A DNA stretch of 64,000 nucleotides from Acidobacteriota bacterium (lineage in GTDB: Bacteria > Acidobacteriota > Terriglobia > Terriglobales > Acidobacteriaceae): positions 62,001-126,000 of the forward strand of contig JAJYVU010000001.1 in NCBI GenBank assembly GCA_021791875.1. Direction: 5' to 3'. This document shows, piece by piece, positions 1 through 64,000 of this stretch (positions are counted from its first letter, which is position 1; each line of letters begins with the position of its first letter). The position numbers were made by a program, and so were the translations under genes. The notes beneath the pieces are model-generated. The model worked only from the letters and a program-made list of their open reading frames with translations, searched no databases and was not told where the DNA came from.

Positions 1-41
1 GGGCGTATCTTGCGGTCAATCGTTTTATCAGGAGATTTCGG

Positions 42-2000
42 ATGCGTTCTTTGCTGCGCTGGCTGGGTTGCGTTCTGGTGATGGGGTGCGTTGCGTTGCC
101 GTCGGGTGCGCAGACGGAAGCGAGCGGAGGGTTGGCGATTCCCGCGCCGACTGCGGAGCACCAGAATTTCAAGGTCGCAGTGTATATCCCGGTGAACGTG
201 GTGGAAAGGATGTACAGCGACCATGCATGGCTCGAGAGCTCATGGAAAGAGATTACGAGCCATGTGAAGGTGGACAAGGTTTACATCGAGACGTATCGCA
301 GCCGGAACATCGCGAGCAGCGCGGCGATCGACGGTGTGAAGCAATTCTTCAAGAGCCAGGGCGTTGAGGTTGCCGGAGGGATTGCGTATTCGGACAGGGA
401 CAACGGGCAGTTCAAGTCCTTCTGCTACACGAATCCGGCGGATCGCGCGTATGTGAAGAGCGTGGCGGAGCTCACGGCGCGGCATTTCAACCACATTATT
501 CTGGACGATTTTTTCTTCAACAATACGAAGACGCCTTCGGACATTGCGGCGAAGGGGAATCAGAGCTGGTCGCAGTTTCGCTTGAAGCTGATGGATGAGG
601 TTTCGCGCGACCTGGTGGTGGGTGCGGCGAAGTCGGTGAATCCGAAAGTGCAGATTGTGATCAAGTTTCCGAACTGGTATCCGGATTTTCATGCGAACGG
701 CTACGACCTGAAGAACGAACCGCACATATTCAGCGGGATCTATACGGGTACGGAAACGCGAGATCCGGTGATTACGGACCAGAATCTGCAGCAGTACGAG
801 AGCTACGAGATCATCCGCTACTTTGACAATGTAGCGCCGGGCGAGAATGGCGGTGGATGGGTAGATACATTCAGCATCCGGTATGTGGACCGCTATGCAG
901 AAGAGCTGTGGGACACGATGCTGGCGAAAGCGCCGCAGATCATGCTGTTTGAGTATACGGCGCTGCTGAGGCCGGCGATGCCGGGAGATCGCGGAGAGTG
1001 GGCGAATCTGCCGACGAGTTTTAACTACGAGAAGCTGTACGGGAGAGAGATGTTCCGCATGAGCAAGTTCGGCTTCCATATCCACTATCCGACATTCGCG
1101 GCAGTAGCCGGAGATGCTCTGGCGGAGATCGACCCACTGGTGGGTAAGCTGGGGACGCCGATGGGGATTGATTTGTATCGGCCGTATTACTCGACGGGTG
1201 AGAAGTTTCTAGAAGAGTATCTGGGGATGATGGGGATACCGATCAACATGGTGCCGGAGTTTCCGAAGGGTGCGAAGATGCTGATCCTGACGAAATCGGC
1301 GGCGGCAGACCCAAATATTGTGCAGGAAATCAAGGGCAACCTGATGGCGGGCGGTGATGTGGTGGTGACATCAGGGTTGGTGAAGGCGCTGGAGCCGCGT
1401 GGTTTCGGGAGCATTTGCGAGTTGCATGTGGCGGACCGGCAGTTGCGAATTGATAAGTACTGGTCGGCATTTGGCGCGGGCAATGGAACTGCGATGGGTT
1501 CGACGCCGGGCAAGGATGAGGTGATGGTTCCGGCAGTGGTGTATGAGACGAACGATGCGTGGCCGGTGGTGCGGGGCACTGCGAATGGGTATGGCGCGCC
1601 TCTGTTGCTGATGGATCACTACGGGCACGGGAATTTGTTTGTGCTGACTATTCCGGACAACTTTAACGACTTGTACGATTTGCCACAGCCGGTGTTGACG
1701 TCGATCAAGAGCTACATCATGCGGAGTTTTCCGGTGACGATGGATGCGCCGAGCCAGGTGAGCCTGTTTGCTTATAACAACGGGACTTTTGTGGTGGAGT
1801 CTTACCGGAACAAGCCGGTGACCGTGACGGTTTCTGTGCTGGGCGAAGGCAAAAAACTCGAGAACCTGGTGACAGGCGTGCAGCTTACAGGCGAGACGAT
1901 CCAGCATCCCATGCTTGCGCAGATGCCGGGTGCTTCCGCACGAACGAGCTTTACGGTGACGGTGCTGCCACACAGCTATGTGGGGTTTAGAGCTGAGTAG
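42..2000 (+). CDS. Secreted protein of unknown function with a possible glycosidase-like barrel
   Basis: This 652-residue protein starts with a signal peptide: Arg residues, a hydrophobic stretch, then a cleavage-like SGAQ around residue 24. The ATG at 42 follows an AGGAGA ribosome site at 30-35 with a 6-nt gap, so the start is well supported. The mature part has alternating segments such as VYIETYRS, HIILDDFFF and IVIKFPNWYP, which resemble beta-strand ends of a TIM barrel. The C-terminal 150 residues look like a beta-rich accessory domain. I cannot assign a family. A secreted hydrolase acting on carbohydrate is possible but unproven. It stands alone on the plus strand, and the next gene converges on it. 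Confidence 0.75.
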   Translation: MRSLLRWLGCVLVMGCVALPSGAQTEASGGLAIPAPTAEHQNFKVAVYIPVNVVERMYSDHAWLESSWKEITSHVKVDKVYIETYRSRNIASSAAIDGVKQFFKSQGVEVAGGIAYSDRDNGQFKSFCYTNPADRAYVKSVAELTARHFNHIILDDFFFNNTKTPSDIAAKGNQSWSQFRLKLMDEVSRDLVVGAAKSVNPKVQIVIKFPNWYPDFHANGYDLKNEPHIFSGIYTGTETRDPVITDQNLQQYESYEIIRYFDNVAPGENGGGWVDTFSIRYVDRYAEELWDTMLAKAPQIMLFEYTALLRPAMPGDRGEWANLPTSFNYEKLYGREMFRMSKFGFHIHYPTFAAVAGDALAEIDPLVGKLGTPMGIDLYRPYYSTGEKFLEEYLGMMGIPINMVPEFPKGAKMLILTKSAAADPNIVQEIKGNLMAGGDVVVTSGLVKALEPRGFGSICELHVADRQLRIDKYWSAFGAGNGTAMGSTPGKDEVMVPAVVYETNDAWPVVRGTANGYGAPLLLMDHYGHGNLFVLTIPDNFNDLYDLPQPVLTSIKSYIMRSFPVTMDAPSQVSLFAYNNGTFVVESYRNKPVTVTVSVLGEGKKLENLVTGVQLTGETIQHPMLAQMPGASARTSFTVTVLPHSYVGFRAE

Positions 2001-2016
2001 AGATGGCGGTTTGGGA

Positions 2017-2038
2017 GGGGAAGACCGGGGTCTTCCCC
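2017..2038. terminator. Hairpin between convergent genes
   Basis: A perfect 10-bp inverted repeat (GGGGAAGACC / GGTCTTCCCC) with only two bases between the arms lies just after the first gene. There is no T-run, so termination is uncertain. It sits where a bidirectional terminator would be expected between a plus-strand and a minus-strand gene. Confidence 0.35.
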
Positions 2039-2121
2039 AGCCAGGCAGTCGGGCACTCAGTGGTGCATTGCTGCGCGGTTGTGAAATTTCCACTTTTCAA
2101 GAGTTGTGTTTGTTCTGGCTG

Positions 2122-2865
2122 TCAGCGTGCCACTGCCTGCTGCGACCGGATGCGGAAGCCGTCCGGGTCCTTGCCGCGAACATTGCGCCACCAGACCTGA
2201 AAGGTGGGTACATTGATCGTGACGATGAAGAGTTTGCGAAGTTTGCCCGGCGGGCATTGGAGCGGGCGGACGCCGTGCCAGGAATGCGGAGTTCGCTGGA
2301 ATAGCAGGCTTCTATTCCCCCAAGGTTCGAGCGAGGCGGCGACGTTGAGGTCATCAAAGCTGGGAGCGGAATGGGCGCGGAAGCGCCGGCCGCTGTCGAG
2401 AATGAGGATTTCGCCTCCCCAAGCCGGATTCCAGTCCTCTTGAGTATTGAAGTAGAAGATGTGGGTGGCCAATTTGCGGACTGCATCACAGTGCGGGGAT
2501 ACGGCGCAGCCTTCCCATGCGTAATACCACTCGAAGGTAAGGATGAACTTGTGCGGGCCGAGCATGCGGCGGAGGAAAGCCTGGTATTCGCTGCCTTGTA
2601 ATTCGGCGATGAATTCCTTCCACGGAGCTGCGAGCTCGAGATCGGGCCTGTAGTGCAGGAGGTAGCGGTCGTGCGGGGCTTGTCCATAAGCGCGTTTGAC
2701 GCCGACAAGGCGATTGAAGCCGGCAACATCGGGCATGGTCTGGCGCAGGTTCTCATATCCGTCGGGGGTTAGTGGATTTTCCAACGAGACCCATGGATAT
2801 GGCTGCCGGGTTTGGAAATCCTGGGGAGAAGCAATTTGTATGGAAGCAAGATTCAGATGCTGCAT
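2122..2865 (-). CDS. 2-oxoglutarate/Fe(II)-dependent oxygenase family protein
   Basis: The 247-residue product has the double-stranded beta-helix signature of Fe(II)/2OG oxygenases. There is a metal-binding H-x-D in SPHCDAV near residue 126, a distal His in SWHGV near residue 195, and a basic residue in the following GKLRKLF segment that could bind the 2OG carboxylate. Members of this family hydroxylate prolyl or other side chains or small molecules; the substrate here is unknown. There is no signal peptide, so it is cytoplasmic. It is a single-gene unit, and a perfect Crp-like dyad lies about 200 bp upstream. Confidence 0.75.
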   Translation of the reverse strand: MQHLNLASIQIASPQDFQTRQPYPWVSLENPLTPDGYENLRQTMPDVAGFNRLVGVKRAYGQAPHDRYLLHYRPDLELAAPWKEFIAELQGSEYQAFLRRMLGPHKFILTFEWYYAWEGCAVSPHCDAVRKLATHIFYFNTQEDWNPAWGGEILILDSGRRFRAHSAPSFDDLNVAASLEPWGNRSLLFQRTPHSWHGVRPLQCPPGKLRKLFIVTINVPTFQVWWRNVRGKDPDGFRIRSQQAVAR

Positions 2866-3375
2866 TCAGGCACCCCTCAGAAGAGATATTCGGTGACAGA
2901 TTTGTCGGAACGATCCACCGCATCAGCAGCAATTCGCCCTGAGACGGGGAAGCGATTCAAACGCAAATTCACGAGAGACGAAGCGTACGGCCGGTCCCGT
3001 TTCGTGCCAGGCAGGAATCCGACTCAGGGAAGAATGGTCAAGGCGAGTCAAGTGTGCCGTCTGTGACATGGGTCACATGGATACGTCTGCGCAGGTTTCG
3101 AAAAGGTGTCAGCGATCTGACGGGGAGGTATTTCCGGGCAGGTGGCGCAAGGGGATGACTGAGCACCGGAAGCAAGGACTGCGGCAGGAATGTTGCGTTC
3201 GCTTCAGGCGGAATCAGATTCCAGCCAGATAACGCTGGCAGAGGCGCGTTCAGGTCCGATCGAATTTGAGGCGAATATCAGGGGCAATCAATCAAAGCGC
3301 ACGCAAACGAGCATCTGCCACTGACAATCGTGAGGGGATGGACAGCCTGCCAGCCTCCTTGGCAGGCTGCCCTGT
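2866..3375. other. 510-bp stretch with no convincing gene
   Basis: I find no coding region with a good start or a recognisable product here. It contains the dyad at 3062-3077. It also contains a hairpin (CAGCCTGCCA at 3343-3352 with TGGCAGGCTG at 3360-3369) just beyond the stop of the small membrane-protein gene; this may help to end its transcript but lacks a T-run on that strand. Confidence 0.5.
3062..3077. promoter_or_regulatory. Crp/Fnr-family-like dyad TGTGA-N6-TCACA
   Basis: The sequence TGTGACATGGGTCACA is a perfect match to the classical Crp half-site arrangement. It lies about 200 bp upstream of the oxygenase gene. I see no good -10 element at the spacing found for the ccm promoters in this window, so its target is unclear. 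Confidence 0.4.
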
Positions 3376-3648
3376 TTAGCTTAGGTTTTTGACCGCTTCC
3401 ATGATGATGTAACCGAGAATTCCGAGTCCCATGAGGCATGTGACCGCGGTGGCAGCGTAGACATAGGGTGTGAGTTTCTTGGCGCGATTGAGTATCAGTT
3501 CCTGCTCGTGTTGCTGATGTTCGGCATTTGCATCGAGGTACAGCTGATCTTCCTCGTTCTGAAGCAGTGTTCCCCGATAGATCAGGAGCGCGGCGAGAAT
3601 TGTGGCTACAGCAGCCCAGACGATCCAAATGATTGGCCTAACGCCCAT
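3376..3648 (-). CDS. Small two-helix membrane protein
   Basis: The 90-residue product has a hydrophobic helix at about residues 5-24 and another at about 63-83. Between them is a charged, Gln/His/Glu-rich stretch that could form a short coiled coil. The start is supported by GGAGG about 7 nt upstream of the ATG. I do not recognise the family. It is divergent from the Fe-S carrier gene that follows. Confidence 0.6.
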   Translation of the reverse strand: MGVRPIIWIVWAAVATILAALLIYRGTLLQNEEDQLYLDANAEHQQHEQELILNRAKKLTPYVYAATAVTCLMGLGILGYIIMEAVKNLS

Positions 3649-3991
3649 ACAACACCTCCGGTGTATTGACAGAGGCGGCTCCAGATACCAGAGGCCAGCA
3701 ACTGCCTCGGGGCAGGAGGGGCCGTCGACTGCATATTAGCCCCGGTGGGGGGGATTTGCACAGTGATTTTCAACATAGTCTTTGAGTTATGAGTTGACAG
3801 TCTGGCGACCTGTGCCGCCGAAGGGGGCGCTGGGCGGGAAAGTGGTTTGATATCAGCGGGTTTCCGGTTGGGGGGAATCGCGGGGAAGAGTGGGCGCATC
3901 CAAGTAAAGGCCGGCAGTGCGCTGGAAATTGTGGCATCTGCCGGTACATCGAAGGTAAACTGTAAAGAGGAACTTCCAAGGAGATTTGCCC
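3649..3991. other. 343-bp divergent intergenic region
   Basis: This region lies between two divergent genes and should hold both promoters. TTGACA hexamers occur at 3666-3671 and near 3793, but neither has a good -10 at normal spacing. The AAGGAG at 3978-3983 is the ribosome site of the next gene. Nothing coding is evident. Confidence 0.4.
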
Positions 3992-4360
3992 ATGGCAACC
4001 GCAACCAGCACCCCGGAGACTGCACAACTAACCACCCCGCTGACCCTGACCGGAACGGCAGTCGCGAAGGTGCGCGAAATCATGGCAACGCAGGATCCTT
4101 TGCCGACCGGGCTGCGCATTGGCGTGGTAGGCGGCGGTTGCTCGGGTTTCCAGTACTCGATGTCGTTTGAGAATCAGGCCGGGATGATGGACAAGGTACT
4201 AAATTTCGACGGGCTAAAGGTGTATGTCGATGCGACGTCGCTGATGTACCTGCAGGGCTGCGTGGTGGACTACGTGGAGACGCTGGAAGCGGCCGGGTTC
4301 AAGTTCGAGAATCCGAATGTGAAGAACACCTGCGGCTGCGGATCATCGTTCAGCGTGTAA
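3992..4360 (+). CDS. Iron-sulfur cluster carrier, IscA/ErpA (HesB) family
   Basis: This 122-residue A-type carrier has the three conserved cluster-binding Cys of the family: Cys-50 in GGGCSGFQY and the C-terminal CGCG pair at about 114 and 116. Such proteins accept and pass on Fe-S clusters to apo-enzymes in the cytoplasm. Fe-S enzymes in this window that could be clients include ThiC and QueG. The ATG at 3992 is 8 nt from AAGGAG; a TTG two codons upstream is too close to that site. The extra Cys-90 is not part of the usual motif. The gene ends at a strong hairpin shared with the pseudopilin gene. Confidence 0.9.
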   Translation: MATATSTPETAQLTTPLTLTGTAVAKVREIMATQDPLPTGLRIGVVGGGCSGFQYSMSFENQAGMMDKVLNFDGLKVYVDATSLMYLQGCVVDYVETLEAAGFKFENPNVKNTCGCGSSFSV

Positions 4361-4383
4361 CGCGGTACTACGAGATTCCAGGC

Positions 4384-4409
4384 AAAAGGCTCGCTTCGGC
4401 GAGCCTTTT
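4384..4409. terminator. Bidirectional rho-independent terminator
   Basis: AAAAGGCTCGC at 4384-4394 pairs perfectly with GCGAGCCTTTT at 4399-4409 around a TTCG tetraloop. With A and T tracts at the two ends it can terminate transcription from either side, as expected between these convergent genes. Confidence 0.9.
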
Positions 4410-5483
4410 CTATTGTGAGGAACTGGAACCGGAGTTGCCGGAGCCGGATGAATTGGTGCTGCTTCCAGAGTTGCTGGAGTTTCCGGAGTTATTGCTGTTT
4501 CCGGAATTGCTGGAACTGCCGGAGTTGGACAGCGGGTTGGAACTGCCGAAACCGTTGCTGCCGCCGAAGAGACTGTTCGAGTTGCTGGAAGATTTGTTGG
4601 AGCTATTGGAGCCGTTCAGGCTGGTGGCGCCGTTGAGATCGCTCTGGCTTCCGCCGAGGATGGAGACTTTGGCACGCAGCTCGTCAACGATGGGATCGTA
4701 ATTGAACTCCCAGCGGTCGTAGTTACTCTGGGCGCGGTAGTCGACAATGGAGTGCCCCTTGATGGGCGGTACGACGCCGACAAAAGGTGCACTGGTGTGG
4801 AAGCCATCACTTGAGGAGGTGGGCGATCCGAGGGTGGAGGAGCCGTTGAGGCCACCCGTTGGGCTGGAGCCACCCGTTGGGCTGGAGCCGAGCGTTGGGC
4901 TGGAGCCGAGCCCGGAGCCTCCCAGCGATCCGCCCATGGCAGATCCAGGGGCGGAGGAGGAAAGTGGGCTGGAGGTGGGTCCGGCACCAAAGCCCATGCT
5001 GCTGTTGCCGGAGGTGCTGCTGGCAACAGGGGCAGATGCGCCGGAACTGGAACTACCCGATACCGCATACATACCGCCGGAGGCCTGGATCGAGCCGAGA
5101 TCGGAGAGCGGCTTTCCGAAAAGGCCAAGCGGGTGAACATGGGCATGGCCGTATAGGACGAGCTTCCAATCATTCTTGCCGGTGAGGGGATCTTTGCAGG
5201 GTTTCCGGAGAAATCGAACGTTGTTGGTGTCTTCCAGCTGTTTGATGGTGGCGGGGTACTGCTGAAATTGGCGGTAATAGAGCTGGATGGCGCGCTCGTA
5301 CGCCTCGCCGCAGTGGATGGCGTCAATGTCTCTTTGGCGTTTCAGTTCATGAGCCCATCGGGGCGCGGCGATGGCAAGCGAAAGGAGCAGCAGGAAGGTG
5401 AGGAAGATGACGACGAGGAGAACGATGCCGGATTCCGGATCGCCCTGGGGGCGGCGGTGCGCGAATTGTGACGGATGCTGCAT
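4410..5483 (-). CDS. Type II secretion/type IV pilus-like pseudopilin with low-complexity insert and tail
   Basis: The 357-residue protein has a pilin-like N-terminus: a short basic leader, then Gly-Ile after ESG and a long hydrophobic helix at about residues 18-41. A globular part follows with the Tyr/Leu/Pro/Cys pattern common in GspG-like pseudopilins (for example RKPCKDPLTG near residue 95). A second conserved piece with NYDRWEFNYDP lies near residue 260. These two parts are separated by about 100 residues rich in Ser, Gly and Pro, and the last ~75 residues are almost only Ser, Asn and Gly. It is the last gene of the pilus operon. The tail may be a surface-exposed flexible linker, but that is inference. 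Confidence 0.75.
   Translation of the reverse strand: MQHPSQFAHRRPQGDPESGIVLLVVIFLTFLLLLSLAIAAPRWAHELKRQRDIDAIHCGEAYERAIQLYYRQFQQYPATIKQLEDTNNVRFLRKPCKDPLTGKNDWKLVLYGHAHVHPLGLFGKPLSDLGSIQASGGMYAVSGSSSSGASAPVASSTSGNSSMGFGAGPTSSPLSSSAPGSAMGGSLGGSGLGSSPTLGSSPTGGSSPTGGLNGSSTLGSPTSSSDGFHTSAPFVGVVPPIKGHSIVDYRAQSNYDRWEFNYDPIVDELRAKVSILGGSQSDLNGATSLNGSNSSNKSSSNSNSLFGGSNGFGSSNPLSNSGSSSNSGNSNNSGNSSNSGSSTNSSGSGNSGSSSSQ
4852..4905 (-). repeat. Three 18-bp tandem repeats inside the pseudopilin gene
   Basis: Three consecutive 18-bp units (two identical, the third slightly changed) encode Gly-Ser-Ser-Pro-Thr-Gly-type hexapeptides. Such repeats can change in copy number by slippage and would alter the length of the low-complexity insert. 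Confidence 0.75.
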
Positions 5484-5543
5484 GGTGTTTCCTGTTGTGG
5501 GGCTTTGCCGCGAATCGCGCGTGGGCGGCGAAGGCTATGACTC

Positions 5544-6149
5544 TTAACTCCGTGTCAAAGGCAGGCTCTGGGTGTTGTTGTAAAGCAGGTCAGTGACCTG
5601 GATAGAAAAGGGTAGAATCTTGACGATCTTGTAGCGATGGTCGACGACATCGCCCTCCGAGGCGATGTAGATGTTGTTGCCGTGAAGGAGAAAGGCCTTG
5701 CGCACGTTGCCATACGCCTCATATCCGAAGAATTGCAGGTCAATTGGTGGTGGGGGGGGTGGTCCAGCGGGGCCTGTGGCGGTAGCGATTTGCTGCTGAT
5801 TGGGCCGGACGGGGCCCTTGACGGCCTCGATTTTTGCGGGCGGGGCTGAATTCATGGAGAAGATGTTACGTCCGGAGCCGGTGTACCGAATGGATTCAGC
5901 CTGGGCCATGATCTCCGGATGGAGGGTGGGGTCGAGCTTGGACAGACTAACCGGGATGCGCGCTGCGGTGCCGGACCCAGAGGAAGGTGGAGCGGCCGCC
6001 GACGCAGAGGCGGGCTGCGGAGGTGGTGCGGAGGGCGAGCCGAAGAACAACCGGTTGACGTCCCATATGACGAGTCCGAGGACGACTACGCCGAGCACGG
6101 CGGCCGCGATGACTTTCTTCTTATTCTCTGTGCCGAGCTTCAAGGCCAT
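5544..6149 (-). CDS. PilP/GspC-like pilus assembly protein
   Basis: The 201-residue protein has one N-terminal membrane helix at about residues 12-32, then a Pro/Ala/Ser-rich linker and a small periplasmic domain. It ends with a beta-rich part (FFGYEAYGNVRKAFLLHG, SEGDVVDHRYKIVKI) like the homology-region domains of GspC or PilP, which link the inner-membrane platform to the outer-membrane secretin. Its start overlaps the stop of the PilO gene by one base. The family call rests on position and layout more than on clear motifs. Confidence 0.65.
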   Translation of the reverse strand: MALKLGTENKKKVIAAAVLGVVVLGLVIWDVNRLFFGSPSAPPPQPASASAAAPPSSGSGTAARIPVSLSKLDPTLHPEIMAQAESIRYTGSGRNIFSMNSAPPAKIEAVKGPVRPNQQQIATATGPAGPPPPPPIDLQFFGYEAYGNVRKAFLLHGNNIYIASEGDVVDHRYKIVKILPFSIQVTDLLYNNTQSLPLTRS

Positions 6150-6823
6150 CAGCGCACCTCCGCAGAAGAATACGGCGTGAGCGGATAGATGAGCCGGGCG
6201 CTGGTGTTTCCGCTATCGGCGTTGCCGCCGGAGCCGGATGCGGAGGGCGTAGTGGACGACGCGGGAAGGTCAGTAGCGCTGGAACGAAGGTATGTGTCTA
6301 TGCGGATACGGAGGTTGACGAGCCCACCCTGCTGACCGTTGAATGCGAGGCCCGAAATGATGAACAAGACGTGGTGCTTGTCGCGTTCGAGGTCATTGAT
6401 GAAGTGCATGAGGGGCGCATACTGGCCGCTGAGGCTGGCATCAATCTGCACCTGTGCGATGCCGCTGATGGCCGGGGTGGGCGTGTATTGCGCGTTGGCG
6501 AGGCGGACGTTATCCTGCGCGGCAAGATTGCCGAGCTCGGCGGCGATGGTGGAATAGTTTGGCGCGATGCGGGCATCGATGAACTGCGCCGCCTGCTTGC
6601 GAGCATCGTTGACCTTGGATGGAAGGTCGTGAATCTGGCCCATTTTTGCCTGGAGCTGCCCGAACTGGATCTCTTCAGAGGCAAAAGCCGGGCTCTCGTC
6701 GGAGCCGATGGCGTGCATGGCCAGGATGACTTTGGCCCCGAGAAAGATATCGAGCAGGAAGATCGCCACAAGGCCAGCGATGTGCAGATTAAGAAGGGTA
6801 AAGAGGGCGCGAAGTTTTTTCAT
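6149..6823 (-). CDS. pilO: Type IV pilus inner-membrane protein PilO
   Basis: The 224-residue product has a single membrane helix near residues 13-36, a coiled-coil-like segment, and a ferredoxin-like periplasmic domain containing YAPLMHFINDLERDKHHV, typical of PilO. PilO pairs with PilN to connect the cytoplasmic platform and the secretin side. The gene overlaps PilN at its start and PilP-like at its end, which implies translational coupling. The extreme C-terminus is Ser/Gly-rich and probably disordered. Confidence 0.8.
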   Translation of the reverse strand: MKKLRALFTLLNLHIAGLVAIFLLDIFLGAKVILAMHAIGSDESPAFASEEIQFGQLQAKMGQIHDLPSKVNDARKQAAQFIDARIAPNYSTIAAELGNLAAQDNVRLANAQYTPTPAISGIAQVQIDASLSGQYAPLMHFINDLERDKHHVLFIISGLAFNGQQGGLVNLRIRIDTYLRSSATDLPASSTTPSASGSGGNADSGNTSARLIYPLTPYSSAEVR

Positions 6824-7548
6824 GGGCGGGACCTCTTTGCGGGGAGGGTTTGCGGTCTGGCTTTGGTGTGTTTTGCTGCTGCGTGAGGCGTGGGCTGTGC
6901 GGGCCTTGCGGGGGATTGCGGTGCACCGTCAGCCGGCGGTACGGGGTGTGGCAGTGGCCGGTAATCGGCGAGGATGTCAAAGTTCACGTAGGACGGCATG
7001 CTTGCGTTGACAGCGTTGGACTCATTGCCAGCGCCGACCTGAGCCGCGAGGGATTCTGAGGCGAGACGCGGCGAGGCGAAGTAGCGGGAATTCTCAAGAT
7101 TACGAATGAGATCGACGCCGCGATCACGCGGGCCGAGAACGCGCAGACGGATAATCACGTGTCCATTCGGGCGGACGATAGGCTCGAGGTTGACGACCTG
7201 TACGCCGCTGGGGAGAACGGTTTCGAGGTCTTCCATTGTGGCCGTCCAGGAAAAAGCTTTGCGGCGGAAGAGTGAGTTGAGGAAATCGGATTCCTTCAAT
7301 GTGGCAGCGTTTTTCGGCTCGGCCATGAGGTTGCGGTAGCTCTGCTGTTCTTCTTCGAGCGAGCGAACTTGTTCGTGCAATGACTGGACATGCGCCGTGG
7401 CGGCGGCGGCGCTACTCTGCTCCAGGTGGAGCTGGTAGCCGAGGAATGCGCCGGCCAAAGCCAAGATGAGCGTCCAGATGCGCAGGCGGTTATAGAGGGG
7501 CCGCAGCTCAATATAGGGTCGAGTAGCGAGATTGACGGTAATACGCAT
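6820..7548 (-). CDS. pilN: Type IV pilus assembly protein PilN
   Basis: The 242-residue protein opens with MRITVNLATRPY, the short N-terminal cytoplasmic peptide by which PilN docks onto PilM. A membrane helix at about residues 25-43 and a coiled coil rich in Glu/Gln follow, then a periplasmic alpha/beta domain (LPSGVQVVNLEP and ENSRYFASP). The C-terminal 50 residues are Pro/Ala-rich. It shares one base with PilM upstream and overlaps PilO downstream. Confidence 0.85.
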   Translation of the reverse strand: MRITVNLATRPYIELRPLYNRLRIWTLILALAGAFLGYQLHLEQSSAAAATAHVQSLHEQVRSLEEEQQSYRNLMAEPKNAATLKESDFLNSLFRRKAFSWTATMEDLETVLPSGVQVVNLEPIVRPNGHVIIRLRVLGPRDRGVDLIRNLENSRYFASPRLASESLAAQVGAGNESNAVNASMPSYVNFDILADYRPLPHPVPPADGAPQSPARPAQPTPHAAAKHTKARPQTLPAKRSRP

Positions 7549-8474
7549 CAGATTGCGAGCGCTCCTGCGATGCCTGCGGACATTCCGTCCGGAAGTGAAG
7601 CCGCGGACGGCGTGGTGATAAGATCGCGCACTCGCGGGGCAAGGGGATCATTGGTGTCGATGAGGGAATTGAATCCTTCAGCCCCTCCCGGACCGGCGTA
7701 GTAAATGGTCGATGGCAGGGACTGCAAGGTGTCTTCGAAATAGGCCAGTGCAACGGTGACAGCCTGGGCGAGTTCCTCGCGTTGGAGGGCGGGATTCTGG
7801 GGAAGTTCCAGCGTGCGATGGAGCAGGAGATCATCCTGACGGACGATGGCGGTGGTGAGAGTGCTGTGGCTGCGCTTGATAATGAGGGCCGGGCCGTTGG
7901 CACGAAGTGCTGCGAGTGCGGCGATGGTGCTGGTGAGCACGGAGCCGGGTTCGAACCCGGCAGCGCGGATGGCAGACTCGTATTCTGCGAGGATGGGGCG
8001 CGGAATGGCAACAACCAGCACGCGAACCTGTTGCGCCGCCTGCGGAAGAAGCTGGTAGCTGATGGCGGCGTCTTCTACGTCGAACGGGAGCATCTTGCGC
8101 AGGCGGAAGCGCAGGATGGGCAGGGCCTCGCGCTCGCGCGGAGGGAGCGAGTCGAAGTCGAGCAGGAAGACGCGTGCGGCCGCATCGGGAACAATGACGG
8201 TTACATTTTTGCGGCGCGCTCCGACATCTTCGAGCGCTTTGCGAACGGCGGTGGAGACAGCAGGAGCGTCGACGAGATTGGTGCTCTTGAGGCCGGGGGC
8301 AACGGCGCCTTCAGGAATCGATGCATGGCTGAAGGTGAGGGAGTCATCGTCATTGCGTGGTGCTCCCTTTCGCGTTTCGCGGCGCGCAGCCACGACGCCG
8401 CCGGGGAAGATTTCGCAGGCGAGCGGCGGGCGGAGGTGCGAGTTGGCCGGAAGGATGGAGAATTTGAGCGGCAC
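7548..8474 (-). CDS. pilM: PilM-like actin-fold protein of the pilus platform
   Basis: The 308-residue cytoplasmic protein carries parts of the PilM pattern: a SFSHASIPEG-like N-terminal strand, RFRLRKMLPFDVEDAAISYQ near residue 125, and FEPGSVLTSTIAAL near residue 175. PilM has an actin/FtsA fold and recruits PilN. This copy is shorter and more divergent than proteobacterial PilM (about 350 residues), and the nucleotide-binding loops are hard to see. The position between pilB and pilN supports the call. Confidence 0.75.
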   Translation of the reverse strand: MPLKFSILPANSHLRPPLACEIFPGGVVAARRETRKGAPRNDDDSLTFSHASIPEGAVAPGLKSTNLVDAPAVSTAVRKALEDVGARRKNVTVIVPDAAARVFLLDFDSLPPREREALPILRFRLRKMLPFDVEDAAISYQLLPQAAQQVRVLVVAIPRPILAEYESAIRAAGFEPGSVLTSTIAALAALRANGPALIIKRSHSTLTTAIVRQDDLLLHRTLELPQNPALQREELAQAVTVALAYFEDTLQSLPSTIYYAGPGGAEGFNSLIDTNDPLAPRVRDLITTPSAASLPDGMSAGIAGALAI

Positions 8475-10102
8475 TAGCGTGTTGCCTCGATGAATGTAAC
8501 TTTGTTGATCTCTTTTAGTGTGGTGAGGCCGCGGCTGACGCGGTCGACGGCGCTTTCGCGCAGGAACTGCATGCCTTCCTGCTGGGCAAGACGGCGGACC
8601 TCGGATGTGGGTTTCTTGTCGAGAATGGCTTCGCGAATGGGGTCAGTGAGATCGAGCAGTTCGTGAATGGCGGTGCGGCCGCGGTAGCCGGTGCCGCCGC
8701 ACTCGATGCAGCCTGCGCCCTCGCGGAAGGGGAAATCCCGCCACTGAGCGGGGTCGAAGCCGCTGAGGACCAGCGTTTCGTCGTCGTAGTGGATTTCGCG
8801 AACGCAGTGTTCGCAGACGGTGCGGACGAGGCGCTGGGCGAGGATGCAGTTGAGCGCGGAGACGAAGTTGTAAGCCTCGACGCCCATGTTAAGGAAGCGG
8901 CCGAGGACGTCGACGACGTTGTTGGCATGGACGGTGGTGAAGACGAGGTGGCCGGTGAGCGCGGAGTTGATGGCGATCTGGGCGGTTTCCTGGTCGCGGA
9001 TTTCGCCGACGAGGATCTTGTCGGGGTCGTGACGCAGGATGGAGCGCAGGCCGCGCGCGAAGGTGAGGCCTTTTTTCTCGTTGACGGGGATCTGGGTGAT
9101 GCCGCGGATCTGGTATTCGACCGGATCCTCGATGGTGATGATCTTGTCTTCTTCACTCTTGATTTCGTTGAGTGCGGCGTAGAGCGTGGTGGTTTTGCCA
9201 GAGCCGGTGGGCCCGGTGACGAGCACCATGCCGTAAGGCTCGCGAATGTAGCGGCGGAAGCGGCGGAGGTCGTCCTCGTGGAAGCCGACGACATCGAGGG
9301 TGAGCTTCTGGAACTTCTCGCTCATCGATTCCTTGTCGAGGACACGGAGGACGGCGTTTTCTCCATGCACAGTGGGCATGATGGAGACGCGGAAGTCGAT
9401 GAGGCGGGTTTTGTAGCGGACGCGGAAGCGGCCATCCTGCGGGACGCGGCGCTCGGCGATGTCGAGCTCGCTCATGACCTTGATGCGGGAGAGGATGGTT
9501 TGATGATGTTCGCGCGCGATGGGCGCCATGGCTGCCTGGAGGACGCCGTCGATACGGTACTTGATGAGGACCGAGTCGTCGTAGGTTTCGATGTGAATAT
9601 CAGAAGCGCGGCGTTCGAGCGCGGTGAAGATGGTGGTGTCGACGAGACGGATGATGGGGCTGATGTCCTCTTCGGAGGTCAGCTTTTCGATGGAGATGTT
9701 CTCGTCGGGGTTGTCTTCAGCGGAGACGAAGTCGAAGGTGAGGCCTTCCGAAGCTTCGTCGAGGACGCGCTGGGACTGTTCGGTTTTCTTGAGCAGGTCG
9801 GTGATCTGCGAGAGCGTGGCGACGCGGGTGAGAATGCGCTGGCCGAGGAGGCTCGAGATTTCATCGAGCACCATGAGGCGGCTGGGGTCGCTGACGGCGA
9901 TGATGAGGCGGTCTTCGAGCTGTTCGAGGGGCACGAAGTTGTAGCGGAACATCAGCTCGACAGGAACGCTGCGGATGACTTCGTGCTGGATGCGGAAGTT
10001 GCGGAGGTCGATGAATTCGCAGCGATAGCGGCGGGCGAGATTCTGGGCGACCTCGAGCTCATCGACTTCGGGTGGTGCGGTTGTGACGGGTGCGTCAGCC
10101 AT
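8474..10102 (-). CDS. pilB: Type IV pilus/type II secretion assembly ATPase PilB/GspE
   Basis: The 542-residue hexameric ATPase powers pilus or pseudopilus assembly. It shows an N-terminal MshEN-type domain with SDPSRLMVLDEI, a Walker A motif GPTGSGKTTT near residue 300, a Walker B region with VGEIRDQETAQIA, the His box TGHLVFTTVHANN, and a C-terminal tetracysteine zinc site (CEHC and CIEC). The open frame continues further upstream into the pilC gene, but the ATG at 10102 matches the start of the conserved domain and has AAGGA just before it. It is packed between pilC and pilM. Confidence 0.92.
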   Translation of the reverse strand: MADAPVTTAPPEVDELEVAQNLARRYRCEFIDLRNFRIQHEVIRSVPVELMFRYNFVPLEQLEDRLIIAVSDPSRLMVLDEISSLLGQRILTRVATLSQITDLLKKTEQSQRVLDEASEGLTFDFVSAEDNPDENISIEKLTSEEDISPIIRLVDTTIFTALERRASDIHIETYDDSVLIKYRIDGVLQAAMAPIAREHHQTILSRIKVMSELDIAERRVPQDGRFRVRYKTRLIDFRVSIMPTVHGENAVLRVLDKESMSEKFQKLTLDVVGFHEDDLRRFRRYIREPYGMVLVTGPTGSGKTTTLYAALNEIKSEEDKIITIEDPVEYQIRGITQIPVNEKKGLTFARGLRSILRHDPDKILVGEIRDQETAQIAINSALTGHLVFTTVHANNVVDVLGRFLNMGVEAYNFVSALNCILAQRLVRTVCEHCVREIHYDDETLVLSGFDPAQWRDFPFREGAGCIECGGTGYRGRTAIHELLDLTDPIREAILDKKPTSEVRRLAQQEGMQFLRESAVDRVSRGLTTLKEINKVTFIEATR

Positions 10103-10115
10103 GGGTGAAATTCCT

Positions 10116-11312
10116 TTAGCCGCCCAGCGCGCCGCTGCTCCCCATCGAGAAGATGGGGAGGTACAGCGCGATGAGAATGATGGTGACGACAATTCCCATG
10201 ACGATGAGAATGGCCGGTTCAATGAGCGACAGCGCGGCGGTGAGCGCGGTCTGGACGTCTTCCTCGAAGAATTCGGCGACGGAATTGAGCATTTGCGGAA
10301 GCGCGCCGGTGGATTCGCCAACCTCAATCATTTCGGTCGAGAGCGGAGGAAAGACGCGAGTGTCTTTGAGACTGTTAGCGAGGCCTTTGCCCTCGCGGAC
10401 GCTGTCTACGGATTCAAACACGGCTTTGCCGATGCGGCGGCTGGAGATGGAGCGTGCGGCGGTTTCGAGCGATGGGACGAGCGGCAGGCCGCCCATGAGT
10501 AGCGTGGACAGGGTTCGGGAGAAGAGCGCGACCTGGTACTTGAGCCAGATCATGCCGAAGATGGGGAGACGAATGCGAATGCCGTCGATAAGGTCGGAGC
10601 CGGATTCAGTGCGGCTCCAGCGCATGATGAGGAAAATGATGAGGGAGACAGCCGGCAATACGAAGAGTATGTAATGCTGGGCTGCTTTTCCGAAGTCGAG
10701 CATGGCCAGCGTGATGGACGGCAGGCGAGAGCCCATCTGGTTGTAGAGAAGCGCAAAGCGGGGTACGACGAACGAGATGAGAAAAATGAAAAGGCCAATG
10801 ACCAGCACGATGAGCAGGGAGGGGTAAATGAGCGATGCCTGCAGTTTTTTGCGGAAGGTAAGCGAAATGCGCTGGAAGGCGAGATAGCGGTTTAGAACCT
10901 CGTCGAGGTTGCCGCTGCGTTCGCCGGCTAGCAATGTGGTGGTGTAGATGGGGGGGAATCCACCCTGAGCGTCAAACGCACTGGAGAGGGATTCGCCGGT
11001 CTTGACACGGTCGGCGACGTTCCTGATCTGAGCGGCGAAGCGCTCGTTTTTCTGGCTCTGAGCGAGCATTTGCAGCGAGTTGAGAATGGGCAGGCCGGCC
11101 TTAATGAGCGTGAGGAACTGCTGGTTGAAGATCAGGAAGGGCTCGAGCTTGATTTTGCGCGCAGCGCCTCGAAGACCGCGGGGGCGGACGGAATAGACGT
11201 AGTAGCCGGACTGCGTAAAGCGCTGACGCAACTCGTCCGCGGTGGCGGCAGAGTGAACCTGCTCCAGGACGCGTCCGCGTTCATCGGCCAGTTTGATGAT
11301 GAATTCGGCCAT
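10116..11312 (-). CDS. pilC: Type IV pilus inner-membrane platform protein PilC/GspF
   Basis: The 398-residue product has two repeats of the T2SSF domain, at about residues 65-190 and 270-395, each with conserved small helices (FAAQIRNVADRVKTGESLS; LANSLKDTRVFPP). Membrane helices are seen near 165-190, 215-236 and 368-392. It forms the platform on which PilB turns. The first 60 residues form the usual cytoplasmic N-terminal extension. It is separated from pilB by only 13 bp, so the two are surely one transcript. Confidence 0.92.
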   Translation of the reverse strand: MAEFIIKLADERGRVLEQVHSAATADELRQRFTQSGYYVYSVRPRGLRGAARKIKLEPFLIFNQQFLTLIKAGLPILNSLQMLAQSQKNERFAAQIRNVADRVKTGESLSSAFDAQGGFPPIYTTTLLAGERSGNLDEVLNRYLAFQRISLTFRKKLQASLIYPSLLIVLVIGLFIFLISFVVPRFALLYNQMGSRLPSITLAMLDFGKAAQHYILFVLPAVSLIIFLIMRWSRTESGSDLIDGIRIRLPIFGMIWLKYQVALFSRTLSTLLMGGLPLVPSLETAARSISSRRIGKAVFESVDSVREGKGLANSLKDTRVFPPLSTEMIEVGESTGALPQMLNSVAEFFEEDVQTALTAALSLIEPAILIVMGIVVTIILIALYLPIFSMGSSGALGG

Positions 11313-11387
11313 AAGCTCTTGATTCTGCTGATGCCTCTTAGGGTAGCAGTTTACGTACTGAATAGACGCGGAGGCGGTACTTATCGC

Positions 11388-12551
11388 TCATTTGGGCAGG
11401 GCGGCGGGGTTGAGGTGTCCGATGCGGCCGTTGGGTCCGACGATGAAGGGCAGGCTGATGGCGTTCCAGTTGCCGTTGCCGAGGGAATGCCAGGCTTTGC
11501 CACCGTCGTAGCTGATGTCGGAGCCGTTAGTTCCGGCGGTGATCCAGGCATGGTTGGCTGGGTCCCATGCGACGGTGGAGCGATAACCGTGGGGTGGTTT
11601 GCGGGCGGCGGTCCAATGGACGCCACCATCGGTGGACCAGGCGGCGGTGCCGGAGGGGTCGTTGGGTTTGGTGTAGTCGCCGCCGACGGCGACATCAATA
11701 TCGATGATCGGGGCGTAAAGGGATTTGGACGCCACATCGAGTGGATGGGACGCCCAGGCAAAGATGCCCGAAGAGGGTGTGCCGCCGGCCATTGGTACGC
11801 GCACCTGCTGGTAGTGAGAAAAACGAGAGGCCAGGCAGGCGCGGGGATTGCCCAAGGCGAGTGTGACCGTGCAGTCGGTCCAGCTGAGGAAAACGACAGG
11901 ACCGCCGGGGCCCCCGGTAGCGAAGCTTTGGGGATTACCGGAGGCTCCGGAGACCTGCAGAAGCGAGGAGTTACTAGCAGCGAAGGCCGAAAGTTGACGG
12001 TTGGCGATGTTGAGATCGGCAGAGTGGTCGCGACGCCAGTGACGGCCCCCATCTTCGGTCAGGAGGACGACGAACTTTCCATCGACGGGATCACCCAGGA
12101 TGGCGCCCTGTTCCGGGGACCAGAAAGTGATGGCGTCCCAGAAGCCCTTCGGGTTGCCGTTAGTGGCCAGGAGTTTCCAGTGGGCGCAGCCGTCTGTGGT
12201 TCTGTAGAGGCGGGAGAGATTGCCGGGGCCGCTGGACATGGCCCAGGCGGTGCGGGCATCAAAGGCCCAGATGGCGCGGAAGTCGAGTTTGGCGGCATTT
12301 GGCGGAGTGGTGCAAAGCTGCCAGTGCGCACCGCCGTCGAGAGTACGGAGGATGGTGCCGCCGGTGCCGCTGGCCCATGCGATCTCTGCATTGACGGCGT
12401 GGATGCCGCGGAGGCTGGCGGTGGTGTAGCTGGTTTGGATGGTCCAAGGGCTGCTGGATGGCGCAGTGGGCTGCGGTGCGCGAAGTGGTTGAGCGCCGGC
12501 TGTTATCGCCACGAGAAGACAGAAGCTGAATTGGAGGCGGAAACGGCCCAC
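11388..12551 (-). CDS. Ycf48/BNR-like secreted beta-propeller
   Basis: Repeated aspartate-box motifs (LDGGAHW, TDGCAHW, EDGGRHW, TDGGVHW, DGGKAWH) mark this as a sialidase/Ycf48-type beta-propeller. Its first residues (from the GTG at 12551) read as a normal signal peptide ending at AGAQ. An in-frame GTG at 12644 would add 31 residues without a signal-like character, so I prefer the shorter form. No clear ribosome site precedes either. It lies 75 bp before pilC on the same strand and may be the head of the pilus operon. The function is unknown; Ycf48 relatives assist assembly of membrane complexes. Confidence 0.75.
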   Translation of the reverse strand: MGRFRLQFSFCLLVAITAGAQPLRAPQPTAPSSSPWTIQTSYTTASLRGIHAVNAEIAWASGTGGTILRTLDGGAHWQLCTTPPNAAKLDFRAIWAFDARTAWAMSSGPGNLSRLYRTTDGCAHWKLLATNGNPKGFWDAITFWSPEQGAILGDPVDGKFVVLLTEDGGRHWRRDHSADLNIANRQLSAFAASNSSLLQVSGASGNPQSFATGGPGGPVVFLSWTDCTVTLALGNPRACLASRFSHYQQVRVPMAGGTPSSGIFAWASHPLDVASKSLYAPIIDIDVAVGGDYTKPNDPSGTAAWSTDGGVHWTAARKPPHGYRSTVAWDPANHAWITAGTNGSDISYDGGKAWHSLGNGNWNAISLPFIVGPNGRIGHLNPAALPK

Positions 12552-12731
12552 GGCGATGATGATACGTCCGGTGGGGTCGTCCCTGTGCGATTTAGGCAGG
12601 AAATAACAACGGGAAAATCGCTCCAACGGGGCTTTCCCCTCCACCAGAGCTTCGCTTTCCAGAGTTCAGCGGGGCATCGAATCAGAAAATCAGCTCCGAA
12701 CCCTCCGGAGCAGGCCAATCACGGCATCCGG

Positions 12732-12944
12732 CTACCAGCGTCCGGCCTGGCTCAACGAGAGCAGATGCGCTGCGGAAATCGCCAGCAGCCACGCCCCCAC
12801 CACCATGGACCCAACCGTCACCACCCACTTGCGGGCCCGCAGATCATCCGGGTGAAGATGCCCGGCTTTCGAGCGGCCGAAAATCTGGCCAGCAATGCCG
12901 ATGCCAAACAGAACGATGCCGACAATCAGAAAGAACCAGCTCAT
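12732..12944 (-). CDS. Small two-helix membrane protein
   Basis: The 70-residue product has a hydrophobic helix at about residues 2-20 and another at about 40-60, with a short basic, polar loop between. I do not recognise a family. It lies upstream of the propeller gene on the same strand and downstream of no other minus-strand gene. Confidence 0.55.
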   Translation of the reverse strand: MSWFFLIVGIVLFGIGIAGQIFGRSKAGHLHPDDLRARKWVVTVGSMVVGAWLLAISAAHLLSLSQAGRW

Positions 12945-13110
12945 AACCTTTTCGTGCCCCCTGTCTCTTTACAGATGGGCAGAACTCAAGAAGCGTTTTA
13001 TGGCAAAATCTCCCCGGTTCGGAATATGCCCCTGAAAAGCTGCAATTTCGTGTCTTTGCATCTGCTTGTGCCAACCGTCCTGGCCGTGCAGACTTACTCC
13101 CCAAATCACG

Positions 13111-13126
13111 AGTGAGCAGAATCACT
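13111..13126. promoter_or_regulatory. Crp/Fnr-like dyad upstream of ccmC
   Basis: AGTGA-GCAGAA-TCACT is a perfect dyad with the GTGA-N6-TCAC core of Crp-type sites. Its centre (13118.5) is 41.5 bp before the start point predicted from the -10 at 13148-13153, the classical position for a class II activator. Confidence 0.6.
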
Positions 13127-13153
13127 GACATTCCCCCCATACCCTCCTATACT
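13125..13153 (+). promoter_or_regulatory. Sigma-70-type promoter of ccmC
   Basis: CTGACA at 13125-13130 and TATACT at 13148-13153 are separated by 17 bp. This places the start near 13160, about 26 nt before the ccmC ATG, with AAAGGA (13173-13178) as ribosome site. Confidence 0.65.
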
Positions 13154-13185
13154 GATCTCGCACGTACCCCATAAAGGACATTTCT

Positions 13186-13890
13186 ATGAAGCTGCTTCGC
13201 TGGCTCTGGTTTGTGGTGACTCTTGGCGTACTCATCGAAGGCTTTTACGTGGCCATGTACGTCGTCCCGCCCGATGCTTCCCAGGGCAATGTTCAACGTA
13301 TCTTCTACTATCACTTCGCTTCGTGGTGCGGAATGGGGCTGTTTTTTCTGATCAACCTCATCTGCTCGATTACCTATCTGGCCATTCGTAACAGCAAGCC
13401 CGCTCTCGCCATGAAAGCCGACTCGCTCGCTCTGGCAGCGGCAGAAATCGGCGTCGTCTACTGCACCATCGGGCTGGTCACGGGCTCGCTCTGGGGGCGC
13501 GCCGTCTGGGGTATCTGGTGGACCTGGGATCCCCGCCTGACTTCGACCTTCGTTCTCTGGCTCATTTACATCGCATACCTCCTCCTGCGCCGCCTTGCGG
13601 CCGGACCACCCATGCGTACCCTCGCCGCCGTCATGGCCATCTTCGGCTATGTCGATGTGCCGATCGTCTACATGTCCACCCGCTGGTGGCGTACCCAGCA
13701 CCCCAAGCCCGTCTTCTTCGGCGGACCTCACTCCGGTATTGCCGCCAGCATGATGCCGGCCGTCTGGTGGAACATCGCCGGCTGGCTCATGTGGGGCATC
13801 CTCATCGCATCCCTGCGCTACATGAGCGCCCATCGTGAACAACTGGCCGAAGAAAAGGCCGCACAGCAATCTCTTGAGGTGATGCCATGA
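13186..13890 (+). CDS. ccmC: Heme exporter/handling protein CcmC
   Basis: The 234-residue, six-helix membrane protein has the tryptophan-rich WWD motif (GIWWTWDPRLTS, residues 109-120) and two external His, His-43 (YYHFAS) and His-172 (RTQHP), that hold heme. In System I, CcmC loads heme onto CcmE at the outer face of the inner membrane. It starts 7 nt after AAAGGA. Its stop codon overlaps the start of a small ccmD-like gene. The other ccm genes lie elsewhere in the window, at 24-27 kb and 50-52 kb. Confidence 0.92.
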   Translation: MKLLRWLWFVVTLGVLIEGFYVAMYVVPPDASQGNVQRIFYYHFASWCGMGLFFLINLICSITYLAIRNSKPALAMKADSLALAAAEIGVVYCTIGLVTGSLWGRAVWGIWWTWDPRLTSTFVLWLIYIAYLLLRRLAAGPPMRTLAAVMAIFGYVDVPIVYMSTRWWRTQHPKPVFFGGPHSGIAASMMPAVWWNIAGWLMWGILIASLRYMSAHREQLAEEKAAQQSLEVMP

Positions 13891-14003
13891 ACTCGCTCGA
13901 TCGCAGTCATCTGCACATTGCCTATGCTTTCACCTGGATCATCCAGCTCACCTACGCGGCATATGTCGTCTTCCGCCTGCGTCGCAACCGGAGGGCAGAG
14001 TAG
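13887..14003 (+). CDS. ccmD: Small CcmD-like protein
   Basis: A 38-codon frame begins in an ATGA overlap with the ccmC stop. It encodes one hydrophobic helix (AYAFTWIIQLTYAAYVVF) followed by a basic end, RLRRNRRAE. This is the size, layout and position of CcmD, the small protein that helps release holo-CcmE from CcmC. Sequence conservation in this family is weak, so the call rests mainly on context. Confidence 0.75.
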   Translation: MNSLDRSHLHIAYAFTWIIQLTYAAYVVFRLRRNRRAE

Positions 14004-14317
14004 ACCGCGTCCTGACGCATACCCCAAAGCGACTGAACTTTGCGCGGCCCTTCCTTGCGAAGGGCCGTGTCTTCCAAATCTGGTCGGTGTATCGCAAAAG
14101 GAAAGTCGGGCTGAGCCACTGGCATCAGCCTATGCCAGGCCAGGCACACTCCTATCTGCAACGAGACTGCCTCACACAACCTCGTCGTCCCGCTTCACGC
14201 CGGCCGCAGGACATTCAACTGCACAGCCCCATCGTGTGCCACGCCCGCGCTCTAGCAAAAAAGCACGCCCATCCGCGCCCTTAAGCTACACTGAACAGAC
14301 AAGGAAGGTTCACTGAC
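14004..14317. other. 314-bp intergenic region with a hairpin
   Basis: No gene is evident. CGGCCCTTC (14045-14053) pairs with GAAGGGCCG (14059-14067) and may end the ccmCD transcript, although the following T content is low. A TACACT hexamer at 14287-14292 could be the -10 of the next gene, but no good -35 is seen. Confidence 0.45.
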
Positions 14318-15391
14318 ATGCTGGTCGTCATGAAGCCGCAGGCTACGCCCGAGGAAATCCAGGCGGTCTGCGACCACATCCAACAACTTGGTTTTCGCCC
14401 TCATCCTTTGCCCGGAGCGCAGCGCACGGCCATCGGTATCACCGGCAACCAGGGCCAAATCGACCAGGGCAACATCGAAGAACTCTCCGGCGTCGCCGAA
14501 GTCATCCGCGTATCCAAGCCCTACAAGCTGGTCAGCCGCGATGTGAAGGAAGAGGACACCATTATCCGCTTCCCCGGCACGGACGCCACCATCGGCGGCC
14601 GCAATCTCGCCATGATCGCCGGCCCCTGCTCCATCGAGTCGCGCGAGCAGGCCTTTGCCGTCGCCGAACAGATTGCCAAGACCGGCGCTCAATTCTTCCG
14701 CGGTGGAGCCTACAAGCCCCGCACCTCGCCCTACGCCTTCCAGGGCCTCGGCGAGCAGGCCCTGCAAATCATGGCCGAAATCCGCGAGCGCTTCGGAATG
14801 CGCATCGTCACCGAGGCCATCGACTCCGAAGCGCTTGAGCTCGTCGCCGGCTACGCCGATGTGATTCAGATCGGCGCACGCAACATGCAAAACTACTCGC
14901 TGCTGCGCGCCGCTGGCCGCAAGCGCAAGCCCGTCCTCCTCAAGCGCGGTCTCTCCGCCACTCTCGAAGAGCTGCTCATGGCCGCCGAATACATCATGAG
15001 CGAGGGCAATTACGAAGTCATTCTCTGTGAGCGGGGCATCCGCACCTTCACAGACCATACCCGCAACACGCTCGATCTCAGCATTGTTCCGGCCGTCCAG
15101 CGCCTCAGCCACCTGCCCATCATCGTCGATCCCAGCCACGGCACCGGCAAGCGCAACAAGGTGACTCCGCTCGCCCGCGCTGCAGTTGCTGTCGGCGCCG
15201 ATGGCCTCATTGTCGAAGTGCACCACCAGCCCGACAAGGCGCTCTCGGATGGCATGCAGTCCATTTATCCGGAACAATACGAAAATCTCTTCAACGAGTG
15301 CAGTCAGATTGCCGGAATTCTCCACAGGAATATTCCCCGTGGCATCAATCTCAGCGAAAGTGTGGGAGCAGCGGGCTCTGCAACCGTCTAA
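14318..15391 (+). CDS. aroF: 3-deoxy-7-phosphoheptulonate (DAHP) synthase
   Basis: The 357-residue enzyme condenses phosphoenolpyruvate and erythrose 4-phosphate, the first step of the shikimate pathway. It has a small N-terminal regulatory ferredoxin-like domain (residues 1-70) and then the type I-beta barrel, with [11 protein letters not shown] near residue 95, [16 protein letters not shown] near 130, LLKRG near 207 and [12 protein letters not shown] near 268. The last segment carries the metal-binding His. It starts 8 nt or so after AAGGAAGG. The downstream lipoprotein gene probably starts within its 3' end. Confidence 0.95.
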
Positions 15392-16631
15392 ATTCTTCGT
15401 CGCAACCTCAACGCCCGGAGGGCGGCGTCTTGCACGCCGCCTTTCTTGCGCCTTTCTGTTGCCCCTATGTGCCGGTGCACTGCTGCTCACCGGATGCACG
15501 CGCAAGCACCTGCCTCATTACCCCTCCAACCTGCGTGAGTACGCCTACGTCACCAACGGCGGCAGCAACACCGTCACGGTCATCAACGTGAAATACCTCC
15601 GCGTCGACCGCACCATCGATGTCGGCCATAACCCCGACGGCATAGCCATCAGCCCCTCCCGGAACGAAGTCTATGTCGTCAACACCGGCTACAAGGGGCA
15701 CAACGGCTCGGTTTCCGTCATCGACACGGAAACCAACCGCGTGGTCGCCACCATCCCCGTGCAGCAGCAGCCATACTTCATTGACGTAGACCCCACGGGG
15801 CAACGCGCCTATGTCGCCAACAGCGCGTCCAACAGCGTCTCGGTCATCAATCTCGAAATGCGCAGGCAGATCGCCGTCATCGCCGTCGGTGATGGCCCCG
15901 GATTCGCAATGCTTTCACCAGACGGCAACAGTCTCGTCGTCACCAATCGCAAGAGCGGCAGCGTCACCGTCATTGATCCGCATACCCTCAAAGTACGAAG
16001 CGTCTGGTCCGGCTGTCCCCAGGCCACGGATGCCGTCATTTTGCCCGACTCCTCCAAGGCATTCATCGCCTGTTCCGGAACCCATCACGTGATGGTCCTC
16101 GGCCTCGCCCAGCATCCGGACCACGATCATCCCAACCGCCGCACCCTTCCGGACCGTGAGCTTGCTCTTCTGGATGTCGGCCAGACGCCCGTTCATCTCG
16201 CCCTCAAACCAGATGGCGGCGAGATATTTGTCTCAAACTTCGGCAGCAACACAATCTCGGAAATCGATACAAGCACCAATGAGGTCGGTGGAGCATACCT
16301 GGTCGGCGCACACCCCTCCTACGGAATCGTTGGTTCGGATGATTCCACGCTCTGGGTTAGCAACTTCAACGCCAACACCATCGGCGTCTATTCGATTGAT
16401 TTCGGCAAGCTCATCAATACCGTCCACGTCGGCGACCAGCCCGACGCATTGGCCTTTTCCTCGGACGGTTTCTGGCTTTTCGCCGCGGATCAGGGCTCAG
16501 GGGATGTCTCCGTCGTCCGCACCCTCTCCTACACGCAGCATGGAGTACCCGTTGCCGGCCAGCTCTTCACCATCCTGCCCGCCGGCGCCCACCCAAATGA
16601 CATCGCGGTCAAAGCTTTCGCAGTCAAATAA
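15360..16631 (+). CDS. YVTN-repeat beta-propeller lipoprotein
   Basis: The product has a lipoprotein signal ending in LLLTGC and then seven or so blades with YVTN/YVVN/YVAN repeats ([40 protein letters not shown]). Such propellers are secreted and bind partners; no enzyme site is apparent. The frame is open far upstream into aroF. The most likely start is GTG at 15360, because the region before it matches aroF coding and no ATG lies nearer the signal peptide. Overlap with aroF suggests co-transcription. The start is uncertain by several codons. Confidence 0.75.
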
Positions 16632-16718
16632 GCCCGCAACCCCAGGACCCCCTTTTGCGGCTCGTCGAGCGGAAATGCGGCCAAATCGCGAGTGCCCGGC
16701 CAGCAGCCGGCCCGAGGC

Positions 16719-18896
16719 TCACCCTTCTGCGTGCCCATAGCGGGCCAGGACAAGCGTAATATCATCCGGCTGCTCCTGGTCTCCAATCCATCCTCGCAGC
16801 GCGTGCAGAACCTGGTTTGCAATCACGTCCAGCGGCAGGTGCCTGTGCCTTTGTACAACCTCCACCAACCGTTCCTCGCCAAAATCCCCAAAGTCGTTCT
16901 CCGGTTCCGTAACCCCGTCGCTGTATGCAATCAAAATGTCGCCCGGATACATATGTTCCACGCCCTGCTCGTATGCCAGATTGTCGATCAGCCCCACCAC
17001 GGCGCCGCCTCGGTCCATCCGGTCCACGGAACCGTCGCCCCGCAGCAGCAGGGGCGGTAGTTGCCCGCCGTTCGCATAGGTCAGCTGGCGCGTCTCCACC
17101 TCCAGGTGCGCCAGAAAGAGCGTGGCGTACTTCTCCGGCTGCGTGCTCCGGTACAGGTGCCGGTTCAGCAGCCGCAAAATCCTCGCCGGCTCGGTGAACA
17201 GCCGTCCGCTCTCCACCTCAAATTCAGGATTTTGCTGTCCGGCCTTCGTCAGTAGACTTTGCGCTGCCAGCGCCATCTCGTGTCCGGCAAAGCGGTATGC
17301 CCGCACCGCCGAATGCAGCGTCGCCATCAGCAGCGCCGCCGAGATTCCCTTCCCGCTGATATCCCCCAGCGCAATCCCCAGGGACTTTTCGCTCAACACC
17401 AGGAAGTCGTAGTAATCCCCGCTAACCGTACGCGCCGGCAGGCAGGTGCCGTATACCTCAAGCCCGCCTAATTGCAGGTTCGCGCCCGGAAACAGGTTCG
17501 CCTGCACTTCCTGTGCGATCGCCAGCTCGCTCTGCAGCTTCTGCTTTTCTTTCTGCTCCTGAAGCAGCCGCGCCAGCGACGCCGTCATATCGTTGAAGGA
17601 TTGGCTCAGTGCCGCGAGCTGGTCGCGCCGCTTTACCACAATCCGGTGCTCGAAATCTCCCCGGTCGATCGCCTCCGTCGCGCTGTACAGGTCCCGGATC
17701 GATTTCGTGATTGTCCGGTTTAACCGCATCGCGCCATAAAACGCCAGCAGCTCCAGCATCCCGAAGAAGATCGCCAGCCCGATCAGCACGTCGCGAAGGA
17801 GGTACCCCATGGAGATGGAGGTGTTAAAGAGTCGCTCATACAACAGCGACGGCCGCGAGGTCACATACAGAAGAGCCTCATGCTGTTGCCCCGTTTGCCA
17901 GTCCGTGGTGCTCAGCGGCGCAGGAAACGTCACGGGAACATCGAAAAAATGCCGTGCCTTCGGCAGTTGCCCGCCCACCACTGCTCCCTTGCCGTACAGC
18001 GTTGCCAGAGTCTCCCGTCCGGGTTTACCGCCGCCCCGCGGAATTTTGATATTAACGCTCGACCTTCCCTCCGGCACCGTCGCGACCGTCTTGGTGCCGT
18101 GAATGTCCGCACTCGGCAGAATCGTTACCGTCCCCAGACCAGCCGCAATCTGATCCACATTCTTCTGCCCCAGCGGCAGGCTGCTGATCACAGTAACCCG
18201 GTGCCCCTTGGCCTCGTCACTGTCTATCGCCCGCAGGTAAAGTCTCCCATGGTCAAAAACAATGCCTTCAAAATCTTTGCTCCCCACCCACTTTGGCAGC
18301 TTCGCGATGTCCTGCGGATTCGGCCCCGCAGCCTTGACCTGGACCTGCTTCCCCTCGACAAAAATCGCCAGGTGCATGTCCGGGAAATTACGCCTCGTCA
18401 CCAGTTCCCTCGCGCCCGGCAGCGAAAGCTTTTCCATCGGTATGCCTGCAGCTATCTCCCGCGCTAAGTGGCTTGCGAAAACACGATTCTCCGCCGCAAT
18501 CTGCACTAGCTCCGCATGCTCTTCGGCCGCGCTGGCGAAAATCGCGAATTGTCCTGAAAAAATGTAAAGAGATGTCCCGGCCAGCGTCACAAACAGCACC
18601 ACCGGCGCCAGCCCCATCAGCACGTACGTCACAATCAGACGGTTGCGAACCTTCCACAGAAAGCGCCCGAAGATGTACCGAAACAGCAGCACCGCGACCA
18701 GCGGCAGCAGTACCACCAGCAGCAAGTCAGAGATAGCCTGAAAGCCGCCACCCCACCGACCCGGCAAGAACCCGAGCAGAGCAGACGCCGCATAGGTCAA
18801 CAGCAACCAGAACGCGCTGCGATGAACCCAGCCTTTCGGGGCCGGGCGCCGCAGCATGGCAAAAAATCTTGTCTCAAAATTCTTTAGCCGGCTCAC
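16719..18896 (-). CDS. Membrane-bound SpoIIE/RsbU-type serine phosphatase
   Basis: The 725-residue protein has N-terminal membrane helices at about residues 27-45, 53-75 and 86-112, a long extracytoplasmic sensor region, another helix near 365-390, a HAMP domain (LNRTITKSIRDLYSATEAI) and a coiled coil. It ends with a PP2C-like phosphatase domain with SGDYYDF, GDISGKGISAALLM and YSDGVTEPEN, which hold the metal-binding Asp. RsbU-type enzymes dephosphorylate anti-anti-sigma factors in partner-switching systems. No such partner is encoded nearby, so its pathway is unknown. Confidence 0.88.
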   Translation of the reverse strand: MSRLKNFETRFFAMLRRPAPKGWVHRSAFWLLLTYAASALLGFLPGRWGGGFQAISDLLLVVLLPLVAVLLFRYIFGRFLWKVRNRLIVTYVLMGLAPVVLFVTLAGTSLYIFSGQFAIFASAAEEHAELVQIAAENRVFASHLAREIAAGIPMEKLSLPGARELVTRRNFPDMHLAIFVEGKQVQVKAAGPNPQDIAKLPKWVGSKDFEGIVFDHGRLYLRAIDSDEAKGHRVTVISSLPLGQKNVDQIAAGLGTVTILPSADIHGTKTVATVPEGRSSVNIKIPRGGGKPGRETLATLYGKGAVVGGQLPKARHFFDVPVTFPAPLSTTDWQTGQQHEALLYVTSRPSLLYERLFNTSISMGYLLRDVLIGLAIFFGMLELLAFYGAMRLNRTITKSIRDLYSATEAIDRGDFEHRIVVKRRDQLAALSQSFNDMTASLARLLQEQKEKQKLQSELAIAQEVQANLFPGANLQLGGLEVYGTCLPARTVSGDYYDFLVLSEKSLGIALGDISGKGISAALLMATLHSAVRAYRFAGHEMALAAQSLLTKAGQQNPEFEVESGRLFTEPARILRLLNRHLYRSTQPEKYATLFLAHLEVETRQLTYANGGQLPPLLLRGDGSVDRMDRGGAVVGLIDNLAYEQGVEHMYPGDILIAYSDGVTEPENDFGDFGEERLVEVVQRHRHLPLDVIANQVLHALRGWIGDQEQPDDITLVLARYGHAEG

Positions 18897-18947
18897 TGTC
18901 TAGCGAGTGTAGCGCGAACTTCACCTTTCGCGCTGCTTAGGACCTTT

Positions 18948-19865
18948 CTATTCGAGCTTATCTCCAAAACCCGCTGCTCCCATACCAAGCTCCTGCCCCG
19001 CGAGCCGCACATAGCGCGTGGCGGAAAAGTGAGCCCCCGAAAGCAACAGCAATCCGGTCAAAAACGCCCAGATCATCAGGGTCACGGATACCGCGAACGG
19101 CCCGTACGCCGACCGCAGGTCCAGCCACGGCAGCACCATCACGTACACTGCCTTGGCCGCATCCCAGATCAGCCCCGTCACAATAGCCGCCGGGAAGACC
19201 GCCCGCACCGGCACCTTCCGATTTGGCAGTAGCCAGTAGGTCAAAAAGAATATCGATACGCTGAGAAGCGCGGCCGAGATACGCAAAAATGTGTGTGCCA
19301 GAAAGTCAAAGAACATGTTGTCCGTATGGCCCAGGAACACGAACCCCAATATCCTGTTCTGCGCCGCCGCCAGTGCCACCGAGATCACCGCCAGCACACC
19401 CACCCCAATCGCCAGCCCCAGGGACAGCACTTGGTTCCACAGGTACGGACGGCTCTTCTTCACGCCCCACACCTGGTTCAGCGCAACTTCCAACGGCATA
19501 AACACGCTCGACGACGATATCAGCAGCATCACTATTGCAAGAACCTGCACCTGCCCTCGCGGATGCACCAGCAGCGACATATTCCGGATCACGAAGCTTT
19601 GATTCGACGGCAGAAAATATCCCACCATGCTCGCCACCATCTCCGTCATGGCCCGCGAGTGAAAGACCTGCCGCGCCACCGTGAACAGCATCACGATGAA
19701 CGGAAACAGTGAAAGAATCGCATTCGCCGCGACGCTGAAAGCATAAGTATGCACTTCCGTGCGGCTCAGATACCGGGCCAGCGACGCGATATGTGGCCAC
19801 TGTTCCTTCGGCCGCGGAAATCGAAGCAGCCGGCGCAATCGAGACGTGGACTCTTCCGTGGGCAT
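18948..19865 (-). CDS. YihY/UPF0761 family inner-membrane protein
   Basis: The 305-residue protein has six predicted helices and the family pattern: FSVAANAILSLFPF near residue 42, LLISSSSVFMPLEVALNQVWGV near 115-135, and YGPFAVSVTLMIWAFLTGLLLLSGAHF near 255-280. This family was once called ribonuclease BN, but is now regarded as membrane proteins of unclear role. It lies 51 bp downstream of the phosphatase start, on the same strand, so it is not in its operon direction-wise before it but upstream of it, and the two may share a transcript. Confidence 0.85.
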   Translation of the reverse strand: MPTEESTSRLRRLLRFPRPKEQWPHIASLARYLSRTEVHTYAFSVAANAILSLFPFIVMLFTVARQVFHSRAMTEMVASMVGYFLPSNQSFVIRNMSLLVHPRGQVQVLAIVMLLISSSSVFMPLEVALNQVWGVKKSRPYLWNQVLSLGLAIGVGVLAVISVALAAAQNRILGFVFLGHTDNMFFDFLAHTFLRISAALLSVSIFFLTYWLLPNRKVPVRAVFPAAIVTGLIWDAAKAVYVMVLPWLDLRSAYGPFAVSVTLMIWAFLTGLLLLSGAHFSATRYVRLAGQELGMGAAGFGDKLE

Positions 19866-20264
19866 GTTCCGAATAAGGATGCTCTTCTTTCATACTATTC
19901 CCGCATGACTCGCAACCAAGCCTTCTTGAAGAGAACCTGCTAGCGCCCCGATTCCCAACCCTCCCAAAGTCTCAAAATTGCCCTTTTCTCCCTCTAACCC
20001 GGAACAATTTTGTCAATTTATGCATTTTTTTCTTGATTTACAGCCCGGTTCCTGCCATAACAAGGTCACGATTTAGTGAAATGGCAGTTTGTCTAAGTCG
20101 TTTTTGGAAGGCCGTTTTTGATGTTTTGCATTAGTAATACCTTTTGTGCCCGCCAGGTCGCGGTGAAGCTTCCGTAATCTGCGCTATCCGCGCGGAAACG
20201 GGGCTTTTGCTGTTTATGGAGGGAAACAAGAGGCGGACATTCGCCCATAACAAGAGGAGTTGCC
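19866..20264 (+). promoter_or_regulatory. Promoter and long 5' leader of the cold-shock gene
   Basis: This 399-bp region without a gene holds a plausible promoter, TTGATT (20033-20038), 17 bp, CATAAC (20056-20061). It gives a leader of about 200 nt, a length typical of thermo-responsive cold-shock mRNAs. Just after the start is a dyad, TCAC-N6-GTGA (20066-20079). The decamer CCATAACAAG occurs at the promoter (20055-20064) and again just before the ribosome site (20245-20254). The part 19890-20030 is AT-rich. Confidence 0.5.
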
Positions 20265-20471
20265 GTGAAAGAGCAAGGCGTAGTCAAGTGGTTTAACGGA
20301 GCTAAAGGTTACGGTTTCATTCAGCGGTCCACCGGAGAAGACGTATTCGTCCATTTCTCCGCTATCCAGGACTCGGGCTACAAGACATTGAACGAGGGCG
20401 AAGCTGTCGAGTTCGAGTGTCAGCAGGGGCCCAAGGGATTGAACGCAGCCAATGTAGTGCGCGGCGCTTAG
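20265..20471 (+). CDS. Cold-shock domain protein (CspA family)
   Basis: This 68-residue OB-fold protein has the two RNA-binding motifs of cold-shock proteins, KGYGFIQR (RNP1) and DVFVHFSAI (RNP2). Family members bind single-stranded RNA and melt secondary structure. The start is a GTG at 20265, 5 nt after AGAGGAG. The gene has a long AT-rich leader and stands alone; the convergent queG gene follows. Confidence 0.93.
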
Positions 20472-20497
20472 TCCACCGTCCAGCCCAATCCAAAATT

Positions 20498-21676
20498 TCA
20501 GCTCTTCTCCGGAGTCGCGCAGTCAGGCTTTCCGCCACCTATTGCATCCGGGCCTCGCTTGCCCGCGAGGCTCGGGCTCGCCTCCAGTCTGGCGACAGCC
20601 CACCTGCTCGCCTCCGCGACCTCGTCTTCGCTTGATTGCGCCCACTCGCGCAGCCGCGGCAGAAACCCCCTGCTGCCGCTGTTGCCCATCGCAATCGCCA
20701 GATTCCGTCGAAATCCCGTAAATTTCGCCCGTTTCACCGGAGACCCGAAAAATCGTTCCCCGAAAGCACTTTCATCCATCTCCGCCAGCCATTCCAGCGC
20801 CGGATTCACCAGGTCCCTGCGTGTCTCCAACTCGGCATCACTCCCCACCGGCGCCCTTCGTCGTGAGTTCCACGGGCACACATCCTGACAAATATCGCAG
20901 CCGAACACCTGCCTTCCGATTCCCTCCCGCAAATCCTCGGGAATGCTTCCCCGGTGCTCTATCGTCAGGTATGAAATGCACCTGGTCGCATCCATCTGCC
21001 TCGGCGCCACCAGCGCACCCGTCGGGCACGCATCAATGCACCGGGTACAAATCCCGCAGCGGTCGGCTGCCAGCGCGGCCGATTCGCCCGCCGGCACTTC
21101 CAAGGATGTCAAAATTACCCCCAGAAACAGCCACGACCCCAGCTTCTGATTCAACAGGCAGGTATTCTTGCCCACCCACCCCAATCCGGCGTATTGCGCA
21201 TACACGCGTTCCACCAGCGGACCCGTGTCTACATAGCACCGCGCTTCAAATTCTCCAAACTCCCCAGCGAGCCTGGCCCGCAGCCGCTCCAGCCTCCGCA
21301 ACAGCACCTTGTGATAATCCGTTGGTTTGCCGCCGCTCCCCGTCCACGCATACCGTGCAATCCACCCTGCGTCCGCTGGCGCCGGATCCGTGGAATAAGG
21401 CGCATCGCCGTTGTAATTGACCATGCACACTATGACGGACCGCGCCCACGGCATGGCTTCACGCAGCGACGATCGCAACAGCTGCCCAGCTGGGTTCCGC
21501 CGTTTCAGATATTCCATCGTCCCCGCTCGTCCAGCCTCCACCCACGCCTCAAACCGCTCCCGCTCGCGCAAGTCTTCCGCGCTCCCTGGCTCGGGAACCG
21601 CAGCCATCCCGGCGCCGGAGAATCCCTCCTCCTCAGCCAGAACCCATATCCGCCCCTGTAGTCCCACCGTCGCCAT
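20498..21676 (-). CDS. queG: Epoxyqueuosine reductase QueG
   Basis: The 392-residue enzyme catalyses the last step of queuosine synthesis in tRNA, reducing epoxyqueuosine with cobalamin and two [4Fe-4S] clusters. Seen in the sequence: the QueG N-terminal region, [27 protein letters not shown] near residue 150, the cluster motifs [12 protein letters not shown] near residue 205 and [11 protein letters not shown] near 260, and a C-terminal HEAT-like part ([14 protein letters not shown]). There are no other queuosine genes in the window. Confidence 0.93.
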
Positions 21677-21809
21677 CTCTCTATGCCACTATCCCAGAAT
21701 TAATTCATGGGAGTCACGATCCTCTTCCGGTTGCCGCCGATTCATCTCCTTCGCTACCATCGCGTTAGGCAATAAATCAGATCGCTCACTCGCCCACAGA
21801 GAGAGATTC

Positions 21810-22760
21810 ATGCGTGTACTCGTCACTGGAGCCGCCGGCTTCCTCGGCTCCCACCTAACCGATGCTCTGGTCGCCGAGGGGCACTCCGTCATCGGGGTCG
21901 ACAACCTTTGCACCGGCTCACTCGACAATCTCAGGCATCTGAAGAGTGAATCCCGCTTCGAGCTCGTCGAGCAGGACATCATCGAACCATTCGATCTTGG
22001 CCCCGTCGATTACGTCTTCAATTTCGCCTCGCCGGCCAGCCCCGTCGACTATACCCGCCTCGGCGTCGAAACCCTCCGCGTCGGCTCCGACGGCACCCGT
22101 AACGTCCTCGATATCGCGCATCGCTATCAGGCCAGATTTTTGCACGCTTCCACTTCGGAGTGCTACGGCGACCCATCCGTTCATCCCCAGACTGAGGACT
22201 ACTGGGGCAATGTGAATCCCATCGGGCCCCGCTCCGTTTACGACGAGGCCAAGCGCTTCTCTGAGGCGCTCATTATGGCCTACCACCGCTACTACCACGT
22301 AGACACGCGCATGGTCCGCATCTTCAACACCTACGGGCCCCGCCTCCAGAAAAATGATGGTCGCGTCATCTCCAATTTCATGGTCCAGGCCCTCAGGGGC
22401 GAAGACCTCACCGTCTACGGCGATGGCGGCCAGACGCGCAGCTTCTGCTATGTCTCGGACGAAATCGACGGCATCCTGCGCCTTTCGCGCTCCGACGAGC
22501 ACCTGCCCACCAACATCGGCAATCCCGTCGAGTGGACCATCCTTGATTGCGCCAAGGCTGTCCTCAAAGTCACCGGTTCCTCCAGCCGCATCGTCTACCA
22601 TCCCCTGCCGCAGGACGACCCCACACAACGCCAGCCCGATATCTCCAAGGCAAAGCGCCTCCTCGGCTGGGAACCGAGGGTCGATCTTGAAAGTGGCCTC
22701 CGCCTCAGCCTCGAGTATTTCCGCTCCTGCGTCGCCGCCGAGGCCGCCTCCAGTCTCTGA
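21810..22760 (+). CDS. NAD-dependent epimerase, UDP-glucuronate decarboxylase-like
   Basis: The 316-residue short-chain dehydrogenase has the NAD-binding [10 protein letters not shown] at residues 7-16, STSECYGDP near 110, and the catalytic YDEAKRFSE (YxxxK) near 143. These match UDP-xylose synthase, which turns UDP-glucuronate into UDP-xylose for surface polysaccharides. The frame stays open upstream, but the ATG at 21810 begins exactly at the Rossmann strand (MRVLVTG), preceded by a purine-rich GAGAGAG. The gene is followed 90 bp later by a pilin gene on the same strand. Confidence 0.88.
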
Positions 22761-22850
22761 CCGTCCGTCGACGGCCATCGCACTGGCGTGTGAGCGCTTT
22801 TCTGGCTCTCTGCGTCCAGTTGTTTTAGCATTTCCAGTTAGGTATCTGCC

Positions 22851-23390
22851 ATGAAGCTCACGACTCTCCGAAATCGGGTACGCCGCACGACCGGCGGCCA
22901 TTCGCTCCTTGAAGCAGGCTTTACGCTGATGGAACTGCTGATCGTCATCTCGATCATGCTTATCCTCATGCTCATCGCCATCCCCAACATGCTCAATCTC
23001 CGGGCCTCGGCGAACGAGACTTCGGCGTTGGAATCCCTGCGCGCAATTCAGGAAGCGGAGACTCAATACAACGCCACCTACCCGCAGGACGGCTATGCCT
23101 GCTCGCTGGCCGCGCTCGGCGGCGAAGGTAAGTCCGGCCCACCCACCGCGCAAGCCGCGCAGCTGCTGCCCAATGACCTCGCCGCGGGCGAAAAGTCCGG
23201 CTATACCTTCAACATCACCAATTGCACCAAGACCACCGTCAACAACCACGACATGTATACCAGCTACGAAGCCACCGCCGTGCCCCAGGCTGTCGGCAAG
23301 ACCGGCCATCGCGGCTTTTGCCTCGACATGTCGGGCACCATCAAGGCTGACCCAGCCGGTGGCGTCAACTGCACGGTACCCCTCCAGTAA
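22851..23390 (+). CDS. pilA: Type IV pilin (PilA-like)
   Basis: The 179-residue prepilin has a 23-residue basic leader, the cleavage site AG/FTLMELLIV with Glu-5 of the mature chain, and a long hydrophobic helix to about residue 53. The globular part contains two Cys near the C-terminus (GFCLDMSG and VNCTVPLQ) that could form the D-loop disulfide. The assembly machinery for it is probably the pilBCMNO operon about 11 kb away. Its stop TAA overlaps the ATG of lolA (TAATG), an unusual partner. Confidence 0.9.
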   Translation: MKLTTLRNRVRRTTGGHSLLEAGFTLMELLIVISIMLILMLIAIPNMLNLRASANETSALESLRAIQEAETQYNATYPQDGYACSLAALGGEGKSGPPTAQAAQLLPNDLAAGEKSGYTFNITNCTKTTVNNHDMYTSYEATAVPQAVGKTGHRGFCLDMSGTIKADPAGGVNCTVPLQ

Positions 23391-24073
23391 TGACAAGATT
23401 CTCATCCCGCCGCCAGTTCTCCGCGCTCTGGCGGCTTTTCGTTCTCCTTCCGTTCTTCGCGCTCAGCCTGTCAGCCCGTGCGGCCACGCTCGATGCCGCC
23501 ACACTGGCTCGCCGCGTCGACCGTCACTATGACGAACTCCGCTCACTTGAGGTCCAATTCGTCCAGACTTACGAAGGCATGGGCATGAATAAGCGCCAAT
23601 CCGGCGCCCTGCTGCTCAAAAAGCCCGGCCTCATGCGCTGGACCTACACCGACCCCAACGGCAAGCTCTACATCCTCAATCACAAGTACGGCTACTTCTA
23701 CACACCCGGCCAGACAGAGGCCCAGCGCGTCCCCGCTAAGCAGATTGACGACCTCCAGTCCCCACTCCGCTTCCTCCTCGGCCACACGAACCTGGAACGC
23801 GAAATCAGCGACCTCCGCATCATTTCCCAGCAGAACGGCGCCTATACCCTTCAGGGCGTTCCGCGCCGCATGGGCAAACAGATCTCCAGCCTGAGTCTAA
23901 CCGTCACTCCCGACGGCATCATCCGCCAGATCCGCGTCGTCGAAACCGACGGCGTCGTCAACGAATTCCAGTTTTCCGGTGAGACCGACAACGTCCCTGC
24001 ACCCGATTCCGCTTTCGAGTTTCATGCGCCTGCCGGCGTGGCCATCGTCGACGGTTCCTCGCCGATGCAATAA
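23390..24073 (+). CDS. lolA: Outer-membrane lipoprotein carrier protein LolA
   Basis: The 227-residue protein has a signal peptide ending at ALSLSARA and the LolA pattern: LRSLEVQFVQTYEG near residue 45, KPGLMRWTYTDPNGKLYI near 80, LGHTNLE near 125 and ITVTPDG-like LSLTVTPDGIIRQIRV near 170. LolA carries lipoproteins through the periplasm from LolCDE. LolD (35.3 kb) and a LolC/E permease (37.4 kb) are in the same window. It is translationally coupled to the pilin gene, and its 3' end is followed by a palindromic repeat. Confidence 0.9.
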   Translation: MTRFSSRRQFSALWRLFVLLPFFALSLSARAATLDAATLARRVDRHYDELRSLEVQFVQTYEGMGMNKRQSGALLLKKPGLMRWTYTDPNGKLYILNHKYGYFYTPGQTEAQRVPAKQIDDLQSPLRFLLGHTNLEREISDLRIISQQNGAYTLQGVPRRMGKQISSLSLTVTPDGIIRQIRVVETDGVVNEFQFSGETDNVPAPDSAFEFHAPAGVAIVDGSSPMQ

Positions 24074-24131
24074 CCCCCCAACAAACACTTCTCCCCCGAT
24101 CCAGGGAACGGAGTGGAGCCGTTAAAGTGCT

Positions 24132-24250
24132 CTAGAGCATTTCCCCTATTCCTGTGAACTTTCTGAATTCAACCAAGCGCAGCTTTTCTTAACGGAAAAG
24201 CTGCATTGAGATTCTCTCTTCGGTCTATACCAATAGGGGAAATGCTCTAG
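24132..24250. repeat. 119-bp palindromic element with 19-bp perfect inverted ends
   Basis: CTAGAGCATTTCCCCTATT (24132-24150) is repeated in perfect inverted form at 24232-24250. A second, nested hairpin, GCAGCTTTTC (24179-24188) with GAAAAGCTGC (24195-24204), sits near the centre. The right end includes the stop codon of ccmB. The layout resembles a MITE or REP-like mobile element; no second copy was noticed in this window. It could also serve as a terminator between lolA and ccmB. Confidence 0.8.
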
Positions 24251-24933
24251 CCTTCGGCGTGGAGCACTGTGTCAAAGAGCAGCAGGCAGACGGTGGTGAA
24301 GATGATGTCGTAGACGGCGAGCATTTTGATCCAAAGAGTTGGCTCGGAGGTGCCCGTGAGAATCGCCGTGGTGGACATGACCATCGCGAGCAGGGCGGGG
24401 ATGAAGATGGGCAGCAGGATGAGCGGCAGGAGCAGTTCGCGGCTGCGAGTGCGGATGGAAAGTGCTGCGAAAAAGACGCCGTTGACGATCAGAGCCCAGG
24501 TGCCGAGAGGGATGACGGCAGCCAGAAGCCAGACATTTCCGACCACGTTCAGGTTGTAGAAGATGACGAAGATCGGGGTGAGGATCAGTTCGACGGTGGT
24601 GAGCAGGATGAAGTTGGCGAGGACCTTCCCGATGAAGAGGTCATTGGCACCGGCATTGGTCATGCGCTGGGCGTCGAGCACCTGATTCTGCAACTCGCGC
24701 GCCCATACCTGATTAAGTGCGCTCATGGCGGCGAACATGACCGCGACGCAGAGAATCGCGCCGGTAAATTTGTGCAGGTCCGGGTTGGTGGGATCAAAGG
24801 CGAGACTGAAGATGGCTACGACCAGCAATGCAAAGAAAAGCATGGCGTTGGCGGAGTCTTTGGATCGCCATTCAATCTTGAGATCCTTGGCGAGGTGGAC
24901 AAGGACATAGGGGCGACGGCGGATGGCGCTCAT
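24247..24933 (-). CDS. ccmB: Heme exporter membrane subunit CcmB
   Basis: The 228-residue protein has six membrane helices and the CcmB family pattern (KDLKIEWRSKD at the N-terminus, WARELQNQVLDAQRM near residue 80, and RTRSRELLLPLILLPIFIPALLA near 165). With CcmA it forms the ABC transporter-like complex that releases holo-CcmE from CcmC. Its start overlaps the stop of ybaK, and its TAG stop is inside the right arm of the palindromic repeat, so the C-terminal residues may have been altered by that element. Confidence 0.92.
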   Translation of the reverse strand: MSAIRRRPYVLVHLAKDLKIEWRSKDSANAMLFFALLVVAIFSLAFDPTNPDLHKFTGAILCVAVMFAAMSALNQVWARELQNQVLDAQRMTNAGANDLFIGKVLANFILLTTVELILTPIFVIFYNLNVVGNVWLLAAVIPLGTWALIVNGVFFAALSIRTRSRELLLPLILLPIFIPALLAMVMSTTAILTGTSEPTLWIKMLAVYDIIFTTVCLLLFDTVLHAEG

Positions 24934-25409
24934 GATGCGGCCTCCCGGGTAAGCGGCGCAAGGATGGCCTCGGACGCCCGGAGGTAATCGGCGGGCGAAA
25001 GCAGCATCTGCAGGCCGCGCGCGCCAGCGGAGACAGAGATAGTGTCGAAAAGTTGAATGGTTTCGTCCGCGTAAACAGGGAAGTTCTTTTTGGCGCCGAA
25101 GACCGTGACGCCTCCACGGACATAGCCGGTGAGCGGCTGTACGTCTTTCAGAGAAACCATTTCGGCCTTGCGCGTGCCGGCTGCCTGAGCGAGTTTCTTG
25201 AAGTCGAGCTCCTGGTTTCCTGGGACGACGGCGAAGATGTGTTCGCGGTCGTGCGTGACGCAGAGCAGGGTTTTGAAGACCTGATCTGGGGGAAGGCCGA
25301 TTTTTTCGGCCACGATGACGGCAGAGAATTCTTCGGGCTGGACCTCATATTCGCGCAGCTTGTAGGGGATTTTGAGGGTATCCAGGAAGCGGGCGGCGTT
25401 GGTTCTCAT
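24930..25409 (-). CDS. ybaK: Cys-tRNA deacylase, YbaK/EbsC family
   Basis: This 159-residue YbaK-type editing protein hydrolyses Cys-tRNA(Pro) and related mischarged tRNAs. Seen: a short N-terminal helix, FKTLLCVTHDREHIFAVVPGNQELDFKKLAQA near residues 45-75, GYVRGGVTVFGAKKNFPVYAD near 95-115, and SAGARGLQMLLSP near 125. It starts in an ATGA overlap with the ccmA stop and overlaps ccmB at its end. It is thus firmly embedded in the cytochrome maturation operon, where this gene is not normally found. Confidence 0.92.
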   Translation of the reverse strand: MRTNAARFLDTLKIPYKLREYEVQPEEFSAVIVAEKIGLPPDQVFKTLLCVTHDREHIFAVVPGNQELDFKKLAQAAGTRKAEMVSLKDVQPLTGYVRGGVTVFGAKKNFPVYADETIQLFDTISVSAGARGLQMLLSPADYLRASEAILAPLTREAAS

Positions 25410-26173
25410 GCGGGTGCTCCCGCGGTATACGGAGCGTATGCAGGTCCGAGGTGGAGCGAATCGAGTGCGCCAGCGCGCAGGAACACGAGGTAGTCGGCGA
25501 TGGGCTCGGCGAGATCGCGCTGATGGGTGGTGAGCACGATGGTACGGCCCTGCTCGCGGATTCTCTGGACAAGGGCGAGCATCTGGTGGGCGCTGGCGAT
25601 GTCCATGTTGGAAAAGGGCTCGTCCAGCAGGAGCAGCTCAGGCTGCGAGATGAGAACGCGGGCGAGCGAAGCCCTCTGACGCATGCCCTGTGAATACTGG
25701 GATATGGGGCGCTTGAGCTCGGGGTCGAGACTGACGGCCGTGAGCGCCTGCTCCGGGGTGAGGCATTCGCGCTTCTGATAGAGGCTGGCGAAATAGTGGA
25801 GGTTCTCCATCCCGGTGAGCTGGTCGTAAAGCATAGGGGCATGGCTCATGTAGCCGATGCGACCGCGAGCCTCGTCAGGGCGGATGCCCTCGAAGACCTT
25901 GATGTTGCCGTAAGTGGGGCGTATGAGACCGCCAAGCACACGCAGGAGCGTAGATTTGCCGGCGCCGTTTTCTCCGAGCAGGACGTAACAGCGGGCCGGC
26001 TCGATCTGGAGCGTGATTTTGCGGAGTGCGGCGAAGGTGCCGTAGAGCTTGGAGACGGATTCGAGCTGTGCGACGGAGGCCATAGATTCAGGGGTTGCAG
26101 GAGCATTGGGCTCGTGCTGCCTGGTTGTGAGACTTTCTTTTGCTGCGGTGCCGTCGATGAGGCTCGGGCTCAT
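25406..26173 (-). CDS. ccmA: Heme exporter ATPase CcmA
   Basis: The 255-residue ABC ATPase has Walker A GENGAGKSTLLR near residue 70, the signature SQGMRQRASLARV near 163, and Walker B LLLLDEPFSNMD. In System I it energises release of heme-loaded CcmE by the CcmABCD complex. The frame is open upstream across ccmE, but the ATG at 26173 lies just after the ccmE stop. An ATG at 26083 is a second option that would begin closer to the domain. The first 30 residues (Ser/Thr/Pro-rich) are not typical of CcmA. Confidence 0.9.
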   Translation of the reverse strand: MSPSLIDGTAAKESLTTRQHEPNAPATPESMASVAQLESVSKLYGTFAALRKITLQIEPARCYVLLGENGAGKSTLLRVLGGLIRPTYGNIKVFEGIRPDEARGRIGYMSHAPMLYDQLTGMENLHYFASLYQKRECLTPEQALTAVSLDPELKRPISQYSQGMRQRASLARVLISQPELLLLDEPFSNMDIASAHQMLALVQRIREQGRTIVLTTHQRDLAEPIADYLVFLRAGALDSLHLGPAYAPYTAGAPA

Positions 26174-26183
26174 ACCTTGCGAG

Positions 26184-28357
<2,174 letters not shown>

Positions 28358-28391
28358 GACTCAGTAACTAGATGAATTTCAACCGTTCGAG

Positions 28392-28420
28392 CCGTCCTCA
28401 GGGAAGTTGCCTGGGGGCGG
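28392..28420 (+). terminator. Terminator of thiC
   Basis: CCGTCCTCAGG (28392-28402) pairs with CCTGGGGGCGG (28410-28420) with one G-T pair, followed by TTTTCATTTTT. Confidence 0.75.
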
Positions 28421-28548
28421 TTTTCATTTTTGGAACGACCGAAACGGGGCGGGTTGGAAGTCGCCAGCTAACCCACGATCAGCCGGTTGTATCTCAATGA
28501 ATGAGAAGAGGAGAGCTTTATTGGCTCACGAACGAGGAGGCAGTCTTT

Positions 28549-28797
28549 ATGGATACCTTGAAAGTCTGGGCGGCGTTTACGGTGGGAGTGGCGGCGGGCG
28601 CCAGCATTGCGCTTTTGTATGCGCCGCAAACCGGCGAGCGGACGCGCCGGCAATTGCGGCGCAGCATCGAAGACGCCGGCGATTACCTGAGGGATACAAA
28701 GGATGACGTCCAGGACCGCGCGCAGGACTATGTGAAGCGCAGCCGGGATGTGGTGGAAGAGCTGGTGGATTCGGCGCGGAAGGTTGTGCGGGTGTAG
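28549..28797 (+). CDS. YtxH-domain stress-type membrane protein
   Basis: The 82-residue product has an N-terminal Gly/Ala-rich membrane helix (VWAAFTVGVAAGASIALLYAP) followed by the YtxH motif GERTRRQLRR and an amphipathic, charged helix. YtxH/gas-vesicle-like proteins are small and associated with general stress in other bacteria; the exact role is unknown. The ATG at 28549 is 8 nt after GAGGAGG, which decides the start against an upstream in-frame ATG at 28501. It is a monocistronic unit between two terminators. Confidence 0.8.
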   Translation: MDTLKVWAAFTVGVAAGASIALLYAPQTGERTRRQLRRSIEDAGDYLRDTKDDVQDRAQDYVKRSRDVVEELVDSARKVVRV

Positions 28798-28838
28798 ACG
28801 GCCGCGCTTTGCCGATCTAAAGCATTATTGCCGTGAGG

Positions 28839-28870
28839 AAGGGGTTGCGAGGGGTTTCTCGCAACCCCTT
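28839..28870 (+). terminator. Terminator of the YtxH gene
   Basis: A perfect 13-bp stem, AAGGGGTTGCGAG (28839-28851) with CTCGCAACCCCTT (28858-28870), followed by TTGGTTTG. Confidence 0.85.
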
Positions 28871-28916
28871 TTGGTTTGTCTGGCTGCGCGGATGCGGCGG
28901 GTTGTTTAGGACCGAT

Positions 28917-28954
28917 GTATACGCCGTATACTTTATATGGTATACATCGTATAC
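28917..28954. promoter_or_regulatory. Tandem operator GTATAC-N3-GTATAC
   Basis: Four GTATAC hexamers form two 15-bp modules, GTATAC-GCC-GTATAC (28917-28931) and GTATAC-ATC-GTATAC (28940-28954). Their centres are 23 bp apart, about two helical turns. They cover a TATACT -10-like hexamer (28927-28932) and the first codons of the TetR gene. This is most simply an autoregulatory operator for that repressor. Confidence 0.75.
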
Positions 28955-29536
28955 GTGAAGAGATTGTCCACTTGCGGGAAGATCGTTTCTGCCGCCCAAA
29001 GACTGCTGGACCGCCAAGGGGCGGAAGCTGTGACGATGCGGCGCGTGGCAGCGGCTGTGGGCGTGACTCCAATGGCACTCTATCGCCATTTTGAGGACCG
29101 CGATGCCTTGCTAAATACGCTGGCGGATGCCGGATTTGAGGAACTGGCGCGGCGCGTGGGCGCGCTTGATTTGCCGGAAGATCCTGAGAAGCAACTGAGG
29201 CGAATTCTGGATGTGTTTCTGGATTTTGCGCTGGAGCAGCCACACCTCTTCGAGCTGATGTTTTTGCACAAACGGGCTGGGGCGCGGCAGTTTCCGGGCG
29301 ATTTTCGTACGGGGAAGTCACCGACGGCGAAGTTTGCCGCGGCGGCATTGGAAGCGGGCATGAAGCGGGGGATATTTCAACGCGACGACGTGTGGGAGAT
29401 CACGTTTGAGGTCGGCGCGCTATTGCAGGGGCTGGTGATGCTGTATCAGGGAGGGCGCGTGGGAGTTTCGGAAGCGGAATTTCGCGCCTTGTGCCATGGG
29501 GCATTTGGAAGGTATCTCAATGGGATCCGTCGATAG
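28937..29536 (+). CDS. TetR-family transcriptional regulator
   Basis: The 199-residue protein has an N-terminal helix-turn-helix domain (VTMRRVAAAVGVTPMALYRHFEDRDALL) and an all-helical ligand domain ending near residue 195. The ATG at 28937 lies inside the operator repeats. A GTG at 28955 gives a start nearer to the normal length of the DNA-binding domain. Neither has a ribosome site, so a leaderless transcript is possible. It overlaps the following lnt-like gene by 17 bp and likely controls it together with itself. The inducer is unknown. Confidence 0.85.
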   Translation: MVYIVYVKRLSTCGKIVSAAQRLLDRQGAEAVTMRRVAAAVGVTPMALYRHFEDRDALLNTLADAGFEELARRVGALDLPEDPEKQLRRILDVFLDFALEQPHLFELMFLHKRAGARQFPGDFRTGKSPTAKFAAAALEAGMKRGIFQRDDVWEITFEVGALLQGLVMLYQGGRVGVSEAEFRALCHGAFGRYLNGIRR

Positions 29537-30998
29537 GTTTCGCCGCGGGTTGGTGGCGCTGGCGGTGTTTGCATCGACGGCGTTGATGCTGTTTTACGGC
29601 GATGGACTGATGCCGCTTTGGCCGCTGATGTGGCTGGCTCCGGTGCCGGTGCTTTGGTTTGCGCTTAGCAAACCGGCGTGGCAGGCGGGAGTGATGGCTG
29701 GGGCTGTGTGGATGGCCGGTGCATTGAACCTTTGGTCCTATCTGCACATTCTTCACGCGCCGCGGATACTGTGGTTTTTAGATTTTGGGCTGGAAGCTGT
29801 TGCGTTTTCCGCAGGCGTGCTGTTGATGAGGACACTGGAGCGGCGCGAGGAGATATGGAGTGCGTGGATTGCGCTGCCTGCCGTGTGGGTGACGTTCGAA
29901 TTTGTGCGCAATCTGCTTTGGACCAACGGTTCCGCGGGATGCGTTGCGTATTCGCAGTTGAATTTCTTGCCGTTTCTGCAGTTCGCCTCCGTGGCGGGAC
30001 CGTGGGGGATGGGATTTGTGCTGATGCTGTTTCCTGCCGGGCTGGCGCTAGCGATGCATCGTTGGGGATCGGCGCGGCGGCAGGCAGTGTGTGTGCTGGG
30101 GGCGACCACGGGCATAGTGGCCGCAGTTTTGATTTTCGGGGCCGCGCGGATGGAGATTCCGCAGCCGGGGCCCAGCGTGAAGGTGGGGCTGATTGCCTCA
30201 GATGCCAATGGAGGCGCCTCGATCGACGAGCCGGGAGCCTCGACGCAGCACTTATTTGAGCACTACGCTGAACGGGCGCGGGAACTGATTGCGCGGGGAG
30301 CCCGGGCGGTAGTGATGCCCGAGGACATGGGACTCGTTCCCGATGCCGATGTAGCAAAGGTCGGCGCGATTTTTCAGCCGATTGCGGATCACTCCGGCGC
30401 GGTACTGGTGGTGGGTATGGCGCGCATGGGGGCGACAGGGCGGCACAATGAGGCGCGTATCTATACGCCGGATGGCGCGGTGCGCACCTACTACAAAGAA
30501 CATCTGCTGCCGCCGTTCGAGACCAGCCATTTTGCGCCGGGGAAAAAACAGACAAAATTTACCGCGCCGGGCAGCGCTGGCGAGCAAGCCTGGGGCGCGG
30601 CGATCTGCAAAGACATGGACTTTACGAATCCGTCGCGCTCTTATGGACGAGCGGGCGTGGGGCTGATGCTGGTGCCGGCGTGGGATTTTCGGGTGGACGG
30701 GTTGTGGCACGGGCACATTGCGGTGATGCGGGCGGTGGAAGACGGGTTCAGCTTGGCGCGGAGTGCGCGGGATGGATTGCTGACCGTGGCGGATGATCGC
30801 GGAAGAATCGTTGCGGAAACGGCGAGTAGCAGTGCGCCGTTTGCCACACTGGTCGCCGAGGTCCCGACGGGGCACAGTGAGACGGTGTTTCTGCTGTTGG
30901 GGAATTGGTTCGGTTGGCTCTCGATTGTGATAGCGGGGTTTGCAGTCGTGGAGGCGGTGAGGCTTCAGCGGCGATCGGACCCTGAAAGAACCGCATAG
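29520..30998 (+). CDS. lnt: Apolipoprotein N-acyltransferase-like membrane protein
   Basis: The 492-residue protein has about six N-terminal membrane helices (residues 10-205), then a nitrilase-fold periplasmic domain with the catalytic triad Glu-268 (VMPEDMG), Lys-326 (YYKEHLLP) and Cys-363 (AICKDMD), and a last helix near 470. Lnt transfers the third acyl chain to lipoproteins before LolCDE export. Sequence around the triad differs from the classical enzyme, and co-expression with a TetR regulator is unusual, so a specialised paralogue is possible. The ATG at 29520 follows GGAAGG by 7 nt. Confidence 0.8.
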   Translation: MGSVDRFRRGLVALAVFASTALMLFYGDGLMPLWPLMWLAPVPVLWFALSKPAWQAGVMAGAVWMAGALNLWSYLHILHAPRILWFLDFGLEAVAFSAGVLLMRTLERREEIWSAWIALPAVWVTFEFVRNLLWTNGSAGCVAYSQLNFLPFLQFASVAGPWGMGFVLMLFPAGLALAMHRWGSARRQAVCVLGATTGIVAAVLIFGAARMEIPQPGPSVKVGLIASDANGGASIDEPGASTQHLFEHYAERARELIARGARAVVMPEDMGLVPDADVAKVGAIFQPIADHSGAVLVVGMARMGATGRHNEARIYTPDGAVRTYYKEHLLPPFETSHFAPGKKQTKFTAPGSAGEQAWGAAICKDMDFTNPSRSYGRAGVGLMLVPAWDFRVDGLWHGHIAVMRAVEDGFSLARSARDGLLTVADDRGRIVAETASSSAPFATLVAEVPTGHSETVFLLLGNWFGWLSIVIAGFAVVEAVRLQRRSDPERTA

Positions 30999-31004
30999 GA
31001 AAAG

Positions 31005-31033
31005 AAAAGGCCCGGCGGGATGCCGGGCCTTTT
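31005..31033. terminator. Bidirectional terminator, copy A
   Basis: AAAAGGCCCGGC (31005-31016) pairs perfectly with GCCGGGCCTTTT (31022-31033). It ends the lnt-like gene on the plus strand and the lipoprotein gene on the minus strand. It is a near-exact copy of the clpC terminator. Confidence 0.88.
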
Positions 31034-31076
31034 GTGTGCAACTGGAAGGCGGTTAGCTGTAGAACAGGATGCCCTC
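31006..31076. repeat. Direct repeat copy A: displaced clpC 3' end plus terminator
   Basis: This 71-bp block matches 32556-32625 except for three substitutions and one extra T. It holds the terminator and the DNA that in clpC encodes the last residues EGILLYS and stop; here the same codons read EGILFYS but are detached from any clpC frame. The stop of the adjacent lipoprotein gene uses its outer edge. Confidence 0.9.
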
Positions 31077-32277
31077 AGCGCTCGCCGAGATAGATGATGT
31101 TGCCATTTGATGCTTGGATTACGCCCACCATCGCGTAGCCAGGGTTCATAAGTTTGTCGGCGGCCTCAGTCCCGGTGGTGGTATCCAGATCGACGAACGG
31201 CCTCGGCATGGTATCGCCCTGAACGCGGGTGCCGACCAGGATGTAGGAATCATTTATATTTGAGCCGCCTATGGCTGTGATGATGTAGCCCTCCGCGGCC
31301 AGCTGACCGGCAGCCTGAGCTATGGTGGTGGAGCCTGTCGTGACGACCTTAGTTTGGTAAATGGTTGAGGTATCTTTCTGCCACCCGTAGGAAAGGTATT
31401 CAACCTGACCGGTGTCATTGTAGGAGACGGCTGTAATGACATGACTGTATAAACCCTCGGTGGCGGCGACGGAAGGAAAGTTGGATGGTGACGCCGTGCC
31501 CATGTACATCTGGAAACCAGAAGACTGCGAGCTCTGTATCCATGAAATGGCGAAGAGGGTGTACGGGGGTTCGAAGTCGAGCGACGTAACTACCGAGTTC
31601 GTTGATTCAACAGGATTTCCGCCTGAACCCCATTTTGTACTGGTCAGATCGGTGAGGAAGCTACTGTAGAAGTCGGCTCCGTAGCCAACGGAGAGACCCA
31701 AATTGGAGAGACTGTTGGGGAGATAGAACTGCGAGAGAAACCAAGCCCCTGTATTGCCTGGCGTGAGCCAGAGTGGAGTTCCAATACTCGGAGAGTAATA
31801 CATCGTCATGCGGCCGGGCAGATCAGTACTTACGCCGACAGGCCCGTTGTCGTAGCCGTTCACGGTGGATGCGGCGTCGACCTGCTGGAAGCGTAGGTCG
31901 CCGGGCTGAGGCGCCCGCGCTGTAATGGTCAGTTTTGCATCGTTGCTGGTGACGCTGCCGAAAGAGTTGCTGATGGTGACGGTGAAGGTGGCACCGGTAT
32001 CAGAAAACTGGGTAGCCGGAGTGGTATAAGCGGCGGTGGTGGCGCCGGGAATGGCGATTCCGTTTTTCTTCCACTGGTAATGAATGCTTGATCCACCTGC
32101 GTTGACGGAGAAGGTGGCCGTGAGACCCATGGGGACGGACTGATCCGACGGTTGCACTCCAATCCAGGGAGCCACTTGCGAAGTTGAGGAAGATGTCTTG
32201 CTGGACGGGGACGATCCCGAGGCACAACCGGAGAGCGGCACCAGGCACGAGAGAAGATATAGAACTAAGCAGGACAA
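31075..32277 (-). CDS. Secreted Ig-like domain lipoprotein, probable insertion cargo
   Basis: The 400-residue product has a lipoprotein signal with lipobox LSGC, a Ser/Thr-rich linker, one Ig-like domain at about residues 38-118 (VQPSDQSVPMGLTATFSV, YQWKKNGIAIPGA, TFTVTISNSFG), and a C-terminal domain of about 270 residues that I do not recognise. The start given is a TTG with no ribosome site and no basic residues before the hydrophobic core; basic codons lie just upstream but lack a start codon, so the 5' end may be damaged or misread. The gene looks less GC-rich than its neighbours and lies between two copies of the clpC 3' end. Confidence 0.7.
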   Translation of the reverse strand: MSCLVLYLLSCLVPLSGCASGSSPSSKTSSSTSQVAPWIGVQPSDQSVPMGLTATFSVNAGGSSIHYQWKKNGIAIPGATTAAYTTPATQFSDTGATFTVTISNSFGSVTSNDAKLTITARAPQPGDLRFQQVDAASTVNGYDNGPVGVSTDLPGRMTMYYSPSIGTPLWLTPGNTGAWFLSQFYLPNSLSNLGLSVGYGADFYSSFLTDLTSTKWGSGGNPVESTNSVVTSLDFEPPYTLFAISWIQSSQSSGFQMYMGTASPSNFPSVAATEGLYSHVITAVSYNDTGQVEYLSYGWQKDTSTIYQTKVVTTGSTTIAQAAGQLAAEGYIITAIGGSNINDSYILVGTRVQGDTMPRPFVDLDTTTGTEAADKLMNPGYAMVGVIQASNGNIIYLGER

Positions 32278-32601
32278 CAGAAGGGGGCTTAGCTGAGTAT
32301 GTTTCGAGCGGTGACGGGTTCGGTCCGTGGCAGCCTCCCAAAGAAGAACCGATGTAGAGTAAATCTCTTATTCGAGTTAGTGTCAAGAGTATTTTATGGA
32401 TACCCAGCCTACATGCGAAATATCCCGCACGTCTGGTGCTTTTTCTACATAGGTTGGCGCTCTATTGATTTTGAGGTGTTAGGTAGGTGAAACGGCGCTG
32501 ACCATATTGATTCAGGTCCGGTGTCATTCAAGCAGCTTAGGCTGTAACTAGAAGCAAAGGCCCGGCGGGATGCCGGGCCTTTGTGTGCAAGTGGAGGGCG
32601 G
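32278..32601. other. 324-bp intergenic region, AT-rich
   Basis: This region lies between the lipoprotein gene start and the clpC stop. The 32330-32545 part is visibly richer in A and T than flanking DNA and has no supported gene. Its right end contains repeat copy B. Confidence 0.5.
32556..32582. terminator. Terminator of clpC, copy B
   Basis: AAAGGCCCGGC (32556-32566) pairs with GCCGGGCCTTT (32572-32582). It is the original clpC terminator and nearly identical to the one at 31005-31033. Confidence 0.85.
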
Positions 32602-32625
32602 TTAGCTGTAGAGCAGGATGCCCTC
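32556..32625. repeat. Direct repeat copy B: native clpC 3' end plus terminator
   Basis: This block is in frame with clpC (last residues EGILLYS) and is therefore the ancestral copy. The distance to copy A is 1,550 bp. Confidence 0.9.
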
Positions 32626-35058
32626 GGTTTTCTGGTCTTCGCCGTCGCGGGCGACCGGGCGATAGAAGAGCTGGTTGTTGTCGAGGTAGACCTCGAGGAA
32701 GGCCGGACGCTCGGGGATGTTGCCGGCAATGAGTGCTTCCGAGAGGGGATCTTCGACGTAACGCTGCAGGGCGCGGCGCAGCGGACGCGCTCCGTAGGTT
32801 CGGTCGATCAGCGTCTTCTCGAGGATCCATTTCTTGGCTTCCTCGTTGACCGAGATGGTGATGGCCTTCTGCGCCAGGTTCGCGTTGAGCTGCTGCACGA
32901 GCAGTTCGAGAATCTGGATGAGGTCAGCGTCGGTCAGCGATTGGAAGATGATGATCTCGTCGATGCGGTTGAGGAACTCGGGGTTGAAGGTGCGCTTGAC
33001 CTCATTGCGGACGAGGTCCTCGACCTTGTCGATGACGATATCTTCGCGCTCGCTCTGGAAACCAAGGCCCTGCTTGCGCTGCAGGTGCCGCGCGCCGATG
33101 TTGGAGGTCATGATGAGGATGGTGTTCTTGAAGTCGACGGTATTGCCGAGACCGTCGGTGAGCTGGCCATCCTCGAAGACCTGCAGCAGGATGTTGAAGA
33201 CATCCGGGTGCGCCTTTTCGATTTCATCGAGCAGGACGACGGAGTAAGGCGAACGCTTGACGCGCTCGGTGAGCTGACCGCCTTCCTCATAGCCGACATA
33301 GCCCGGAGGCGAACCGATGAGCTTGGAGACCGAGTGCTTCTCCATGAACTCGGACATGTCGAAGCGGATGAGGGCTTTTTCGCTGCCGAAGAGGAACTGG
33401 GCGAGGGTGCGAGCGACTTCAGTTTTTCCGACGCCGGTGGGGCCAAGAAAAAGAAATGAACCGATGGGCCGGTGTGGCGACTTGAGGCCGGCACGGGAGC
33501 GGCGAATGGCGCGGGCGAGGGCGGAGATGGCTTTCTCCTGCGAGATAACGCGCTTGTGCAGTTCGCCTTCGACGCGCAGCAGCTTCTGGGTTTCTTCTTC
33601 CTTGATGGATGTGATGGGCACGCCAGTCCAGCGGCTGACCACGTCCTCAATGTCCTCGCGGCCGACGATGCCGGCAGTGGAGTCGTCGAGGTGATATTTT
33701 TCGCGCAGAGTGCGGAGGTTTTCGCGCTCCTTGCGTTCCTCGTCAGAGTAAAAGCGGGCTTTCTCGAACTCGTGATTCGCGATGGCGTTTTCCATGCGAT
33801 GCACGATGAACTTGATGCGCTTGTGGACCTCGGTGATCTCCTCAGGGAGCGAAGTCTGGCGGAGTTTGACGCGGGCGCCGGCTTCGTCGATGAGGTCGAT
33901 GGCCTTGTCGGGCAGGAAACGATCGGGGATATAGCGGTTGGAGTGCGCGACCGCGAATTCGATCGCATCGTCGGTATAGCTGACCGCGTGGAATTTCTCG
34001 TAGCGGTCCTTGATGCCCATGATGATTTTGACGGCATCTTCTTCGTTGGGCGGCGGTACTTTGACGGCCTGGAAACGGCGCTCGAGGGAGCGGTCTTTCT
34101 CGATGGACTTGCGGTATTCGCCGGGGGTGGTGGCGCCGATGCACTGGATTTCGCCGCGGGAAAGCGCGGGTTTGAGGATATTGGCCGCGTCGAGCGAGCC
34201 TTCAGCGGAGCCTGCCCCCACGAGAGTGTGCAGCTCATCGATGAAGATGATGGAGTTCTGATTTTCCATCAGCTCTTTCATGATGGTCTTGAGGCGCTCC
34301 TCGAACTGACCACGGTACTTGGTTCCTGCGACGATGAGCGAAAGGTCGAGTGCGAGGATGCGCTTGTCGGCAAGGAAGCTGGGCACATCGCCGTCGGAGA
34401 TGCGCTGGGCCAGGCCCTCGACGATGGCGGTTTTGCCGACGCCGGGCTCGCCGATGAGCACGGGGTTATTCTTTGTGCGGCGGCAGAGGATCTGGATCAC
34501 GCGTTCGAGTTCCGCATCGCGGCCGATGAGCGGATCGAGCTGGTTATCGAGTGCAGCCTGGGTAAGATCGCGGGAGAATTCCGACAGCAGGCTTGATTCG
34601 CGATTGCGCTGGGCGGGCGGGGCTTTTTCCTGGGTGGCGCGGGCGAGTTCCTCGCGGATGGCGAGCAGCTTAAGGCCGCGTTCCTGCAGGATTTCCGCAG
34701 CGAAGCATTTTTCTTCGCGAAGCAGGCCGAGCAGCAAGTGTTCTGTGCCGATGTGCTTGTGCGAAAGGCGCTCGGCTTCTTCGGCGGCGTAGGCGAGTAC
34801 GCGCTTGCATTCATTGGAAAGCGGCAGGTCGACGGAAGTCGAAACCTTTTCGCGAATGGTGGTGTGGCCCTCGATCTGCTTGCGGATCGATTCCACGGAC
34901 GCATGCGAGCGCAAGAAGCGATTGGTGAGAGCTTTGTCTTCGCGGAGCAGGCCGAGCAGCAGGTGCTCGGTTTCGATATAGGGCGAGCCGAACTGGCTGG
35001 CTTCATATCGCGCGAAGAAGATTACGCGCCGTGCTTTTTCTGTGTAACGTTCGAACAT
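32602..35058 (-). CDS. clpC: Clp protease ATPase subunit ClpC
   Basis: The 818-residue AAA+ unfoldase feeds substrates to ClpP. It has two N-terminal Clp repeats (residues 1-145, each with [11 protein letters not shown]), a first AAA module with Walker A GEPGVGKT at 203-210, a middle region with a UVR motif ([19 protein letters not shown]), and a second module with GPTGVGKTE near 545 and the C-terminal small domain. The UVR segment and length distinguish ClpC from ClpA. No clpP or mcsAB genes are nearby. Its 3' end is the source of the duplicated repeat. Confidence 0.95.
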
Positions 35059-35283
35059 GTTCCCCCTGGGAAAGGCTTTGCGTTTGGGGATATTGAAAGT
35101 CGTTGCTTTCAGGTCCCTGAATCGCTCATCCCTTCATCCCTGTTCGTCGTCCGAGCCTAAAACCTGGCTAAAGATGGACAACCGGAAGGCCGTTTTCCGG
35201 CGAGACCGGATACAGCCCATCATTACGGAATCTACTTCTATTTTCCGCCTTCTTTGGAGTCCTGTCTTGGAAAAGACGATCGG

Positions 35284-36063
35284 CTAGTTCTCCGCAATTG
35301 GCGAGATTACAGTCAGGCGGCCGGATTCCAGCCGCAGGATACGTGAGCACCGCCGCGCCAGCGTCATGTTATGTGTGACGATGACAGAGGTGAGGCGGTG
35401 GGCCCGGTGAAGCTGCTCGATGAGATCGAAGACGACGCCGGAGGTTCTGGCGTCGAGGTCGCCGGTTGGTTCGTCGGCGAGCAGGATGCGGGGTTCGGTG
35501 ACGAGCGCGCGTGCGAGCGAGACACGTTGCTGCTCTCCGCCCGACAGTTCGCCGGCGCGGTGGGATGCCCGGTCACTGAGTTCGACTTCCTTCAACCACT
35601 TCTCCGCGCGTTCCAGAGCCCGCGCTTTGGTTTCTCCTCTCGCCAGCAGCGGCATGGCGACGTTTTCAATCGCCGTAAATTCGGGCAACAGGTAGTGAAA
35701 CTGCCACACATACCCAATTTGCCGATTGCGAAACTGGGCTGCCTGCCTGCGGGTGAGCTGATTGACCTGAGTTGAGGCGCAGTATACGTCACCGCTGGAC
35801 GGTTCATCAAGCGCGCCCATGATGTGCAGGAGCGTACTTTTTCCGGCGCCTGATTCGCCGACGACGGCGAGCATTTCACCCTCCTCGACGTCAAGGTCGA
35901 GGCCGTCGAAGAGCACCAAGCGGCCCCGGCCAGTCTGGTAGGCCTTGTGCAGGTTTCGCAACCTGATACTAAATGGATGCGCGAGGGGCGCCTCAGGACG
36001 CAATAGGGGCTGTGCGCCGGCTGCGTGGCTGCGAGGGGATTCAGGGGATTGCGCCGATTCCAT
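35284..36063 (-). CDS. lolD: Lipoprotein-releasing ABC transporter ATPase LolD
   Basis: The 259-residue ATPase has Walker A GESGAGKSTLLH near residue 78, the LolD-like YVWQFHYLLPEFTAIENVAMPLL segment, the signature LSGGEQQRVSLARAL near 175, and Walker B ILLADEPTGDLD. It drives release of lipoproteins to LolA. I chose the ATG at 36063; a GTG at 36117 would add 18 residues. The first 35 residues are a low-complexity extension. The matching permease is at 37404-38639, separated by an acyltransferase gene. Confidence 0.88.
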   Translation of the reverse strand: MESAQSPESPRSHAAGAQPLLRPEAPLAHPFSIRLRNLHKAYQTGRGRLVLFDGLDLDVEEGEMLAVVGESGAGKSTLLHIMGALDEPSSGDVYCASTQVNQLTRRQAAQFRNRQIGYVWQFHYLLPEFTAIENVAMPLLARGETKARALERAEKWLKEVELSDRASHRAGELSGGEQQRVSLARALVTEPRILLADEPTGDLDARTSGVVFDLIEQLHRAHRLTSVIVTHNMTLARRCSRILRLESGRLTVISPIAEN

Positions 36064-36250
36064 ATCTACCTGTAGCACCCTTGGCAGGGGAAAGGGAAGC
36101 AGGTTTGTGAGTCCCACTTGTGCCGCGGTGGAAAATCGGGGACGAAAGTCATCGCCTGCCTGACGATTAGACGTGCCAGACAGACTGGTGATGGAGCGGG
36201 AAATGAATTTTTGATGAAGTGGCAGGTGTGCTCAGGTGATTCGTGTTTGC

Positions 36251-37300
36251 TCAAGAGCCCTGGCGACGAATCTTCGGGATAGGCATCTTGAAGAACCACT
36301 CAACGTGGAGGCGCTTCCGGTTGTGATACAGCAGAGCCGGGAAGATTGTGGCTGCGAGGGTCTGAAGGATGATATGGGGTGGAATTGCGGTGGTGTTAAA
36401 TGCCTGAAAAAGGATCTGACGCGCGGTTCCCTGAAAGTAGGCGGCGAGCAGGTAGATGCCGATGGAGGCCTCGCCAAACCATGCAAGGGTGCGGGCGATG
36501 AAAGGCACGGGATTGGCTGCAGCAAAGAGGAATAAGCCAGCGGTTCCTGCAAGCCCTAATGGGATGAAAAGGAATTTCGGAAGGCCGAGAGAGCCGTAGT
36601 GAATGGTCGCTCCTGCAATTGCGGCAAACAACGCGATACAGGCCAGCCCGGCGGCCCACTTGTTGACGCCTTCCAGCTTGCTGATCCGGCTGCCGACGAG
36701 CTGACCGATGACGACGAAGATGTATTCCCAGAAGATGCCGTCGATGCCATGGTGGCCGGTATTGGGCCAGAAGAAGCTGAGTGGCACGGCGATGAGGAGC
36801 CGGAGCCATATGGGCAGACGGCGGGTAAGAATCGCCAGCATCAGGATAAAGAAGAGCGTGTAAAGGAACCATCCAATTTGGCCGAGGAGGAGGTATTTGA
36901 AATAAGTGAGTATTGGGGGTGGCGGGCTTGCCTGGTAGCGGGAAATCCACGGAAGGAGTGGGAGGGTCAACAGGGGCCACAGGAGATAGGGATAGAGGAT
37001 AGTGCGAAGCTTTTCAGCGGCGAAGCCACGCGGGCCGCGTCTGGCCAGGCTGCGATCCAGGAACAGTCCGGCCACGAAGAAAAAGGCCGGCATGTGGAAG
37101 GCATAGATGAAATTCTCTGTAAGGTAGTAGCCGGCGCTATCAAGGAGATGCCGATGATTCATCCCCTGGCCGACGTGGCCAAGCACGACGAGGATGATGG
37201 CGATCCCTTTGACCATGTCCACCATCTGATTCCGAGATTTGGCTCGCTGGGTGCCCGAGCTCCCCGGAGGAGCGGCTTGGACTTCGGCAGTTGTCGTCAC
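36251..37300 (-). CDS. Membrane acyltransferase (acyltransferase-3/OpgC-like family)
   Basis: The 349-residue protein has about ten membrane helices and the family N-terminal pattern: MVDMVKGIAIILVVLGHVGQG near residues 26-47 with the conserved His, and FIYAFHMPAFFFVAGLF near 65-80. Such enzymes acetylate or otherwise acylate sugars and polysaccharides at the cell surface. It lies between lolD and the LolC/E permease on the same strand, but 100 bp or more from each. Confidence 0.85.
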   Translation of the reverse strand: MTTTAEVQAAPPGSSGTQRAKSRNQMVDMVKGIAIILVVLGHVGQGMNHRHLLDSAGYYLTENFIYAFHMPAFFFVAGLFLDRSLARRGPRGFAAEKLRTILYPYLLWPLLTLPLLPWISRYQASPPPPILTYFKYLLLGQIGWFLYTLFFILMLAILTRRLPIWLRLLIAVPLSFFWPNTGHHGIDGIFWEYIFVVIGQLVGSRISKLEGVNKWAAGLACIALFAAIAGATIHYGSLGLPKFLFIPLGLAGTAGLFLFAAANPVPFIARTLAWFGEASIGIYLLAAYFQGTARQILFQAFNTTAIPPHIILQTLAATIFPALLYHNRKRLHVEWFFKMPIPKIRRQGS

Positions 37301-37403
37301 AGAAAAGTCCTCATGTTGGGCTTGCTGTGTGTCGCGGTTGTGAAAAGTCTAAATCAGTAATTCGCGGTGACGAAGGTGGTTATGCAAACGGAACGAGGGC
37401 GGA

Positions 37404-38639
37404 CTACTCGTAGCGGAGAGCTTCGGCCGGAAGGACGCGAGCAGCGGAACTTGATGGGTAAAGGGTGGCGATCAGAGAGACGCCGAGCGAAAGTGCCGTG
37501 ACGAGGACTCCGTCCATCATGCGCGGTGCAAAGGGAAGGTAGTCAATCGAATAGACTTGTGCGCTGAGATGGATGAAGTGGTAATGCTGTCCCAATAACG
37601 AGATGGTATAGCCGATGACGAGGCCGAAGAAGGTTCCGACGACGCTGATGAGGAAGCCCTGGAACAGGAAGATGCGGCGAATCTGGCCTGGTTCTACGCC
37701 CATGGACATGAGGACGGCGATGTCACGGGTTTTTTCCATGACCATCATAGTGAGGGCGATGAGGATGTTGAGGGCTGCGACGCAGACGATGAGGCCAATG
37801 ATGATGAAGGTGACGATCTGTTCTTCCTGCAATGCGCCGAAGAGCTGCCGGTTCTGCTGCATCCAGTTGGTTGTGGTGAAACCAGGTCCGGCGGATTTCT
37901 GGATTTCCCTGCCGATTTTGCCGGCGTTGTAGAGGTTGTCGACCTTGAAGGAGATGATGGAGATGACGTCGGGCTCGCCGAAGAGTTGCTGAGCGGTTTT
38001 GAGGCGGATGAAGCCGAAACTGGAGTCGTACTGGTAGAAGCCGGAGTGGAAGATGCCTACGACCCGGAAGCGCTGGTATTTGGGGATCAGGCCGTAGGGG
38101 GTGAGATCGCCCTGCGGGCTGGTGACCATCACGGTGTCTCCAACTTTTGCACCGATAGTGTCGGCCAGATCGTAACCGAGGACGAGAGGCGGTGTGATGC
38201 CGACGGGGGTGGGTTGGGAGAGTTCGGCGGCGCTGCCTGACGTGAAATGAGAGAGCAGATTGCTGATGGTGCGCTCGTCCCTGGGGACGATACCTTTGAG
38301 CATGGCTCCGCCGGCGAGTGAGCCGCGTGAGATGAGGACGGGCTCGTAGAGGCCGGGAGCGGCGGCGGTGACGTGCGGCAGCTTGCGCAGGCGCTGGAGC
38401 AGCGGTTCCCAGTTCTGGATGCCGTCATTCATGCTGCGAAGCAGGTCAACGTCTGCGGTGGAGCTGAGGAGCCGGTTTTGCAGGTCGCGGCGCATACCGG
38501 TTGTGATTGCCAGCGCAATGATGAGCGAGGCGACTCCAACCGCGACTCCGATCACGGAGATGACGGTGATGAGGCCAATGACGGCCTGACGACGCTTAGC
38601 CCTGAGATAACGCGCGGCAACGAAGAGCTCAAAGCGCAT
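37404..38639 (-). CDS. Lipoprotein-releasing permease LolC/LolE family
   Basis: The 411-residue permease has an N-terminal helix at about residues 20-46 (MacB/LolE-like), a periplasmic domain of about 220 residues, and three helices near 275-300, 320-345 and 375-400, with the EKTRDIAVLMSMGV cytoplasmic loop typical of FtsX-type permeases. LolC/E with LolD extracts mature lipoproteins from the inner membrane. A single permease gene suggests a homodimer (LolF-like), which is inference. It is separated by 5 bp from the next upstream gene and so probably shares its transcript. Confidence 0.87.
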   Translation of the reverse strand: MRFELFVAARYLRAKRRQAVIGLITVISVIGVAVGVASLIIALAITTGMRRDLQNRLLSSTADVDLLRSMNDGIQNWEPLLQRLRKLPHVTAAAPGLYEPVLISRGSLAGGAMLKGIVPRDERTISNLLSHFTSGSAAELSQPTPVGITPPLVLGYDLADTIGAKVGDTVMVTSPQGDLTPYGLIPKYQRFRVVGIFHSGFYQYDSSFGFIRLKTAQQLFGEPDVISIISFKVDNLYNAGKIGREIQKSAGPGFTTTNWMQQNRQLFGALQEEQIVTFIIIGLIVCVAALNILIALTMMVMEKTRDIAVLMSMGVEPGQIRRIFLFQGFLISVVGTFFGLVIGYTISLLGQHYHFIHLSAQVYSIDYLPFAPRMMDGVLVTALSLGVSLIATLYPSSSAARVLPAEALRYE

Positions 38640-38644
38640 GGCGG

Positions 38645-40852
38645 CTAATGGACCACCGATTTGGCGACCGCCATGTTGTGATAGCGGTCGAAGACGCGGA
38701 CCGTGACGACATGCTCACCGGGGTCTGGGACTTCCGCAGCGGGTTCATTGCGGGACTTCGGCAAGGGCACGGTAAAGTCGTAGTGTTCGGTGAGCGAGTC
38801 GGAGATGCGGCCGATGGGGGCGATGAATTGCCAGTGTCCGGCATCGACGGCGAACTGCGCACGGGCGATGGGGGACATGGGGTCAGTCGCGGTGAAGGAA
38901 ACGTGGAGCTTGCCGGCCTGGATAGTCGCCATCATCTGCGAGATGGAGGGTGGCGTAGTGTCGACGATGAAGTTGTTGCTGACCAGAGATCCGGTGAGCC
39001 CTTTGCCCGGACTGTGCGAAGGCTGGTCGCTGGCAACGACCTTGATGCGATAAATGCCGTCGGGCAGCAGGTCGGCTCCAAAGGTGTAGTACAGGCCGTG
39101 CAGGCCTTTACGAAGCAACAGCCAGTTGTGTTCGCTCAGGCCGCGATAGTAGAGCGAGTAGACGAGCTTGTCGCCGTTGTCGTCGTGTGCTGACCAGCGA
39201 ACGGTGATGGCTGATTTATCCTTCACGCCCGCGAGCGGTCCCTGGCTGATTTGCTGGCTGAGATCGACGCTGTCACTCGGTTGCGACTGGAAGTTGATGG
39301 TGACGGCCTTCGTGGTCGTATCATCAGAGGATTTGTTGACGCGCACTCCGGGAGCAACGACGACGGCATCGACGACCGGTGCAATATTCACAGGGAGGAA
39401 GTTGATCCCGACGGAGCTGATAGATGCACCCGGGTGCAGCACGACCTTCCACTGTACGAAGCGGGAACTGGTAACGCCGAGCTGGCCGTGGTTCATGGTG
39501 ACGGGATGCCAGTCGGTCCAGCCGCGGGCGGGATTTTCTATGTTGCCGGAGCGGGCGAACATCTGAATGTCGTTGGTTGTATCGGTCTGGACTTCTGCGC
39601 GGCCCCATTGGGTGAAGACGCCGGCATCGAAGACGGGGCTGACGTAGGTGCTCTCTGGCGCCTGGCCATGGCTGAGCCGATAGAGCTTGCCGGCGTTGGC
39701 GGTGCCGACATAGATGCCGGAGGGTGTATCGGCGAAGCTGGTGGCTTGCGAGGCTTCGAGGTGAGCGATGTCCTGGTAGTCGCCATTCGGGCGAATCCGG
39801 TAGATACGGCCATTATTCCCGGTGGAGGCGAGCAGGCCGTGGGGGGTCCAGAGCAGATCGTAGACAACATCGTTCTGATTGCTCCAAAGGACGCGGGGCA
39901 CGCCGGACGGGGCGATGGCGTAGATTTGGCTACCGTTGGGAATCAGCGCGTTCTGAGTTGCGGACTGCAGGGACCCAACAGAAACGACCGTGATGGTGGC
40001 AGTGACGGTGGCCGAACTGCTGTTGGTGACGGGCAGCGGCGGCAGTGTGTTCTGGCCTTTTTCGCCGACGCCGGCAGCGTAGATGGTTCCGTCAGGGGCC
40101 ACGGCGACGGAGGTGATTTCCTTCTTGGGAGCGTCGAAGAGAACGAACGCCTTTCCGGTCTTGCTGATGCGATATACCAATCCGGAGCCGACCGAACCGG
40201 CGATGAGATCGCCGTTGGGTGTAAAGGCGATCGCGTGAATGTGGACTTCATCGCTCTGGTAGAAGAGCGTGGGTTTTCCGCCGGGGACAACACGGTAGAT
40301 GGCGGCCGGTTCGCCGGTGGCGATGTAAAGATCGCCATTCGGGCCGAACTTGAGCGCCCAGACGTATTTGGGTTTTTCCTTGGTTTGGGCGGGGTCGAAG
40401 ATGACCTGTGCTGTGGTGTCTGTGGCGTCAGCCGTATGCGGATTGAGCTTATAGACCTTGCCGGAGGGCAACGTTGCCGCATAGACGTTGCCGTGCGGGC
40501 CAACCGTAACCGTCTGGACGTTGAGGTCCTTGGACTTGAACAGAGTGGTTGCCTTGCCTGCGGGCGTGACCTTGATGACGGTGGCAGGCGAGCCAGTGGC
40601 CAGGTAGGCATTGCCTTGCTTGTCGGCAGCCACGTCCCAGACATAGGTAGAGGGCGTGGTGTAAACGAGCGTGGATGCCGGGCCGGGCAGGAGGCGACCA
40701 TCGCTGGCGATGGCAACACCGTGGGGTGTGCCCTGCTCAAGCTGCTGGAAGGTGGATTCCGTCCAGAGACGAGTGCCCTGAGCCAGGGCGGAAGACAACG
40801 GCGAGGCGAAAACGAAGCCAAGGAGAGACAGGCAAGCCAGACGGCGCATCAT
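38645..40852 (-). CDS. Large secreted beta-propeller protein
   Basis: The 735-residue protein has a signal peptide (MMRRLACLSLLGFVFASPLSSALAQ, residues 1-25) and repeated motifs such as NGDLYIATGEPAAIYRV, GNVYAATLPSGKVYKL and GIYVGTANAGKLYRL, typical of SMP-30/NHL-type propellers. The C-terminal third is made of fibronectin-like beta domains (VRWSAHDDNGDKLVYSLYYRG; RIKVVASDQPSHSP). No enzyme site is clear. ATG at 40852 was chosen because an upstream extension has no signal-like start. It is 5 bp from the LolC/E gene; the functional link is unknown. Confidence 0.8.
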   Translation of the reverse strand: MMRRLACLSLLGFVFASPLSSALAQGTRLWTESTFQQLEQGTPHGVAIASDGRLLPGPASTLVYTTPSTYVWDVAADKQGNAYLATGSPATVIKVTPAGKATTLFKSKDLNVQTVTVGPHGNVYAATLPSGKVYKLNPHTADATDTTAQVIFDPAQTKEKPKYVWALKFGPNGDLYIATGEPAAIYRVVPGGKPTLFYQSDEVHIHAIAFTPNGDLIAGSVGSGLVYRISKTGKAFVLFDAPKKEITSVAVAPDGTIYAAGVGEKGQNTLPPLPVTNSSSATVTATITVVSVGSLQSATQNALIPNGSQIYAIAPSGVPRVLWSNQNDVVYDLLWTPHGLLASTGNNGRIYRIRPNGDYQDIAHLEASQATSFADTPSGIYVGTANAGKLYRLSHGQAPESTYVSPVFDAGVFTQWGRAEVQTDTTNDIQMFARSGNIENPARGWTDWHPVTMNHGQLGVTSSRFVQWKVVLHPGASISSVGINFLPVNIAPVVDAVVVAPGVRVNKSSDDTTTKAVTINFQSQPSDSVDLSQQISQGPLAGVKDKSAITVRWSAHDDNGDKLVYSLYYRGLSEHNWLLLRKGLHGLYYTFGADLLPDGIYRIKVVASDQPSHSPGKGLTGSLVSNNFIVDTTPPSISQMMATIQAGKLHVSFTATDPMSPIARAQFAVDAGHWQFIAPIGRISDSLTEHYDFTVPLPKSRNEPAAEVPDPGEHVVTVRVFDRYHNMAVAKSVVH

Positions 40853-40964
40853 GCTGATCTCTAGTCTACAGAAACGCAGCACGCTCTCGCACACCCAGGC
40901 CGCACCAGCGAAGGTTCTGGGGGAGTTTCAGGTTATGACGCTGGGCCGCGGGGGAATGCCGAGG

Positions 40965-42836
40965 TTAGTCCCGAATATGCAGCGTGATCACCTGATGCCC
41001 CGTGAGCATCGCATTGATGGGAATCGAGATAAGGGACATCGCAGACTCGCCGTGGAGCGAAAGCGCGTGGTCCTGACGCAGCGGTTGGAGTATGTTGGCC
41101 ATGGAGATGGGCAGAGCTGACAGTGTACGGCCGTCGAGCGTGGCCTGTGGCTCGGGAGCGAGCAGAGTCACGTAGAGGCGGTCGCTGGGGTGATCGCTGT
41201 TCAGCTGTGCGATCGTGGCGGCGACGCTCAGTGGGCGTGCGCCAATGGCTTGCGGCTGGCTCAAGCGGTCGAGTGTGGCTCCGTCGCTGACCAGCAGACG
41301 AACCGCTCCCAGCGGGAGATTGAGGGGCAAGGTTATGGGAATGCGGAGGTTGTGGATTTCACCGTGCCAGGGCAGGACGGAGGCCTCAATGGTGACGCGC
41401 TGTCCAGCCCGGAGGGTGGTCTTATCGGCATGGGCGGCGATAATCTGCGCGGTGAGGCGCTGGGGGATCTGCTGGACGTTGATATCGACGCCCTCGATGG
41501 GGGTACGACGCGCGGCGTTTGCGTAGAGGCGAGAGAAGCGCTGCCCGACGACCAAAGCGGCGAGAAGGTTGGCGGGTGCACCATCCGTGGGTGCAACCAG
41601 ATCATCGAGCTTGACGGTGGGATAGCCGGCAAGGCGCACGGTGCCGGTCACGCGGTAGCTGCTTTGAGCAGAGTAGGTGTTCTGCTGCATGAGGCCCTGG
41701 TAGATGGCGACCATGACGGCCAGGGGCGTGACCGAGGGCTGATCGATGACATGCAGGTGGAGGGTGCGCGGCGCTTCGCCGCTGATGCCGTCGATGTGGA
41801 CCATGACGGGGATGGTATCGGCCTGCTTGCCGAAGATACCCATGATGGCGGACTGGCGGTCCTGGGTGATGGCGCCGATGGTCTGGGTGGTGTTGATAAT
41901 CTTGAAGGAGTTCATCGGCGAGGGCAGCGTGGCGAGCACCTCGGCCTTGGTCATGGGCATGGAGACAGGCCCGAACTGGGTAATCGGATGGCCACAGGCA
42001 AGCATGTGCTGCGGGTCGACGTAGGTGACTGTGCAGGTGGCGGAGATTTCGAGGTCGCCACTGACGAGCAGCGCGCTGACAGCGTCGCCGGGCAGGAGCG
42101 GACCGGGCTGCTTTGCATTGCTGTCAGAGCCGCCGAGGGCAGAAATGTCCGTGAGGCCCATGCCGGCGGCGTGCTGCTTCCAGAAGTGGAGGGCTGAGGG
42201 GCTGAATCCGCTGAAAATGAGGGGCGTGGCAATGGGCTGGATGGAGCCGTACGCCGATGTCGCCGTGATATTGGAGCTCGAAGCTGGGCTGGAGCTGGAA
42301 GCTTCCGCAGCAGATGAAGATTGGCCAGCGAGGAGCATTTGCGGAGCGGGCGACTTGAGATCGCGGACCTGCAGCATTTCCTGAATGGGAGTGACGCCGC
42401 CGATGGGTTCCTTACTGAACTGGCCGATGCGGTAGGCGAGCGCGCCGACGAGTTTGCCGTCGATGTAGACGGGGCTGCCGCTCATTCCGGCGACAACGCC
42501 GTCATAGTTCGCTTTGGTGCCTTCGAGGCGGACAAGAATCATGTCCTGATCGGGGCCGAGGGCATCGTGCAACAGGCCGAGAATCTTGACGCCCATTGGT
42601 TGCGGCGTGTCGCCCTGGAAGACAGTGTAGGCGACGCCCTGCAGGCCGGGGCGAATCTGGCTGAGTGGGAAAAAGGTGGTGTGTGCAGGCGGCAGCGGCG
42701 GCAGATTTGCCGCCGCCTGATTGGCACTTTGCGTCGGTGGCGGGCTCGCGGGCTGAGCGAGCAAGGTTGAGGGAACAAGCGACGTCAGGAGAGAAGCGGC
42801 AGTGACAAAGGCGAGTTTCTGAAAAAACTGCAACAC
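40965..42836 (-). CDS. SpoIVB-like S55-family serine peptidase
   Basis: The 623-residue protein has a signal peptide (to about residue 28), then the S55 core with Ser in GMSGSPVYIDGKLVGA (residues 117-132) and a His in ACGHPIT near residue 268. The last 300 residues form an unrecognised C-terminal domain. SpoIVB signals across the forespore space in Bacillus, but this organism shows no sign of sporulation, so the substrate must differ. It lies upstream of the beta-propeller and LolC/E genes on the same strand with a 112-bp gap. Confidence 0.8.
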   Translation of the reverse strand: MLQFFQKLAFVTAASLLTSLVPSTLLAQPASPPPTQSANQAAANLPPLPPAHTTFFPLSQIRPGLQGVAYTVFQGDTPQPMGVKILGLLHDALGPDQDMILVRLEGTKANYDGVVAGMSGSPVYIDGKLVGALAYRIGQFSKEPIGGVTPIQEMLQVRDLKSPAPQMLLAGQSSSAAEASSSSPASSSNITATSAYGSIQPIATPLIFSGFSPSALHFWKQHAAGMGLTDISALGGSDSNAKQPGPLLPGDAVSALLVSGDLEISATCTVTYVDPQHMLACGHPITQFGPVSMPMTKAEVLATLPSPMNSFKIINTTQTIGAITQDRQSAIMGIFGKQADTIPVMVHIDGISGEAPRTLHLHVIDQPSVTPLAVMVAIYQGLMQQNTYSAQSSYRVTGTVRLAGYPTVKLDDLVAPTDGAPANLLAALVVGQRFSRLYANAARRTPIEGVDINVQQIPQRLTAQIIAAHADKTTLRAGQRVTIEASVLPWHGEIHNLRIPITLPLNLPLGAVRLLVSDGATLDRLSQPQAIGARPLSVAATIAQLNSDHPSDRLYVTLLAPEPQATLDGRTLSALPISMANILQPLRQDHALSLHGESAMSLISIPINAMLTGHQVITLHIRD

Positions 42837-43038
42837 GGTAATTATGATTATGGCATTTTCGGGCGGCCAAAGGCCTGTGGCGCGGTGTCAGGGATGACAG
42901 ATTGGTGCAGGTGGCGGCGCGGCGGGGATTTCCATATTGGGCTCCGTTCAGGTTAAGGAAAACGCGAGATCTGAGCGGCGGACCTGGAGCTTGCGAGAAG
43001 GAAGTACGCAGCTGGACAATAGGGGCTGAGGAATCGCG

Positions 43039-44376
43039 ATGGAGTATCCGGGTCGCTCTGCACTGGGATCTGCACTGGACCTTGCCGTGCTTGCGGGGCT
43101 GATGTTCCTCCCCTTGACCATGCGAGCCCAATACGACGCGCCGGCTACGGCTCCCGCGGCGCAAACGAAGCCGGCAAAAGAAAAGGCGAAGAAAACGCAG
43201 AAAAAGGCGGCTGGAGAGAGTACATCCCCTGCTCGCGCAACAGCAGGTTCCGGTTCAGCAAGCCAAAGTACCACAGGGGCATCGGGTGCACAGCAGCCGG
43301 CGGGGTATCAAGCGGCGCCCGAACTAGGCGGGCCGAATGCAGACAGCGGGGCGATTGCGATTCCGAAAGTAGTGAAACCGGCAGTTGCACCGCCTCCGCC
43401 GCCAGTGAACCGATTCAAGAATCCGCCGGGCCTCAGTCACCTTTCCCTGAGCGTAAATGCACCACTGGTGGATCTGGATGTGGGAGTGCTTCTGGAGAAG
43501 ACGCACCAGTTTGTGCCGAACCTGCAGAAAGATAATTTTGAGGTTTTCGAGAACGGAGTTCGGCAGAACATTACGCATTTTGCGCAGATCAAGGCCCCGA
43601 TTACCGCGGTGCTGCTTCTGGAGTTTGCACAGACAAACTACGACTTTATCTATGACATGCAGAATGCGGCATATACCTTTACCGAACAGATGCAACCCCA
43701 TGATGAGGTAGCGGTGGTGACGTATGCGATGCAAACGAATATCCTGACGGACTTTACCAGCAACAAGCAACGCGTGTACGAGGCTTTGAACTCACTGGTG
43801 ATGCCCACCTGGAGCGAGACAGATATGTTCGACGCGCTCTATATGACGCTGGACCGCCTGACGCGAGTGAAGGGCAGAAAGTACATCATTCTGGTTTCGT
43901 CGGGGCTGAACAGCTTTTCAAAGCTGACGCTGGATCAAGTGCTCGAGAAGATTCGCGAGACGCCGGATGTGACGATTTTTTCGATCAGTACGGGGCATTA
44001 TGCGCGGATCATGGCTGAATCAGGAGGGTTTGGCCCCTTTGGCGGGATGAGCCCCATGCAGCACATCACGTTTCTTCAGGGCGACAATGAGCTGCGAACT
44101 TTTGCGCGGATGACCGGCGGAGAGTATTTTGCGCCTCGGTTTGAGACGGAGATGCCGGATATCTTCCGGCAGATCAATGACGCAATCCGGAACAAGTATG
44201 AGCTGAGCTATACGCCGACGGACCAGAAGCGGGACGGGACGTACCGGCACATCCAGGTGCGCCTGGTGAACGACGAAGGGCAGCCGCTGGTGATCGTGGA
44301 TAAGAAGCATCATCGGCCGCTGAAGTATGAGGTGATTGCGAAGCCTGGCTACCGGGCGCCGTTGCCGGTGCAGTAG
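43039..44376 (+). CDS. VWFA-related secreted protein (acidobacterial type)
   Basis: The 445-residue protein has a signal peptide ending near SMRAQ, a Lys/Ala/Pro-rich linker, and a von Willebrand A-like domain. Within it VDLDVGVLLEKTHQFVPNL and DNFEVFENGVRQNITHF (about residues 147-180) are the typical opening of the acidobacterial VWFA-related family; the metal site around DEVAVVTYAM is partly conserved. These proteins probably mediate surface protein interactions. The ATG at 43039 follows GAGGA by 6 nt. It is divergent from the S55 peptidase gene. Confidence 0.85.
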   Translation: MEYPGRSALGSALDLAVLAGLMFLPLTMRAQYDAPATAPAAQTKPAKEKAKKTQKKAAGESTSPARATAGSGSASQSTTGASGAQQPAGYQAAPELGGPNADSGAIAIPKVVKPAVAPPPPPVNRFKNPPGLSHLSLSVNAPLVDLDVGVLLEKTHQFVPNLQKDNFEVFENGVRQNITHFAQIKAPITAVLLLEFAQTNYDFIYDMQNAAYTFTEQMQPHDEVAVVTYAMQTNILTDFTSNKQRVYEALNSLVMPTWSETDMFDALYMTLDRLTRVKGRKYIILVSSGLNSFSKLTLDQVLEKIRETPDVTIFSISTGHYARIMAESGGFGPFGGMSPMQHITFLQGDNELRTFARMTGGEYFAPRFETEMPDIFRQINDAIRNKYELSYTPTDQKRDGTYRHIQVRLVNDEGQPLVIVDKKHHRPLKYEVIAKPGYRAPLPVQ

Positions 44377-44447
44377 GGGCTGACTTGTACTGGCCAGACG
44401 GGCTGTCGTGGCATCGCGGCCGGTGTCAAGCAGTGGAGCTTTGAAGT

Positions 44448-44471
44448 GGGGCGCCGATGGCTTGGCGCCCC
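44448..44471. terminator. Hairpin between convergent VWFA and xylB genes
   Basis: GGGGCGCC (44448-44455) pairs with GGCGCCCC (44464-44471), followed by GTTT on the plus strand. Confidence 0.6.
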
Positions 44472-44485
44472 GTTTGGCTATTGAT

Positions 44486-45970
44486 TCAAGCGTGGATATT
44501 TTTGAGCGCGGGATAGACGGCGCGGTAGGCACGGTAGGCCTTTTCATACCGGGCGACGGCTTCGCGCCGGGGTGGAATCTGGTCGGCGACGTGGATGGCC
44601 GTGGCGCAGGCTTCCTCCAGAGTGGCCCAGCCACCACAGCCGACACCGGCGAGGAGCGCGGCTCCAAAGGCTCCGCCTTCCTCCGCGGTAAGGACATCGA
44701 CGGTGTGGTTGTAGATGTCGGCTTGAATCTGGCGCCAGAGTTTGCCACGCGCTCCTCCGCCGCCGAGGCGCACGCCTTTGACGGGGATACCGAGTTCGGC
44801 GAAGAGCGTGAAAGTGTCTTGCAGGGAGAAGGCTACGCCTTCCATGACGGCGCGGACGAAGTGGTTGCGGGTGTGGCCGGCGTGGATGCCGACGAAGGCG
44901 GCGCGGGCTTCGGGATCGAGGTGCGGAGTGCGTTCGCCGAGGAGATAGGGCGTCCAGAGCAGGCCGTCGCTGGCGGGGGGGACTTTGGCTGCTCCTGCGG
45001 TGAGTTCGTCGTAGTCGACGCCGGGAGCGAAGGTATCACGGAGCCAGCGCAGGGAAAGCCCCGCGGCCTGGGTGACGCCCATGACATGCCAGCGGCCGGG
45101 GACGGCATGGCAGAAGGTGTGAAGGCGGCCCTGGGGATCCCGAGTGGGCGCGGCGGTGGCGGCGAAGACGACGCCGGATGTGCCGATGGTAGCTGAAACC
45201 GAGCCAGGCTCGAGGATGCCCATGCCGATGGCTCCGGCGCCCTGATCGCCAGCTCCGGCAACGACAGGTGTGCCTTGCGGGAGGCCGGTGGCAGCGGCGG
45301 CTTCGGCGGAGATATGGGCGCAGACGTCAGGTGATTCAAAGAGCTGCGGCAGCCAGGATTCAGGGATACCGGCAACTTTCAGCACTTCGGTGGACCAGCG
45401 GCGGCGGGCAACGTCGAGCATCAACGTGCCGGAGGCTTCCTGCATGTCGATGGCGTAGGAGCCGGTCATGCGGAAGCGGACGTAGTCCTTGGGGCAGAGG
45501 ACGTGGGCGATGCGCGCGAAGATTTCTGGCTCGTGGTCGCGGACCCAGAGCAGTTTGGTGAGGGTGAAGTTGGGCAGCGCGGGATTGGCGGTGAGCTCAA
45601 TGAGCTTTGCGCGGCCGGTATTGCCGGGGCCGAACTGGGCATGGAGCCAATCGCACTGGGGCTGGGTGCGCTGATCGCACCAGATGAGTGATGGACGGAG
45701 GACATTGCCATCGTTGTCGAGCATGACGGCGCCGTGCATCTGGCCGGTGAGCCCGACGGCCAGGATTTTTGCGCCGGGCGCCTGGGCGAGGGTATCGCGG
45801 ATGGCCTGCTGGGCGGCGCGCCACCAGTCGTGGGGATCCTGCTCGGCCCAGCCGGGCTGGGGCGAGCGGAAGTCTTCGTGCGCACAGGAAGCTGAGGCAA
45901 CCAGCGCACCCGATTTGTCGACAAGAACGACACGTGTGCCGCCAGTGCCGACGTCCAGACCAAGAAACAT
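44486..45970 (-). CDS. xylB: Xylulokinase
   Basis: The 494-residue FGGY-family kinase phosphorylates D-xylulose for the pentose phosphate pathway. It has the N-terminal phosphate loop FLGLDVGTGGTR (residues 2-13), GLTGQMHGAVMLD near 75-90 with the substrate-binding Met-His, GAGDQGAGAIGMG near 240, and VRLGGGGARGKLWRQIQADI near 400. There is no xylose isomerase gene nearby. The intergenic region before it holds a direct repeat that may be an operator. Confidence 0.93.
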   Translation of the reverse strand: MFLGLDVGTGGTRVVLVDKSGALVASASCAHEDFRSPQPGWAEQDPHDWWRAAQQAIRDTLAQAPGAKILAVGLTGQMHGAVMLDNDGNVLRPSLIWCDQRTQPQCDWLHAQFGPGNTGRAKLIELTANPALPNFTLTKLLWVRDHEPEIFARIAHVLCPKDYVRFRMTGSYAIDMQEASGTLMLDVARRRWSTEVLKVAGIPESWLPQLFESPDVCAHISAEAAAATGLPQGTPVVAGAGDQGAGAIGMGILEPGSVSATIGTSGVVFAATAAPTRDPQGRLHTFCHAVPGRWHVMGVTQAAGLSLRWLRDTFAPGVDYDELTAGAAKVPPASDGLLWTPYLLGERTPHLDPEARAAFVGIHAGHTRNHFVRAVMEGVAFSLQDTFTLFAELGIPVKGVRLGGGGARGKLWRQIQADIYNHTVDVLTAEEGGAFGAALLAGVGCGGWATLEEACATAIHVADQIPPRREAVARYEKAYRAYRAVYPALKNIHA

Positions 45971-46031
45971 AACGAACCCCCGAAGCAGGCCGGAGCGAAA
46001 TTCTGCAATGACCTGATGTAAATCGATGTAG

Positions 46032-46069
46032 TGGACCGAAAACAGAGTAACTGCTTTGGACCGAAACAG
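46032..46069. repeat. Direct repeat in the xylB/NUDIX intergenic region
   Basis: TGGACCGAAAACAG (46032-46045) and TGGACCGAAACAG (46057-46069) are 25 bp apart in the short region between divergent genes. This could be a regulator site or the trace of a small duplication. Confidence 0.55.
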
Positions 46070-46117
46070 GAAGTGGACGACGGGAGAATGGGCGCGACGT
46101 GGGAGAATAGGAGCCGC

Positions 46118-46663
46118 ATGAGCATAAGAACATTGGCGACGAGAGAGGTATACCGCAACCGCTGGATGCGTCTGCGGGAGGATCGGATCGAGCGCAGCAA
46201 CGGGGTGGAGGGGATTTACTCCGTTGTGGATAAGGACGACTGTGCGGTGATTGTCCCGATCGAGGGGGGCTCAGTGTATCTGGTGGAGCAGTTTCGGTAC
46301 ACGGTGCAGAAGAGATGCATGGAGTTTCCGCAGGGGGGATGGGAGACGCCGGATGTAGATCCGGAAGAGTTGGCTCGGGGCGAGTTGCGCGAGGAAACCG
46401 GGCTGGTTGCGGGGAGGGTGGTGCGGCTGGGCATGAACTGGGTGGCATATGGATTTACGCGGCAGAAGCAACATATCTACCTGGCGACGGATCTGAGGCA
46501 GGAGAGTACGGATCGGGACGAGGAGGAGCACGATCTGGAGGTGAAACAGGTGAGGGTTGCGGAGTTTGAGGGAATGCTGCTGGATGGGACGATTCAGGAT
46601 ATGTCCACGGTGGCCGCGTGGGGCATGTACCGGTTGTGGAAGGAGCGGGAGGAGCAGGGTTGA
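46118..46663 (+). CDS. NUDIX hydrolase, ADP-sugar pyrophosphatase-like
   Basis: The 181-residue enzyme has the NUDIX box (the Glu-rich ARGELREETGL near residue 92) that binds the Mg ions. The N-terminal YRNRWMRLREDRIE and VEQFRYTVQKRCMEFPQGG are typical of the ADP-ribose/ADP-sugar pyrophosphatase subgroup. The ATG at 46118 is preceded by TAGGAG; the longer frame upstream to 46031 lacks a ribosome site and reads as intergenic. Confidence 0.88.
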   Translation: MSIRTLATREVYRNRWMRLREDRIERSNGVEGIYSVVDKDDCAVIVPIEGGSVYLVEQFRYTVQKRCMEFPQGGWETPDVDPEELARGELREETGLVAGRVVRLGMNWVAYGFTRQKQHIYLATDLRQESTDRDEEEHDLEVKQVRVAEFEGMLLDGTIQDMSTVAAWGMYRLWKEREEQG

Positions 46664-46676
46664 GGCGACGATGGGG

Positions 46677-47396
46677 TTATACGGGGGCAATGGTGCGGAT
46701 AGCAATGAAGAGGACGACACCGAGAAAAAATACGAGCGCGATGCTGAGGCTGTGCTCGCGATTGACTTCCGGGATCAGGTCAGAGGCAGCGACGTAGATG
46801 GCTGCACCGGCGGAGAGCGGGAGCCCGCCAAATACCCAGTGGGGCAGCAGATCGATGATGAGGACGCCAGCGACGGTTGAGGTCGCCAGAATAAAGGCTG
46901 CGAGGACCGCGGTGCCGCGGGTGCGTCCCGAGGCCAGCATGACGGATGCCACGGTGAAGCCCTCCGGAATCTTATGGAGCAGAATTGCCGTGAAGATGAG
47001 CCAGCCGAGCCAACTGGAGATGACGAAGCCGGAGGCGATGGCGACGCCGTCAAAGAATGCGTGAGCAGACAGGCCAAGCAAAACAGAGATTCCGGTGTGA
47101 GTGTGGATGAACTCCTCGGTATGAGTTTCTTCGCCGAGATGAAAATGAGGGGTAATCGTGTGTTCCACGAGGTGGATGATGCAGTAGCCGGCGAGAACCA
47201 GCAGGGGTGCCCACTTAGGGGAGAAGTGCATGCTTTCCGGCAGCATGTCGAGCAGTGCGACAGACATCATGAAGCCGGCGCCGAGAGCGATGAAGTAGCG
47301 CAGGGAGCGGTTGTTCCATCGGCGCTGGACGAGGATGAGTCCGCCAAAGAGGTTTGCCGAGCCTGCAATACAGCCGAGGATGAGAGAGACGAGCAT
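46677..47396 (-). CDS. ZIP-family metal transporter
   Basis: The protein has eight hydrophobic segments and the two metal-site helices of ZIP transporters: HAFFDGVAIASGF near residue 114 and HKIPEGFTVASVM near 143 (HxxxEG). ZIP proteins take up zinc or related divalent metals. The cytoplasmic loop has a short acidic/His stretch (HFHLGEETHTEE). I prefer the ATG at 47396, where the first helix begins; a start at 47438 would add 14 residues. It converges on the NUDIX gene. Confidence 0.85.
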   Translation of the reverse strand: MLVSLILGCIAGSANLFGGLILVQRRWNNRSLRYFIALGAGFMMSVALLDMLPESMHFSPKWAPLLVLAGYCIIHLVEHTITPHFHLGEETHTEEFIHTHTGISVLLGLSAHAFFDGVAIASGFVISSWLGWLIFTAILLHKIPEGFTVASVMLASGRTRGTAVLAAFILATSTVAGVLIIDLLPHWVFGGLPLSAGAAIYVAASDLIPEVNREHSLSIALVFFLGVVLFIAIRTIAPV

Positions 47397-47504
47397 AGTG
47401 ATCCGGGTTGCGTTTACTGGGCGAAGTTGCAGATGCAATTTCCGAGCCTAAACAATCGCTCATCATAACAGCATTTGGGCGGTAGCCGGTGGACGTGGGG
47501 AGGA

Positions 47505-48005
47505 TCAGGTCCGCGGATTGGTTGTCGCGCCGGGCGCGGCAGCCCAGGCGACGGCCAGCGTGGCAACAATTCCGCTAATGAGGACAATTTCAAAAACTTT
47601 AACGTCTTCACGATGCAGCCGGTCGAACTCGGCACGGTATGGGTTGGTCCTGGGGACGGACTCGATGTTGCCGCCTGCCTCAATGCGGGCGTTTTGCATG
47701 CGGGGAATGATGGAGAATTGCGAAAACGCAGTGAGGCCCATCATGATGGCGACGAGAATTATGGGCGCAATCACGTTGCGTGAGAAGGCACGGATGCGCT
47801 GCCCGAGAGCGAGAAATAGAATCAGCAAGGCTCCGGCGACAAGTCCTTCGAATTGGAGAATGGGGAGGCTCTTGCCGACGACCAGGCCGGCCTGATGGAT
47901 TGGCAGAACTGAGAAGGCCGACGCAGCGACGATGGGGAAGAACATGGAGCCACCCACCCAGAGGACGAGCAGGAGCAGGACGAGAGAGCGCAGCAGAAAT
48001 CGCAT
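47505..48005 (-). CDS. DUF4149-like four-helix membrane protein
   Basis: The 166-residue product has four membrane helices and the pattern LWVGGSMFFPIVAASAFSVL near the N-terminus, FSQFSIIPRM near residue 92, and FDRLHREDVKVFEIVLI near 130, as in the DUF4149 family. The function is unknown. The frame continues upstream over htpX, but the ATG at 48005 begins just before the first helix, with GGAGG somewhat far (13 nt) upstream. It is 20 bp downstream of htpX and likely co-transcribed. Confidence 0.8.
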   Translation of the reverse strand: MRFLLRSLVLLLLVLWVGGSMFFPIVAASAFSVLPIHQAGLVVGKSLPILQFEGLVAGALLILFLALGQRIRAFSRNVIAPIILVAIMMGLTAFSQFSIIPRMQNARIEAGGNIESVPRTNPYRAEFDRLHREDVKVFEIVLISGIVATLAVAWAAAPGATTNPRT

Positions 48006-48024
48006 AATAAGTGGAAGCCTCCGT

Positions 48025-48879
48025 TCAATAGATGCTCGGGCGGCCAGTGAGCCGCTCAATGCGCCGGGCAATGGGTGGATGGGTAGAAAAGAGTCCGGCA
48101 AGGAATTCACGGCTGAGAAGCGGCTGCACGATAAAGAGATGTGCAGTGGAGGGGGATGCGGCTAAGGGTACGCGGCGGGAATATGCGTCAATTTTTTGCA
48201 GAGCGCTGGCCAGTGCATAGGGATTGCCAGTCATGCGGGCACCGGTGGCATCTGCTTCGAACTCGCGGGAGCGAGAGATGGCGAGCTGGATGAGCATGGC
48301 GGCAATAGGAGCGACGATCATCATGAGCAGAGCGGTGAAGACGCCACCACTACCTTCGCGGTCGCGGTCGCCATATCCGCCGAAGAGCGCGGCCCAGTAG
48401 CCCATGCGTGCGATGAGCGTGATGGCACCGGCAAGAGTGGCAACGATGGAGCTGGTAAGGATGTCACGGTTGCGGACGTGGCCCAGTTCATGGGCAAGGA
48501 CGCCCTCGAGTTCGTCATCATTCAGGAGATTGAGGATGCCGTGAGTCACCGCGATGGAGGCGTGGCTGGGATTACGGCCGGTGGCGAAGGCATTGGGTGA
48601 GTCGGTTGGGATGACGTAGATGGACGGCATGGGAAGGCCGGCCCGCTGGGTCATGCGCTCGACGACCTGGTAGGCGCGGGGAAGCTGCTCGCGGGTGACG
48701 GGCTGGGCGCGATAGGTGGCCAAGGCGATTTTGTCAGAGTAGAAGTAGCTGACGAAATTCATAGCAGCGGCCATGATGAAGGCAATGATCATGCCATTTC
48801 GCCCGCCGATGGCTGCTCCCGCGAAAAGCAGAAGTAGGGTTAGCAGGGTGAGCAGAAGAGTGGTTTTGAGAGTATTCAT
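48025..48879 (-). CDS. htpX: Membrane zinc metalloprotease HtpX
   Basis: The 284-residue protease degrades damaged inner-membrane proteins. It has two N-terminal helices (residues 5-22, 30-46), the zinc motif HELGH at 130-134, a further Glu in SREFEADA near 215, and two helices near 148-168 and 185-205. The ATG at 48879 is 7 nt after GGAGGA. Confidence 0.93.
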
Positions 48880-49242
48880 CGGTCGGTCCTCCGAGCGAGA
48901 CCAGACTGCACTCTATATAGATTCTAAATGTGGGAGTTACGGCTGGACGGGTTTGCGGGTGGGCGAAGCCCGTTGTGTTACAGCTAAGGCCACTTCATAG
49001 ATGCGGCTTGCGGCACGTTACCCTGATTTTGTATACATGGATGCATTCCGATCAGGATCGAGGGTCGCCAAGCCGCTAACTGCCTCATTTTTATGAGTGG
49101 TTACTTCGGGAGTGAAAAGGCAGGTAACGCCGGGCAACCAGGAACGCGAGAATGTACATCGGACGTTGAGGACCCATACAACAGGGGAAAGAGTTGCGTT
49201 CGTACGCAAAACATTATGGATGTCGTAAATACGTCGAGGCCC
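48880..49242. other. 363-bp divergent intergenic region
   Basis: It separates htpX from a response-regulator gene. An AT-rich TATATAG near 48916 may be the -10 of htpX. The frame of the response regulator is open back to 49093, but no ribosome site supports an earlier start. No other gene is visible. Confidence 0.4.
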
Positions 49243-49623
49243 ATGTCAGAGATCTTGCTTGTTGACGACAACGCAATTCAGGCGGCAACCCGGAAGGCGG
49301 TCCTCACCCGAGCGGGACGACGGGTTTTGATCGCAGAAAGTGCCGCAGCGGCGCTGAAGATGCTGGCAAATGAAGAGGTTGCCGCACAGATCGCGCTGAT
49401 GATTACCGACCATCTGATGCCGGGTATGAACGGCCCGGAGTTTGTGCGGAAGTTTCGCGAAAAGCTGCCGGAAACGCCCGTGGTGGTGTTGAGCGGATTG
49501 CCTGACGCGGAGACGGAGTACGAGCCGGGCGATGTGGTGTTTCGGATGAAGCCGATTGCCCCGGATGCGCTGATTCATCTGGTGAATGAGCTGTTGGATA
49601 GCTCCGTGGCGCGGACGGCCTGA
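49243..49623 (+). CDS. Single-domain response regulator
   Basis: The 126-residue receiver domain has the acidic pocket VDDN near residue 7, the phospho-acceptor Asp in MITDHLMPG near 54, and Lys in FRMKPIAP near 103. It has no output domain, so it would act by protein contact like CheY. No kinase gene lies next to it. ATG at 49243 was chosen for its match to the domain start; ATGs at 49216 and 49093 are also in frame. It is not clearly linked to the ccm genes that follow 140 bp later. Confidence 0.8.
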   Translation: MSEILLVDDNAIQAATRKAVLTRAGRRVLIAESAAAALKMLANEEVAAQIALMITDHLMPGMNGPEFVRKFREKLPETPVVVLSGLPDAETEYEPGDVVFRMKPIAPDALIHLVNELLDSSVARTA

Positions 49624-49712
49624 GGCGGCGGGCAGAGGGATTTTCGGGCGATGAGGGCGTCGGCGAGATGCCCTTTTCTGTGCGCATGAGAGCAAATTTC
49701 CGCTCGTGAAGT

Positions 49713-49728
49713 TGTGCTTTATGTCACA
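49713..49728. promoter_or_regulatory. Crp/Fnr-like dyad upstream of ccmF
   Basis: TGTGC-TTTATG-TCACA has one mismatch to TGTGA-N6-TCACA. Its centre is 42.5 bp upstream of the start predicted from the -10 at 49751-49756, in line with the dyads at ccmC and ccmE. Confidence 0.55.
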
Positions 49729-49750
49729 TCTTTGGATTGCGGCTGGCCTT

Positions 49751-49756
49751 TACACT
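49751..49756 (+). promoter_or_regulatory. Putative -10 element of ccmF
   Basis: TACACT would give a start near 49763, two bases before the ATG at 49765. No -35 consensus is seen, as expected of an activator-dependent promoter. Confidence 0.45.
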
Positions 49757-49764
49757 CTGCGAGA

Positions 49765-51852
49765 ATGAAGCCTGAGTTGAACATGCCTACATTCGGCAGC
49801 TACGCGCTACTCCTCGCCCTAGTGTTAAGCGCCTATAACCTGCTCGCAGGCGCAATCGCGCTACGCCAGATTGCAACCCGAAGCCGCGGAAGGTTTGCGC
49901 CAGAACGCCTGGCGGAGACAGCAAGGCGAGCCGGTATTGCGTGTTTCGCGGCGGTAACGTGTGCTGCATTTGCGCTGGTATGGGCTGCATTTACGAACGA
50001 CTTTTCGGTTGCGTACATTCTGCATCACTCAAACAGGGCGTTGCCGTGGCCTTACAAGTTCGCCGCGCTCTGGTCAGGGCAGGAAGGATCGCTGCTGCTG
50101 TGGGCCTGGCTGCTGGCCGGGTATGGATTTGTGGTGCGGATTCGTCACAAAGTGGACGTGAAGCTGTCCGCCTATGCGTCGACGATCCTCGCCGGGATTC
50201 AGGTGTTTTTCCTGCTGGTCGTGAATTTCGCCGCGCCGCCGTTTGCGCTGGTTCAGGGCACGGTGCCGCATGACGGATTCGGGCTGAATCCACTGCTGCA
50301 GTATCCCGAGATGGTGATTCATCCGCCAATGCTCTACCTGGGGTACGTAGGCTTCAGTGTGCCGTTCGCGTTCGCGCTGGGCGCGCTGATGATGCGGTAT
50401 CCGGGCGAGAAGTGGATCAGCATTACGCGCCGGTGGACGATGGTGGGGTGGTTATTCCTGACCTGCGGCATTTTTCTGGGCGCGCACTGGGCGTACCAAG
50501 TGCTGGGGTGGGGCGGTTACTGGGGCTGGGATCCGGTCGAAAACGCATCGCTTATGCCGTGGATTGCCGGCACAGCATTTCTGCACTCGGTGATGATGCA
50601 GGAAAAGCGCGGCATGATGAAGAAGTGGAACGTATGGCTGATTTTCTCGGCATTTCTGCTTGCGATTCTGGGCGACATGTTGACGCGTTCCGGCCTGGTG
50701 AGTTCGGTGCATGCGTTTGCACAGTCGTCGATTGGAAACTGGTTCTGGCCGTTCCTGGTGATCTGCATTGGGGTATGCCTGTTTACGTACTTTCTTAATC
50801 GCGATCACCTCAAATCGGATCACAAGCTGGAAGCACTGGTATCGCGGGAATCAAGCTTTCTGTTTAATAACGTCGTGCTGATGGCTGCCTGCTTTACCGT
50901 GCTGTGGGGCACGCTCTTCCCAGTGCTATCGGAGTTTGTACAGGGGAACAAGGTGACGGTGAGCGCACCTTTCTACGACCGGGTTGCGGTGCCGATCGGC
51001 GTCTTCCTGTTGTTTCTGACAGGCGTGGGCCCACTGCTGGCGTGGCGCAGCACGTCGATGCGCAGCATTCGCAAGAATCTTATCGCTCCTTCGATTGCGG
51101 CCTTGTTGACCGGTATTGTCGTGATTGCGATAGGCGTGCGTCCGTGGAGTATTTTCACGAGCACACCTGGGCCGTTTTACGCGTGGATGACTTTTGTGCT
51201 GGCGGCATTCGTGACCACCGCAATCGGGTCAGAATTTCTGCGGGGTGCGAGAGTCATTCAGCGGCACACGGGAAAGAATTTCTTTGCATCCATCGTGCAT
51301 CTGACGCGCCGCAATACGCGTCGATATGGTGGGTACCTGGTGCATTTCGGCGTAGTGGTGATTTTTATCGGGCTCGCGGGGTCGGCGTTCAACCGGAGCG
51401 TAGAAAAGACGCTCGACTTCCACCAGAGCATGACCGTTGGGCCGTACCGGCTTGAGTGCCTGGATTATTCCGAGGACACGAACCCGAATTACGACTCTGA
51501 ATATGCACTGCTGAATGTCTACCGCGACGGGAAATATGTCACGCAATTGGATCCGGCGAAGCGTTTCTATCAGGCGAGCCAGCAGACTTCGACGATTGTG
51601 GCGGAGCGGTCAACGCCGGAGTGGGACCTTTACGTGGTGTATGCGGGCCAGGATCCGCAGACGGGACAGCCGATTATTCGCGCGCATTTGAACCCGTTGG
51701 TGATGTGGATCTGGGTGGGCGTGATCATCGTGGTTTTCGGTACGCTGGTTGCCCTCGTGCCAAACATGCAGGCTGGCGGAGGTGGGGCGCGCGCTAACGA
51801 AAAGAGGCCGGAGGAGCGCGAATTGGTGGCCGCCGGGAAGTCGGGATCATGA
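49765..51852 (+). CDS. ccmF: Cytochrome c heme lyase subunit CcmF
   Basis: The 695-residue membrane protein is the central part of the heme ligation complex. It has about 14 helices, the WWD-like motif GWGGYWGWDPVENASLMPW near residue 255, conserved His in YILHHSNRALPWPYKFAALWSGQEGS near 80 and in HPPMLYLGYVG near 180, and a C-terminal periplasmic loop. With CcmH it attaches heme from CcmE to apocytochrome. The ATG at 49765 has no clear ribosome site and would be nearly leaderless; an ATG at 49783 is also possible. ccmH overlaps its 3' end. Confidence 0.92.
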   Translation: MKPELNMPTFGSYALLLALVLSAYNLLAGAIALRQIATRSRGRFAPERLAETARRAGIACFAAVTCAAFALVWAAFTNDFSVAYILHHSNRALPWPYKFAALWSGQEGSLLLWAWLLAGYGFVVRIRHKVDVKLSAYASTILAGIQVFFLLVVNFAAPPFALVQGTVPHDGFGLNPLLQYPEMVIHPPMLYLGYVGFSVPFAFALGALMMRYPGEKWISITRRWTMVGWLFLTCGIFLGAHWAYQVLGWGGYWGWDPVENASLMPWIAGTAFLHSVMMQEKRGMMKKWNVWLIFSAFLLAILGDMLTRSGLVSSVHAFAQSSIGNWFWPFLVICIGVCLFTYFLNRDHLKSDHKLEALVSRESSFLFNNVVLMAACFTVLWGTLFPVLSEFVQGNKVTVSAPFYDRVAVPIGVFLLFLTGVGPLLAWRSTSMRSIRKNLIAPSIAALLTGIVVIAIGVRPWSIFTSTPGPFYAWMTFVLAAFVTTAIGSEFLRGARVIQRHTGKNFFASIVHLTRRNTRRYGGYLVHFGVVVIFIGLAGSAFNRSVEKTLDFHQSMTVGPYRLECLDYSEDTNPNYDSEYALLNVYRDGKYVTQLDPAKRFYQASQQTSTIVAERSTPEWDLYVVYAGQDPQTGQPIIRAHLNPLVMWIWVGVIIVVFGTLVALVPNMQAGGGGARANEKRPEERELVAAGKSGS

Positions 51853-52325
51853 AGAAGCTGATGACGCGCCTGACGCAATTTGCGGTCGCGCCGACGATCG
51901 CCATCGCTCTGATGCTCTCGATGGGGGCGACGAATCCAACTGTGCGCTACCACAGGATCGGCCACGAACTGATGTGCGTGTGCGGCTGCAACGAGATTCT
52001 GGCGGAATGCAACCATGAGAGCTGCCCCGATTCTCCGGTAGAGCTGGCGGAGTTACGGGCTGATATCGCCAAAGGGATGAGCAATCGCCAGGTTTTCGCG
52101 GCATTTCAGGCCGAGTACGGGCCAACCGTGCTGGCGGCGCCCATGCTGACTCGCTTCAACATGGTGGCTTGGATTGTGCCGCCGGCGCTGCTTATGATCG
52201 GAATCTTTGGCGTCATGGGACTGGTGAGGAAATGGCGGCTGCGCGCTGCTGCGGTTCCAGCCGAGGCAAATGTGCAGGGATTTGAGGAGCTTCGCTCGAG
52301 AATTCGCAAGGAGACCGACTTATGA
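51849..52325 (+). CDS. ccmH: Cytochrome c maturation thiol protein CcmH
   Basis: The 158-residue protein has an N-terminal hydrophobic segment, a Cys-rich motif CVCGCNEILAEC at residues 43-54 with another Cys at 59, and a C-terminal membrane helix near 105-126. CcmH normally carries LRCxxC and reduces the apocytochrome haem-binding cysteines. Here the spacing is C-x-C-x-C, a variant seen in non-proteobacterial systems. The gene overlaps both neighbours by a few bases and belongs to the ccmF transcript. Confidence 0.88.
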   Translation: MKKLMTRLTQFAVAPTIAIALMLSMGATNPTVRYHRIGHELMCVCGCNEILAECNHESCPDSPVELAELRADIAKGMSNRQVFAAFQAEYGPTVLAAPMLTRFNMVAWIVPPALLMIGIFGVMGLVRKWRLRAAAVPAEANVQGFEELRSRIRKETDL

Positions 52326-52612
52326 CGCTGTTTGCGTGCATTCTGCTTACGGCAGGCGCACTGGTTTACATGTTCTACCCGGAGCGCCATGTTGCGGTGC
52401 AGCGCCAGAAGACTCGGCTGGAATATTTGCGGGAGCTGCAAGCGACGCTGTACGAGAATTTGCGCGATTTGAATTTTGAGAATCGGGCTGGCAAGTATTC
52501 CGAGGAGGATTACGCAGCACAGCGAGCGCAACTGGAGAACGAAGCGGCTGTCGTGCTTGCGGAAATCGATTTGATCGAATCGACGAGCCGGACACAGCGC
52601 GGCCAAGCGTGA
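52322..52612 (+). CDS. Small CcmI-like membrane protein
   Basis: The 96-residue product has one N-terminal membrane helix followed by a charged helix with ELQATLYENLRDLNFENRAG and YSEEDYAAQRAQLENEAAVVLAEI. This corresponds to the first part of CcmI, which holds apocytochrome c for ligation, but without the TPR part. It starts in an ATGA overlap with ccmH. Confidence 0.7.
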   Translation: MTLFACILLTAGALVYMFYPERHVAVQRQKTRLEYLRELQATLYENLRDLNFENRAGKYSEEDYAAQRAQLENEAAVVLAEIDLIESTSRTQRGQA

Positions 52613-52657
52613 AGATCTTCAGCAAAATCCGGTATTTGATCAACAGGAAGACACCCC

Positions 52658-54019
52658 TTGAAATTCATAAAAACGACTGATTCTGTCTCCCGCTGGATCC
52701 TCCTGGCGGGACTGATGCTGCCTTTGGCTGCGCAGGCAGCGAGTGTAACCGGTACGGTTACCAATAAGACCACCGGGCGTCCGGATTCGGGCGATACCGT
52801 TGTGCTGTTGTCACTTTCGCAAGGGATGCAGGAAGTAGCGTCGGCGAAGACGAATGCGCAGGGGCATTTCTCCATCAATGTTCCAGACAGTAACATGCAC
52901 CTGATCCGGGTGGATCATCAGAAGGCGTCTTACTATGCGGCTGTTCCGCCGGGCAGCACACATGTGGACGTGACAGTCTACGATGTTGCGGCGAAGGTGC
53001 CGGGAGTGAGAACCGAAGCGGATGTGCTGCGGCTGGAGACGGACTCGCAGGGGCTGCACGTGATCGAGAACTATTTCGTCGAGAACAGCTCGAAGCCTCC
53101 GCGGACGCAGTTCAGTTCGGAGGCATATCCCATCTATCTGCCGCCAAATGCGCAGATTGAAGGGGCACAGGCGGAGGGCCCGGACGGCATGCCGGTCTCG
53201 ATTTCGCCGGTGCCGCTGGCTGGGAAGGGCCACTATGCATTTGTGTTTCCGTTACGGCCCGGAGAGACGCGTTTCGGGATCAGCTACCTGATTCCATACA
53301 GCGGGTCGTTCACGTTTACTCCGAAGGTTGGGTTGCCCACCGGCAACTACGCTGTGATGTTGCCGAACAGCATGAGCTTCCAGTCGCCGGGTTCATCGGG
53401 CTTTGAACAGATTCAAGACAAGAAGGTTCCGGCGCAGACGTTTGTGGCGAGAAACGTGACGCCGAGTCAGACGTTGTCTTTCACGGTTTCCGGCAATGGC
53501 TCGATGCCGCGCGAATTGCAGGCTCAATCTGGGAGCCAGAGCCAGGCTGAGGCTGGTGGCACCTCTCAGAATGACCGGCCTGGTGGAGGGCTTGGACCGC
53601 CGATTGATACGCCCGGTCCGCTGCATAAATATCGCTGGTGGATTGTGAGCTCTCTCGGACTGCTCCTGGTGGTCGTGGCAGCATTTCTGCTCGGAGGCAA
53701 GAAGCCGGCCGAGGGCGAAACGGCACTGGAACCCGAGCCGTCACCGCTTACTCCCACGGTTGTGCCGGGGATGGCCGGTGCGCCAGGAACTGCGCCATCA
53801 GCACCAATGACAGCGTCGCGCGGGCCAGCAACATCTGCGACTACAGCCGCGAAGGGTGTTCCCGGAGCTTCTTCTCCTACGCTATTGCAGGCGCTCAAGG
53901 AGGAGTTGTTTGCTGTGGAGACTGAGCGCGTGGAAGGCAAGCTTACGGAGGCCCAGTATGCGGAGATCAAAGGGGCGCTGGAGGTCGTGCTGAAACGGGC
54001 GCTGAGCAGGAAGGCCTGA
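52658..54019 (+). CDS. Membrane-anchored protein with carboxypeptidase-regulatory-like domain
   Basis: The 453-residue product has a signal peptide (to about AAQAAS, residue 27), an N-terminal CarboxypepD_reg/Cna-B-like domain (VTGTVTNKTTGRPDSGDTVVLLS), a beta-rich middle part, a Gln/Ser/Gly linker and one membrane helix near 326-345. The cytoplasmic tail is Pro/Ala-rich and ends with LLQALKEELFAVETERVEGKL and TEAQYAEIKGALEVVLKRAL, which resembles the CcmI-like helix of the preceding gene. It starts with TTG at 52658, 7 nt after AGGAAG, and follows ccmI-like by 45 bp. The role is unknown; a part in cytochrome assembly is inferred from context only. Confidence 0.75.
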   Translation: MKFIKTTDSVSRWILLAGLMLPLAAQAASVTGTVTNKTTGRPDSGDTVVLLSLSQGMQEVASAKTNAQGHFSINVPDSNMHLIRVDHQKASYYAAVPPGSTHVDVTVYDVAAKVPGVRTEADVLRLETDSQGLHVIENYFVENSSKPPRTQFSSEAYPIYLPPNAQIEGAQAEGPDGMPVSISPVPLAGKGHYAFVFPLRPGETRFGISYLIPYSGSFTFTPKVGLPTGNYAVMLPNSMSFQSPGSSGFEQIQDKKVPAQTFVARNVTPSQTLSFTVSGNGSMPRELQAQSGSQSQAEAGGTSQNDRPGGGLGPPIDTPGPLHKYRWWIVSSLGLLLVVVAAFLLGGKKPAEGETALEPEPSPLTPTVVPGMAGAPGTAPSAPMTASRGPATSATTAAKGVPGASSPTLLQALKEELFAVETERVEGKLTEAQYAEIKGALEVVLKRALSRKA

Positions 54020-54042
54020 CTGGAAGGGCTGGAAGACAGGAC

Positions 54043-54063
54043 GGGCAGGCTGAGCGCCTGCCC
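54043..54063. terminator. Terminator hairpin between convergent genes
   Basis: GGGCAGGC (54043-54050) pairs with GCCTGCCC (54056-54063), followed by TCTGTTCTTG. Confidence 0.6.
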
Positions 54064-54076
54064 TCTGTTCTTGCGG

Positions 54077-56161
54077 TTACTTTGAGAACGCAGCGTCGAT
54101 GAATTTCACGATTCGCTGACGTGCATCGAAACCGTGCCAGGGTTCCGGGCTAGGCATGCCGAAGATTCCCTTTGCCAACGGGACGTGATTTTCGCGCGGA
54201 TACTCGACCAGGTCGACAGGGACGCCCATTTCTCGCAGCGCGCGGTACATTTCTTCGCTTTGGCCGAGAGGGTCGGTGGTGTCTGCCTCGCCCTGCAGCA
54301 AGAGTAACGGTGTTTTGGCGTGAGCGGCATAGGCGAGCGGGCTCTGGCGCCACGCATCGGCGGCGTGTTCCCAAGGCAGACCGTAGAACCAACGGTCGTA
54401 CCAAGGGCCGGATTCAGTGCCGTATTCGCTTTCCTGATCGATGACCGGAGCACAGGAAATGATGGCTTTGAAGCGGGTAGTTTTGCCTTCGACAAAGCCG
54501 GCCATTTCGCCGCCGTAGCTGTAACCCATGAGAGCGAGGCGGGCAGGGTTGACCGGTTCCTGAGTGATGACTGCATCGATACCGGTCATGATGTCGCGGA
54601 GATCGCCGCCACCGAGGTCGTTGTGATTGGCGGCGACGAATTTGGCCCCGTAGCCTGTGCTGCCCCGGGGATTCGGCTCGAAGACCGCCCATCCGTGGCC
54701 AAGCAGGAACTCATTGAATTGTGAGTAGTCGTCCACCCATGCACCGGTGGGTCCACCATGCACGTCCACAATGAGCGGAACCTTGTGGGCGGGGCTGGCA
54801 TGTGGGGGCAGATAGAGAAGGCCTTCGAGGTGGAAGTCCTGGTTGGTCCAGTGGATGATCTTAGCCTTGACCGGCGTCCATGGGACAGGAATGACGGATG
54901 GAGCGTGCAGTTCGATGGGCTTCTGGTGAAGGCTCGCGGCGTAGTAAAGGGTAGTGGGGATTGTGCTGCCGGTGCCGAGCCAGACCCATCCGGACTCGCT
55001 TTCGTTAGTTGCCAGTTGGCGGACGACAGGCGTGGAGAAATTGAGGATCTGATGCGTGTCGCCGTGGGCGTCCATGTAAGTGACACGGGTGTCGATCTGC
55101 ACGGATTGCAGGATGCCGGTACGGGTCGCGACGGGGAGTCCGTAGTTGAGGGACCCGGAGAAGCCATTGGTGAGGTTAGAGATCTGGTGTGTCAAAAGAT
55201 TCAGGGCATAGAGGTCATCGTAGCCGGGAGGGGTATTGGCGGCGGACTGGGCCAGGAAGTAGAAGGTGCTGCCATCGTGGGACCATGTTCCACCCTCGAC
55301 GGTGGCGGGAATTTGAGCCAGCTTCTGAGGGCGATTGGGGGCCGCGACACTCAGCAGCCATGCGGAGTTGGATGGGTGGAGATCGTTGAGATGATTCATG
55401 CCAGAGGCGATGGCTATGAGACGATTACCCTGCCTGCTCCATGCGACGCGCCGGACGTCGGGTGGTACAGCGGTATCGGTGAGTTCGCCGGAAGCAGGGT
55501 TGAGGAGATAGAGTCGAGTGCCGTGCGGGTCATGATTGACCCAGACTGCGTCGGCCTTTTCTTTCTTTTCCTTTTTCTCGCCGGGGGTTTCGGGGTCGCG
55601 GGCCGTGACGGCGATGTATTTCCCGTTCGGCGAGACGGAATAATAGGCGACATTGATTTCGAGCGGTTCGACTTTTGTGGTGGACGGGGTCTTAACCGGC
55701 GGGACCGCGTCGGGAGCTTTTGATTCGTCGACGCGGGGCAGGACTTTGAGGTCGTAGGGGTGGGCTTCGCCTCCATCGAGGTCAAGACGGAAGAGTTGCG
55801 TATGTTTTCCACGGTGCGCGAGGAAAAGTACACTCTTGCCGTTGGGCATCCAGGATGCGTCGTATTCGCCGCGCTTGTCTGAAGAAGAGTCGTTTGCGGG
55901 CGTGTCAGTCATCTGGCGGGCTGTGTTTTTCTCAATGTCGACAAGCCAGAGATGATCCTTTCCGCCTTTGGCGGTGGAGTCGGCCACTCCGAGGAGAACA
56001 TCCTTTCCGCTGGGAGAGAGTTGCGGATTTGCGAGACCACGGACGTGACGCAGCGCTTCATTATTTGGGAAGTTTGATTTTTGGGCGCGCAGGGTGACAG
56101 GAAGGAGAACGGAAGCCCCAAGAAGCGCGCATAACGCAGGGCGGCAGGCAAGTTTTGGCAT
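54077..56161 (-). CDS. S9-family prolyl oligopeptidase-type peptidase
   Basis: The 694-residue enzyme has a signal peptide, an N-terminal WD40-like propeller (LANPQLSPSGKDVLLGV; YSVSPNGKYIAVTA) and a C-terminal alpha/beta-hydrolase domain with the nucleophile in GYSYGGEMAG near residue 545, Asp in LLLQGEADTTDPLGQ near 630 and His in RENHVPLAKG near 665. Such secreted peptidases cleave short peptides. ATG at 56161 is chosen over an upstream TTG at 56179. Confidence 0.92.
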   Translation of the reverse strand: MPKLACRPALCALLGASVLLPVTLRAQKSNFPNNEALRHVRGLANPQLSPSGKDVLLGVADSTAKGGKDHLWLVDIEKNTARQMTDTPANDSSSDKRGEYDASWMPNGKSVLFLAHRGKHTQLFRLDLDGGEAHPYDLKVLPRVDESKAPDAVPPVKTPSTTKVEPLEINVAYYSVSPNGKYIAVTARDPETPGEKKEKKEKADAVWVNHDPHGTRLYLLNPASGELTDTAVPPDVRRVAWSRQGNRLIAIASGMNHLNDLHPSNSAWLLSVAAPNRPQKLAQIPATVEGGTWSHDGSTFYFLAQSAANTPPGYDDLYALNLLTHQISNLTNGFSGSLNYGLPVATRTGILQSVQIDTRVTYMDAHGDTHQILNFSTPVVRQLATNESESGWVWLGTGSTIPTTLYYAASLHQKPIELHAPSVIPVPWTPVKAKIIHWTNQDFHLEGLLYLPPHASPAHKVPLIVDVHGGPTGAWVDDYSQFNEFLLGHGWAVFEPNPRGSTGYGAKFVAANHNDLGGGDLRDIMTGIDAVITQEPVNPARLALMGYSYGGEMAGFVEGKTTRFKAIISCAPVIDQESEYGTESGPWYDRWFYGLPWEHAADAWRQSPLAYAAHAKTPLLLLQGEADTTDPLGQSEEMYRALREMGVPVDLVEYPRENHVPLAKGIFGMPSPEPWHGFDARQRIVKFIDAAFSK

Positions 56162-56219
56162 GGCGGAAGGATACGTCAAGAATGGTGGGAAACATAGAGG
56201 TTATCGATAGACTGGAAGT

Positions 56220-56921
56220 ATGATTTCCGTGCTTCGCCCACTCCCTGTACACCAGATTCGACTTATCGTTTTCGACCTGGATGGAACGCTGATTGATTCG
56301 CGCAAGGATCTTGTCAACTCAGTGAACGCGATGTTGGCCGAATTTGGCCGACAGACGCTACCGGAAGAGATTATCGCCAGTTATATAGGCGACGGCGCGG
56401 GAATGCTGGTGCGGCGTGCACTGGGTGATCCGCATGATGAGGCGCTGATAGAAGATGCGCTGGAGCACTTTCTGACGTGGTACCGGGCGCACAAGTTGGA
56501 TCACACGCGTGTCTATGCAGGTGTGTTTGAGGCACTGGCGGCGCTGCGCAGCCTGCCGGACGGCGGCAAGCGCAGCATGGCAGTGCTGACGAATAAGCCG
56601 ATTGGGCCAACTTTGGCGATCTGTGAGGCGTTGGAACTGAGTCCGCATTTCTTTCGTATCTATGGCGGTGACAGTTTTGAGACGAAGAAGCCGGATCCGA
56701 TTGGGTTGCTGCAATTAATCCACGAAGCGGGCGTGAGTGCGGAAGAGACGCTGATGGTGGGCGACTCGGACGTGGACCTGCTGACGGCGCAGCGGGCTAG
56801 AACCTGGTCGTTGGGCTGCAAATATGGGTTATCTCCGCATACGATCGAGAACATCCCGGCCGATGTGCTGGTGGATGAGCCGCTGGAGTGGGCGGAAGCG
56901 TTTTCTTTACTGATTCGCTAA
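56220..56921 (+). CDS. HAD-family phosphatase, phosphoglycolate phosphatase-like
   Basis: The 233-residue hydrolase has the four HAD motifs: FDLDGTLIDS near residue 17 (nucleophile Asp), VLTNKPIG near 125, a Lys in TKKPDP near 160, and GDSDVDLLTA near 182. The helical cap and length match phosphoglycolate phosphatase (Gph), but substrate cannot be set from sequence alone. The start follows GGAAG by 2-3 nt. It is divergent from the S9 peptidase gene. Confidence 0.88.
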   Translation: MISVLRPLPVHQIRLIVFDLDGTLIDSRKDLVNSVNAMLAEFGRQTLPEEIIASYIGDGAGMLVRRALGDPHDEALIEDALEHFLTWYRAHKLDHTRVYAGVFEALAALRSLPDGGKRSMAVLTNKPIGPTLAICEALELSPHFFRIYGGDSFETKKPDPIGLLQLIHEAGVSAEETLMVGDSDVDLLTAQRARTWSLGCKYGLSPHTIENIPADVLVDEPLEWAEAFSLLIR

Positions 56922-56978
56922 GAGTAGGATGGTTGGAACTTGCCGCAGCTTCATGTGGCAAGCCTTTGAGGAGGACGC

Positions 56979-58022
56979 TTGACTGAATCCGGCGATCGAC
57001 TGACAAAGCCAGTAACTGACTCCAACGAGAGCGCTGCGATGGCCAGGGAATCCAAGGCCCAGACGGAACACGATTCGGCTGCTCGCAAGCGAGATATTCG
57101 CTGGGTGTTTTTCGGGTCGCAGGGACTGCGTGCCGGGTGGGGAGTGGGATTCTTCATTGCAGCCTTTGCGGCAGTCGTTGTTGTCCTCAGACCATTGCTT
57201 GTGCGTCTCCTCCACTTCAATCCAAAAGCCGCGATGCGGCCAACGACCGGGATCCTTGCGGAAGGCATCGATGTTCTGATTCTCGTGGCGGTTCTGTGGC
57301 TTATGTCGCGGATTGAGCGACGGCCGCTGTTGTCCTACGGTTACCAGGGGCGGGCCCGGTTGGTGCGCCTGGTTTCAGGTTTGCTATGGGGATTTGTTGC
57401 CATCTCTGCGCTGGTGCTCACGCTGTGGGGGTTGGGCTATGCAAGGCTCGAAGGCACAACACTGATGGCGGGACCTGCAATCAGGGATGCTCTTCTGTGG
57501 GGCGTGATGTTTTGCCTGGTTGGTTTTTTTGAGGAGTCCGTGCTTCGCGGATATCTCCAGTTGACGCTGACGCGAGGAATGGGATTCTGGTGGGGTGCAT
57601 TGCTATTTTCTGTGCTGTTTGGCGCGATGCACGGGCATAACCCGGGTGAGTCGCCGGTGGGTCTGTTCTCGGCCGGAGCGGTGGGCCTGGTCTTCTGTAT
57701 CAGCCTCTGGTACACGGGGTCGTTGTGGTGGGCTATTGGGTTTCACGCGGCGTGGGACTGGGGAGAATCGTATTTCTATGGAACCGCGGATAGCGGACTC
57801 GTGACACAAGGGCATCTTCTACGTGAACATTCTGTGGGCAACATTCTGATGAGCGGCGGCGCGACGGGCCCGGAGGGCAGTTTGCTGATTGTGCCGTTGC
57901 TCGTCGTGATGGCTGCGCTGATGGTGCTGTGGTGGAGAGGGAGAGCCCAGTCCCCATTTGCGGGCGCGGGCTGGAAGCCATTGCGCCATTCTACGCAAGA
58001 AAGCGCAACAAACCAGGGCTAA
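56979..58022 (+). CDS. CPBP-family intramembrane metalloprotease
   Basis: The 347-residue protein has about eight helices and the CPBP/ABI motifs: FFEESVLRGYLQ near residue 185 (EExxR), FGAMHGHNPGE near 208 and HAAWDWGES near 258, which supply metal ligands. Members process prenylated or membrane proteins or act in immunity. The start is a TTG at 56979, backed by GAGGAG at 56968-56973. It begins 57 bp after the HAD gene and may be in its operon. Confidence 0.85.
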   Translation: MTESGDRLTKPVTDSNESAAMARESKAQTEHDSAARKRDIRWVFFGSQGLRAGWGVGFFIAAFAAVVVVLRPLLVRLLHFNPKAAMRPTTGILAEGIDVLILVAVLWLMSRIERRPLLSYGYQGRARLVRLVSGLLWGFVAISALVLTLWGLGYARLEGTTLMAGPAIRDALLWGVMFCLVGFFEESVLRGYLQLTLTRGMGFWWGALLFSVLFGAMHGHNPGESPVGLFSAGAVGLVFCISLWYTGSLWWAIGFHAAWDWGESYFYGTADSGLVTQGHLLREHSVGNILMSGGATGPEGSLLIVPLLVVMAALMVLWWRGRAQSPFAGAGWKPLRHSTQESATNQG

Positions 58023-58109
58023 GATTGCGCGCTTGTGAAGGTCTTGTACGAGTTAAGGGCGAAACCATGCAGGCTCGCGTCGGGCGGTTGCATCCCTTAA
58101 CATCGAATT

Positions 58110-60098
<1,989 letters not shown>

Positions 60099-60105
60099 CG
60101 CAGAA

Positions 60106-60128
60106 ATGCGGCCCGTGGAGGGCCGCAT
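60106..60128. terminator. Hairpin between uvrB and ribulokinase genes
   Basis: ATGCGGCCC (60106-60114) and GGGCCGCAT (60120-60128) form a perfect 9-bp stem between convergent genes. There is no T-run. Confidence 0.55.
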
Positions 60129-60149
60129 GCTGAGTGCGCCTGGGAGGCA

Positions 60150-61730
60150 TTAGCTGACCTGCTGCTTGGCGATGATGCGGAGGGTGGGGAGCACGTCGCC
60201 GAGGGGGATGGCTTCCGCGTGCGGCTTGCCCATTGCGAAGTAGACGCTGCGATAGAGCGGGAAGAGACGGTTGTAGACGGCGTGCGCCTGCGGATTGGGC
60301 GTGTAGGTCTTGAAAGGCAGGCAAACCGCGGCCTGGGCTTCTTCAATGGACTGGAATGTGCCTGCCGCGAGGAAGGCAAAGATGCCAGAGCCAAGGCTGG
60401 TCGGGACACCGTCGGGAATAAGTACAGGTTTGCCCAGGACGTCAGCATAGATCTGATTGAGCGTGGCGTTGTTTTGCGGGATGCCGCCGGCGTTGATGAC
60501 GCGCTCGACGGGGACACCGTATTCAGCCATGCGCTCGAGGATGATGCGGGTGTGCATGGCGGTGCCTTCGATGGCGGCGAAGAGCTCGTCCTGCGCAGTG
60601 TGGATGAGGTTCCAGCCAAGGGTGATGCCGCCAAGCTCGGGATTGACGAGGACGGTGCGGTCGCCGTTGTCCCAGCTGAGGCGGAGTAGGCCGGTTTGTC
60701 CTGCGCGATAGTTTTCGAGCCCTTTGGAGAGTTCCGAGACTTTGGTGCCAGCGCGGCGGGCGATGGCCTCGAAGATGTCTCCGGTGGCGGAGAGGCCGGC
60801 TTCGACGCCGGTGTAAGCCGGATGGACGCTGCCGGGAACGACACCGCAGACGCCGGGGACGAGGGTGGTCTTGCTCTGCATGGCGATGATGCAGGTAGAG
60901 GTGCCAACGACGTTGACGACGTCACCTTCTTTGCAGCCTGCTCCGATGGCGTCCCAATGCGCGTCGAATGCGCCTACGGGGATCGGAATGCCAGCGCGGA
61001 GGCCCATTTTCTCTGCCCATTCGGGGGTGAGGTAGCCGGCGAGTTGGTCTGAGGTAAGGTATTCGCCGTCGAGTTTGTCACGAACCCCGTCGAAGAGGGG
61101 ATCGAGCTTGGAGAGGAATTCCTGTGGCGGGAGACCGCCCCATTTTGGATTCCACATCCACTTGTGACCCATGGCGCAGACGCTGCGCTTGACCGCATGA
61201 GGATTGGTGACGCCGCAGAGCGTAGCTGCAACCATGTCGCAGTTTTCAAGGGCGGTGGCGAAGCGGTCGCGTTTGTCAGGATTGTGGCGGAGCCAGTGCA
61301 GAAGCTTGGCGAAGCCCCACTCGTGGGAGTAGACGCCGCCACACCACTCGATGGCTTCGAGTTCTTCTCGGTGGGCGAGCTCGGTGATTTCGCGAGCTTC
61401 GCGATGGGCGCGATGATCGCACCAAAGGTAGTAATCGTTGAGTGGTTGAAGCTGTCCATCTACAGGAATGACGCTGGAGCCAGTGGTATCAATGGCGATC
61501 GATGCGACGGCGTCGCCGGAGACCTGAGCTTGCTCACAGGCCAGACGCATGGCCTTGGCCAAAGCCTGCATCTGATCCTGATGCGATTGGGTCGCGTAGT
61601 CAGGGTCATCCCGTCTACGCTCAAGTGGATACTCGGCCGAGGCGGTGCCCAAGCGCCCGCGCGTGCTGTCTACCAGCGTTACGCGGACACTCAGGGTTCC
61701 AAAATCGACACCGGCAACGATCGCCATCAT
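60150..61730 (-). CDS. araB: Ribulokinase (FGGY family)
   Basis: The 526-residue kinase has GVDFGTLSVRVTLVD at residues 7-21, the ribulokinase blocks IDTTGSSVIPVD near 83, WCDHRAHREAREI near 102, CAMGHKWMWNPKWGGLPP near 190 and GAFDAHWDAIGAG near 277, and VINAGGIPQNNATLNQI near 430. It phosphorylates L-ribulose in arabinose use. ATG with GGAGAG just upstream. The gene lies 21 bp after the isomerase-like gene on the same strand, so they form one unit; no araD was seen. Confidence 0.92.
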   Translation of the reverse strand: MMAIVAGVDFGTLSVRVTLVDSTRGRLGTASAEYPLERRRDDPDYATQSHQDQMQALAKAMRLACEQAQVSGDAVASIAIDTTGSSVIPVDGQLQPLNDYYLWCDHRAHREAREITELAHREELEAIEWCGGVYSHEWGFAKLLHWLRHNPDKRDRFATALENCDMVAATLCGVTNPHAVKRSVCAMGHKWMWNPKWGGLPPQEFLSKLDPLFDGVRDKLDGEYLTSDQLAGYLTPEWAEKMGLRAGIPIPVGAFDAHWDAIGAGCKEGDVVNVVGTSTCIIAMQSKTTLVPGVCGVVPGSVHPAYTGVEAGLSATGDIFEAIARRAGTKVSELSKGLENYRAGQTGLLRLSWDNGDRTVLVNPELGGITLGWNLIHTAQDELFAAIEGTAMHTRIILERMAEYGVPVERVINAGGIPQNNATLNQIYADVLGKPVLIPDGVPTSLGSGIFAFLAAGTFQSIEEAQAAVCLPFKTYTPNPQAHAVYNRLFPLYRSVYFAMGKPHAEAIPLGDVLPTLRIIAKQQVS

Positions 61731-61751
61731 TTCTCTCCGTGACAGTTACAG

Positions 61752-63197
<1,446 letters not shown>

Positions 63198-63341
63198 AGT
63201 GCTGATTCCTTATTTCGGCATTACTTTTTTGGGCGGTAGCGGATGACATAAGCCGCGCCCGCGTTGCCCATGAAGCCACCCCACCAGATGGAGGGATGCA
63301 GGCTGAAGAGAACGGGAGTTGGATAGGGTGGATGGGCCAGA

Positions 63342-63473
63342 TCACAGAGGCCCATGTTTGTCGTGTTCTTTGAAAATTCCGACGGCGCCGTAGATCAAGC
63401 CTGCCAGTTCGGACCCGGCCCTGGGTTTGGTGGTGTAGAGAAGCCTGGCTGTGCTCGACCGTAGCTTGTAGTT
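63342..63473 (-). pseudogene. Possible 3' remnant of a sodium:solute symporter gene
   Basis: A 43-codon stretch after the MFS stop reads SELAGLIYGAVGIFKEHD and HGPL before a stop. This resembles the GLxYG-x-x-x-I-P motif near the C-terminus of sugar SSS symporters. No start codon or full gene remains. A second open stretch in another frame (to 63221) ends VIRYRPKK. A 95-codon frame over the same DNA (63190-63477) has no such likeness. The call is tentative. Confidence 0.3.
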
Positions 63474-64000
63474 TCATGTGGTCTCCGGCCTTGCCTCAAT
63501 TTCTTCCAGTGTGCGGCCACGCGTCTCGGGGACCCACAAACGGATAAAGATGACGCCAAACACGCACACGGCCCCAAAGATCGCAAAGACGGCATACTCG
63601 GACATCGCGGAAGCCATGATCGGGAACAAGAGCCCCACCAGGAACGACCCAATCCAGTTGAACGAGGATGCCAATCCTGTGCCTGAGCCGCGAATCGACA
63701 ATGGAAATATTTCGCCGACTATCACCCAGGTCAAAGGCGCCCATGTGAACGAGTACAGTGCCACATAGATGCTCAGAAACACTACGACCGTGTTGCCGCC
63801 CAACGACGGCATCAGCATGTGCAGTAGTGCAGGCGCGATGAAGGAAATCGCCATGATGATGCCGCCAACAGTCAGCAAGGTGCGGCGGTTGATATTGTCA
63901 GCCAACAGTAGAAAGAATAGCGATCCTAATACGAGGATAGCGCCTTCCAGCATGGGCCACATCAATGCCGAATGCGTCGACGCGCCGCTCAGCCGCTGCA
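63474..64000 (-). CDS. MFS sugar porter, partial (N-terminal part beyond window)
   Basis: Only the C-terminal 175 residues lie in the window; the frame is open to the edge. The visible part has four to five helices, the sugar-porter motif VGEIFPLSIRGSGTGLA (with Glu and Arg) and the family ending VPETRGRTLEEIEA. It belongs to the XylE/AraE/GLUT group of proton-linked sugar transporters and probably serves the ribulokinase/isomerase pair upstream of which it lies on the same strand. Confidence 0.9.
   Translation of the reverse strand, partial: QRLSGASTHSALMWPMLEGAILVLGSLFFLLLADNINRRTLLTVGGIIMAISFIAPALLHMLMPSLGGNTVVVFLSIYVALYSFTWAPLTWVIVGEIFPLSIRGSGTGLASSFNWIGSFLVGLLFPIMASAMSEYAVFAIFGAVCVFGVIFIRLWVPETRGRTLEEIEARPETT

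Follow-up and report, generated by a model that had tools for sequence, protein, structure and literature searches.

In the acuR-acuI-dddL operon of R. sphaeroides, the transcript has its 5' end precisely at the AUG of acuR, as mapped by 5' RACE, and in the account given there acuR is less strongly translated than the genes downstream of it, which have Shine-Dalgarno sites (PMC3017554). The tetR gene of Tn1721 is cited in two sources as having a leaderless mRNA (PMC3017554, PMC3293720). Leaderless genes are reported at an average of 13.3% in three Acidobacteria (PMC3160421). In the work described in PMC3850990, neither the mycobacterial nor the Streptomyces second Lnt took the place of the main Lnt. 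In E. coli Lnt, Tyr388 and Glu389 are reported to be essential (PMC5500888, PMC3850990).

The stretch of DNA analysed here, referred to as the window, is 64,000 nucleotides long and comes from an Acidobacteriota bacterium of the family Acidobacteriaceae. It contains a tetR-family repressor gene (28955-29536, + strand) followed by an lnt-like gene (29520-30998, + strand). As in the acuR operon, a TetR-family repressor gene comes first, the operator lies over the promoter region and the downstream gene has a Shine-Dalgarno site; the leaderless start is predicted here (PMC3017554). The acuR operator, as given in that source, is one inverted repeat (TAATAGAC-n6-GTCTATTA), whereas the unit in the window has two GTATAC palindromes, and the acuR promoter has a recognisable -35 and -10, unlike that of the window (PMC3017554). 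AcuR responds to acrylate, and the genes described downstream of acuR are unrelated to the lnt-like gene (PMC3017554). Neither acuI nor dddL is present in the unit, whose downstream gene is lnt-like. The tetR–lnt unit may work like acuR, and by its gene content it is not an acuR operon. Like Tn1721 tetR, the first gene encodes a TetR-class repressor, with an mRNA that is described as leaderless there and predicted to be leaderless here. The regulated gene is co-directional with tetR, overlaps it and is not an efflux gene; the tetA arrangement of Tn1721 differs in these respects.

The lnt-like product shares the membrane-plus-nitrilase architecture of Lnt, BCG_2279c and S. scabies Lnt2 as these are described, and the catalytic Glu, Lys, Glu and Cys are kept (PMC3850990, PMC5500888). 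Like BCG_2279c and S. scabies Lnt2, it is an extra paralogue beside a canonical Lnt. Unlike all three, it belongs to a group of proteins with CKD or CRD in place of CYE, lies behind a TetR gene and scores under the lnt cut-off (PMC3850990, PMC5500888). In its logic, the regulation is a variant of the leaderless autorepression already known for TetR-type repressors, and what is new is the conserved tetR–lnt-like unit. Among the literature matches listed, no description of such a unit is found in titles and abstract openings.

The repressor belongs to the TetR family. Its N-terminal helix-turn-helix matches PF00440 (TetR_N) at 50.6 bits (cut-off 24) and its C-terminal domain matches PF13305 (TetR_C_33) at 41.3 bits (cut-off 26.8). 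The AlphaFold2 model (pLDDT 94.9) has the all-helical TetR fold, with 3on2 as its best PDB match (TM 0.77). The protein is 193 aa long when read from GTG 28955 and 199 aa long when read from ATG 28937.

Upstream of the unit, a strong intrinsic terminator was found by scan at 28837-28872 (+ strand), with a 16-pair stem and then a T-rich tail. The region 28832-28885 folds at -27.6 kcal/mol (z -4.1), and none of 200 shuffled sequences is as stable. The terminator would isolate the tetR unit from the YtxH-like gene that precedes it, which places the expected promoter of the unit in 28873-28955, about 80 bp that hold both palindromes. Operator 1 (28917-28931, GTATACgccGTATAC) and operator 2 (28940-28954, GTATACatcGTATAC) both match GTATAC-N3-GTATAC exactly and start 23 bp apart, just as the earlier note had described them. 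Operator 2 ends immediately 5' of GTG 28955. With up to two mismatches allowed, the two operators are the only matches in the window; shuffled windows contain a mean of 0.31 matches, and 4 of 100 reach two. The earlier note had also proposed a scan of the genome for the full motif. Even the core, TATACNNNGTATA, occurs in the 4.17-Mb genome (sequence 93% complete) at only two places, both of them the operators, and the genome thus has no further core sites that would mark a regulon beyond the tetR–lnt operon.

Homologue searches within the window's family gave a match in 17 of 150 genomes and in 56 of 398 genomes at the limits used. A match better than 1e-20 is present in 43 genomes, including the window's own, and 41 of these are in the counts. 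The main set accordingly contains 41 loci, the window and 40 strong homologues from its family. One of the two genomes outside the counts was read afterwards (G207, locus L176) and has a degenerate second site; the other is cut by a contig end (G052, L177). Three loci from a sister family (L128-L130) are excluded from the 41. The contrast set consists of 13 weakly related TetR loci, whose starts are the most upstream listed codons, so that the upstream interval is less exact there. An operator site was counted when at least 9 of 10 core bases match near the tetR start. The start of L080, which has ATC at the expected place, was set by hand. The TetR alignment holds 39 of the 41 proteins (L080 and L083 are absent). 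The Lnt-like alignment holds 37; L083 and L084 are missing at contig ends, L088 has no full frame at the expected place and L091 has no match.

A palindrome is present at the tetR start in all 41 loci, as compared to 0.44 loci per shuffled set of upstream regions, and 33 loci have two sites. The two operators are most often 23 bp apart (12 loci), followed by 24 bp (8), 22 bp (6) and 21 bp (3), and spacings of 14 (L085), 20, 25 and 32 bp (L074) occur once each. The spacing is 22-24 bp in 26 of the 33 two-site loci. Of the 41 promoters, 31 have a pair at 20-25 bp, which never occurs in 200 shuffled sets (mean 0.000). A chance origin of the operator pair was rejected on the window shuffles, the genome-wide core count and these shuffled promoters. 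The remaining 8 of the 41 loci have a single site.

None of the 13 weakly related TetR loci has a pair at 20-25 bp, and three of them (L096, L098, L100) have sites of at least 9 of 10 further upstream. These GTATAC-type sites lie upstream of TetR genes without an lnt match, and L100 has three overlapping sites. In the 40 homologue-bearing genomes, 31 contain an exact core site, and 35 of the 46 exact sites, sorted by hand, are at the tetR start. It is the position of these sites that stands out and not their number, because these genomes also contain 52 copies of a reversed control pattern. By position and open reading frames, none of the 11 core sites away from the locus in these genomes is convincing as part of a regulon. 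One such sequence, TATACACCGTATA (L140:129-141), stands directly before the ATG of a small protein labelled by eye as MazE/AbrB-like, which is perhaps an autoregulated antitoxin. The same TATACTCAGTATA is found just 5' of an ATG in L144, L145 and L149 with a TTGAC-like stretch before it, and is probably the ordinary promoter of another gene.

The distance from operator 2 to the start codon is also conserved. Counted from the first T of its TATAC, the distance is 14 nt in 24 of the 41 loci and 16 nt in 11. Other loci have 17, 18 (two loci), 19 or 22 nt, and L080 has 53 nt. Six of the eight single-site loci keep the 14-nt distance. Because 35 of the 41 loci have a distance of 14 or 16 nt, GTG 28955 is indicated as the start in the window, and it is probably the true one. 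In one further locus (L170), the annotated ATG follows the operator at a distance of 20 nt and may have a ribosome site, and the pattern fits only the GTG upstream of it. As in the acuR-type arrangement, the repressor gene is without a Shine-Dalgarno site and the downstream gene has one: a Shine-Dalgarno core is found before tetR in 1 of 41 loci and before the lnt-like gene in 34 of 37. The window's own GGAAGG (29507-29512, + strand), which lies inside tetR and by its sequence is the likely ribosome-binding site of the lnt-like gene, is outside these 34 by the strict rule. The comparison thus agrees with the proposal that tetR has no ribosome site, and both this lack and the operator-to-start distance support a probable leaderless mRNA, for which a 5' leader of 0-3 nt is the favoured prediction.

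The most serious alternative, though clearly the less probable one, is that translation begins at ATG 28937 (28937-28939, + strand). Operator 2 would then also be coding (MVYIVYV...). This ATG is in frame, ATG is a better start than GTG, and 11 of the 41 loci have a start codon 18 nt 5' of the chosen one. However, in 20 of the 41 a stop is reached upstream of the chosen start before any other in-frame start codon, and most loci have an ATG or GTG at a fixed distance after operator 2. The TATACT of the window ends 4 nt before ATG 28937. By the usual spacing of a -10 and a start, 4 nt is too short for a leaderless start.

The TetRs nearest to that of the window by identity are those of L128 (70.7%) and L129 (72.3%), from the sister family, and these favour the ATG. 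In the stretch tested, neither locus offers an ATG, GTG or TTG downstream of its last palindrome, and in both the only nearby in-frame ATG lies before that palindrome, at the place of ATG 28937. The last palindrome in these two loci is probably coding (MVYGVYA and MAYGVYA). Their TATACT, read by eye, ends 8 and 7 nt before the ATG, so that a leaderless start is possible there too. Because of these two loci, GTG 28955 is held only as the probable start and ATG 28937 is kept as its rival. L128 has three sites of 9 of 10. The earlier note had placed the start codon within or right after the operator; an in-frame ATG is indeed present at 28937, and most loci point to the GTG directly after operator 2, with L128 and L129 pointing to the place of the ATG.

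A consensus scan finds no sigma-70 promoter for the tetR unit, and the -10 is read from the operators themselves. The left half of operator 2 (TATACA, 28941-28946) is the better candidate and probably the -10. A spacing of 22-24 bp places the left half of operator 1 16-18 bp before the left TATAC of operator 2, as a -35 stands to a -10. In the window, this left half (TATACG, 28918-28923) is 17 bp before TATACA and is a poor -35 (3 of 6). Among the eight single-operator loci, a classical -35 is good-looking only in L071 (TCGACA, 17 bp) and, by eye, in L068 (TTGACC before the right half), and the mean -35 matches have no clear peak at 16-18.

A TG one base before the -10 hexamer is the place of the extended -10 motif. 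Such a TG precedes the left TATAC of operator 2 in 20 of the 41 loci (background 6.4%) and is found at the other half-sites in 2 of 41, 3 of 33 and 0 of 33. It is absent from the other 21 loci, including all eight single-site loci. The 41 loci divide into two clades, named here after residue 44 of TetR, Arg (30 loci, including the window) or His (11 loci). In the His clade, 8 of 9 such TGs, corresponding to 8 of the 11 loci, cannot be part of a start codon because of frame or a stop. In the Arg clade, the argument is confounded because 10 of 11 belong to an ATG, GTG or TTG that is in frame and open (10 of 30 members have an open NTG there). In the window, the TG of the possible extended -10 (TGG-TATACA, 28938-28946, + strand) is also the TG of ATG 28937. 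The evidence for an extended -10 is thus good in the His group, and in the Arg group such an element is only a possibility. A binomial P of 1e-13 for the TG count was discarded, as the TGs of the window's clade are mostly open start codons.

The right half of operator 1 and the base after it form TATACT (28927-28932), the -10-like hexamer that the earlier note had placed under the repressor. It is an improbable -10, from which the mRNA would begin at about 28939 and have a leader of about 16 nt that holds operator 2 as a roadblock, with GTG 28955 as the start codon. TATACT is nearer to TATAAT than TATACA is, and it precedes the ATG in L128 and L129. However, 8 of the 41 loci have no operator 1, and six of these still have the start codon 14 nt from the TATAC of operator 2; the leader would be without a ribosome site; and in 8 of 11 His-clade loci the TG before operator 2 cannot be a start codon. 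The hexamer is present as the earlier note had said, and most of the 41 loci favour a -10 inside operator 2.

The recognition helix of TetR varies together with the operator sequence. Residue 44, encoded by 29084-29086, is Arg in the window and in 30 of the 41 loci and His in 11 (L084-L094). In the Arg44 group, 100 of 104 half-sites have C as the base immediately outside GTATA; the 44 half-sites of the His44 group have G at this position in 28 cases, C in 10 and T in 6. Because the helix residue co-varies with the outer base, the TetR of the window very likely binds both GTATAC palindromes. The Arg/His split is essentially one clade boundary and so reflects one or few events. It is very improbable that another regulator binds the palindromes or that they are a general promoter feature: GTATAC-type sites do occur before other TetR genes (L096, L098, L100) and once before the MazE/AbrB-like gene (L140), but the outer base tracks residue 44, most exact sites in these genomes fall at this locus, and lnt-like genes without this TetR have no sites. 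Among 18 further lnt-like loci of this last kind, none of the 11 with upstream sequence has an operator (at least 9 of 10, -900 to +100), four distant ones are also without it and three are cut by a contig end. Site conservation and the helix/base match both support the proposed autoregulation of tetR through tandem operators that overlap its promoter.

An lnt-like match is present downstream of tetR in 39 of the 41 loci by tblastn. The exceptions are L083, which is cut by the contig end, and L091, which has the TetR and both operators and no lnt match within 5 kb downstream. In L084, the match runs into the contig end. The two genes of the window overlap by 17 bp, in agreement with the overlap that had been pointed out before, and 33 of the 37 loci with a full frame at the expected place have an overlap of this length. 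TetR and Lnt-like protein distances are correlated (r 0.925; 0 of 2000 permutations).

The lnt-like gene of the window encodes 492 aa with LNT_N and CN_hydrolase domains. LNT_N, the Lnt membrane domain, is matched at 46.5 bits (cut-off 27.1, Pfam), and the best match of the Lnt-like profile to Lnt structures has an E of 1.9e-22 (residues 67-511 of 527). The catalytic E267, K335 and C387 and also E343 are each kept in 37 of 37 proteins by alignment. The position of Y388 is K in 33 and R in 4 of the 37, and that of E389 is D in all 37, so the nucleophile motif is CKD or CRD rather than CYE in every protein and CKD in the window. The window gene scores 95.4 bits against TIGR00546 (lnt), below the cut-off of 132.9, and a canonical lnt elsewhere in the genome scores 258.6 bits, above it. 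The window's partner gene encodes an Lnt-like paralogue, a divergent enzyme of the lipoprotein-acylation type. Because of the canonical lnt elsewhere and the altered CKD nucleophile, the suggestion that lipoprotein acylation may be inducible through this operon is a weak one. It is weakened further by the score below the cut-off and by the replacement of two residues essential in E. coli, and we regard acylation of lipoproteins by the product as conceivable but doubtful.

Taken together, the locus is quite likely a self-contained, autorepressed tetR–lnt operon, which is probably leaderless. In the mechanism we infer, a TetR dimer would bind each 15-bp palindrome and keep RNA polymerase off the promoter. 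With GTG 28955 as the start, operator 1 would cover the -35 region, operator 2 would cover the -10 (TATACA) and the transcription start, and the 5' end of the mRNA would lie at or within a few nucleotides of the GTG. Repressor synthesis would be low, since tetR has no Shine-Dalgarno site, and the lnt-like gene would be translated from its own ribosome site inside tetR. A ligand would release TetR and induce both genes. More speculatively, and with little likelihood, the unit may be a portable, ligand-inducible second acyltransferase. TetR would sense an envelope-active compound or lipid and induce a CKD Lnt-type enzyme that takes over from the canonical Lnt when this is under attack or uses another amine as its acyl acceptor, with the operator halves serving as -35 and -10 and the start codon next to or inside the operator. 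The locus would offer a testable cis-regulatory code that combines operator, helix residue, promoter and start codon within about 40 bp. A distinct Lnt-like subfamily emerges from it as a putative regulated accessory enzyme, and the locus is likely an added case of a repressor whose own gene is without a ribosome site and whose partner has one.

The operator and gene layout recurs in dozens of related genomes. The two other sampled genomes of the window's genus contain neither gene at the limits used, and the tetR–lnt module is thus patchy. In the order-level search, 35 of 298 genomes have a match. Three of these are in a second family (L128-L130), and all three have operator sites and an lnt-like gene. 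Eight matches in the phylum are outside the window's family. One of them (L132) combines an lnt-like gene with a palindrome, GCGTACAGTGTACGC, that ends at its GTG start. In L131, L137 and L138, GTTAAC-N3-GTTAAC is found at or shortly before the TetR start codon, with no lnt match in the stretch fetched. As read from their sequences, these TetR genes have the same layout with another putative operator sequence.

Related genes are also found on plasmids and at more distant loci. On a Gemmatirosa plasmid, a site immediately precedes the ATG of a TetR gene that has no lnt match in its vicinity. A Phyllobacterium plasmid carries a tetR gene and an lnt-like gene that overlap, with a perfect GTATACAGTGTATAC upstream of the two. 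In L165 and L166, distant lnt-like genes follow a different TetR, and two 6-3-6 palindromes (GAACG...GTTC type), 19 bp apart, lie beside the ATG. Lnt-like genes of the CKD type with no neighbouring TetR in the gene tables are present on plasmids of Blastomonas, an Erythrobacteraceae bacterium and Spirosoma (L171-L173). The plasmid records name the Lnt-like genes nitrilase-related carbon-nitrogen hydrolase or, among L171-L173, hypothetical protein.
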